A stretch of DNA of 36,365 nt from an uncultured Lachnoclostridium sp. (lineage in GTDB: Bacteria; Bacillota; Clostridia; Lachnospirales; Lachnospiraceae). The notes beneath the pieces are model-generated. The model was not told the origin of the DNA, made no database searches, and saw only the letters and a program-made list of their open reading frames with translations. The stretch lies in assembly GCA_947565985.1 (NCBI GenBank), contig CANOID010000015.1, forward strand, positions 1 through 36,365. The letters are read 5' to 3'. This document shows, in pieces, positions 1 through 36,365 of the stretch. The translations under genes and the position numbers were made by a program. How positions within the stretch are numbered: position 1 is the stretch's first letter; every line of letters starts with the position of its first letter.

Positions 1-20
1 CTAATTAAATAAATTTATAA

Positions 21-60
21 AAAAGGTATGCTATCTTTATAGAAGCATACCTTTTCTTTT
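21..60 (-). terminator. Rho-independent terminator of the DUF1858 gene
   Basis: A perfect 12-bp stem (21-32 with 44-55) has an 11-nt loop. Read on the minus strand it is followed by a T-rich run. It lies immediately past the stop codon of the DUF1858 gene. The plus strand also has T-rich sequence after the stem, so it may work in both directions. Confidence 0.75.
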
Positions 61-265
61 ACTTATTTGCTAAATACTCATTAACAGTTTCTACAAGTTT
101 ATCAGCTTCAAGACCATGTACCACAGCGGCTTCCGCAAGGCTTTCTCCCTGTGAAGCAGGACAGCCTATGCAGTGCATACCTGATGCCATAAGAATAGGA
201 CCAATGCCCGGGTCTAGTCTGAGCATATCTGCAATAATCATATCTTCTGATACTCTTTCTGTCAT
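59..265 (-). CDS. DUF1858 redox-disulfide domain protein
   Basis: This 68-residue protein starts MTERVSEDMIIADMLRLDPG and carries a CIGCPAS motif. That is the layout of the DUF1858 family, also described as the hybrid-cluster-protein-associated redox disulfide domain. The family is small and cytosolic, and its CxxC pair is thought to be redox active or metal binding; the exact role is not settled. An upstream in-frame extension exists, but I chose the ATG at 263-265 because a GAGG site lies just before it and the domain begins there. A ferredoxin gene lies upstream on the same strand, separated by a terminator-like hairpin, so the two are probably separate transcripts. A shared role in redox or Fe-S chemistry is inference from proximity only. 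Confidence 0.8.
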   Translation of the reverse strand: MTERVSEDMIIADMLRLDPGIGPILMASGMHCIGCPASQGESLAEAAVVHGLEADKLVETVNEYLANK

Positions 266-291
266 AATTTCCTCATTTCTACACTGTATTA

Positions 292-320
292 TATAAATCA
301 TATATATAAAAGCCTGACAA
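292..320 (-). promoter_or_regulatory. Possible promoter of the DUF1858 gene
   Basis: On the minus strand TTGTCA (315-320) is 17 bp from TTTATA (292-297). The predicted start would leave a leader of roughly 20 nt. The -10 is only a moderate match. Confidence 0.4.
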
Positions 321-340
321 AAGACAGTGTACCTCTGACA

Positions 341-362
341 GACTTTATAAACATATAAAGTC
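341..362. promoter_or_regulatory. Perfect 9-bp dyad upstream of the DUF1858 gene
   Basis: GACTTTATA (341-349) and TATAAAGTC (354-362) form a perfect inverted repeat around four bases. It lies between the ferredoxin terminator and the DUF1858 promoter. It could be a regulator-binding site or part of the terminator region. I recognise no specific regulator. Confidence 0.4.
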
Positions 363-365
363 AAG

Positions 366-417
366 CAAAAAGCTGCCGCCTCATGACCGGGTATAACCTC
401 GTTCACCAGCCGGCAAC
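366..417 (-). terminator. Probable terminator of the ferredoxin gene
   Basis: On the minus strand GTTGCCG (411-417) pairs with CGGCAGC (372-378), with one wobble, across a loop of about 32 nt. It is followed by five T residues (366-371 on the plus strand read as A). It begins 24 bp past the ferredoxin stop codon. The long loop makes it weaker than usual. Confidence 0.5.
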
Positions 418-441
418 TCTATGTCTCGTTTAAAGATTTAA

Positions 442-612
442 TTATTCTTCAGAAATTGCACCTGAAGGGCATGTACCTGCACAAGCGCCACAGTTAATGC
501 ATGTATCAGGGTCAATTACATAGTGTGCATCTCCTTCTGAGATAGCACCTACTGGACATCCGCCTGCACAAGCACCACAGCTAACGCAGTCATCACTAAT
601 TACATATGCCAT
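442..612 (-). CDS. 2[4Fe-4S] ferredoxin
   Basis: This 56-residue protein begins MAYVISDDCVSCGACAGGCP. It has two cysteine sets of the form CxxCxxCxxxCP, the second being CINCGACAGTCP. Each should ligate one [4Fe-4S] cluster, as in small clostridial ferredoxins that carry electrons between pyruvate oxidoreductase, hydrogenase and other cytosolic enzymes. The length (55-60 residues) fits the family. The start ATG at 610-612 has a GGAGGGAA site upstream. It has its own promoter at 645-673. HydG, needed for [FeFe]-hydrogenase, is encoded elsewhere in the window and such hydrogenases use ferredoxins of this kind, but no direct link is shown. Confidence 0.95.
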   Translation of the reverse strand: MAYVISDDCVSCGACAGGCPVGAISEGDAHYVIDPDTCINCGACAGTCPSGAISEE

Positions 613-644
613 TTTAAGTTCCCTCCTTTTAAGTTTGTCCTCTA

Positions 645-673
645 ATTATAATATATATCTTAAAATATTACAA
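645..673 (-). promoter_or_regulatory. SigmaA-type promoter of the ferredoxin gene
   Basis: On the minus strand TTGTAA (668-673) is 17 bp from a perfect TATAAT (645-650). It lies directly upstream of the ferredoxin gene and in the gap after coaBC. Confidence 0.7.
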
Positions 674-679
674 GGATTT

Positions 680-1864
680 TTAATATAAAATTTCGTCCAA
701 CAGACATTTTGCGACTTCCTCTTTGTCCATCTGTCCAAATTCCTTATAGCCATCTTTAGTAATAATAGTCACAACATTAGTATCTGTGCCAAATCCTGCA
801 CCCTCCACTTTAAGGCTGTTAGCAACTATCATATCAACATTTTTACTAACCAACTTTTTTTTGGAGTTTTCAAGCAAATCCTTAGTTTCCATTGAAAATC
901 CACACAAGAATTGGTCTTTTCTTTTATTTTCTCCAAGATACTTTAAGATATCAATTGTACGTTTGAGAGGAATACTTAAATCACTACTGGCTTTCTTTAT
1001 TTTCTCATCTGACACATTTAAAGGTGTGTAATCAGCTACCGCTGCTGCCATAATAATAATATCATTATCAGCAGCACGTACTGATACTTCGTTAAACATA
1101 TCTTGTGCACTTTTAACATTTATTATACTGGTAAATGCAGGCGGTTTTAAACTTACAGGTCCACTTACAAGTGTAACAGATGCACCTCGCTGCATTGCTA
1201 CTCTTGCAATCGCATATCCCATTTTGCCAGTTGAATGATTAGTTATAACCCTTACTGGGTCGAGAGCCTCTTCTGTAGGTCCTGCCGTAACCATAACTTT
1301 CTTTCCTGCCAAATCCTTTTTAAATCTAATTTCCATAAGGATGTATTCAAGTAGTGTCTCCTCTGACGGCATCTTGCCAGCTCCGATATCTTTACACGCA
1401 AGCATTCCAGTATCAGGTTCTACAACTTCTATTCCAAATTTTTTAAGCTTTTTAATATTGTCCTGCACAATTGGATTTTCATACATATTTGTATTCATAG
1501 CAGGCGAAACTATTTTTTTACACTTACACGCAAGTAGTGTAGTTGTAAGCATATCATCTGCAATTCCATTTGCCATTTTTCCAATAATATTAGCTGATGC
1601 AGGAGCTACAAGCACTACGTCTGCTTTTTTAGCAAGCGAAACGTGTTCAACACTGAATTGGAAATTTCTGTCAAATGTATCTATAAGACACTTATTACCT
1701 GTTAATGTTTCAAATGTGATAGGGTTAATAAAATTAGTGGCATTTTCTGTCATAAGTACATGGATATCTGCATTAAGTTTTGACAACATACTTGCAAGGT
1801 TGGCAATTTTATATGCTGCTATGCTTCCTGTCACTCCTAATAATACTGTTTTGCCATTTAACAT
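680..1864 (-). CDS. coaBC: Bifunctional phosphopantothenoylcysteine decarboxylase / phosphopantothenate-cysteine ligase
   Basis: CoaBC (Dfp) joins cysteine to 4'-phosphopantothenate and then decarboxylates the product to 4'-phosphopantetheine, two steps of coenzyme A synthesis. The N-terminal flavin-dependent CoaC half shows GVTGSIAAYK (10-19), His74, PAMNTNMY (121-128) and a Cys at about 157 within the substrate-clamp loop. The CoaB ligase half starts near residue 188 with MVTAGPTEEALDPVR and includes a KIKK motif. The length of 394 is normal. It is the last gene of the pan operon, 8 bp after panD, so pantothenate synthesis and its onward use are probably co-transcribed. No pantothenate kinase is present in the window. 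A GGAGT site precedes the start. Confidence 0.97.
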   Translation of the reverse strand: MLNGKTVLLGVTGSIAAYKIANLASMLSKLNADIHVLMTENATNFINPITFETLTGNKCLIDTFDRNFQFSVEHVSLAKKADVVLVAPASANIIGKMANGIADDMLTTTLLACKCKKIVSPAMNTNMYENPIVQDNIKKLKKFGIEVVEPDTGMLACKDIGAGKMPSEETLLEYILMEIRFKKDLAGKKVMVTAGPTEEALDPVRVITNHSTGKMGYAIARVAMQRGASVTLVSGPVSLKPPAFTSIINVKSAQDMFNEVSVRAADNDIIIMAAAVADYTPLNVSDEKIKKASSDLSIPLKRTIDILKYLGENKRKDQFLCGFSMETKDLLENSKKKLVSKNVDMIVANSLKVEGAGFGTDTNVVTIITKDGYKEFGQMDKEEVAKCLLDEILY

Positions 1865-1872
1865 ATTTTATT

Positions 1873-2277
1873 TCACTCCATTTTTATCATTTCTTCAGCT
1901 AGTTTGCCATATTTTTCATATGATGATATTTTACTTATTTTATTATCCCCATCTACAAAAACAACTTTGGGCTTATGTGATTTTACTTCTTCAATGTCAA
2001 GTTGACAGTAGCACATAATAATTATATGGTCGCCCACTTGCACCTGTCTTGCCGCTGCCCCGTTAAGACAAATCATACCACTTCCCGATTCACCTGCAAT
2101 AGTATATGTCTCAAACCTATTACCATTCTCCACGTCAACTATCTGAACAAACTCATATTCATATATTCCAGCCGCCTTCATAAGCTCTGGGTCAACTGTA
2201 ATACTTCCTACATAATCTAACTCAGCTTGTTTTACTACAGCTCTGTGGATTTTTCCTTTTAACATTGTCACTGTCAT
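1873..2277 (-). CDS. panD: Aspartate 1-decarboxylase precursor
   Basis: PanD makes beta-alanine from L-aspartate for pantothenate synthesis. It is a pyruvoyl enzyme that cleaves itself between Gly24 and Ser25. With the start chosen here (ATG 2275-2277, [13 protein letters not shown]) the cleavage site YVGS falls exactly at Gly24-Ser25, the same numbering as the E. coli enzyme. The upstream in-frame ATG eight codons earlier is therefore unlikely to be used, and a GGAGG site sits correctly before 2277. The protein is 134 residues. It lies 13 bp after panC and 8 bp before coaBC. Confidence 0.97.
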
Positions 2278-2290
2278 AATGAACCTCCAT

Positions 2291-3133
2291 TTATGAAACA
2301 ATAAAGTTATCTATAAGTCTTGTCTTTCCTATAAATACTGCGATTGCTGCAAGCACAGGTTCACTAATCTTTTTAACAGGCTCTAGTGTATCCCAACTCA
2401 CAAGCTCAACATAATCAATTTTAGCCAGAGGTTCTGTATTAATTATGTCAATAATTACATTTCTCACTTTATCGGCATCTTTTTCACCAGCTTCTATGAG
2501 TTTCTTTCCCTCTAAAAGTGACTTATTTAATATAAGTGCTGCCTTTCTCTCTGTATCATTAAGATAAGTATTGCGTGAACTCTTAGCAAGACCATCATAT
2601 TCTCTGACAATAGGGCATCCTATAATTTCAATACCATAGCTTAAATCGTCAGCCATATGGCGTATAACAGCAAGTTGTTGTGCGTCTTTTTGTCCAAAGT
2701 AAGCCTTGTCCGGTACAACTATATTAAATAATTTGGCAACTACTGTACACACACCACGAAAATGTATAGGTCTGCTTTTACCACATAACCCTCCTGTAAG
2801 CGTGTCCATATCAACATATGATGAAAAACCATCGTGATACATTTCGCAAGCCTCTGGACTAAATACTAAGGCTGCTCCAGCATCTTTGCAGACAGCCACA
2901 TCTCTATCCATATCACGTGGATAACTTTCCAAGTCTTCTGATGGACCAAATTGCATAGGGTTTACAAATACACTGACAACAACTCTGTCATTTTCCGAAA
3001 CAGCACGTGTTATAAGACTCTTATGACCTTCATGTAAATATCCCATAGTTGGCACAAGCCCTACAGAAAGCCCTTGTCTTCTCCACTCTTTAACTTGGTC
3101 TCTTACCTCTTTAACAGTTACTGCAACTTCCAT
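2291..3133 (-). CDS. panC: Pantothenate synthetase (pantoate-beta-alanine ligase)
   Basis: PanC condenses pantoate with beta-alanine using ATP. The nucleotide-binding signature [13 protein letters not shown] lies at 28-40 (HxGH type) and KSSRNTYL near 185 is the KMSKS-like loop. The start at 3131-3133 ([10 protein letters not shown]) is preceded by GGAGGAAGAT. Two upstream in-frame ATGs exist, but one overlaps the ribosome binding site and the other lies inside panB. The length of 280 matches the family. It lies 28 bp after panB. Confidence 0.97.
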
Positions 3134-3161
3134 ATCTTCCTCCATTCTTAAAGAGCTATTC

Positions 3162-3989
3162 TTAATATAGCTTTTCAAGTATATCATCATCTATTTTAAA
3201 TATGTGTTCTTCTGCTGGATATGTTCCGTCTGAAACTTCCTTTATATAATCTGCAAATGCACTCTTCATAATAGCACCCACATCTGCAAACTTCTTCGCA
3301 AATTTAGGCACATAATCAGAAAACATACCAAGCATATCTTGATATACAAGTATCTGTCCATCGCAGCCATTACCAGCACCTATACCAATGGTTGGTATAT
3401 CGAGTTTGTCTGTAATAAGAGTTGCAAGTTTTGCAGGAATGCACTCAAGCACAACGGCAAATGCACCAGCATCTTGTACTGCATAAGCATCTTCTATAAG
3501 TTTTTTTGCTGCCTCTTCACTCTTGCCCTGCACTCTGTTTCCTCCAAGTGCATTGACAGACTGTGGTGTAAGCCCAAGATGTGCCATAACAGGGATTCCT
3601 GCACCAGTAACAGCCTTAATCTGTGGGCATACCATTTTGCCACCTTCAAGTTTCACAGCAGCAGCACGCCCTTCTTTCATAAGCCTACCTGCATTGACAA
3701 GTGCATCGTATTCACTTGTCTGAAATGACATAAATGGCATATCCACTACAACCATTGTATTTACAGTACCTCTTGAAACCGCTGCACTATGATGTATCAT
3801 ATCCTCCATAGTGACAGAAACTGTATCTTCATAACCAAGTATTGTATTACCAAGTGAATCTCCAACAAGAATCGCATCAATCCCTGCTTCATCCATAAGT
3901 CTAGCAGTAGAATAATCATAAGCTGTAAGCATAGTGATTTTCCTGCCCTCTTCCTTTGCCATCTGAAATGTTCTGACTGTCTTTTTCAT
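3162..3989 (-). CDS. panB: 3-methyl-2-oxobutanoate hydroxymethyltransferase
   Basis: PanB transfers a hydroxymethyl group from methylenetetrahydrofolate to 2-oxoisovalerate to give ketopantoate, the first committed step of pantothenate synthesis. The TIM-barrel protein has the metal ligands Asp44 (VGDSLG), Asp83 (VVDMPFMS) and Glu115 (KLEGG), and the catalytic Glu182 ([11 protein letters not shown]). At 275 residues it is full length. It follows panG by 23 bp and precedes panC. A GAGG site lies before the ATG. Confidence 0.97.
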
Positions 3990-4012
3990 TTAAAACCTCA
4001 TTTCTGCTTAAA

Positions 4013-4855
4013 TCAAAATAAGCCTTTAATCTCCTTATAATTCCTATCTGGATTTTTTTCTGATGCTATCTTAACAAGCACCTTACCAAGACTTTTATAA
4101 ACTTCCTTTGCCTCACTATCTTTTAAAACCTCAAGATGTTTCTCAACAGTTTGTATATCGTTTCGCTCAACTGGACCAGTCAATGCACTTACCACTCCAT
4201 TTTCAAGAATAGAAGTGATATTATTAAGTGAGACAGGGGCAAGGAGTTCTCTTGCATCACTCTCCGCAAAACCACATTCTTTTAAAAGTTCTATTGCTAT
4301 ATGCATAACTCCAACAATGTAATTGCTGGCAAATGCAGCCGCTGTATGATATTTAGACTTATCAGCACAGTTAAGTCTAAAGACTTTGTGATGTAGTTTA
4401 TTTACAAAAAGCTCTGTCAACTTTTTTACTGCCATCTCTTGCCCTTCAACCGACAAACACGCTTTATTAAATTGTAAATAGGAATTATATTTACTGCTGA
4501 ACGCATACATAGGATGGATTGAACAGCAGGACGCACCCGTAGCTTCAATCCCTGAAAAAATATCAGATGATAATGAACCACTAAAATGACAAATAATTTT
4601 ATCTTTTAGATTATAATGTTTTATATACTCCCACACTTCTTTAATAACCCTATCTGGTGTAGTAATAAACACTGTATCACTTGCATCCACAAGGGGTTCT
4701 AAATCATAAAAAGCTTTAGACTGTGTAAAAGTCGCCGCCTCGTCAGCGCTTTGTCCCGTCTTACTATAATAACCGACAACTGTAACAGATGTGTCACTTA
4801 AATATTTACCAATAGTGCATCCTACCTTGCCAGCACCAATAAAGCCAATAGTCAC
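4013..4855 (-). CDS. panG: PanG-type ketopantoate reductase (Rossmann/DUF2520)
   Basis: The protein has an N-terminal NAD(P)-binding GAGKVG (7-12) and a C-terminal helical half matching the Rossmann-like/DUF2520 family. From memory of the literature, members from Francisella, Enterococcus and Clostridioides act as an alternative ketopantoate reductase, PanG, replacing PanE or IlvC. It is the first gene of the pan operon, directly behind the pan RNA motif, and no panE is present here. Together this makes ketopantoate to pantoate reduction the likely role. The start codon is GTG (4853-4855) with AGAGGTGG five bases upstream. Length is 280 residues. Substrate specificity is inferred from family and context. 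Confidence 0.85.
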   Translation of the reverse strand: MTIGFIGAGKVGCTIGKYLSDTSVTVVGYYSKTGQSADEAATFTQSKAFYDLEPLVDASDTVFITTPDRVIKEVWEYIKHYNLKDKIICHFSGSLSSDIFSGIEATGASCCSIHPMYAFSSKYNSYLQFNKACLSVEGQEMAVKKLTELFVNKLHHKVFRLNCADKSKYHTAAAFASNYIVGVMHIAIELLKECGFAESDARELLAPVSLNNITSILENGVVSALTGPVERNDIQTVEKHLEVLKDSEAKEVYKSLGKVLVKIASEKNPDRNYKEIKGLF

Positions 4856-4901
4856 TTAACCACCTCTTTAATATTAACATACATATGATGGCATTTATCA
4901 T

Positions 4902-4933
4902 CTGATGCAGTTCCATTTATGGATACCACTCAG
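4902..4933 (-). ncRNA. pan RNA motif in the leader of the pantothenate operon
   Basis: Read on the minus strand, the 32-nt hairpin has an outer CUGA/UCAG stem, a middle GUGGU/ACUGC stem with two wobbles, and an inner UCCAU/AUGGA stem with an AA loop. One adenosine bulges between middle and inner stems on the 5' side and one between outer and middle stems on the 3' side. Two bulged adenosines in a single hairpin before panB/panC/panD genes are the hallmark of the pan motif, an orphan cis-regulatory RNA of Bacillota and others. It lies about 47 nt before the panG start. The ligand is not known to me. Confidence 0.8.
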
Positions 4934-4945
4934 CAACTACGTCTG

Positions 4946-4974
4946 ATAATAGCACAAGAAAAAGAATTTGTACA
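4946..4974 (-). promoter_or_regulatory. Probable promoter of the pan operon
   Basis: On the minus strand TGTACA (4969-4974) lies 17 bp from TATTAT (4946-4951). The predicted start near 4939 would put the pan hairpin at the very 5' end of the transcript. Confidence 0.55.
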
Positions 4975-5039
4975 GTATTTTTTCAATACAAGTTTCTTAC
5001 ATTTCCCTATATGTTTACATTTTATTCACAGCTTAAACA

Positions 5040-5067
5040 TTGGTAATTCACAAACGTAGAATATAAT
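5040..5067 (+). promoter_or_regulatory. Promoter of the small RNA candidate
   Basis: TTGGTA (5040-5045) is 16 bp from a perfect TATAAT (5062-5067). The region 4934-5284 holds no protein gene. It contains the divergent pan promoter, this promoter with the short transcript unit below, and the promoter of the surface protein gene. Confidence 0.5.
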
Positions 5068-5073
5068 ATACAT

Positions 5074-5163
5074 ATCAAATAAAGCAAAAACTATTTGATA
5101 AGTGCTTAAATTTTTTCATACCTTCTCCTTTAAGAAACGCTTCTTCAGGCGTTTCTTTTTTTA
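5074..5163 (+). ncRNA. Candidate intergenic small RNA of about 90 nt
   Basis: A transcript starting near 5074 would contain a 9-bp hairpin (5073-5081 with 5092-5100), a single-stranded pyrimidine stretch CCTTCTCCTTT (5121-5131) complementary to a Shine-Dalgarno site, and a terminator hairpin (5132-5157) followed by T residues. No open reading frame of useful size lies between promoter and terminator. The layout is that of a trans-acting small RNA with an anti-Shine-Dalgarno seed. Expression is not shown by sequence alone, and I know of no family that matches. Confidence 0.4.
5132..5163 (+). terminator. Terminator with no protein gene upstream
   Basis: AAGAAACGC (5132-5140) pairs with GCGTTTCTT (5149-5157), followed by more T residues to 5162. 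The gene to the left (panG) runs the other way, so the terminator must serve a non-coding transcript or shield the next gene. Confidence 0.75.
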
Positions 5164-5196
5164 ATCAACTTTTTCATATAAATTTTGCTGTATACC

Positions 5197-5225
5197 TTGA
5201 AAATTTAATTAAGAGCAACTATAAT
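5197..5225 (+). promoter_or_regulatory. SigmaA-type promoter of the BspA-like gene
   Basis: TTGAAA (5197-5202), a 17-bp spacer and a perfect TATAAT (5220-5225) lie 60 bp before the start codon. Confidence 0.75.
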
Positions 5226-5284
5226 TAAGGAAAAAGTTACTAGGTAATAATTGTATAAAAATTAAAATTAGGAGGTTAAAAAAA

Positions 5285-7846
5285 TTGAAACGACGACTTT
5301 TTTCACTTATTTTGGTGTTGTGCTTATGCATTCCTTCTCAATCAATAACATACGCATCTCAATCGGAATTAGTCACCAGCGACAGTACAATTCCTACCCC
5401 AACACAAGTCTATGAGTCCATGATTGCATTAAAGGAACAAGATGCTTATAAAGAAGGAACGACTTGGACCAATGATGAGCCTTATTCGGATTCAAAGGGA
5501 TATTATCGTTGGAAAGGCGGACCCCTTGGAGGGCAAAATATAGTTGCTGTGGGCTGTGTAGCTTTTGCTTTTATACTTAGTGATGCAGCATTTGACAGTC
5601 TGCCAGCTAGGATGTCAGATGGAGTTACATTTGAAGATATAAAAGTAGGAGATATCCTGCGAATGAATAATGCTACCCATACTGTAATCGTGCTTGAGGT
5701 GAGCGAGACAGGTGTAGTTGTCGCTGAAGGAAACTATAACAGTAAGGTTCATTGGGGACGAGCGATATCTAAAGAAGAAGTGATGAACAACACCAGTAAT
5801 TATATTACTCGCTATCCTGAAGGTTATATCCCGCCAAATGACCCCACAGCTAACGATGTAATTGACAAAGGGACTCTTGACCAAGGACTTACTTGGACTC
5901 TTACAAAAGCAGGCACGCTAACTATATCTGGTAATGGAACTATGCAAGATTTTAGCAGTGCCAGTGAACAGCCATGGGCAGCTAAGAGTGACAAAATCCG
6001 TACAGTTGTTATAGAAGAAGGCGTTAAAAGTATTGGCAACTGTGCTTTTTGGGGTTGTGGAGTGCTTAGTGCAAAAATTTCTTCTACTGTAACAACCATT
6101 GGTAACAGTGCTTTCCGCGAATCCTCAATTATTTCAGTTAATATCCCTTCTAATGTGACAACTATTGATGACAGTGCTTTCCGCGAATGCTCGAATCTTA
6201 GCTCAGTGAATTTTTCTGAAGGATTAACAACAATCGTTCAAAATGCTTTCCGAGCTTGTGCAAGTATCACCTCTATAAAGTTGCCTGCTAGTCTTGAAGA
6301 AGTTGGTGCTGGCGCATTTTTTGAATGCACAGAAATGATAAATGTAAAATTCGCTGCTGGCAGCAAGCAGGTAAAATTAGGCGACAATATATTTACTCAA
6401 TGCTACAAATTAATGAGTATAACACTTCCGTCAAATATAGACTGTATTAGTAATGATATGTTTCAAAATTGTCATATGCTTACTGGAGTTGAAATTCCAC
6501 AAGGTGCAGAAAGTATCGGAGAGCGAGCGTTTGCTTCTTCTGCTTTGACCACTTTAATAATACCAGACAGTGTAACAACAATAAAGCAAGCTGCATTTTC
6601 AAATTGTCCTCTAACTGATATATACTTTACTGGCACCCAAGAACAGTGGGATAAAATAACGAAAATAGCTGATACATTATCATCAACAGTAAATATACAT
6701 TATAATTACATACCGCCAACACCGACACCAGTTCCAACGCCAACGCCAACACCAGTTCCAACACCGACACTAACACCAATTCCAACGCCAACACCAGTTC
6801 CAACACCGACACCAACACCAGTTCCAACACCGACACCAACACCAGTTCTAACTAGCAATCCAACCATCAATCCGACTGTTAGTCCGACTACCAATCCAAC
6901 TGATAACCCAACCACTAGCCCAACTGCTAGTCCAACTATCAACCCAACTACTAACCCTGATAATGGTAATAACATTGGCAGCAATTCAGGCGGTGGTAAT
7001 AATTTAGTATTGGGTGATACATCAAATAACAATAGCAATTCAGGTAGCAGTGGCAATTCAAGTGGCAGTAGCAATTCAGGTGGCAGTAGTAATTCAGATA
7101 ACACTAGCAATTCAGACAGTAATAACAATTCAAGCAACAATAACAATTCAAATAATAACAACAATTCAGGGAACAATAGCAACGCAAACAACAATAATTC
7201 CGGGAACAGTGATGTTCCAGACAGTAGCGACAATTCAGAAAATAATAGCGACAACGTAGGTAGTAACAACAATTCAGAAAACAATGGTAATAATTCAGGA
7301 AATAATAACATCCCAGAAAAAAGCGAAAATCAAACACCTGAACAGACACCAGTTGAAAAAGGCGAAACCTTTACAATTGATAAAATTACTTACAAAGTGA
7401 CAAAAGTGAACAAAGAAGTAGAATTAACAATGCCAAAATCTACAAAAAAGAAAGTTATAATCAACACAGTTACAGACGTAGACGGAGTAAATTATAAAGT
7501 AACTGCCATTGGAACAAAGGCAATGCAGAATAACAAGAAGATAGAAGACTTAACTATTGGAGCTAATGTAAAGACAATTGGTGACAATACATTCTCTGGC
7601 TGTATAAAGCTGACAACAGTTACTCTAGGTAAAAACGTAACTACAATCGGAAAGAACGCATTTAACGGATGTAAGAAACTTAGTAAAATAACGATTAAGT
7701 CAACAAAGCTTAGTTCTATAGGAAAACATGCATTCAAAGGTACAAAACCCAGCCTAAAAGTGAAAGTACCATCTAAACAATTTAAAAAATATAAGAAGCT
7801 TCTTAAAAAAGCAGGATTGAATACCAAACAGATAGTCATTAAATAA
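5285..7846 (+). CDS. Secreted BspA-type leucine-rich protein with N-terminal papain-like domain
   Basis: The 853-residue protein starts with TTG, nine bases after AGGAGG. A signal peptide covers about residues 1-25. Residues 30-180 resemble a CHAP/NlpC-type papain fold: Cys91 (VGCVAFAF), His132 (ATHTVIVL) and Asn150 ([13 protein letters not shown]) could form a catalytic triad. Residues about 210-470 hold BspA (LRR_5) repeats of the type IGxxAFxxCxxL. Then come a Pro-Thr linker (about 475-556), an Asn/Ser/Gly-rich stretch (about 557-680), and more BspA repeats near 695-853 with a Lys-rich end. I see no LPxTG, choline-binding or S-layer anchor, so the basic C-terminus may hold it to the wall, or it is released. 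A role in wall or host-surface binding is inferred from the family. Confidence 0.85.
6716..6850 (+). repeat. In-frame tandem repeats encoding the Pro-Thr linker
   Basis: The DNA is built from variants of CCAACACCGACACCA and CCAACGCCAACACCAGTT. Two exact 24-bp copies lie at 6800-6823 and 6824-6847. Because units are multiples of three, gain or loss changes linker length without a frameshift. Confidence 0.8.
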
Positions 7847-7879
7847 TTGTTTGATAATAATATAATCATTACATTTGCA

Positions 7880-7905
7880 CCCCACCTATTAGGTGGGGAT
7901 TTTTA
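7880..7905 (+). terminator. Terminator of the BspA-like gene
   Basis: CCCCACCT (7880-7887) and AGGTGGGG (7891-7898) form a perfect 8-bp GC-rich stem with loop ATT, followed by five T residues. Confidence 0.9.
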
Positions 7906-7911
7906 ATACAT

Positions 7912-7942
7912 AAAAAGCCATCCTGTAATAACACACAGGATG
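7912..7942 (-). terminator. Terminator of the rpsF-ssb-rpsR operon
   Basis: CATCCTGT (7919-7926) and ACAGGATG (7935-7942) form a perfect stem. On the minus strand it is followed by GGC and five T residues. It lies 14 bp past the rpsR stop codon. Confidence 0.85.
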
Positions 7943-7956
7943 ACCAAATATTGTAA

Positions 7957-8217
7957 TTAATCTGTTGTATAAGGCATTATTGCTACATGGCGTGCACGCT
8001 TAATAGCAACTGTTAAAGCTCTCTGGTGCTTTGCACAGTTTCCTGTAATCCTTCTAGGAAGGATTTTGCCTCTCTCTGACACATATCTCTTTAATTTATT
8101 GACATCTTTGTAATCAATTACATCATGCTCTTTATCTGCACAGAAAGCACACACTTTCTTTCTTCTGCGGGCAGGCCTTCTTCTAGCGCCTTCTTTATCG
8201 CCTCTGTTGTAAGCCAT
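7957..8217 (-). CDS. rpsR: 30S ribosomal protein S18, zinc-binding type
   Basis: S18 binds the platform of the 30S subunit together with S6. The 86-residue sequence has the conserved core [20 protein letters not shown] and the C-terminal [19 protein letters not shown]. Cys23 and Cys26 (CAFC) with Cys61 and His64 form a likely zinc site, so this is the C+ form; many bacteria also carry or instead use a cysteine-free form. It is the last gene of the rpsF-ssb-rpsR operon, 35 bp after ssb. A GGAGG site lies before the ATG. Confidence 0.98.
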
Positions 8218-8252
8218 GCTAAAAACCTCCTAATAAAAATATTTACTAACAG

Positions 8253-8717
8253 TTACATTTTAAATGGTAGTTCTTCTTCAATAGCATCAGGAATATTCAT
8301 AAAACCATCGCCTGCTGCCTGTGCTGGCTCTGGTCTTGATGGTGCTGCTGCCTGCTGGTATCCACCAACGCTGCCCATTGCTGTTGCGGATGCTGTCTTG
8401 CTTTCAACAAATTCCTGCTCTTCTATAACAACATCTGTTGTATAGACTTTTTGCCCATCTCTATTTGTATAACTGCCTGTCTGTATACGTCCTGTAACTG
8501 CAATCTTTATACCTTGGTGAAGATAATTCTCTGCAAACTCTGCACCTTTGCCAAACACAACACAGTTAATAAAATCTGCGGTTTGGTCATCACCTTGGCG
8601 TTTAAATCTGCGGTCTACTGCAAGAGTATACCTTGCCACTGCCGTCTGAGATTCACCTGAAGAATAACGTATATCAGGGTCACGTGTAAGACGACCAACT
8701 AAAATAACCTTATTCAT
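8253..8717 (-). CDS. ssb: Single-stranded DNA-binding protein
   Basis: SSB coats single-stranded DNA during replication, repair and recombination. The OB-fold domain covers about residues 1-105 (MNKVILVGRLTRDPDIRY at the start), followed by a Gln/Ala/Pro-rich linker and the acidic tip EEELPFKM that binds partner proteins. The usual tip ends in DDDLPF; here two residues follow the Phe. Length is 154. The ATG at 8715-8717 begins the family-typical N-terminus, so an upstream in-frame ATG is not used. It lies 20 bp after rpsF. Confidence 0.97.
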   Translation of the reverse strand: MNKVILVGRLTRDPDIRYSSGESQTAVARYTLAVDRRFKRQGDDQTADFINCVVFGKGAEFAENYLHQGIKIAVTGRIQTGSYTNRDGQKVYTTDVVIEEQEFVESKTASATAMGSVGGYQQAAAPSRPEPAQAAGDGFMNIPDAIEEELPFKM

Positions 8718-8737
8718 AAAGGAAACACCTTCCTTTC

Positions 8738-9025
8738 CTATGCTTCCTGTCTGACGCATAAGTATCTGAGAACATTATCCATAATACGCACAACCTGCTC
8801 CACTTTGCCCGGAACTTCAGGCTCAGCATCAAACTGGATAAAATAATAAAAGCCTTCTTTCATATGCTGAATTTCATAAGCAAGCTTTTTCTTGCCCCAT
8901 TCCTCAACATTTGTAATACTGCCACCGGCTTTTGTTATATAATCCTTTGCCTTTTCAACAGTTGCTGCTCTTACTTCGTCCTCAATCTTAGCATCGACAA
9001 CTAATGCTAACTCATATTTGTTCAT
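8738..9025 (-). CDS. rpsF: 30S ribosomal protein S6
   Basis: The protein starts MNKYELALVVDAKIEDEVRA and holds the core WGKKKLAYEIQHMKEGFYYF that is typical of S6. At 95 residues it is full length and lacks the long acidic tail seen in enterobacteria. It is the first gene of the rpsF-ssb-rpsR operon, with a strong promoter at 9161-9189 and a folded leader that may bind the S6:S18 complex. A GGAGG site lies before the ATG. Confidence 0.97.
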   Translation of the reverse strand: MNKYELALVVDAKIEDEVRAATVEKAKDYITKAGGSITNVEEWGKKKLAYEIQHMKEGFYYFIQFDAEPEVPGKVEQVVRIMDNVLRYLCVRQEA

Positions 9026-9051
9026 AGCTGTCTTTATCCTCCTTTTGGTCT

Positions 9052-9131
9052 CCGGCTCTTCTCATGACTCTGGTTTTGTGTGATACTCTAAAACCAGTGT
9101 GTTTAATCACAGTATGTCCTAGCAGAGAAGA
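9052..9131 (-). promoter_or_regulatory. Candidate S6:S18-binding leader of rpsF
   Basis: On the minus strand TCTTCTC (from 9125-9131) pairs with GAGAAGA (9057-9063), closing a structure with a perfect 8-bp hairpin (9070-9077 with 9090-9097). A GCCGG sequence containing the CCG triplet lies just 3' of the closing stem (9052-9056). S6:S18 feedback sites in rpsF leaders mimic 16S helix 22 and need a CCG box. The position and CCG fit, but I could not align it to the consensus. Confidence 0.4.
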
Positions 9132-9160
9132 ACAAGGAAATTAACGTATCACAGTCAAAT

Positions 9161-9189
9161 ACTATACCATATCTTTACATCTAATGCAA
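9161..9189 (-). promoter_or_regulatory. SigmaA-type promoter of rpsF-ssb-rpsR
   Basis: On the minus strand TTGCAT (9184-9189) lies 17 bp from TATAGT (9161-9166). The leader to rpsF would be about 130 nt. Confidence 0.7.
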
Positions 9190-9242
9190 GAATAAAATTC
9201 AAAAACTTGAAAAATTACATCATAAATCAAATTATAAAGCTA

Positions 9243-9271
9243 TTGAATATTTTGCTAAAAAGAGCTATAAT
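9243..9271 (+). promoter_or_regulatory. SigmaA-type promoter of the chemoreceptor gene
   Basis: TTGAAT (9243-9248), a 17-bp spacer and a perfect TATAAT (9266-9271). It sits 240 bp before the start codon, so the transcript has a long leader. Confidence 0.7.
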
Positions 9272-9277
9272 ATTTAA

Positions 9278-9512
9278 GATGTGTTACTAGTGTCTATCAA
9301 AACTAAAACACGTCTAATAAACAATTTAGATTAGCAGATTTGAAAAAAGGAAAACGCAGGTTACAGCGTTCCATATCAAAAAGATATGAAAACAATAAGA
9401 AAGGGGTAAGTTACTGTAAAACAGGTAACATTATAAAAAAAGAACTTTTAAATAGGAATCAAACATAAAAGTTTACGACTTTTTATAAGTTTTCAGTAAC
9501 GGCTAACAAATA
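9278..9512 (+). promoter_or_regulatory. Long structured 5' leader of the chemoreceptor mRNA
   Basis: About 235 nt between promoter and start codon holds several hairpins: AACGC/GCGTT (9353-9357, 9366-9370), CATATC/GATATG (9372-9377, 9383-9388), GTTACTGT with ACAGGTAAC (from 9410 and 9421), and an AT-rich hairpin followed by T residues (9465-9472 with 9478-9486). The segment GTTACTG (9410-9416) can pair either with ACAGGTAAC (9421-9429) or perfectly with CAGTAAC (9494-9500), 13 nt before the start codon. Mutually exclusive pairings are typical of riboswitch-like control. It does not match the c-di-GMP-I or -II consensus as I remember them. Confidence 0.45.
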
Positions 9513-11216
9513 ATGAACAAACAAGAAAATATTGAAAAAAAACTTACTAGAGCCTTTTTTAAGGTATCTGCAATTACAATTGTGGCAGCTTTATTGGGAC
9601 TGGTTGCACTTATTTTCATACTAATGAGATATGACTATGCACTTAAAAACTTTGGTTTTGCACAAGGTGACATTGGAAAAGCAATGTTTGAATTTGCCGA
9701 TTTACGCTCATCGCTCCGTGCAGCGATTGGATACGATGATCAATCTGCGATTGATACTGTAGTAAAGCAGCATGAGGAAGCTAGAATTTTATTTGACCAA
9801 TATTTTGCAGATGTAGAAAATACAATTGTATCAACTGACGGCAGAGAAACTTATGATGAGATTGTGGCAGAACTTGATGCCTATTTTAAACTTGATGCAC
9901 AGATTATGGAACTTGGGGCATCTACAAATAGAGAACTCTGTAAACAGGCACAGGAAATAGCAATTAATCAAATGGCACCAGCCTACGGCAGTATTTATAA
10001 TAAACTGGAAGAACTTTTAAATGTCAAAGTAGACCATGGAAATAGCTTATCAAGAACATTGATGATTGTAGGCATTGTCCTTACAGTACTGATTATAATT
10101 GTAATTGCAATAGCAATGATTTTCTCTGACAGAATAGGTAAAGTAATTGCACGAAGAATCTCTCATCCTCTAGAACAACTTGGTGCAAGACTTAAAACAT
10201 TTGCATCAGGCGATTTGTCTTCACCATTCCCAGTAATAGAGACTGGAGATGAAGTACAATACATGGGACAAGATGCAATAGATATGGCAGATAACTTAAA
10301 TATAATTATACATGATATAGACGAAGTACTGGGTGAAATGGCAAATGGCAATTACACAGTCAGATCCAATGCAGGGGAAAAATACACTAATGACTTCCAC
10401 AGGTTGCGTGAATCCATGCGCAAGTTAAGAAACAAGACAACAGAAACATTATTGTCTATTGGTGATGCCTCCAGTCAAGTATCTATAGGTTCAGGAGACT
10501 TAGCAAAAGCAGCACAGTGCCTTGCAGAAGGTGCAACAGAACAAACCCATGCAGTACAAGAGTTACACTCGACAATTTCTGATATTGCACAAACTATAGA
10601 AAAGAGCGCAAAGAACGCAGAAGAGTCTTATGAAAAAGCTGAACAGTATGCAGTTCAGGCAGATACCAGCCGTGAAGAAATGAATACAATGATGGTTGCT
10701 ATGGAGCGTATTAATGATGCTTCTACAAGAATTGGAAATATTATTTCTGAAATTGAATCTATTGCAGCACAGACAAATCTTCTTTCCTTAAACGCTTCTA
10801 TAGAGGCAGCAAGAGCAGGAGAATCAGGACGTGGCTTTGCGGTTGTAGCAGACCAGATAAGAGAATTAGCAAACCAGAGTGCACAAGCGGCAATTGATAC
10901 AAGAGAACTTATAGAAGCTTCTATAAAAGAGGTTACAGAAGGCAACCGTGCAGCAGAGCGTGCATCAGGTGCTATTGAATCTGTAGTAGACGGAATTAAA
11001 CAAATTGCAAAATTCTCAAAGGAATTAAAAGTTATGGTAGAAAACCAAGCAGATGCGATGCGAAACGCAGAAGATGGTATAAACCAGATAGCAGGTGTAG
11101 TAGAAAGCAATGCTGCTACTGCTGAAGAAGCTTCAGCTACAAGTCAAGAATTGTTTGTACAGACAAATATTTTAGATGAACTTGTTGGACAGTTTACCTT
11201 AGACAAACACTTATAA
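9513..11216 (+). CDS. Methyl-accepting chemotaxis protein
   Basis: This 567-residue receptor has membrane segments at about 17-38 and 183-205 that flank an extracellular helical-bundle sensor of about 145 residues. A HAMP region follows (about 206-270), then a coiled-coil signalling domain whose hairpin tip, [19 protein letters not shown], lies near 421-460 and binds CheA and CheW. No C-terminal CheR/CheB-tethering pentapeptide is seen. The ligand is unknown. There is no clear Shine-Dalgarno site before ATG 9513; the sequence there is CAGTAACGGCTAACAAATA. It is transcribed alone, from a strong promoter through a structured leader, and ends at a terminator. Confidence 0.95.
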
Positions 11217-11224
11217 ATACATAG

Positions 11225-11265
11225 AAATAACCGTAACAGTATCACAAACTGTACGGTTATTTTTA
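11225..11265 (+). terminator. Terminator of the chemoreceptor gene
   Basis: AATAACCGTA and TACGGTTATT pair, extended by CAGT/ACTG with one bulged base, and are followed by T residues. It lies between convergent genes and may also serve the DUF951 gene. Confidence 0.85.
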
Positions 11266-11273
11266 ATTTATCT

Positions 11274-11453
11274 TTAATCTAATATAAATCCCCTGAAACT
11301 TTTCTCAACCTGTTTTCTTGACAGCATAACTTGATGACCACACCCTTGACACTTAAGACGTATGTCCATACCTGTTCTCATGATTTCCCATGCATTATTT
11401 CCACACGGATGTTGTTTTTTCATTTTAATTATAGCACCAACTTTTAAATCCAT
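11274..11453 (-). CDS. DUF951 family protein
   Basis: This 59-residue cytosolic protein begins MDLKVGAIIKMKKQHPCGNN and continues with WEIMRTGMDIRLKCQGCGHQV. The motif KKxHPCGxxxWxxxRxGxDIxxxCxxCG is typical of DUF951, a small protein common in Bacillota. Its three cysteines and one His suggest a zinc site. No function is established that I know of. I chose the ATG at 11451-11453, with AAAGGGGA upstream, over an ATG seven codons earlier that would add an atypical leader. Confidence 0.85.
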   Translation of the reverse strand: MDLKVGAIIKMKKQHPCGNNAWEIMRTGMDIRLKCQGCGHQVMLSRKQVEKSFRGFILD

Positions 11454-11521
11454 ATATTTCCCCTTTCTTAGCAAATTTTGCTTGCATTATCCAAAATATT
11501 GATGTATGATAGTAATAATAC

Positions 11522-11538
11522 ATAGTTTTTAAAACTAT
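11522..11538. promoter_or_regulatory. Perfect dyad between DUF951 and the hemolysin-III gene
   Basis: ATAGTTTT (11522-11529) and AAAACTAT (11531-11538) form a perfect inverted repeat around a single T. It lies in the 175-bp divergent region. It may be an operator. No matching regulator is recognised. Confidence 0.35.
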
Positions 11539-11628
11539 ATGTCATTTTATTCCACTCTACATAATATACATATATTAATAATTTCATGCTAATTATCATA
11601 TCATATAAATTATAAGGAGGTCAAATAT

Positions 11629-12297
11629 ATGGAGACTGTAATAAAAACAAAAAACTTTTTCAAAGAACCAGGAAGTGCAATAACACATCTAATAGGAATT
11701 CTGTTATCTATTGCTGGAGCTGCTCCAATACTATATAAGGCGTCTTTAGAAGACAATATACTTGCCGTTATTGCATCAGCTATATTTATATCCAGTATGT
11801 TCTTACTTTATCTTGCCAGTACTTTATACCATTCGGTATATGCCTCTGGCACTGTAACCTGCATATTGCAAAAATTTGACCACATTATGATTTATTTTCT
11901 TATTGCAGGAACTTATACTCCTATATGTCTACTGGTACTTCCTAAATCATCGGGTATTCCACTGCTAATACTTATATGGAGTCTTACAGTATGTGGCTTT
12001 GTACTTACAGTATTCTGGGTTAGTTCACCAAAATGGCTAAATTCCACTATATATATTTTAATGGGATGGCTTTGTATATTTGCATTTAAACCACTTTTTA
12101 CAGCAATATCATTTAAAGCTTTTGCATGGCTTTTTGTAGGTGGTGTTATTTATACAATCGGTGGGATTATATATGCACTAAAGCTACCAGTGTTTAACCA
12201 AATTCACAAAAATTTTGGTTCTCATGAAATTTTTCATCTGTTTGTACTTGGTGGTAGCATCTGTCATTATTATATGATATATGCATATGTGTTATAA
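11629..12297 (+). CDS. Hemolysin III family (PAQR-like) membrane protein
   Basis: The 222-residue protein has about seven predicted membrane segments. It shows the family marks EPGSAITHLIGI near the N-terminus, ASTLYHS (about 64-70), a His-Asp-His region (FDHIMIYFLIAGTYTP) and a C-terminal HEIFHLFVLGGSICH. The His and Asp residues form the metal site of the PAQR/CREST hydrolase-like superfamily. Bacterial members are linked to membrane homeostasis; the hemolysin name is historical. An AAGGAGG site lies eight bases before the ATG. The gene is divergent from DUF951 and stands alone. Confidence 0.9.
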   Translation: METVIKTKNFFKEPGSAITHLIGILLSIAGAAPILYKASLEDNILAVIASAIFISSMFLLYLASTLYHSVYASGTVTCILQKFDHIMIYFLIAGTYTPICLLVLPKSSGIPLLILIWSLTVCGFVLTVFWVSSPKWLNSTIYILMGWLCIFAFKPLFTAISFKAFAWLFVGGVIYTIGGIIYALKLPVFNQIHKNFGSHEIFHLFVLGGSICHYYMIYAYVL

Positions 12298-12394
12298 GAA
12301 AATAAGCATAAAATATGCTATAATATAAAACTATAAATCAGTATTTGAAAATATAAATATGAATCAATTTCCACAATAAAAAAAATTTCGGATA

Positions 12395-12432
12395 AAGCTG
12401 CCTTACTTTATTGGCAGTTTCTTTGTGTTTTT
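12395..12432 (+). terminator. Weak terminator-like hairpin
   Basis: CTGCC (12398-12402) pairs with GGCAG (12413-12417), flanked by A/T pairs with one bulge, then an interrupted T-rich stretch. It may end the hemolysin-III transcript. Confidence 0.4.
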
Positions 12433-12455
12433 TGACAATCTTTTATTTTTACCTC

Positions 12456-12484
12456 TTGACTTTTGGATAACTCAATGATATTAT
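12456..12484 (+). promoter_or_regulatory. SigmaA-type promoter of the TetR-DUF4180 unit
   Basis: TTGACT (12456-12461), a 17-bp spacer and TATTAT (12479-12484). The leader is about 40 nt. Confidence 0.7.
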
Positions 12485-12531
12485 ATATATGACCATTTAA
12501 GTATTTTAAGTCACTAAAAAGAAAGGACAAT

Positions 12532-13110
12532 ATGGCACGCAGTTTTACAAAACAGGAGAGAGAAAACATCAAGAAAAATTTGCAGGACGCTTGTAAACAG
12601 AGTTGGACACAATATGGATATAAGAAAACAAGTGTGGATGAACTTTGCAAACAAGGGGGCATCTCAAAAGGAGCATTTTACCTATTTTTTGAATCAAAGG
12701 AGGCTCTGTTTTGTGAGGTCTTATGTTCCGTGCAAGAACAAATCTGTAATACAGCATTGGAAGTAATCAAAAACCACCAAAATAAGTATGGTGTTGCAGA
12801 AGCCTTAAAGTTTATTTATCGTGAATATGATAAAAATAATTTTTTGTATAAATCGGACAGTACGGACTTTACAATTTTGATGAACAAATTATCAGAGGAA
12901 CAAGCAAAAAAAATTGAGGAATCAAATAATATGAGCCAACAACTTTTTTTAAGTCAACCACATTTGAAACTTAAAGTTGATGCGGATTTAGCGATATCAG
13001 TTATTTACTCTTTAATTATGAATATCAAAAATAAGGATATTCTTCCACACAATCACATGGAAACTTTTGATTTTATGGTTGACCATTTGATTGACAGTTT
13101 ATACGAATAG
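12532..13110 (+). CDS. TetR/AcrR family transcriptional regulator
   Basis: This 192-residue repressor-type protein has an N-terminal helix-turn-helix at about 15-60, with YGYKKTSVDELCKQGGISKG and AFYLFFESKEALF marking the recognition helix and the following conserved helix. The C-terminal half is the variable ligand-binding and dimerisation region; its ligand cannot be read from sequence. It is followed 13 bp later by a DUF4180 gene. The two are probably co-transcribed. This unit is the left part of what looks like an inserted islet ending at an IS-like right end near 13815. Confidence 0.9.
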   Translation: MARSFTKQERENIKKNLQDACKQSWTQYGYKKTSVDELCKQGGISKGAFYLFFESKEALFCEVLCSVQEQICNTALEVIKNHQNKYGVAEALKFIYREYDKNNFLYKSDSTDFTILMNKLSEEQAKKIEESNNMSQQLFLSQPHLKLKVDADLAISVIYSLIMNIKNKDILPHNHMETFDFMVDHLIDSLYE

Positions 13111-13123
13111 CAAGAGGTGTAAA

Positions 13124-13495
13124 ATGAAAATAGAAATTATAAAGAAAAATAATACAGAGGTTGCAGTTTTGAACAGCAAGGAGCTGTTGATTACAGATGT
13201 ACAGTCGGCATTGGATTTGATTATGACAGTGAAATACGAAACAGGCTGCACAAATATTGCCATAAATAAAGAGGCTATTGTAAATGATTTCTTTGTCTTG
13301 AGTACTTGCATGGCAGGAGAAATATTACAGAAATTTATCAACTATGGTGTGAGGTTTGCTATATATGGTGACTTTTCAAAATATACCAGTAAGCCATTAA
13401 AAGATTTTATGTATGAAAGTAATAAAGGAAAGGATATTTACTTTCAGCCTACTTTTTCTCTTGCTGTTGACAAACTCTCTGAATATAGGATGTAG
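13124..13495 (+). CDS. DUF4180 domain protein
   Basis: This 123-residue protein matches the DUF4180 family: an N-terminal ELLITDVQSALDLI, a central INKEAIVNDFFVLST and the motif GDFSKYTSKPLKDFMYESNKG. The fold resembles STAS-like or anti-sigma-antagonist-like small alpha/beta proteins by length and pattern, but this is inference. The family often sits next to TetR or MerR-type regulators, as here. Its biochemical role is unknown to me. The ATG at 13124 follows AAGAGGTG; an in-frame ATG further upstream lies inside the TetR gene. Its 3' end lies 25 bp before the NifX-like remnant. Confidence 0.8.
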   Translation: MKIEIIKKNNTEVAVLNSKELLITDVQSALDLIMTVKYETGCTNIAINKEAIVNDFFVLSTCMAGEILQKFINYGVRFAIYGDFSKYTSKPLKDFMYESNKGKDIYFQPTFSLAVDKLSEYRM

Positions 13496-13520
13496 CAAGA
13501 GTAAAAAGAGAGAAAGCATA

Positions 13521-13718
13521 ATGGGAATTGCAGTACTCTATGACAACGAAAATATCTTTCCTGTATTCGGTATGGTACAGAACTTTACACTGTACGATGT
13601 AGAAAATCAAAAAATTGTTTCTAAAAAAATCATAGACAACGGCAAAGCCGCAGAAAAGAGAAGAAACAGATTTTATAAATTGCGAGAGCAAGAAAACCAC
13701 TTACTTTTAAGTGAGTAG
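13521..13718 (+). pseudogene. Truncated NifX/NifB-type (Nitro_FeMo-Co) gene
   Basis: From ATG 13521 the first 40 or so residues (IAVLYDNENIFPVFGMVQ, then FTLYDVENQKIVSKKI) match the N-terminus of the dinitrogenase iron-molybdenum cofactor domain seen in small clostridial proteins. A full family member continues for about 70 more residues through a glycine-rich GGIGGGAR region. Here the match stops after IIDNG and the frame runs into a lysine/arginine-rich tail that overlaps a 21-bp hairpin. The expected His after the Gly-rich loop is also changed (PVFG rather than QHFG). I read this as a gene fragment, not a working protein. A longer in-frame start with a lipoprotein-like leader lies inside the DUF4180 gene and is rejected. 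Confidence 0.65.
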
Positions 13719-13731
13719 TTTTCTTGCTCTC
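13684..13731 (+). terminator. Long imperfect hairpin after the NifX fragment
   Basis: Two 21-nt arms (13684-13704 and 13711-13731) pair with a single C-A mismatch and one wobble around the loop TTTTAA. The outer 14 bp are perfect. T residues lie inside the 3' arm, not after it, so it may act as a terminator through partial pairing or be an element boundary. Confidence 0.6.
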
Positions 13732-13734
13732 CTC

Positions 13735-13815
13735 TGATTCGCTATATACATTTCAATAGTTTTTTGAGATGAAAGCAACCGCAATCCCATTGGCTTTAGA
13801 TGAGAAGGAGTTCAC
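13735..13815 (+). mobile_element. Decayed right end of an IS200/IS605-type element
   Basis: CCCATTGGCTTTAGA (13786-13800), eight bases, then AGTTCAC (13809-13815). The same two blocks with the same eight-base spacing occur on the minus strand at 36313-36342. An imperfect stem CCCAT/ATGAG surrounds TGGCTTTAG. Such subterminal hairpins ending in TTCAC are typical of the right ends of TnpB-carrying IS200/IS605 elements, where they also form the 3' part of the omega RNA. No tnpA or tnpB remains here. Assignment to the family is from pattern memory. Confidence 0.5.
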
Positions 13816-15755
13816 TTCATCTCCACATTTTCTATTTCATTAATCCAACTATAGTATCCCGTTACATCTTTTGTCATTGTATCTATATCAATACGTGCTG
13901 AACTATACATTACAGCGGTATAGTTTTCACAAACTGGAACTTCTACAGCCATATTAAGTATCTTTTTATAAATGTGATGATAACGCTTTTGACGGCGTTC
14001 ATTCTTTACAGTTTTTTCTGTCTTTTTTACCAAATTTTCAAGATTAGGATTGTCAACTCCAAATAAATTATTTTTGCCTAAATACCTTTCATATAAACTA
14101 TAATTTTTATTAATATCACACTGTCCTATCCATAATTGCTGTTTGCCATTTGCAATTTTATTTTCATATGCTTTCTCACTGTCAACTGGTACAAACTGCA
14201 AATTAATTCCAATATCACGAAACAGTGCTTCTGTTTCAGATATCACCTCATATAATGGATTGTCCTTTCCATCAGTTATAATTATAGAATATAACATTTT
14301 TGCACCCTTTGGTGCACTGCTTACTGTTTGGTCATCTATTATATATCCTGCTGCCTCAAGATATGACAGTACAGCTTCCTTAATGTGCTGATACTTTTCT
14401 TCTTCACTATTCTTTTCATTGTATATTTCAGCACCGTTTATATCACTATTATATGCCTCGAAATACTCTTTTTCTTCCTCACTGGCTGGAATCCATGAAA
14501 CAGACCTTTTAAATGCACTAAAAGCAGTTGCAAGTGCTTTCCTTAAATTTCTGGATTCTTTACTATAAGCATTATTGCCAATTTTGACATTACTAGCATT
14601 TATACCAATATATTGGTAAACTCCTGTAGGTGCAAAATCTGTAGCAATTTTATTACCTGATATCTTTCCGTTGGAATTAGCTTCTGCAACCCAGATAACA
14701 TCTTCTTTTGATAACAAAGTTTCTATAATATCTACAGTTCCTTCTGTCATTTCTAATGCTTCGGCATTGTGATTAAGTGTGCTTTCTTGCTCTTCACTAA
14801 CATCTTTATCAATTCTTTCTTGTGCATCATTTAAGATTTTTTTCATTTCTTTAATCTGTACATATGCAATCTTTGGACACCCTTTATAATAGATTTCATT
14901 AGATGTATAGTAGATTATCTTCTTTTCATATTTTACAAATCTGTAAGGACCTGCACCTATTGGAGATGATTTATTCGCACATACTGAAGAAATATCACCT
15001 TTTTCAAAGCCGAATTTATTCTTCTTGTAATTATATTTCTCTATATCTCCATAATAATGAAGTGGACAAATTGGTATCTGCAGTGATTTATCCATACTTG
15101 CATTATAACCATTTATTGTGATACTCATTGCATAATTATTTATTTTGTGTATACCTGCAATCTTTTTTACTTTCTTCTTCTTCTGGTATTTTAAAAGCCC
15201 TTTAATATCTTGTACTCCAAGACTACAGTTACCTTTATAGTCTTTATCACACAAAACATACATAGTAAACAATACATCATCTATAGTAACAGGCTCACCA
15301 TCACTAAACCTAATGTCATCACGCAGTGTTATATAGTAGACTGTCTCATCTCTCTTTTTATTGTATTTTATCTTTATATCGGCAGGACCATAATATGTAT
15401 AATCACTGCCATTGTACGTCTTTACTTCACCATCAATTCCATTATATATTATCTGTCCTGTACGGTCATTGCCAACAAGATACAACTGTGTAAGACTAAC
15501 CGCTTGTTCATCATCTGCATTTTTTACAACAAAAGGATTAAACTTTTTACTTAATTTATCACAACCTATAACAAGTGGTATATCAGATTGTCCATCTCCA
15601 TCGCCTTTTGCATCTGCATTTCCATTATTAACAACAGCCGTGGGCTGCGGTTGTGGTTTTGGAGTTTTTTTCTGTTTGTTATTACATCCTGTCAAACTAG
15701 CAAAAATAGCAAAAACAGTTACCGTTGCTATAAATCTTTTCCAATTCACCTTCAT
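13812..15755 (-). CDS. Peptide/nickel-type ABC transporter substrate-binding lipoprotein
   Basis: The 647-residue protein has a lipoprotein signal with lipobox ASLTGC (the Cys is lipidated and residue +1). A Pro/Gln/Asn/Asp-rich linker follows, then a family 5 extracellular solute-binding domain with KYNKKRDETVYYITLRDDI, FSDGEPVTIDDVLFTMY and a C-terminal YERYLGKNNLFG. It would hold peptides or similar ligands outside the cell for an ABC importer. No permease or ATPase lies nearby, so it must work with subunits encoded elsewhere or as a receptor. The start at 15753-15755 (MKVNWKRF) has GGAGAGG upstream. Its TGA stop lies inside the TTCAC end of the IS-like sequence. It is the last of five genes in an operon. 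Confidence 0.88.
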   Translation of the reverse strand: MKVNWKRFIATVTVFAIFASLTGCNNKQKKTPKPQPQPTAVVNNGNADAKGDGDGQSDIPLVIGCDKLSKKFNPFVVKNADDEQAVSLTQLYLVGNDRTGQIIYNGIDGEVKTYNGSDYTYYGPADIKIKYNKKRDETVYYITLRDDIRFSDGEPVTIDDVLFTMYVLCDKDYKGNCSLGVQDIKGLLKYQKKKKVKKIAGIHKINNYAMSITINGYNASMDKSLQIPICPLHYYGDIEKYNYKKNKFGFEKGDISSVCANKSSPIGAGPYRFVKYEKKIIYYTSNEIYYKGCPKIAYVQIKEMKKILNDAQERIDKDVSEEQESTLNHNAEALEMTEGTVDIIETLLSKEDVIWVAEANSNGKISGNKIATDFAPTGVYQYIGINASNVKIGNNAYSKESRNLRKALATAFSAFKRSVSWIPASEEEKEYFEAYNSDINGAEIYNEKNSEEEKYQHIKEAVLSYLEAAGYIIDDQTVSSAPKGAKMLYSIIITDGKDNPLYEVISETEALFRDIGINLQFVPVDSEKAYENKIANGKQQLWIGQCDINKNYSLYERYLGKNNLFGVDNPNLENLVKKTEKTVKNERRQKRYHHIYKKILNMAVEVPVCENYTAVMYSSARIDIDTMTKDVTGYYSWINEIENVEMK

Positions 15756-15781
15756 ATAGCCTCTCCATTTCTTCATTAATA

Positions 15782-16405
15782 TTATAAATTTAGAAATTCA
15801 AATGGATTTTTAGGGTCACTTTTTAAAAATTGCATAAGTAAATATTCTGCCCTAATAGTAACAAGCCCTGTCTGAAGTATTTCCTTAACTTTTTCTTTAT
15901 CTGCAATAATAACTTCTATGTCTTCTGTTGCTTCATTGCCTTTGTTAGAAGGCACTCCTGTAGCGTAACCATATACTGTAATATCACACTCATCCGCCAT
16001 ACCCTGACTTTGTATAAACGGTCTTTTAAGATAATCTGGATAATCTGTATAAGGTTCAAAGTCCATCCCTGTCTCCTCTTCAATCTCCCTTACCGCCGTC
16101 TGCCATGCAGTTTCACCTTCATCTATAAGCCCAGCCGGAAGCTCATAGACATAGTTATTAACAGGGTATCTGTACTGTTTCACAAGCACGATTTTAGATG
16201 TATCTTCTTTAAGCAGTGCATAAAAGACTGCACCTTCTGCCCAAAGCTTACCAGTCTGGCACATCAGCTCTCCATCTTGCCTTCGGGTAGCAAAATAATA
16301 TGAAAAATCATTGCCATTAATGTCAATCGCTTCTGCCTCATACATATTTAAAAATTTATTATTGGTCTGCTTTTTCCAACCTTTTACATGTTTGCGTTCT
16401 TTCAT
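15782..16405 (-). CDS. NUDIX hydrolase, ADP-ribose pyrophosphatase type
   Basis: The protein carries a perfect NUDIX box at residues 92-114, GLIDEGE, seven residues, then REIEEETGM. This is the catalytic Mg-binding loop. The [17 protein letters not shown] segment before it is typical of ADP-sugar pyrophosphatases (NudF-like), which split ADP-ribose to AMP and ribose 5-phosphate in the cytosol. The length of 207 fits. The substrate is inferred. It sits 20 bp after the YbaK-like gene and 26 bp before the binding-protein gene. Confidence 0.85.
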
Positions 16406-16425
16406 AATTACAATACCTCCACATT

Positions 16426-16905
16426 TTAATGCAATATTACATCTGCATACTTTCCGCCTGTCACCTTAAGTAAATCATCTGGGTTAACAAAAATTTGCGT
16501 TCCAAGCCTTCCGCCGCTTATAATTATTTTGTCATATTTCTTTGCACTCTTATGTAGAAAAACAGGGTATTGCTTTTTCATGCCTATAGCAGTGCATCCA
16601 CCTCTGATATACCCTGTGACCTTGTTAATATCTTTTACATGAACCATTTCAATATTTTTTTCTCCTGCTGTACTTGCTGCTTGCTTCATATCAAGTTCCT
16701 CGGCAATAGGAATTACAAATACATAATATTGTTTGCTTTTTCCAATAACCACAAGAGTCTTAAATGTAATATCATAGTCTTGTCCAAGCATATCCGCTAT
16801 TGATTTACCATCTATAAAATTATCACATTCATATGTATTAATTTCATAGTCAATGTTATTCTTATCTAAAATCCTCATGGCATTTGTCTTTATTTCTTTT
16901 CTCAT
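16426..16905 (-). CDS. ybaK: YbaK/EbsC-type aminoacyl-tRNA deacylase
   Basis: The 159-residue protein belongs to the YbaK/EbsC family, which hydrolyses Cys-tRNA(Pro) made in error by prolyl-tRNA synthetase. It begins [20 protein letters not shown] and shows the core FKTLVV, the catalytic-lysine region [12 protein letters not shown] and the glycine-rich [15 protein letters not shown] chose ATG 16903-16905 by the family N-terminus; an ATG four codons earlier with an AGGAAA site is nearly as good. It is the third of five genes in the asparaginase operon. Confidence 0.85.
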
Positions 16906-16934
16906 AATATTCACCATTTTCCTGCCATCTGAAT

Positions 16935-17810
16935 TTATCCTTCAAGCCGTTCTAATGCCTTTAAAACTGACAGCCTTACTCTGTCCCTGTGCAATGGCTT
17001 TACAAGGTAATACATATAACTTTCTATAACTGTATATACATTAAAAGCACGTCCATCAAGCTTGAACTTATTATATCCCATCTGAGAATATTTTCCATAC
17101 AAATCTTCAACTGTAATAAAAGTTTCATTTCCTAAAAATTCATAAAAATCTCTGTTTATTGCTGGACACATAGGAAAATTAGCACTGTCAAATTCAAGCT
17201 GTGCTCTTGATACTTCCCTGTAATGCTTAGTACTATTTGGACACGAATCCATGCAAAAAGAATCCACAAGTATTTCGTATCTATCTCTATCAGTAAGTCT
17301 TGTAAGCAATTCTGTATTATTAAAAGACTTATCAAGTACTATAATATAATAATCCCTTTTTGCTTCTTTTTCAATCTCCTCCACTGTCTTTATCTCTCTT
17401 GTCGTAGAAAGGATTAGTTTATAATTTGGATAATTCTTTCTTATATAATCCTCTAAAAGCGGTGAATTTACTAAAACTTCATTCATTCCATTATCTGCAA
17501 GCTCTAGACACATATTACAGAATGTATCATATAGATGACGTTCTTCTAGCATCAAATTAGTAAAAGTAAACCTGCATGGTATTTTCCTGTCATTATATTC
17601 TTTAAGTACTGCTAAAACTTGCTCTTTGCGTGTATATCCATGACAGACTCTACCACCATTCCATAGAGAACCCGGAAAACATCCATATACGGCACCTATT
17701 TCTATATTGTCATAAAAACACTCAGTGTATTCGTTAAGCATATTTATAATTAATTCATTTAAAGCAAATTTATTGTAAAAATCTGGAAGATAAAACTTTA
17801 TTTTATCCAT
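16935..17810 (-). CDS. U32-peptidase-like protein of unknown function
   Basis: I do not firmly recognise this 291-residue protein. The pattern NEVLVNSPLLEDYIRKNYP, then KLILSTTREI, and VDSFCMDSCPNSTKHY with a following MCP resembles the TIM-barrel and cysteine-bearing parts of the U32 family, whose members UbiU/UbiV and relatives bind a [4Fe-4S] cluster. Four or more cysteines are conserved-looking (CMDSC, MCP, CHG). No signal peptide or membrane segment is seen. It is the second gene of the operon behind asparaginase (23 bp gap). A metabolic or RNA-modification role is possible. An SD site is not obvious. Confidence 0.45.
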   Translation of the reverse strand: MDKIKFYLPDFYNKFALNELIINMLNEYTECFYDNIEIGAVYGCFPGSLWNGGRVCHGYTRKEQVLAVLKEYNDRKIPCRFTFTNLMLEERHLYDTFCNMCLELADNGMNEVLVNSPLLEDYIRKNYPNYKLILSTTREIKTVEEIEKEAKRDYYIIVLDKSFNNTELLTRLTDRDRYEILVDSFCMDSCPNSTKHYREVSRAQLEFDSANFPMCPAINRDFYEFLGNETFITVEDLYGKYSQMGYNKFKLDGRAFNVYTVIESYMYYLVKPLHRDRVRLSVLKALERLEG

Positions 17811-17833
17811 TGTATCACACGCTCCAATCTTAT

Positions 17834-18883
17834 TTAATTGTTAGATAATAGTATATCGTCTGCTAATGGTTCTTGCATAACCCTTACAATCTCACTGGTA
17901 TTTTTATAATTTATAATACAAAGCCACAACTTTATATACATCGCTTCTGGTGATGTTACTGGAAGTACATAAAAACCATAATCTTTATAGCATCTTACAC
18001 TTTCATAACTAACTCCCAGACCTGCACCTGTTATAAATACTGGTATACCTTTAGAACAAGTATACTTAGAAAACTGTGAAAGACTAGGAAGCTTACTGCA
18101 CAATGTCCCTGAGTGATATGTGTAATGTAACACTGCTTTTACATCTTCACTAGGCAATGTATACTCCATTCCAGGATATGGATGTATAACTAATATATTA
18201 GAAGAACTGCTTCCTTTTGGCACACTAAAAATATTTGTCTGTTTCTGTTGGGCGGTATTAGCAGTATTATAAGCAAACTTATTATCATTATAATAAAATA
18301 TATCACCATCAAAATACCCATAATAAGAATTACATACACTGTAAACATCATCATTGTAAGCCTGATGCATAATTATTCTTGTTGCACGATGTATTTTCGG
18401 GCAGTCACCAGTATTACAATATGAAACAAATACACCTATACCCTTTTTCTGACAGATAAATTCCACTGCATAATAAAAATTATCCACCCCATTTGAACAT
18501 GGGTTTTCAAGTACATAATTTGCCGATACAATAACTATTGGAATTTTAGTATCTGCCATTATATAACCAGTAAATGCTGCAGTATATTGCAGAGTATCTG
18601 TACCATGTGTTATTATAATTCCGTCATACAAACTTTTATCAACTTTGTTTAAACACTCTGAAAGCAGCCTAAAATTGTAACAGGTAATATCTTCACTTAA
18701 AGTCTGGTAAGGACTTAATACATCAAATTCAATATTTCTAATATTACTGTCACTTTTATATTTTTTAGCACGCTTTTTATATAAACTAAGCAGTTTATAT
18801 AACTTAGTGCTATCAGGTGATACATAACTGCCACTTTCTGTACTGCCAATTGTACCGCCCGTAAAAATAACCAGAATTTTCAT
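17834..18883 (-). CDS. L-asparaginase family protein
   Basis: The enzyme hydrolyses L-asparagine to aspartate and ammonia. It has both threonine signatures: FTGGTIGST (7-15) with the nucleophile Thr11 and ITHGTDTLQY (91-100) with Thr95-Asp96. At 349 residues it has the usual two-domain length. No signal peptide is seen, so it is probably the cytosolic type I form. The C-terminal domain is divergent (FITGAGLGVSYESVRC), and a broader amidohydrolase substrate cannot be excluded. It leads a five-gene operon from a promoter at 18929-18957. A GGAGG site precedes the ATG. Confidence 0.85.
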   Translation of the reverse strand: MKILVIFTGGTIGSTESGSYVSPDSTKLYKLLSLYKKRAKKYKSDSNIRNIEFDVLSPYQTLSEDITCYNFRLLSECLNKVDKSLYDGIIITHGTDTLQYTAAFTGYIMADTKIPIVIVSANYVLENPCSNGVDNFYYAVEFICQKKGIGVFVSYCNTGDCPKIHRATRIIMHQAYNDDVYSVCNSYYGYFDGDIFYYNDNKFAYNTANTAQQKQTNIFSVPKGSSSSNILVIHPYPGMEYTLPSEDVKAVLHYTYHSGTLCSKLPSLSQFSKYTCSKGIPVFITGAGLGVSYESVRCYKDYGFYVLPVTSPEAMYIKLWLCIINYKNTSEIVRVMQEPLADDILLSNN

Positions 18884-18928
18884 AGATTACCTCCATACAG
18901 TTTCTATATCTGGTATATCCAAATTAGA

Positions 18929-18957
18929 ATAATATTAAAACTAGAAATAAAATGCAA
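18929..18957 (-). promoter_or_regulatory. Promoter of the asparaginase operon
   Basis: On the minus strand TTGCAT (18952-18957) is 17 bp from TATTAT (18929-18934). Confidence 0.65.
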
Positions 18958-19085
18958 TGATGATATACTACCATATTATTTTAGACGGCACAAGGCACAT
19001 CTGTTTTTTTATGATTTTATTGGTTATAATATATTTTATAAATAGTTCTTATATTTAACAAATTCTTTTTTTACTTTACAAAATA

Positions 19086-19114
19086 TTTACGAATACTTGT
19101 AAGTATGATATAAT
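19086..19114 (+). promoter_or_regulatory. Promoter with operator-like dyad before the OPT operon
   Basis: TTTACG (19086-19091), a 17-bp spacer and a perfect TATAAT (19109-19114). The spacer contains the dyad ATACTTGTAAGTAT (19093-19106), six perfect pairs around GT. A repressor bound there would block RNA polymerase. Confidence 0.6.
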
Positions 19115-19172
19115 TTAGTAACAGTAAATTCGCTTTGTATACAATATTTATTACTGAAAAGAGGTAGAATTA

Positions 19173-21077
19173 ATGAAAAATGACAACACTTTTAAACCGT
19201 ATATTCCGGCAGATAAAGTTATGCCTGAATCTACAATCACCGCCATAATACTAGGAGCAATACTTGCTGTTGTATTTGGTGGTGCAAATGCTTATCTTGG
19301 TTTGCGTGTGGGCATGACAGTGTCAGCGTCTATTCCTGCCGCAGTTGTTTCTATGGGTATTATTCGACAAATTTTACAAAAAAACTCCATACTTGAAAAT
19401 AATATGGTTCAAACTATTGGCTCCGCTGGTGAGTCACTTGCGGCGGGTGCCATCTTTACCCTGCCAGCATTGTTTATGTGGGCAGAAGAAGACCCAGCTA
19501 TATCAGCTCCAAACTTTTTTGAAATTGCAGCTATTACAATTTGTGGAGGTTTGCTTGGTGTACTTTTCATGGTACCTCTTCGGACTGCATTAATTGTTGA
19601 AGAACACGGTGTACTTCCATTTCCTGAAGGAACAGCCTGTGCGGAGGTACTTCTTGCTGGTGAAACAGGCGGCTCTAAATCAAAAATTGTCTTTTCGGGA
19701 CTTGGTATTTCAGCAATTTATAAGTTTATTGCTGATGGATTGTGCCTTTTTAATTCAGAAGCCACTTGGAAAGTTAAGTCACTTAAAGGTGCAGGATTTG
19801 GAATTGATGTACTGCCCGCTCTTGCTGGTGTAGGATATATCTGTGGATTACAAATATCAGGCTATATGTTTGCTGGTGGTATAATTGCGTGGTTTGTACT
19901 TATGCCATTTATTTCCTTGTTTGGTGCAGGCACAATAATTGCACCTGCTGATAAACTAATTAGTGAAATGACAACAGACCAAGTATGGGGCAGTTATATA
20001 CGTTATGTCGGTGCTGGTGCAGTAGCAGCAGGTGGTATTATAAGCCTTTTAAAAACACTACCAACAATAGTCAAAACATTTCGCAAAGCAATACAGGGCT
20101 TTGGACATAAAGAATCAGAACAACTTCGTACAAATAAAGACTTGCCTATGCCATTTGTGCTTGGTGGTGCTTTAACTATTGCTGTTATAATATGGGTTTT
20201 GCCATCTGTGCCAATCAGCTTACTTGGTGCTTTAATTATTGTTATATTTGGCTTCTTCTTTGCCACTGTGTCAAGCCGTATGGTTGGACTTGTTGGCTCA
20301 TCCAACAACCCAGTATCTGGAATGGCTATAGCAACACTTCTTATAGCAACTGCACTTTTAAAAGCTACAGGTACTACAGGATATAAAGGTATGGCATCAG
20401 CTATATGTATTGGTACTGTCATATGCATCGTCGCTGCAATGGCAGGTGACACTTCACAGGATTTGAAGACAGGCTATATTGTAGGTGCTACTCCTATGCG
20501 CCAGCAGATTGGTGAGTTATTTGGTGCTGTCATTTCAGGTCTTGCCATAGGTGGTGTAATGTATCTTCTAAATGCTGCATGGAAATTTGGCTCTAATGAG
20601 CTTCCTGCCCCACAGGCATCGCTTATGAAACTTGTAGTAGAAGGTGTAATGGGTGGTTCTCTTCCATGGGGACTGGTATTTTGTGGTGTAGGACTTGCAA
20701 TAGCAATAGAAATACTTGGGCTTCCAATACTGCCTGTTGCTATTGGTCTTTATCTTCCAATATATCTATCTACCCCTATATTCTTAGGCGGTCTTATTCG
20801 ATGGTTTATAGAAAACAAGAAGAAATGCAGTTCTGAAGAAGAACGTAAAGGATTTATTGATAACGGTGTACTCTACAGCTCGGGACTTATAGCTGGTGAA
20901 GGGATTATAGGTATATTACTTGCTATACTTGCAATTATACCATTTAAAGATGGTTCATTTGCAGATTATATCGACCTTGGCGGAATATTAGGTAATACAG
21001 GTAGTATTATTTTCTTTGCACTCCTACTTATATCACTAATCTTCTTCTCTTTACAAAAAGAAAAAACAAAGATTTAA
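19173..21077 (+). CDS. OPT family oligopeptide transporter
   Basis: The 634-residue membrane protein has about 15 hydrophobic segments and the OPT marks GGANAYLGLRVGMTVSASIP near the N-terminus, PFPEGTACAEVLLAGE (about 149-164) and GDTSQDLKTGYIVGATPMRQ (about 427-446). Bacterial members of this type import small peptides, driven by ions. The next two genes encode a PqqD-fold protein and the dipeptidase PepD, in the same direction with short gaps, so import and cleavage of peptides are probably co-regulated. An AAGAGG site precedes the ATG. Confidence 0.93.
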   Translation: MKNDNTFKPYIPADKVMPESTITAIILGAILAVVFGGANAYLGLRVGMTVSASIPAAVVSMGIIRQILQKNSILENNMVQTIGSAGESLAAGAIFTLPALFMWAEEDPAISAPNFFEIAAITICGGLLGVLFMVPLRTALIVEEHGVLPFPEGTACAEVLLAGETGGSKSKIVFSGLGISAIYKFIADGLCLFNSEATWKVKSLKGAGFGIDVLPALAGVGYICGLQISGYMFAGGIIAWFVLMPFISLFGAGTIIAPADKLISEMTTDQVWGSYIRYVGAGAVAAGGIISLLKTLPTIVKTFRKAIQGFGHKESEQLRTNKDLPMPFVLGGALTIAVIIWVLPSVPISLLGALIIVIFGFFFATVSSRMVGLVGSSNNPVSGMAIATLLIATALLKATGTTGYKGMASAICIGTVICIVAAMAGDTSQDLKTGYIVGATPMRQQIGELFGAVISGLAIGGVMYLLNAAWKFGSNELPAPQASLMKLVVEGVMGGSLPWGLVFCGVGLAIAIEILGLPILPVAIGLYLPIYLSTPIFLGGLIRWFIENKKKCSSEEERKGFIDNGVLYSSGLIAGEGIIGILLAILAIIPFKDGSFADYIDLGGILGNTGSIIFFALLLISLIFFSLQKEKTKI

Positions 21078-21109
21078 TCTAATTTATTATAGAAAGGTAT
21101 CTGTATACA

Positions 21110-21463
21110 ATGGCGGCAAAAAAAGTTAAAAAAATATCACAAAATTACATGGACACAATAATGTGCCATAACCCTATATACAAGTGGTCTGTGGATGATG
21201 ATGGCATAGTGGTAATAGATGTTGAACACACAGGAATACACCATAAAATAGCACAGAAATTTTTCCATAAACCCAAAACAAGCCATATTTCACTTGACAA
21301 ATATGGCTCTAGGTTGTGGGAAGCAATTGATGGCAATAAAACAGTCTATGACATTTTAAATATTATGTCAGAATCATTTCCAGATGAAAAGAATACTATG
21401 TTAAATCGTGTCATTGCATTTATGGCGACCTTGCAGAATAATAAATTTATAAAGGAGTTATAA
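21110..21463 (+). CDS. PqqD-fold protein without an associated RiPP maturase
   Basis: This 117-residue protein has the C-terminal winged-helix pattern of PqqD: DKYGSRLWEAIDGNKTVYDI followed by a helix that ends MATLQNNKFIKEL. PqqD proteins and domains bind ribosomal precursor peptides and hand them to radical SAM or other enzymes. Here there is no precursor peptide, radical SAM maturase or protease-exporter. Instead the gene sits 32 bp after an OPT peptide transporter and 2 bp before PepD, so its translation is probably coupled to PepD. It may bind imported peptides or act on a substrate encoded elsewhere. An additional 40-residue N-terminal part with MCHNPIYKWSVDDDGIVV resembles the first PqqD strands. 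Confidence 0.75.
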   Translation: MAAKKVKKISQNYMDTIMCHNPIYKWSVDDDGIVVIDVEHTGIHHKIAQKFFHKPKTSHISLDKYGSRLWEAIDGNKTVYDILNIMSESFPDEKNTMLNRVIAFMATLQNNKFIKEL

Positions 21464-21465
21464 AT

Positions 21466-22920
21466 ATGGGTATTTTATCAGATTTAGAACCAGCATCAGT
21501 CTTTAAATATTTTGAAGAAATATGCAGTATTCCACATGGCTCTGGCAATACAGATGCAATAAGCAACTTCTGTGTTTCATTTGCAAAAGGGCATGGTCTA
21601 GATTTTATTAAAGATAAAAAGAACAATGTAATAATATGGAAAAAAGGTACTAAAGGATATGAAAATTCTCCTTCTGTAATAATACAGGGGCATTTAGATA
21701 TGGTATGCGAAAAAGAAGCATGGTGTAATATTGATTTTGAAAAAGATGGATTAGAGCTTCAACTGGAAAATAACAGTGTTTCTGCTAAAGGCACAACACT
21801 TGGAGCAGATGATGGCATTGCAATAGCATATGCACTTGCCATACTTGAATCTGACAGTATACCACATCCTCCACTTGAAGTAATTTTTACAGTTGATGAA
21901 GAAATTGGAATGTTTGGTGCAGCAGCAATTGACTGCACTTCATTAAAATCACGTACTATGCTTAATATTGACTCAGAACAAGAGGGGTACTTACTTGTAA
22001 GCTGTGCTGGAGGTATCACTGTTACTGCCCATATTCCAATAAAAAAAGAAACTATAACTGGCATACCTGCTACAATCAATATAGATAGTCTTAAAGGCGG
22101 TCATTCTGGTGTTGAAATAGACAAAGGACGAGCAAACTCAAATATGCTTATGGGAAGGACTCTCTATGCGGTTTCAAAACAGTTTTCATTTAATATACTG
22201 TCAATAAATGGAGGTATGAAAGACAATGCAATACCACGTGAAACAACTGCAGAGCTTGTATTTACTGATATGACTGATATTTTGGAAGTAACAAAGTATT
22301 TAAAAAAGCTAAACCAAGTATATTCCAATGAATACCTTAATACAGACCCAGATATAAAATTAACACTTACAGAAGGTACTAAAAAAGATATATACTATGC
22401 TTTTAACAGTGAAACTACATCCAAAGTTATAACTGCACTTGTAAACCTCCCTAATGGTATACAGCGTATGAGCTATGATATAGAAGGGCTTGTTCAAACT
22501 TCCCTCAATCTTGGCACACTAAAAACTTCTGACAGTGAAGTATGCTGCAACTACTCTATACGAAGCAGCATAGGCACTGAAAAAGAAGAACTTACAAACC
22601 GTATAGAATGTCTAATAAAAGCACTTGGCGGTACTATCTCCCATGGAGGTGATTATCCTGCATGGGAATATAGACAAGATTCGCCACTAAGAAACCTTAT
22701 GTCAGAAATATACAAAGAAAAATATGGAAAAGAACCTGTTATTCAAGCAATCCATGCAGGTCTTGAATGTGGGCTTTTTGCTGATAAACTAAAGGGGCTT
22801 GACTGTATATCTTATGGACCTAACCTCTACAATATTCACACACCGCAGGAAACCATGGATGTGGAAAGCGTACGCAGAACATGGGAATACACACTTGAAA
22901 TTCTTAAACGCTTAAAATAG
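21466..22920 (+). CDS. pepD: Aminoacyl-histidine dipeptidase (M20 family)
   Basis: PepD cleaves Xaa-His and other dipeptides in the cytosol. The di-zinc site is clear: His76 and Asp78 (QGHLDMV), Asp115 (GADDG), catalytic base Glu145 and ligand Glu146 (VDEEIGMFGA), and a late His in IHAGLECGLF. The 484-residue length and the inserted dimerisation domain fit PepD, not PepT. The ATG follows a GGAG site that lies within the end of the PqqD gene. It completes the peptide import-and-cleavage operon. It converges on pncA with a 4-bp gap and I see no hairpin between them. Confidence 0.95.
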   Translation: MGILSDLEPASVFKYFEEICSIPHGSGNTDAISNFCVSFAKGHGLDFIKDKKNNVIIWKKGTKGYENSPSVIIQGHLDMVCEKEAWCNIDFEKDGLELQLENNSVSAKGTTLGADDGIAIAYALAILESDSIPHPPLEVIFTVDEEIGMFGAAAIDCTSLKSRTMLNIDSEQEGYLLVSCAGGITVTAHIPIKKETITGIPATINIDSLKGGHSGVEIDKGRANSNMLMGRTLYAVSKQFSFNILSINGGMKDNAIPRETTAELVFTDMTDILEVTKYLKKLNQVYSNEYLNTDPDIKLTLTEGTKKDIYYAFNSETTSKVITALVNLPNGIQRMSYDIEGLVQTSLNLGTLKTSDSEVCCNYSIRSSIGTEKEELTNRIECLIKALGGTISHGGDYPAWEYRQDSPLRNLMSEIYKEKYGKEPVIQAIHAGLECGLFADKLKGLDCISYGPNLYNIHTPQETMDVESVRRTWEYTLEILKRLK

Positions 22921-22924
22921 CCAT

Positions 22925-23443
22925 CTATAATTGTGTCGGATAAATATTTATCTGGCACATTTTCATTGCCTCAATTGCATTGTTATGTGACTGTGGTGTA
23001 ACTCCCGCACAACATGACACATCTACAGAGATATCTTTCTCTGGGAAGAAAGCCTTTAATAACAGGGCATTAGAAATCACACAGATATCAGTACACAGCC
23101 CAACTAATTCTATTTTATCACAGTTTTTAACTTCTTCTGGCAGCTTTACACTTCCAAAAGTATTTTTTTCAATAACATTAACTGCATATTCTTTTAATTG
23201 AGGTATAATCTCCCAACCATTGCTTCCCTTTATACAGTGTTCTACAGGAAGTTTTTTTCCCTCAGATGTACTTAAATAATTACTGTAATGAGTATCCTTT
23301 GTAAATATTATACATTCATTATTTTTAATCGCAGACTTTACTTTATTTACCACAGTTGGTACAATCTGCCCTGCTTCTTTAGTCCCCAACGTACCATCCA
23401 CAAAATCGTTCTGCATATCAACAACAATAAGAGCCTTACTCAT
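22925..23443 (-). CDS. pncA: Nicotinamidase / isochorismatase family hydrolase
   Basis: The enzyme converts nicotinamide to nicotinate for NAD salvage. The triad Asp9 (VVDMQNDF), Lys93 (IEKNTFGS) and Cys121 (GLCTDICVISN) is in place, as are likely metal ligands Asp50, His52 (KDTHYSNYL) and His69. The 172-residue length is normal. GGAGGTAG lies before the ATG. The window also encodes de novo NAD synthesis (nadABC), so both routes to nicotinate mononucleotide are represented. It has its own promoter, divergent from the FliD-like gene. Confidence 0.9.
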   Translation of the reverse strand: MSKALIVVDMQNDFVDGTLGTKEAGQIVPTVVNKVKSAIKNNECIIFTKDTHYSNYLSTSEGKKLPVEHCIKGSNGWEIIPQLKEYAVNVIEKNTFGSVKLPEEVKNCDKIELVGLCTDICVISNALLLKAFFPEKDISVDVSCCAGVTPQSHNNAIEAMKMCQINIYPTQL

Positions 23444-23479
23444 GGTCTACCTACCTCCTAATAAAAATATATTTACTTA

Positions 23480-23508
23480 AGTATAAGCATTTTACACAAA
23501 TAAAACAA
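23480..23508 (-). promoter_or_regulatory. Promoter of pncA
   Basis: On the minus strand TTGTTT (23503-23508) lies 17 bp from TATACT (23480-23485). Confidence 0.6.
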
Positions 23509-23526
23509 TAGAAAAAAACTATCTAT

Positions 23527-23553
23527 TAAGATTATATCTATTAGAGCCGATAA
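23527..23553 (+). promoter_or_regulatory. SigmaD (sigma28)-type flagellar promoter
   Basis: TAAG (23527-23530), 15 bases, then GCCGATAA (23546-23553). The consensus for the flagellar sigma factor of Bacillus and relatives is TAAA-N15-GCCGATAT. The predicted start near 23560 would leave a leader of only about 14 nt, just enough to include the GGAGG site at 23562. Confidence 0.65.
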
Positions 23554-23573
23554 ATAATTAAGGAGGTGTAAAT

Positions 23574-24164
23574 ATGGCAATAAATGTTACTTCAAGTGCA
23601 ACAAGCTATAACTTTATACTTAGAAATTACTATTCCAAAAACCGTGGTGCTGCCAAAACAGTTACCCGTGGAAATATTAAAGACAGTGAGTTAGTAACTG
23701 CAGATTCAGACGCACTTTCAAAAATTTCAAAAACACTGCGCAATTTAGAATATTCATCTGACAATGGAGTTGGAATTTACAACAATGTAAAAGCATTTAC
23801 AGAGACATATAATAATCTTATATCAAGTTCAAGCAGTTCTGTTTCATATGATATCAACCATCCTAATAAACTTCTTAAAAACCTTATTAAAAGCAAAAAG
23901 GATGAATTAGAAGAAATAGGTATATCTGTATCTGCTTCTGGAAAACTTACACTTAAAAAAGAAACTCTGCTCCAGAGTTCACCTAAAAAGATATCAGGTA
24001 TATTTTCTTCAGACAGTGAATTTACAAAGAAAGTGAAATACTACTCAGGAAAGATATATAAAGCGTCTAATAGTATTAATCTTTCAGCCGCTGGTGCATC
24101 TAGCACCACTCCAAATAACAGTAGTAATGGCAAAACAACTTCGGCTTTTAACGCAATAGTATAA
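23574..24164 (+). CDS. FliD C-terminal-like protein, flagella-associated candidate
   Basis: The 196-residue protein resembles the C-terminal part of the flagellar cap protein FliD: an FTETYNNLISS helix, then KKDELEEIGISVSASGKLTL and KETLLQSSPKKISGIFSSDS. In FliD these are the YN-li, IGI-G-L-lD and L-P--v--lF landmarks. The N-terminal coiled coil and D2/D3 domains of FliD are missing, and the tail is Ser/Asn/Thr-rich. A sigmaD-type promoter lies directly upstream. I infer a flagellar accessory, such as a minor cap or filament-associated protein; no signal peptide is seen, as expected for flagellar export substrates. GGAGG lies before the ATG. Confidence 0.6.
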   Translation: MAINVTSSATSYNFILRNYYSKNRGAAKTVTRGNIKDSELVTADSDALSKISKTLRNLEYSSDNGVGIYNNVKAFTETYNNLISSSSSSVSYDINHPNKLLKNLIKSKKDELEEIGISVSASGKLTLKKETLLQSSPKKISGIFSSDSEFTKKVKYYSGKIYKASNSINLSAAGASSTTPNNSSNGKTTSAFNAIV

Positions 24165-24169
24165 CTTAA

Positions 24170-24207
24170 AATATTCCATCTGTAAATTGCAGATGGAATA
24201 TTTTTTT
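24170..24207 (+). terminator. Terminator between the FliD-like gene and rplA
   Basis: AATATTCCATCTG (24170-24182) pairs perfectly with CAGATGGAATATT (24190-24202), followed by T residues. It can also serve rplA on the minus strand, where TTTT follows. Confidence 0.9.
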
Positions 24208-24249
24208 CCGTTACTTATATTTTATATAGAATATATATAGAAACTTTAT

Positions 24250-24942
24250 TTAGATAAACTTAGCAGCATTTACCTTTACACCAGGACCCATTGTACTTGC
24301 AAGAGTAACGCTTCTGTAGTACTGACCTTTTGCTGATGCAGGTTTAGCCTTTGTGATAGCAGCAGCCAAAGCATTAATATTTTCAATAAGCTGTTCTTCT
24401 GTAAATGAAACTTTTCCTACAGGGCAATGGATGATATTTGACTTATCAAGCCTGTACTCAATTTTACCAGCCTTAATATCATTGACAGCCTTTGTAACAT
24501 CCATTGTAACTGTACCAGCTTTAGGGTTTGGCATTAAGCCTTTTGGACCAAGTACACGTCCAAGTCGTCCTACAATGCCCATCATATCAGGTGTAGCAAC
24601 TACAACGTCAAAATCTAACCATCCATCATTCTGGATTTTAGGAACAAGCTCATCGCCACCTGCATAGTCAGCACCCGCTGCTAAAGCTTCATCTACCTTA
24701 TCTCCTTTAGCAAATACAAGCACTCTCACTTTTTTTCCAGTACCATGTGGCAATACAACTGCACCACGTACCTGCTGGTCTGCATGACGACCATCAACAC
24801 CAAGCCTGAAATGTGCTTCTACTGTCTCATCAAACTTTGCAACTGCAGTCTTCTTAATTAAATCTACAGCTTCCGAAACTTCATACTGCTTTGTTCTGTC
24901 AACTAACTTAGCAGCTTCTACATATTTCTTTCCTCTTTTCAT
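24250..24942 (-). CDS. rplA: 50S ribosomal protein L1
   Basis: L1 forms the mobile stalk of the 50S subunit that helps release deacylated tRNA, and it can repress its own mRNA. The 230-residue protein shows the hallmarks [21 protein letters not shown] and the N-terminal [16 protein letters not shown]. It is the last gene of rpmG-secE-nusG-rplK-rplA, with 100 bp between rplK and rplA that hold a possible L1-binding hairpin. GGAGG precedes the ATG. Confidence 0.98.
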
Positions 24943-24956
24943 AATATAACCTCCTA

Positions 24957-24986
24957 GTGGTAATAACGGCGAGTGGTGCCTCCCAC
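24957..24986 (-). promoter_or_regulatory. Candidate L1-binding hairpin before rplA
   Basis: On the minus strand GTGG (24983-24986) pairs with CCAC (24957-24960), enclosing GAGGC, an inner GGC/GCC stem with loop ACCACTC, and an A/T-rich side. Autoregulation by L1 at its operon is well established in bacteria. The match here is by position and shape only. Confidence 0.35.
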
Positions 24987-25042
24987 ATCGTCCAATATAA
25001 TAACAAATCTTTTCAAATCTATATAGGAAATATAATTAATAA

Positions 25043-25468
25043 TTACTCTTCTATAGCAACACCCATACTACGTGCTGTACCAGCTATCATGCTCATAGCA
25101 GCTTCAATAGTTGCTGCATTCAAATCAGGCATCTTTGTTTCTGCAATCTCTCTAATTTTATCCTTGGAAATTGTAGCAACTTTTGTCTTATTAGGAACAC
25201 CTGAACCAGACTGTATATTGCATGCTTTTTTTATAAGCACTGCTGCTGGTGGAGTTTTAGTAATAAAACTAAAGCTCTTATCTTGGTATACAGTGATAAC
25301 AACAGGAATAATCATGCCTTCCTGTCCTGCTGTCTTAGCATTAAACTCCTTTGTGAACTGTACAATATTAACACCATGCTGTCCAAGTGCAGGACCAACA
25401 GGTGGTGCCGGCGTTGCCTTAGCAGCAGGAATCTGCAACTTTATATATCCTTCGACTTTTTTAGCCAT
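25043..25468 (-). CDS. rplK: 50S ribosomal protein L11
   Basis: L11 sits at the GTPase-associated centre of the 50S subunit and is needed for stringent-response activation of RelA. The 141-residue sequence has [34 protein letters not shown] and the C-terminal [11 protein letters not shown], all typical. It follows nusG by 41 bp. GGAGGTAC precedes the ATG. Confidence 0.98.
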
Positions 25469-25509
25469 TTTAAAGTACCTCCTAATATAATTTTACAAAC
25501 CATATAAAA

Positions 25510-26031
25510 CTAAATAGCCTTAACGTCACTGAAGCTCATCTCCACTGGCGTTTCACGACCAAACATATCTATATTAATCGTAACCGTGCTGTTCTTGTGG
25601 TCAATCTGACGGACAATGCCCTCGGTATCTTCCCATACTCCAGATTTAATAACTACAGAATCGCCAATACTAAATGGTGCATTAGGAGCATCTACCTTAA
25701 GTCCCATGCTTTCTATATCTGCCTCTGTAAGAGGCACTGGTTTAGAACCCGGACCCACAAAACCCGTTACTCCACGTGTATTACGGACAACATACCATGT
25801 ATCATCATTCATAATCATTTTAATAAGAACATACGCCGGGAACATCTTCTGTTGTACAGTCTTTCCTTCCCCGTCACCGTCTTTTGTGACATTTAACATA
25901 GGTACTGAAACTTCCAGAATTTGGTCCTGGAGGTTGCGGTTTTGAATAGTTTTTTCAATGTCCATCTTAACCTTATTCTCATATCCTGAATAAGTGTGGG
26001 CAACATACCAATGCGCTTCTGTATCTGCCAT
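25510..26031 (-). CDS. nusG: Transcription termination/antitermination protein NusG
   Basis: NusG binds RNA polymerase and affects pausing, termination and coupling to ribosomes. The N-terminal domain begins WYVAHTYSGYENKVKMDIEK and includes FPAYVLIKMIMND and VRNTRGVTGFVGPGSKPVPL. A KOW domain follows from about 120 (GDSVVIKSGVWEDTEGIV). At 173 residues it is full length. It follows secE by 11 bp. Confidence 0.97.
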   Translation of the reverse strand: MADTEAHWYVAHTYSGYENKVKMDIEKTIQNRNLQDQILEVSVPMLNVTKDGDGEGKTVQQKMFPAYVLIKMIMNDDTWYVVRNTRGVTGFVGPGSKPVPLTEADIESMGLKVDAPNAPFSIGDSVVIKSGVWEDTEGIVRQIDHKNSTVTINIDMFGRETPVEMSFSDVKAI

Positions 26032-26042
26032 AGTCTATCCCC

Positions 26043-26303
26043 TTATCCTATCTGAAGAATTTTATCAAGGCCTGTCTTAATAATTAAATCAAGCAAAGCA
26101 ATGATTATACCTAAAATAACCGTTACAACAACTACTGCTGTAGTTTCCTTTACGACCGTATTCTTATCTGGCCATATAATTCTGTTAAATTCGGCCTTTA
26201 ACTTCTGTATACGACCGCCGACTTTTTTTTCAGCGTTATCTGTATTATCAGTTTTGTTTGGTTTGTCCTGTACAACTTCTTCTTTGTTTTCAGAATCTCC
26301 CAT
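26043..26303 (-). CDS. secE: Preprotein translocase subunit SecE
   Basis: SecE clamps SecY in the inner-membrane Sec channel. This 86-residue Gram-positive form has a charged, Lys/Asn/Asp-rich N-terminus, the amphipathic helix FNRIIWPDKNTVVKETTAVV and a single membrane segment (about 55-78). GGAGG lies before the ATG. It sits between rpmG and nusG in the usual order. Confidence 0.95.
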   Translation of the reverse strand: MGDSENKEEVVQDKPNKTDNTDNAEKKVGGRIQKLKAEFNRIIWPDKNTVVKETTAVVVVTVILGIIIALLDLIIKTGLDKILQIG

Positions 26304-26334
26304 AATCAGCCTCCATCCATTACTTTATGCGGGA

Positions 26335-26484
26335 CTATTTTGTCTCTTTATGCATTGTATGTCTTCTACAGAACCTGCAATACTTTCTTATCTCCATTCT
26401 GTCAGGATGGTTTCTCTTTTCCTTAGTAGTATCATAATTGCGCTGTTTACACTCTGTACATGCTAAAGTAATCTTTACTCTCAC
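26335..26484 (-). CDS. rpmG: 50S ribosomal protein L33, zinc-binding type
   Basis: This 49-residue protein begins with GTG (26482-26484) after GGAGGTG and reads [20 protein letters not shown]. It has two cysteine pairs, CTEC and CRFC, making the zinc-binding C+ form. It has the core [20 protein letters not shown] of the family. It is the first gene of the operon rpmG-secE-nusG-rplK-rplA, the usual order in Bacillota. Confidence 0.95.
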
Positions 26485-26557
26485 AAGTTTCACCTCCATA
26501 AATTATCCTGTATATAATTTCCTATAAATAAAAAAAGACCTGTTACATCGCCAAACA

Positions 26558-26587
26558 AGTATAGCACAATTATCTGTGGCTAGTCAA
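26558..26587 (-). promoter_or_regulatory. Promoter of rpmG-secE-nusG-rplK-rplA
   Basis: On the minus strand TTGACT (26582-26587) is 18 bp from TATACT (26558-26563), preceded by an A-rich tract that may act as an UP element. A 12-bp perfect inverted repeat (26530-26541 with 26587-26598) brackets the promoter. Confidence 0.75.
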
Positions 26588-26654
26588 GGTCTTTTTTTTC
26601 TTTTCATAACATCTGCATTGTGATAAAATATTTTTAGAAAGGATTTATTATATT

Positions 26655-27029
26655 ATGAAAACAAAACGTAATGACATAATTTTAATATCTGTATTTCTTG
26701 CCATCGCAGTTATACTTTTAGCTGCTAACAGATGGCTTCATCACGAAGATGGAGCTTTTGTACAAGTCACTGTAGATAGCATGATTTATGAAACACTTCC
26801 GCTCAATGAAGATTCAACCATCACAATAGATGGATATAACGGCGGAAAAAATACTTTACAAATTAAAGATAGTTATGCATCAATTACTGAAGCAGATTGC
26901 CCTGACAAACTCTGCCAGAAGCAGAAAAAAATCAGGTATAACGGCGAAACAATTGTATGCCTTCCTCACAAAATCGTAGTATCTGTTATTTCAGAAGAAA
27001 ATTCAGACATTGATAACATAGCTAATTAA
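26655..27029 (+). CDS. NusG domain II (DUF1312) membrane-anchored protein
   Basis: The 124-residue protein has one N-terminal membrane segment (about 7-24) and an exterior domain of the NusG_II type, with FVQVTVDSMIYETLPL, then DCPDKLCQKQKKI and the hallmark IVCLPHKIVVSV. The three cysteines may pair or bind metal. In many Bacillota this family sits near FMN transferase or Rnf genes, but here it is alone between the rpmG promoter and the FliD-like gene. Despite the name it is not a transcription factor. Its role is unknown. AGAAAGG precedes the ATG. Confidence 0.85.
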   Translation: MKTKRNDIILISVFLAIAVILLAANRWLHHEDGAFVQVTVDSMIYETLPLNEDSTITIDGYNGGKNTLQIKDSYASITEADCPDKLCQKQKKIRYNGETIVCLPHKIVVSVISEENSDIDNIAN

Positions 27030-27033
27030 ACCA

Positions 27034-28329
27034 TTAAAAATAATAATTAAAAATAAGTCCGCTGTAGAGGGATGTTATGTATGAAAATCCTTCTGACGGC
27101 TTGCTAAAATCTGGATATGTTCCCATAAGTTTATCCACATATTCCATAGGGTTAAGCTTAATTTCATATGCTTTACCTACCATAGTCTGAACAAATGGTG
27201 AAGTCCTTGTAAAAAGCTTTTGTAGCTCACCATCATTAATAGCCTGTAGTGTAAGTGATGTATCAAACATAATCCTGTTATCTTCATTAAAGACAAAACC
27301 ACATGATTCAAGTTCTGCTTTAAATGGTCTTATTGTAGCTTGAATGTCATTGGCAAGTTTAAGATTATAACTTGCAACCTTTGAAAATTCTTCTGAGCTG
27401 TCAAGCATAAAATTATATGCATCTGCAATTTTTTGCAGACTTTCAAGAATCCTGTCACTGTCAGGATAAAAATTTATATCAATATCTACATCAGATGCTT
27501 CCCTAAGCGTGACTTTAAGGCATCTGCCCATAGTAAACTCATTGGAAAGTGTATGCCTTTGTGTCCCATCCATATAAAATGTTGAACTCTTAGGGCTGCG
27601 TTCAATCCTGTCAAGTTCTAAGTATGATACAAGCCCATTTCCACTTGTATCTTTATCAGCAAGTGTAAAAATTGGTTCTCCTGCTGCTGAACCTGTTGCA
27701 TCGGATTCTATCTTCATACAAACTCTATTTGGATTCTCTGGGTTCTTCTCTATCCTTGTCTGTATTCCTATATTCGCTTTATTAATAAATGAAGATAGTC
27801 CATTTATAATTTCCCTGTTATTAGCATCATTTCTAACATTGTATTGGAAGTCATACATATCATCACCAACATTGACTTGGAATTTATATGTCCCACCAGC
27901 AAGTCCCTTACCTGTTAAATACAATTCTCTACCTCTGTTAATCTGGCTTAAAGCAAGATTTTCAACCCTTATTGAAAATCCATCAGGAAGCTTGCTTTGG
28001 TCATTTCCTATAATACGAGCACCAACTTTCTCTACATCAGATGAATAAGCTTTTTTATTATTAAAAGCACTGTCAGGTGAACTGTCACAAAGTTCTTCAA
28101 AACCATTCTGAAACATTATCGCTGATTCTTTTACACCAAGCAGGTATGTCTGCTTAGCATCGTTCATTTTTACAAAATAAGTTGGTGACTCTTTTGTAAG
28201 CTTGGTTATCTCATTTACAATATTGCGAAGCTCTGATGCTTTATGGGTATCATACTTAGTAAGTGGCTTTGGTCTGTATGTAGGTACAAGATAATTATAT
28301 GAATTGGCATCTTTATCTTCTGCTCCCAT
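27034..28329 (-). CDS. FliD-like protein (flagellar cap family, divergent)
   Basis: The 431-residue protein shows FliD-like landmarks: a central GGTYKFQVNVGDDMYDFQYN, NNREIINGLSSFINKANIGI and RCLKVTLREASDVDIDINF, and a C-terminal half with YNFMLDSS, LESCGFVF and QKLFTRTSPF. These resemble the D2/D3 and C-terminal parts of the cap protein, but the first 60 residues lack the FliD N-terminal coiled coil. It has no signal peptide. There is no flagellar gene beside it, and it has a vegetative promoter (28368-28396), unlike the smaller FliD-like gene. A filament-associated role is inferred. GGGGG lies before the ATG. Confidence 0.5.
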   Translation of the reverse strand: MGAEDKDANSYNYLVPTYRPKPLTKYDTHKASELRNIVNEITKLTKESPTYFVKMNDAKQTYLLGVKESAIMFQNGFEELCDSSPDSAFNNKKAYSSDVEKVGARIIGNDQSKLPDGFSIRVENLALSQINRGRELYLTGKGLAGGTYKFQVNVGDDMYDFQYNVRNDANNREIINGLSSFINKANIGIQTRIEKNPENPNRVCMKIESDATGSAAGEPIFTLADKDTSGNGLVSYLELDRIERSPKSSTFYMDGTQRHTLSNEFTMGRCLKVTLREASDVDIDINFYPDSDRILESLQKIADAYNFMLDSSEEFSKVASYNLKLANDIQATIRPFKAELESCGFVFNEDNRIMFDTSLTLQAINDGELQKLFTRTSPFVQTMVGKAYEIKLNPMEYVDKLMGTYPDFSKPSEGFSYITSLYSGLIFNYYF

Positions 28330-28367
28330 ATAAGCAACCCCCTTCCTTTTACGTTACACTTATTATT

Positions 28368-28396
28368 AGTATAACAACTTTTTTTTGTTTTGTCGA
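28368..28396 (-). promoter_or_regulatory. SigmaA-type promoter of the large FliD-like gene
   Basis: On the minus strand TCGACA (28391-28396; five of six to consensus) lies 17 bp from TATACT (28368-28373). Confidence 0.7.
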
Positions 28397-28437
28397 TTAT
28401 TTTATCAATTTTTTTATCCATTTTATTATTTATTGGC

Positions 28438-28515
28438 TTGACAATTTAGTTTGTTAATAGTAAAAAAACTTTATGAAAAATTTTTTTACTAAAACTTTCT
28501 AATAAAATGTATAAT
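28438..28515 (+). promoter_or_regulatory. Control region of xylB with two operator-like dyads
   Basis: TTGACA (28438-28443) and a downstream TATAAT (28510-28515, with a poor TTTACT 19 bp upstream) are two possible promoters. AGTTTGTT (28448-28455) and AAAAAACT (28463-28470) form an imperfect dyad like xylose-repressor operators of Bacillota. A second perfect 11-bp dyad lies at 28458-28468 with 28481-28491. A XylR/ROK repressor is inferred. Confidence 0.45.
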
Positions 28516-28605
28516 ATCGTAACTTATAATGTCCAGTTTTTTAGATTGCCAATTTTATCAAAATATAATAAAATCATATCTATATAAAGAAAGGACGGTA
28601 TATAT

Positions 28606-30135
28606 ATGAATTATTTAATTGGAATCGATTTAGGCACTTCCTCAACAAAAACAGTTCTTTTTAATGAAAATGGGGATGTTATAGCTTCCGCGGGAATGAG
28701 CTATCCACTTTACACTCCAAAGAATGGATGGGCAGAACAAAACCCCGAAGACTGGCGTGATGCTGCTTTAGAAACCATAACTAAAGTAATAAAGGAATCA
28801 AAAGTTAATGCAAAGGATATTAAAGGGCTTGGAATATCTGGACAGATGCATGGGCTTGTAATGCTTGATAAAACTGGCAAAGTAATACGCCCTTCTATTA
28901 TATGGTGCGACCAACGTACTGAAAAAGAGTGTAAGCAGATAACTGAAAAAGTTGGTGCAAAGCGTCTTATTGAGATAACGGCTAATCCTGCACTTACTGG
29001 ATTTACAGCTTCTAAAATACTCTGGGTTAAAAACAACGAACCTGAAAACTATGCAAAATGCAGGCATATACTTCTTCCAAAAGATTATGTAAGGTATATA
29101 CTTACTGGTGTGTTTGCTACAGAAGTATCAGACGCTTCTGGAATGCAGCTACTTGACGTTCCAAAACGTCAATGGTCTGATGAAGTTCTTGAAAAACTTG
29201 GGATAGATAAAAGCCTCCTTGCCAAAGTATATGAATCGCCTGAGGTTACAGGTACGATTCTTCCGGAAATTGCAGAAAAAACAGGACTTTCTACGTCTAC
29301 AGTTGTAGTAGGAGGTGCTGGTGATAATGCAGCTGCAGCAGTTGGCACAGGTGTAGTTGAAGATGGCAAGGCGTTTACCACTATAGGAACAAGTGGTGTT
29401 GTATTCGCCCATTCAGATAATATAAAAATTGATTCACAGGGGCGTGTACATACTTTCTGCTGTGCAGTCCCAGATGCATGGCACGTTATGGGTGTCACAC
29501 AGGCGGCTGGCTATTCATTCTCATGGTATCTTGACAATCTGGGAGCTGAATATAAATATGAGGCAAAAGAACAGGGCTGTGATGTGTTTAACTTAATCAA
29601 TGCTGATATAGAAAAAACACCTATTGGTGCAAACAAACTTATCTATTTGCCATACCTTAATGGTGAACGCACACCACACCTTGACCCTGATTGCCGTGGC
29701 GTGTTTTTTGGATTGTCAAGTATGCACTCTAAAGCTGATATTGCACGTGCTGTTATGGAAGGTATTTGTTATTCACTTACAGACTGCAAAGATATTCTTG
29801 AAGAAATGGGAATTAATGTTGATGATATGATGGCATGCGGCGGAGGTGCTAAAAATGCTACACAGCGTCAGATGATGTCTGATATGTTTGGCTGTAATGT
29901 AAATACAGTTACCGCATCTGAAGGTCCTGCACTTGGAGTTGCTATATTAGCTGGCGTTGGTGCTGGAATATACCCAAGTGTACAAGATGCCTGTCACAAA
30001 ATGATACACAAAGACCCCAATAAAGAATGTCAACCTAACATTGATAATAAATCAAAGTATGACAAATTTCATCAAGTTTATAAAAACCTATACAACTGTC
30101 TAAAAGAGCAATATAAAGAAATTGCACAAATATAA
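28606..30135 (+). CDS. xylB: Xylulokinase
   Basis: XylB phosphorylates D-xylulose to xylulose 5-phosphate. The FGGY-kinase start IGIDLGTSSTKTVLF holds the ATP-phosphate loop, ISGQMHGLV (about 82-90) is the xylulokinase substrate segment, and GGAGDNAAAAVGTGV carries the catalytic Asp. ACGGGAKNATQRQMMSD is the second signature. The length of 509 is normal. No xylose isomerase or transporter gene is nearby. AAAGGACGG precedes the ATG. It ends at a strong terminator. Confidence 0.95.
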   Translation: MNYLIGIDLGTSSTKTVLFNENGDVIASAGMSYPLYTPKNGWAEQNPEDWRDAALETITKVIKESKVNAKDIKGLGISGQMHGLVMLDKTGKVIRPSIIWCDQRTEKECKQITEKVGAKRLIEITANPALTGFTASKILWVKNNEPENYAKCRHILLPKDYVRYILTGVFATEVSDASGMQLLDVPKRQWSDEVLEKLGIDKSLLAKVYESPEVTGTILPEIAEKTGLSTSTVVVGGAGDNAAAAVGTGVVEDGKAFTTIGTSGVVFAHSDNIKIDSQGRVHTFCCAVPDAWHVMGVTQAAGYSFSWYLDNLGAEYKYEAKEQGCDVFNLINADIEKTPIGANKLIYLPYLNGERTPHLDPDCRGVFFGLSSMHSKADIARAVMEGICYSLTDCKDILEEMGINVDDMMACGGGAKNATQRQMMSDMFGCNVNTVTASEGPALGVAILAGVGAGIYPSVQDACHKMIHKDPNKECQPNIDNKSKYDKFHQVYKNLYNCLKEQYKEIAQI

Positions 30136-30140
30136 TTAAA

Positions 30141-30187
30141 CTGCCATTCTGCCAGTATTATAAAACAAGCAGAATGGCAGATTTTTA
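30141..30187. terminator. Bidirectional terminator between xylB and nadC
   Basis: CTGCCATTCTG (30141-30151) and CAGAATGGCAG (30170-30180) form a perfect 11-bp stem, with T-rich sequence on the plus side and a shorter T-rich run on the minus side. Confidence 0.9.
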
Positions 30188-30197
30188 TTTCAACTAT

Positions 30198-31052
30198 TTA
30201 AACTGCGTGTAAATTCTTAAGCGATATATCCAGTATTGGTGCTGAATGTGTAAGTGCACCACTTGATATATAATCAACTCCTATATCTATAATATTTTTA
30301 ATATTCTCTTTTGTAACGTTGCCAGAACATTCTGTAAGTGCTCTGCCATCTATAATCTTAATGGCCTTTTGCATTTCATCTGGTGACATATTATCAAGCA
30401 TTATTATGTTGGCTCCTGCATCTGCCGCTTCACGTACCATGTCAAGGTTTTCAGTTTCAACTTCTATCTTATGTACAAACGATACACCTGTCTTTGCCAT
30501 CTGCACAGCCTTAGTAATACTTCCTGCAGCCCCAATATGGTTATCTTTAAGCATTACACCATCAGAAAGGTTAAAACGGTGATTACTTCCACCGCCTACT
30601 CTCACAGCATATTTTTCAAAAATTCTCATATTAGGCGTAGTTTTTCTTGTATCAAGAAGTATTGTATGGCTTCCTTCAAGCAGTTTTACAATAGAATTAG
30701 TATAAGTAGCAATACCACTCATTCGCTGCAAATAGTTAAGTGCTGTCCGCTCACCTGAAAGCATTGCTCTTATATCGCCTGTAATCACTGCCATAAGTTC
30801 GCCATTTTTTACAACATCTCCCTCATTTACACGCATATCAAATGTAACAGTATCATCCAACAGTTCAAATACTCTCTTAAATACAAAAAGTCCTGCAACT
30901 ATTCCATCCTGCTTACATATAAGCTCCGCTTGTCCTTTCTGATAGTTTGGCATAACACAACTAGTTGATATATCTCCACTTGAAATATCCTCTTCAAGTG
31001 CCATACGTATATATCTGTCTGCATTTATTTTTAAAGTAACTGGGTCATTCAT
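30198..31052 (-). CDS. nadC: Nicotinate-nucleotide diphosphorylase (carboxylating)
   Basis: NadC makes nicotinate mononucleotide from quinolinate and phosphoribosyl pyrophosphate, the third step of de novo NAD synthesis. The sequence has LEEDISSGDIST, GERTALNYLQRMSGIAT, LDTRKTTPNMRIFEKYAV and GGGSNHRFNLSDGVMLKDNH, all family marks. It is 284 residues. Its start overlaps the end of nadB by 8 bp, so translation is probably coupled. Confidence 0.97.
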   Translation of the reverse strand: MNDPVTLKINADRYIRMALEEDISSGDISTSCVMPNYQKGQAELICKQDGIVAGLFVFKRVFELLDDTVTFDMRVNEGDVVKNGELMAVITGDIRAMLSGERTALNYLQRMSGIATYTNSIVKLLEGSHTILLDTRKTTPNMRIFEKYAVRVGGGSNHRFNLSDGVMLKDNHIGAAGSITKAVQMAKTGVSFVHKIEVETENLDMVREAADAGANIIMLDNMSPDEMQKAIKIIDGRALTECSGNVTKENIKNIIDIGVDYISSGALTHSAPILDISLKNLHAV

Positions 31053-32382
31053 GTATTTTATCTCCTTTTTCTATTTCATTAATTTCTTTTTCTATCTCAT
31101 TAAGAACTATTGTTTTATACTTAATACCAAGAGTTTTGATATCTTTATAATCCTTATAATTGACAAGTTTTATAAAATAATCATCATCTAAATTTCGAGG
31201 TTTATTTATTTTGGATAGTATTTCCCCTTGAATTTCATCTGCTGCCCTTTTTGCAAATACCATAGACTCAAGCAATGAATTGCTTGCAAGTCGGTTTCTC
31301 CCATGTACTCCATTACATGAAGTCTCACCTACCGCATAAAGGTATGGCATTGAAGTTCTGCTATTACTGTTTACTTTAATCCCTCCCATAAAATAATGCT
31401 GTGCTGGAACTACAGGTATATATCCATTAACAGGGTCATACCCTTCTTTAAGACACTGCTCAAGTATATTAGGAAAATGATTTCTTATCTCATCTTGTGG
31501 TATGTTTTCCATTGAGAGCCATACATAAGGCATACTATCCTTTTCCATCTGTTTCTTAATTTCTGCAGCAACTATATCTCTTGGCATTAATTCATCGCAA
31601 AAACGCTCTTTCTTCTTATTTAAAAGTATTGCACCTTCTCCGCGTACAGACTCAGATATAAGAAAACGTCTTCCTTGTTTCTCTGAATACAGCGTCGTAG
31701 GATGCATCTGTATATAACTTACATTTTCCACTTTAATACCATGTTTATATGCTATAGCAAGTGCGTCTCCTGTAATATGCTTAAAATTCGTGGAATGTTT
31801 ATACAGTCCACCAAGCCCGCCACATGCAAGAACAGTATAATCCGCTCTTACAAGAGATATATCTCCATCTTTGTTACACATTACTATACCACAGCATGAA
31901 TTATTGTCATCACAAATTATATCAAGCATCGAAGTATATTCCAAAATTTCGATATTTTTTCTTTTTAATACGTTTTCTAAGAGTGTACTTGTAATTTCCT
32001 TACCAGTTATATCCTCATGAAATAATATACGTGGTCTACTATGCCCTCCCTCACGCGTAAATAAAAAATTTTTGCCATCCTTCTGAAATTTTACACCATA
32101 TCCAGTAAGTTCTGATGCTATATTCTGTGATGACCTTATCATTATTTCTACTGATTGCCTATTATTTTCGTAGTGTCCTGCTTTCATTGTATCTTCAAAA
32201 TAAGCATCATAGTCATCTTCATCGCGGAGCATACACATTCCTCCTTGTGCAAGGAATGAATCACTCTTATCCATTGCGTCTTTTGTTATCATAAGTATTC
32301 TTGTGTCCTTTGTAAAATGAAGTGCGCAAAAAAGCCCTGCTGCACCTGTACCTACAATGACAACATCTGCATCCTTAATCAT
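31045..32382 (-). CDS. nadB: L-aspartate oxidase
   Basis: NadB is a flavoprotein that oxidises L-aspartate to iminoaspartate. The FAD-binding GTGAAGLFCALHF lies near the N-terminus. RFCDELMPRDIVAAEI and GVHGRNRLASNSLLESMVF are catalytic and flavin-binding signatures. At 445 residues it is shorter than the 530-540 of enteric enzymes: the C-terminal helical domain is much reduced, as is common in clostridia. I chose ATG 32380-32382 (MIKDADVVIVG) with GGGGGA upstream. It lies 34 bp after nadA. Confidence 0.93.
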   Translation of the reverse strand: MIKDADVVIVGTGAAGLFCALHFTKDTRILMITKDAMDKSDSFLAQGGMCMLRDEDDYDAYFEDTMKAGHYENNRQSVEIMIRSSQNIASELTGYGVKFQKDGKNFLFTREGGHSRPRILFHEDITGKEITSTLLENVLKRKNIEILEYTSMLDIICDDNNSCCGIVMCNKDGDISLVRADYTVLACGGLGGLYKHSTNFKHITGDALAIAYKHGIKVENVSYIQMHPTTLYSEKQGRRFLISESVRGEGAILLNKKKERFCDELMPRDIVAAEIKKQMEKDSMPYVWLSMENIPQDEIRNHFPNILEQCLKEGYDPVNGYIPVVPAQHYFMGGIKVNSNSRTSMPYLYAVGETSCNGVHGRNRLASNSLLESMVFAKRAADEIQGEILSKINKPRNLDDDYFIKLVNYKDYKDIKTLGIKYKTIVLNEIEKEINEIEKGDKIHE

Positions 32383-32416
32383 AATAGTCCCCCATGTTAT
32401 CACTTAACATCTGCAC

Positions 32417-33322
32417 TTATGCTAATTCAAGCATACGGTCAAGGGATGCATTAGCAGAATTTCTTAATTCATCAGTTACTTCTACAGCACCGCTTTCATT
32501 TTCCATACACTCAAGTACTTTTTCTAAAGTTATTTTTTTCATATCCTCACAAATCTGGTCTGGCATAAGAGGATAAAACTTTTTATCTGGATTTTTACGT
32601 TTAAGTTCATACATAACGCCAAGCTCTGTTCCTATGATAAACTCTGAAGCCTCACTTTGGGATGCATAATTTATAATACCAGAAGTGCTTCCTATGTAAT
32701 CTGCCTCTTTAAGAACCTCCTCGCGACATTCTGGATGAACAAGCAAAAGTGCATTAGGATGTGCATTTTTTGACGATTTGACATCTACTTGTCCTATTTT
32801 AGCATGAACTGGACAAAAACCATCGTTAAATATAAAATGCTTATCTGGAACTTGCGAAGCAACATAATGTCCAAGATTTTCGTCAGGTATAAAATATATA
32901 TTTTTATTAGGCAGTGCCTTTACTATCTTTATTGCATTAGCAGATGTTACACAAACATCTGAATGTTTTTTTAGTTCACCAGTAGAATTAATATAACAGA
33001 CTACAGCAACATTATCATATTGCCTGCGTACCGCTTCAATTTTTTCTACCTCTGCCATATGTGCCATAGGACAATCGGCTGTAATATCAGGCATAAGCAC
33101 CTTTTTGCCAGGATTTAAAATTTTTGCACTCTCACCCATAAAAGATACACCACAAAATACTATTGTATCCTGACTTGCATCCTTTGCTATCTTACTAAGA
33201 TAATATGAGTCTCCAATATAATCTGCTATTTCCTGTACTTCATCAGGGACATAATAATGTGCAAGTATAACTGCATTTTTGGCTTTTTTCAGGTTTTCTA
33301 TCCTGTTTTTTATATTATCCAT
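32417..33322 (-). CDS. nadA: Quinolinate synthase A
   Basis: NadA condenses iminoaspartate with dihydroxyacetone phosphate to quinolinate, using a [4Fe-4S] cluster held by three cysteines. Counting from the ATG at 33320-33322, these are Cys84 (TADCPMA), Cys170 (DGFCPVH) and Cys258 (PDQICED), the spacing of the short NadA form. HYYVPDEVQEIADYIGDSY and VFCGVSFMGESAKIL are also diagnostic. The protein has 301 residues. The chosen start has GGAGGAGA upstream; an earlier in-frame ATG would add a foreign leader. It is the first gene of nadABC. Confidence 0.97.
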   Translation of the reverse strand: MDNIKNRIENLKKAKNAVILAHYYVPDEVQEIADYIGDSYYLSKIAKDASQDTIVFCGVSFMGESAKILNPGKKVLMPDITADCPMAHMAEVEKIEAVRRQYDNVAVVCYINSTGELKKHSDVCVTSANAIKIVKALPNKNIYFIPDENLGHYVASQVPDKHFIFNDGFCPVHAKIGQVDVKSSKNAHPNALLLVHPECREEVLKEADYIGSTSGIINYASQSEASEFIIGTELGVMYELKRKNPDKKFYPLMPDQICEDMKKITLEKVLECMENESGAVEVTDELRNSANASLDRMLELA

Positions 33323-33396
33323 ATTCTCCTCCAATATTTCCTTTGATATTAAAATCCTCAAAAGTTGGACTACCTTCTAATTGACATACTTATTCT

Positions 33397-33425
33397 ATTA
33401 TATCATTGCTTTTCATATGCTACAA
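33397..33425 (-). promoter_or_regulatory. Promoter of nadABC
   Basis: On the minus strand TTGTAG (33420-33425) lies 17 bp from a perfect TATAAT (33397-33402). No NiaR- or NrtR-type operator was recognised. Confidence 0.55.
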
Positions 33426-33465
33426 GTAAAAATTATTTCTGAATGAATACAATAAAATTTTAATA

Positions 33466-33494
33466 TTGATTTATATATTGATATATTGTAATAT
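33466..33494 (+). promoter_or_regulatory. Promoter of hydG
   Basis: TTGATT (33466-33471), a 17-bp spacer and TAATAT (33489-33494), 26 bp before the start codon. Confidence 0.6.
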
Positions 33495-33520
33495 GTATTA
33501 GTAAAGGAGATGCAATTAAG

Positions 33521-34939
33521 ATGAATTATAATCCCAATTCAATGAAGGCAGAAGAATTTATTAATGATGAGGAAATTCTTGAATGTCTGGACTATGCAAA
33601 GAAAAATAAGAACAATATAACACTTATAAATGAAATATTAGACAAAGCTAAAAAAGCAAAAGGTATTTCTCATAAAGAGGCAGCGATACTTCTTGAGTGT
33701 GAAATTCCAGAAGTCGATGTGGAAATAAAGAGGCTTGCAGTTGAGATTAAAGAAAAATTTTATGGCAAGAGAATTGTAATGTTTGCACCACTCTATCTTT
33801 CCAATTATTGTGTCAACGGCTGTACATATTGCCCATATCACCATAATAACAAACATATTCCAAGAAAAAAACTCACACAGGAAGAGATTAAGAATGAAGT
33901 TATTGCACTTCAAGATATGGGACATAAAAGGCTTGCAATCGAATCTGGAGAAGATCCTGTAAATAACCCACTTGAATATATTCTCGAAAGTATAAACACA
34001 ATTTATAGTATTAAGCATAAAAATGGTGCAATTCGCCGTGTCAATGTGAATATTGCTGCTACTACTGTAGAAAATTATACAAAACTTAAAAATGCTGGCA
34101 TTGGTACATATATTCTTTTCCAAGAGACATATAACAAAAAGTCTTATGAACAGCTTCATCCTACTGGACCAAAACATGATTATGCATATCATACCGAAGC
34201 AATGGACAGAGCAATGCAGGGTGGCATTGACGATGTTGGCATTGGTGTGCTTTTTGGTCTTGAGATGTACCGCTATGAATTGGTAGGAATCCTTATGCAC
34301 GCAGAACATCTTGAAGCTGTACATGGTGTAGGACCTCATACAATAAGTGTACCAAGAATTTGCCCTGCTGATGATATTGATACATCAGACTTTGACAATG
34401 CAGTGCCAGATGAAATATTTGAAAAAATTGTTGCTATAATAAGAATTGCAGTACCATATACAGGCATGATTATCTCCACAAGGGAGTCGCAGCAGACAAG
34501 GGAAAAGGTGCTTAATCTTGGAATTTCACAGATAAGTGGAGGTTCACGTACAAGTGTAGGTGGATATGTTGAACCAGTTAGAGATGATAGCTCTGCACAA
34601 TTTGATGTAAGTGATACTCGTACACTTGATGAAGTAGTTAAATGGCTTATGGAACTTGGATATATACCAAGTTTTTGTACAGCTTGTTACCGTGCAGGAA
34701 GGACAGGAGACAGGTTTATGTCACTCTTAAAGAGTGGGCAAATTGTAAACTGCTGCCAGCCAAACGCACTTATGACACTTAAAGAATACCTTGAAGACTA
34801 CGCAGCAGAAGATACAAAACGCATAGGTGAAGAGCTGATTGCAAAAGAAATACTCAAAGTACCAAACGAAAAAGTAAGAAATACAGCAATGAAATATCTT
34901 AATGAAATGAATGGTGGAAAGAGAGATTTTCGTTTTTAG
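33521..34939 (+). CDS. hydG: [FeFe]-hydrogenase maturase HydG (radical SAM tyrosine lyase)
   Basis: HydG splits tyrosine to supply CO and cyanide for the H-cluster of [FeFe]-hydrogenase. The radical SAM site is Cys97, Cys101 and Cys104 (CVNGCTYC). The C-terminal auxiliary cluster motif CxxC-x22-C is Cys386, Cys389 and Cys412 (FCTACYRAG and NCCQPNAL), which separates HydG from the relatives ThiH and NosL. The length of 472 is typical. HydE and HydF are not in the window. GGAGAT lies before the ATG. It is divergent from nadABC. Confidence 0.96.
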   Translation: MNYNPNSMKAEEFINDEEILECLDYAKKNKNNITLINEILDKAKKAKGISHKEAAILLECEIPEVDVEIKRLAVEIKEKFYGKRIVMFAPLYLSNYCVNGCTYCPYHHNNKHIPRKKLTQEEIKNEVIALQDMGHKRLAIESGEDPVNNPLEYILESINTIYSIKHKNGAIRRVNVNIAATTVENYTKLKNAGIGTYILFQETYNKKSYEQLHPTGPKHDYAYHTEAMDRAMQGGIDDVGIGVLFGLEMYRYELVGILMHAEHLEAVHGVGPHTISVPRICPADDIDTSDFDNAVPDEIFEKIVAIIRIAVPYTGMIISTRESQQTREKVLNLGISQISGGSRTSVGGYVEPVRDDSSAQFDVSDTRTLDEVVKWLMELGYIPSFCTACYRAGRTGDRFMSLLKSGQIVNCCQPNALMTLKEYLEDYAAEDTKRIGEELIAKEILKVPNEKVRNTAMKYLNEMNGGKRDFRF

Positions 34940-34946
34940 CCTAAAT

Positions 34947-34974
34947 TGTGGAGTCTGCGTTTGCAGGCTCCACA
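34947..34974. terminator. Hairpin between hydG and the PocR-domain receptor
   Basis: TGTGGAG and CTCCACA (34947-34953 with 34968-34974), then CTGC/GCAG with loop GTTT. T runs on either side are weak, so termination of both convergent genes is likely but not certain. Confidence 0.6.
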
Positions 34975-34981
34975 GTTTAAC

Positions 34982-35767
34982 TTAACTATTTTCAAATAAT
35001 GCTGCCAATTTTCCTATTGAATCTGTAACCTCAATTACAGACCTTTCAATATCTCCATAGATTGTAGCTGACTGTGAGGACAACTCACCCATGCTTTTTG
35101 CAACTACAGCAAAACCTACACCAGCCTCACCGCTTCTTGCTGCTTCTATAGAGGCATTAAGTGAAAGCATCTTTTGTTTATTGGCTATTGATTTAAGTGA
35201 ACTTGTATTAGTATTAATCTTTTGTATAACATTTGTAGCATGGTTTATTTCTTCTTGGAGCTGACTTAATTTGCCACCACTATTACTGCGTGAATATTCA
35301 CCATTTATAAATATATTTATCATGTGACCAAATACGTTAGCTCCTGCTCTAATATTCTTTTCACTATTTACAGTTACTTTTTTAAGTGCATTTATGTATG
35401 TATCAGGGTCAATGCCAAGTTCTGCGGCTGTTCTTCTGAATGTTTCTTCATCAGGTTGTCTTGACAACACTTGTCCTCCAACAACAGAACCAATTTTTTC
35501 ATTGTCTAACATAATATCAATGTTGTATTCCATCAGCCCCGCATGACAACTGTACACACCCGAATTACTGTTCATACACTTTTGACAACGGCGGCGACCT
35601 TCATCAGAATTACGTGTATATTTTGCACAAAAATCAGTATAATTGCTCTCTTTAGTAATCTTTTCACCCTTATTGTCCAATATTACAGCTGCAAGTCCAG
35701 TTGCATCGGATAAATCGTCTTGTATTTGTTGTAATTTTCTCAAATCCACAAAGTCCCTAATATCCAT
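34982..35767 (-). CDS. Soluble PocR-domain mini-chemoreceptor
   Basis: The 261-residue protein begins with a PocR ligand-binding domain (about 1-160): DATGLAAVILDNKGEKIT, DFCAKY, GRRRCQKCM, CHAGLMEYNIDIML and IGSVVGGQVLSRQP. Its cysteines are typical of the family and may hold metal. The C-terminal part has the chemoreceptor hairpin tip [20 protein letters not shown] and GVGFAVVAKSMGELSSQ, but only about four helix turns on each side, far shorter than a normal signalling domain. There is no membrane segment or HAMP domain. It may bind a small ligand such as a diol or short-chain compound and signal to CheA in the cytosol. GGAGG is five bases before ATG 35765-35767. Confidence 0.85.
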   Translation of the reverse strand: MDIRDFVDLRKLQQIQDDLSDATGLAAVILDNKGEKITKESNYTDFCAKYTRNSDEGRRRCQKCMNSNSGVYSCHAGLMEYNIDIMLDNEKIGSVVGGQVLSRQPDEETFRRTAAELGIDPDTYINALKKVTVNSEKNIRAGANVFGHMINIFINGEYSRSNSGGKLSQLQEEINHATNVIQKINTNTSSLKSIANKQKMLSLNASIEAARSGEAGVGFAVVAKSMGELSSQSATIYGDIERSVIEVTDSIGKLAALFENS

Positions 35768-35834
35768 AACATCCTCCATAAGCAAAATATTGTGTATTAA
35801 AAAATAGCGTTGATTCTCGAAGCCTAATAGTATT

Positions 35835-35863
35835 ATTATATAGCAATATCAGAATAAATGCAA
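35835..35863 (-). promoter_or_regulatory. Promoter of the PocR-domain gene
   Basis: On the minus strand TTGCAT (35858-35863) lies 17 bp from a perfect TATAAT (35835-35840). Confidence 0.75.
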
Positions 35864-35902
35864 GGAATTCCAGCATTAAAAAATCATTGATGCTTACTTA
35901 AT

Positions 35903-36064
35903 GTTACTATTCACGGCTTTGCCGTTTCATAGTAACAAGTAGCGCTTTCAGCGCTGAGATGCACACAATTTGTGTAAAAAACACACAAATTGGCACTGTT
36001 AAACTCGTATTTTTGACAAAAAGCGGTCAAAAATCCTCGAACTTAACTGACTGTGAATAGTAAC
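35903..36064. repeat. 162-bp multi-hairpin element bounded by a 12-bp inverted repeat
   Basis: GTTACTATTCAC (35903-35914) and GTGAATAGTAAC (36053-36064) are perfect inverted ends. Inside lie GGC/GCC; AGCGCT/AGCGCT (35941-35946 with 35950-35955); CAATTTGTGT/ACACAAATTG (35966-35975 with 35983-35992); and a long arm of GTTAA, TCG and ATTTTTGAC (35998-36017) pairing with GTCAAAAAT, CGA and TTAAC (36026-36047). The left end can also pair locally with ATAGTAAC at 35929-35936. There is no open reading frame. It is either a MITE-like repeat or a structured RNA. Its right end overlaps the gap before the next gene's stop by 3 bp. Confidence 0.65.
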
Positions 36065-36067
36065 TAC

Positions 36068-36289
36068 TTAATACTCCTTTACAATATCTTCTTTTGCTAC
36101 ATCATATTTTTGCATAAATGTCTGTAAATCACCATCATTTTTAATCACCATGATATCATGGAATTTTCCAGTCTGTATTTCTTTAAATCCCGCCACTTTC
36201 TCGCCTGTGCATATGCTGGCACGTATTACAGGTTTTGTACTGCTTTTATCATAAGGTTCAACCTGTTGCTTTTTCTTAAAACCAAACAT
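36068..36289 (-). CDS. Small conserved protein of unknown function
   Basis: This 73-residue protein begins MFGFKKKQQVEPYDKSSTKP and contains the segment VIRASICTGEKVAGFKEIQT and GKFHDIMVIKNDGDLQTF. I recall similar short proteins in many clostridia, sometimes labelled aspartate dehydrogenase without support; this one is far too short for an enzyme of that kind and has no Rossmann motif. The N-terminus is basic and the rest soluble. GGTGGTGA lies before the ATG. The IS-like end at 36313 sits 24 bp upstream of its start, so its natural promoter may have been displaced. Confidence 0.65.
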   Translation of the reverse strand: MFGFKKKQQVEPYDKSSTKPVIRASICTGEKVAGFKEIQTGKFHDIMVIKNDGDLQTFMQKYDVAKEDIVKEY

Positions 36290-36312
36290 TATTTGTCACC
36301 ACCATTATATTT

Positions 36313-36365
36313 GTGAACTACCCATTGTCTAAAGCCAATGGGCTTCCTGCTTCGCAGACCTCGTA
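36313..36365 (-). mobile_element. Right end of an IS200/IS605-type element that continues beyond the window
   Basis: On the minus strand the end reads CCCATTGGCTTTAGA, then CAATGGGT, then AGTTCAC (36342 down to 36313). CCCATTG and CAATGGG make a perfect 7-bp hairpin with loop TCTAAAGC on the plus strand. A small CTGC/GCAG hairpin lies at 36347-36357. The blocks and their spacing match 13786-13815. The element body, possibly with tnpB, would lie to the right of 36365, so its state cannot be judged. Confidence 0.55.

Follow-up and report, generated by a model that had tools for sequence, protein, structure and literature searches.

The question raised by this locus is what a densely paired stretch of 162 bp, lying between two minus-strand genes, actually is: a member of a new repeat family or a structured RNA. 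Both readings had been put forward from the letters of the window, that is, the whole stretch of 36,365 nucleotides that was analysed.

Architecture and setting of the element

The perfect 12-bp inverted repeat announced for the termini of the stretch is present (35903-35914 and 36053-36064), and the second partner proposed for the left end at 35929-35936 is real: it corresponds to ATAGTAAC and appears among the listed inverted repeats. Direct copies of ATAGTAAC are found at element positions 27-34 and 155-162, with a spacing of 128 bp. The strong internal stems are also borne out, the predicted fold reaching -52.8 kcal/mol on the plus strand (dinucleotide-shuffle mean -30.4, z -6.40) and -57.7 kcal/mol on the minus strand (mean -33.8, z -6.68), and 0 of 200 shuffles folded as well as the element on either strand. 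The original prediction further held that the element has no reading frame, no obvious promoter and a single copy in the window. In agreement with it, the overlapping ORFs number 0 among the listed frames of at least 80 aa, none of the 7 promoter sites returned by a scan of 35700-36365 (2.9 in shuffles) falls inside the element, and one end pair only is present across the window at 0-1 mismatches. A single terminator-like site was detected in 35700-36365 (0.2 in shuffles), inside the element on the minus strand (35955-35941). The features are collected in Table 1.

Table 1. Features of the 162-bp element and of its borders, in window coordinates
Feature	Positions	Strand	Basis
Element, very probably a complete non-autonomous MITE with IS66/ISBst12-type ends, 162 bp	35903..36064		ends, target duplication, copies
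Left terminal inverted repeat GTTACTATTCAC	35903..35914	+	inverted-repeat listing
Right terminal inverted repeat; inward 20 bases equal to the IS66 end of G025 (L291:1354)	36053..36064	-	repeat listing and end comparison
Left 8-bp target duplication TACTTAAT	35895..35902		
Right 8-bp target duplication TACTTAAT; holds the stop codon of the 73-aa minus-strand frame	36065..36072		
Inner ATAGTAAC, pairing in inverted orientation with the left end and repeated directly at the right end (36057-36064)	35929..35936		
Small hairpin GGC-TTT-GCC, left end module (helix 2)	35915..35923		fold and alignment
Hairpin AGCGCT-TTC-AGCGCT (helix 3)	35941..35955		fold and alignment
Hairpin CAATTTGTGT / ACACAAATTG (helix 4)	35966..35992		inverted repeat and alignment
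Long hairpin; outer arms 35998-36007 / 36038-36047, inner arms 36009-36017 / 36026-36034 (helices 5 and 6)	35998..36047		fold, inverted repeat and alignment

The 282-bp gap between two minus-strand frames was likewise located as described, at 35786-36067. On its left side, a 267-aa frame (34982-35785, minus strand) displays a PocR sensory domain followed by part of an MCP signalling domain, and the element lies 117 bp from the start of this gene. On its right side, the insertion is located at the 3' end of a 73-aa frame (36068-36289, minus strand), whose stop codon is comprised within the duplicated target. The window itself stops at the contig end inside another abundant repeat (36312-36365, ACTACCCATTGTCTAAAGCCAATGGGCTTCCTGCTTCGCAG...), with 24 matches in the host genome, several of them near contig ends; we take it to be reminiscent of the end hairpins of IS200/IS605-type elements.

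Copies, target duplications and shared IS66 ends

Both borders of the element are abutted by an exact 8-bp direct repeat, TACTTAAT, which had escaped the original prediction. In the host genome, a draft of 185 contigs that is 87% complete, 14 matches were listed at E <=1, and 6 of them are near full length (contigs C15, C63, C7, C45, C1 and C13). Identity is 96-100% for four of these six, one of them being the window copy, and 87% and 81% for the others; the former values suggest recent movement. Both ends could be placed in 5 of the 6, those of the C13 copy being degraded; the other host matches are partial, located at contig ends, or weak. Within the genus, 10 of 28 genomes, host included, contain matches at E <=0.001, with at least 11-31 matches per genome (lower bounds, 30 candidates having been scored for most relatives). 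The search of phages and plasmids, performed in distant mode at E <=1e-5, gave zero matches to the element.

Target duplications were read in a sample of 96 loci, some of which represent the same place twice; both ends were placed in 83 of them (64 distinct) and not in the other 13. Among the 62 distinct insertions with enough flank, 49 display a duplication of at least 7 of 8 bases and 13 do not. Other duplication lengths (4-7 and 9-12) are exact in 0-3 of the 62, and 23 of 3782 mismatched flank pairs, used as a control, reach at least 7 of 8. It had been proposed that near-identical copies with target duplications would mean a MITE, and such copies were found: six near-full-length ones in the host genome and exact 8-bp duplications in 41 of the 62 insertions. 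As judged from these sequence comparisons, a fixed 8-bp duplication around copies is the signature of a transposable element.

An empty site for the window insertion was sought with a query made of the flanks minus the element and minus one duplication. None of the seven relatives (L129-L135), in which one flank aligned, provided a clean one: the alignment of L129 stops 12 bases before the insertion junction, and the second-flank match of L131 is the other repeat at the window's end, out of place. The empty site is left unclaimed because both flanks are covered by no relative. With respect to coding sequence, an open frame of at least 60 codons extends, among 44 intact copies, to both borders in 6 and to neither in 22; for random positions at the same loci, the corresponding numbers are 691 and 630 of 2150.

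Several copies of genome G014 (among L024, L070, L074, L080 and L084) lie in similar targets (about TCATAAAAATT...CC). The L024 copy is located within a second inverted repeat (gcgtccgtttc ... gaaacggacg), possibly as a nested insertion into another repeat family. The host genome also contains six unpaired exact GTTACTATTCAC sites (C12:31834, C17:4519, C23:5, C55:5720, C82:6818 and C132:3998; L048-L053), all followed by AG and devoid of an adjoining MITE interior. At one mismatch or less, host-genome end sites number 40, versus 28 for the reversed control.

The search for a parent was directed at IS66 only, using PF03050 and a profile (A2) built from five sequences of divergent IS66 transposases. 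PF03050 was found in 4 of the 10 genomes chosen as MITE holders and in 48 of 120 drawn family genomes, and A2 matches 10 of the 28 genus genomes. No IS66 transposase was detected in the 87% complete host draft by any of three profile searches, nor by PF03050 and A2 in the MITE-bearing G014, G023, G026 and G027. Loci L043, L166, L169 and L171 exceed the PF03050 cut-off; NF033517 is their top NCBIfam model, yet below its own cut-off.

Ends nearly identical to those of the MITE occur on IS66 elements of the genus and the family. Around divergent IS66 genes they are GTTACTTTTCAC in L171, GTTACTGTTCAG in L166, GTAACAGTTCAG in L043 and L044, and GTTACTGTTCAC at both sides of L168 and at one side of L169, the latter with the exact 8-bp duplication GCCGGAAT. 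In G004 (L282), a member of the genus, a 1615-bp element displays two GTTACTATTCAG ends, a 488-aa transposase frame between them and a 7-of-8 duplication; two shorter frames (156 and 131 aa) lie inside it on the strand opposite to the 488-aa frame. By inspection, L043, L166, L171 and L175 have no 8-bp duplication, and one end of L044 and of L168 coincides with a contig end, beyond which a duplication is out of reach. In G025 (L291), a partial IS66 gene is accompanied by the end GTTACTATTCACAGTCAGTT, which over 20 bases matches the inward-read right end of the window element exactly, and the first 15 of these bases are shared by G017 (L285). Further in, at positions 21-36, L291 and L285 are alike in 13 of 16 bases, versus 5 of 16 for L291 and the MITE; since the two loci agree inward where the MITE differs, they represent ends of IS elements rather than MITE copies nearby. 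The MITE of G006 and G019 has at one of its ends GTAACAGTTCAG, 12 bases that also form both ends of the G006 IS66 element. The MITE interior was found in none of the IS66 elements inspected. The higher-scoring IS66 elements of the family (L136-L165) have no MITE-like end pair at one mismatch or less within the retrieved stretch, and a single site in four of them; such pairs sit on lower-scoring IS66 matches, plus L175 (118.5 bits, one end mismatched).

The ends of the IS66 family typically begin with 5'-GTAA. The window element starts with GTTAC, as do L166, L168, L169, L171 and L282, and L043 and L044 start with GTAAC; on account of this GTTAC start, the element is classed as derived from a variant branch and not as an IS66 element. 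We are highly confident, class and parent taken together, in its assignment as a MITE whose ends and duplication are those of the ISBst12-type branch of IS66. Its mover is likely a single-gene ISBst12-type IS66 transposase, by which the MITE would be mobilised in trans. The enzyme, supplied in this manner, would bind the MITE ends and join them to DNA cut in a staggered manner, mostly between genes, and filling of the stagger by host repair would produce the 8-bp duplication.

Correia/NEMIS, RUP, ERIC and BOX are short, mostly intergenic, hairpin-forming repeats of other bacteria with strong folds, whose sequences and ends are probably unlike those of the window element. ISDge4, of the ISBst12 group, is reported to have a single transposase gene (449 aa), a direct repeat of 8 nt and the ends GTGACTACTCAGCA and GTAACTGCTCAGCA (PMC12898284); these ends and this duplication length fit the MITE family, whereas the window element is gene-less, 162 bp long and has GTTACTATTCAC ends. 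Of two described MITEs, MITECca01 is mostly intergenic and has a proposed parent in the IS982 family (PMC9769881), and MITEPsy1 is attributed to ISPsy2 as probable parent, with a 4-nt duplication (PMC3189936). Both resemble the window element in being short and gene-less, with inverted ends common to the parent IS and several to many copies, but they depend on transposase families other than IS66, and the 4 nt of MITEPsy1 contrast with the 8 bp observed here. Full-text searches of the open-licence literature, judged by titles and abstract starts, found no published description of the present repeat family.

Small units of 23-36 bp

A further 80 loci, a selection of the listed sites, were picked from the end listings for paired or unpaired ends. 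An end pair with at least 7 of 8 duplicated bases was found in 33 of them and none in 47; 19 of the 33 are units of 23-36 bp (14 with an exact duplication, 5 at 7/8). When the right flank was shifted by 1-8 bases as a control, 0 of 80 loci displayed a short unit at 7/8 or better (109 end pairs each). An additional 34-bp unit with the exact duplication AATATATA, in a low-complexity target, is present in the host genome (C153, L011). Units of 23-36 bp with ends nearly back to back and exact 8-bp duplications were observed at L208, L240, L241, L210, L202, L214, L229, L201, L219, L220, L223, L224, L230, L203 and L011 (and L274). Within one mismatch, eight of the 19 short units reproduce the local MITE over 34 bp from its left end (27 bp in G023), and five more (L214, L229, L232, L213 and L215) resemble, by eye, diverged left modules.

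These units are best read as in-place deletions, which the occurrence of the direct repeat ATAGTAAC at element positions 27-34 and 155-162 would explain, for the 34-bp product, as a deletion between repeats. In the nearly precise excision of Tn10 and Tn5, a deletion between short repeats near the insertion ends leaves a remnant within the target duplication; the proposed origin of the small units resembles this process and is drawn here from comparison of sequences. In 20 further G006/G019 loci, the search for duplication-flanked 32-bp units of the resident subfamily came out empty, which supports deletion weakly because the direct repeat of that subfamily is shorter. Four of the 20 gave a pair (a 242-bp element at 8/8, two of 27 bp at 7/8 and one of 33 bp at 8/8), the 27-bp and 33-bp pairs being of other sequence types.

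It may also be envisaged that the 23-36-bp units, above all the recurrent 33-34-bp left module, in which the end recurs internally as a mirror of its outer copy, were themselves transposed by the IS66 enzyme. This is unlikely in our estimation. The break points differ from unit to unit (left plus right end bases of 16+15 in L202, 10+12 in L208, 12+13 in L210 and 24+17, overlapping, in L203) and L208, with its 23 bp, could not accommodate two ends of 12 bases; both the varied break points and the size of L208 count against transposition. If true, the units would be among the smallest mobile DNA elements known, consisting of two ends with almost nothing between.

Covariation and the rival readings

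Members of the family have the internal hairpins in common, by inheritance. In an alignment (A1) of 46 distinct copies whose target duplication matches at 7/8 or better, the six-helix structure has 91.3% of its cells paired, and cells with two-sided changes number 106, versus 36.6 for shuffles, none of 500 reaching 106, and 1-20 for slid controls. No excess was observed for the pairs with two-sided changes (13 versus 12.1 in shuffles) or for the pair types (33 versus 35.1). Single-step departures from Watson-Crick pairing on the tree, in a count that omits one column pair that never pairs, lead to G-U in 28 cases and to A-C in 40 (p 0.18); given the absence of a significant strand preference, the covariation is not proof of an RNA, and equal covariation could result from palindrome correction at the DNA level. 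In L200, L193 and L201 the left module has been turned into a near-perfect palindrome, a sign that paired changes may arise in the DNA itself, by template switching or palindrome correction. The hairpins would most likely be kept by DNA-level processes, such as end recognition or the cruciform or template-switch correction of near-palindromes, and not by one transcribed strand; this is the weakest step of the explanation.

A structured RNA that happens to repeat (riboswitch-like, a small RNA or a 3' end element of an mRNA) would account for the strong fold on both strands, for the paired cells and two-sided changes of the alignment, and for the location of the element, which on the minus strand lies a few bases past the stop codon of the 73-aa frame. 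However, 8-bp duplications surround copies at unrelated sites, the G-U and A-C changes show no significant strand preference, and the numbers of changed pairs and of pair types are no higher than in shuffles. A curated RNA family was rejected for the element, as Rfam returned no match at gathering over the whole window, nor at E <=1 on 35850-36120. We therefore regard the RNA as very improbable. Of the two options of the original prediction, the repeat family is upheld by the copies and their 8-bp duplications, and the structured RNA is not, in view of the Rfam result and of covariation without strand bias. The covariation that it named as the mark of an RNA does exist, but falls short of showing one, the duplications of a MITE occurring together with it and no significant strand preference being apparent.

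For the MITE, two further matters bear on its mover and its fate. IS256, ISL3, IS6 and IS1 also give duplications of about 8 bp, and a transposase of such a family, with a merely coincidental likeness to IS66 ends, would fit a host genome without a detectable IS66 gene; the 20-base identity to an IS66 end of the genus and the 10-12 bases common to several IS66 elements make this explanation hardly credible. At some sites, the host may later have put the MITE to use as a hairpin for regulation or 3'-end processing, a role reported for some other bacterial MITEs. The bias of the insertions away from coding sequence and the terminator-like site on the minus strand are in favor of such recruitment, but the element is present at the window's site in 0 of the 7 relatives compared (one flank aligned), no insertion conserved across species is seen, and we consider recruitment a minor, rather doubtful prospect.

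A repeat rich in hairpins, and abundant in a portion of a single genus, is thus linked to a named transposase group, and repeats of this nature can be annotated instead of being mistaken for structured RNAs. It also serves as a warning example, as compensatory changes among the copies of a repeat do not always point to an RNA. Between 162 bp and 23 bp, the sizes form a graded series in which the target duplications persist; this series documents how near-palindromic insertions may decay in nature, and it allows testing of the minimal IS66 substrate.
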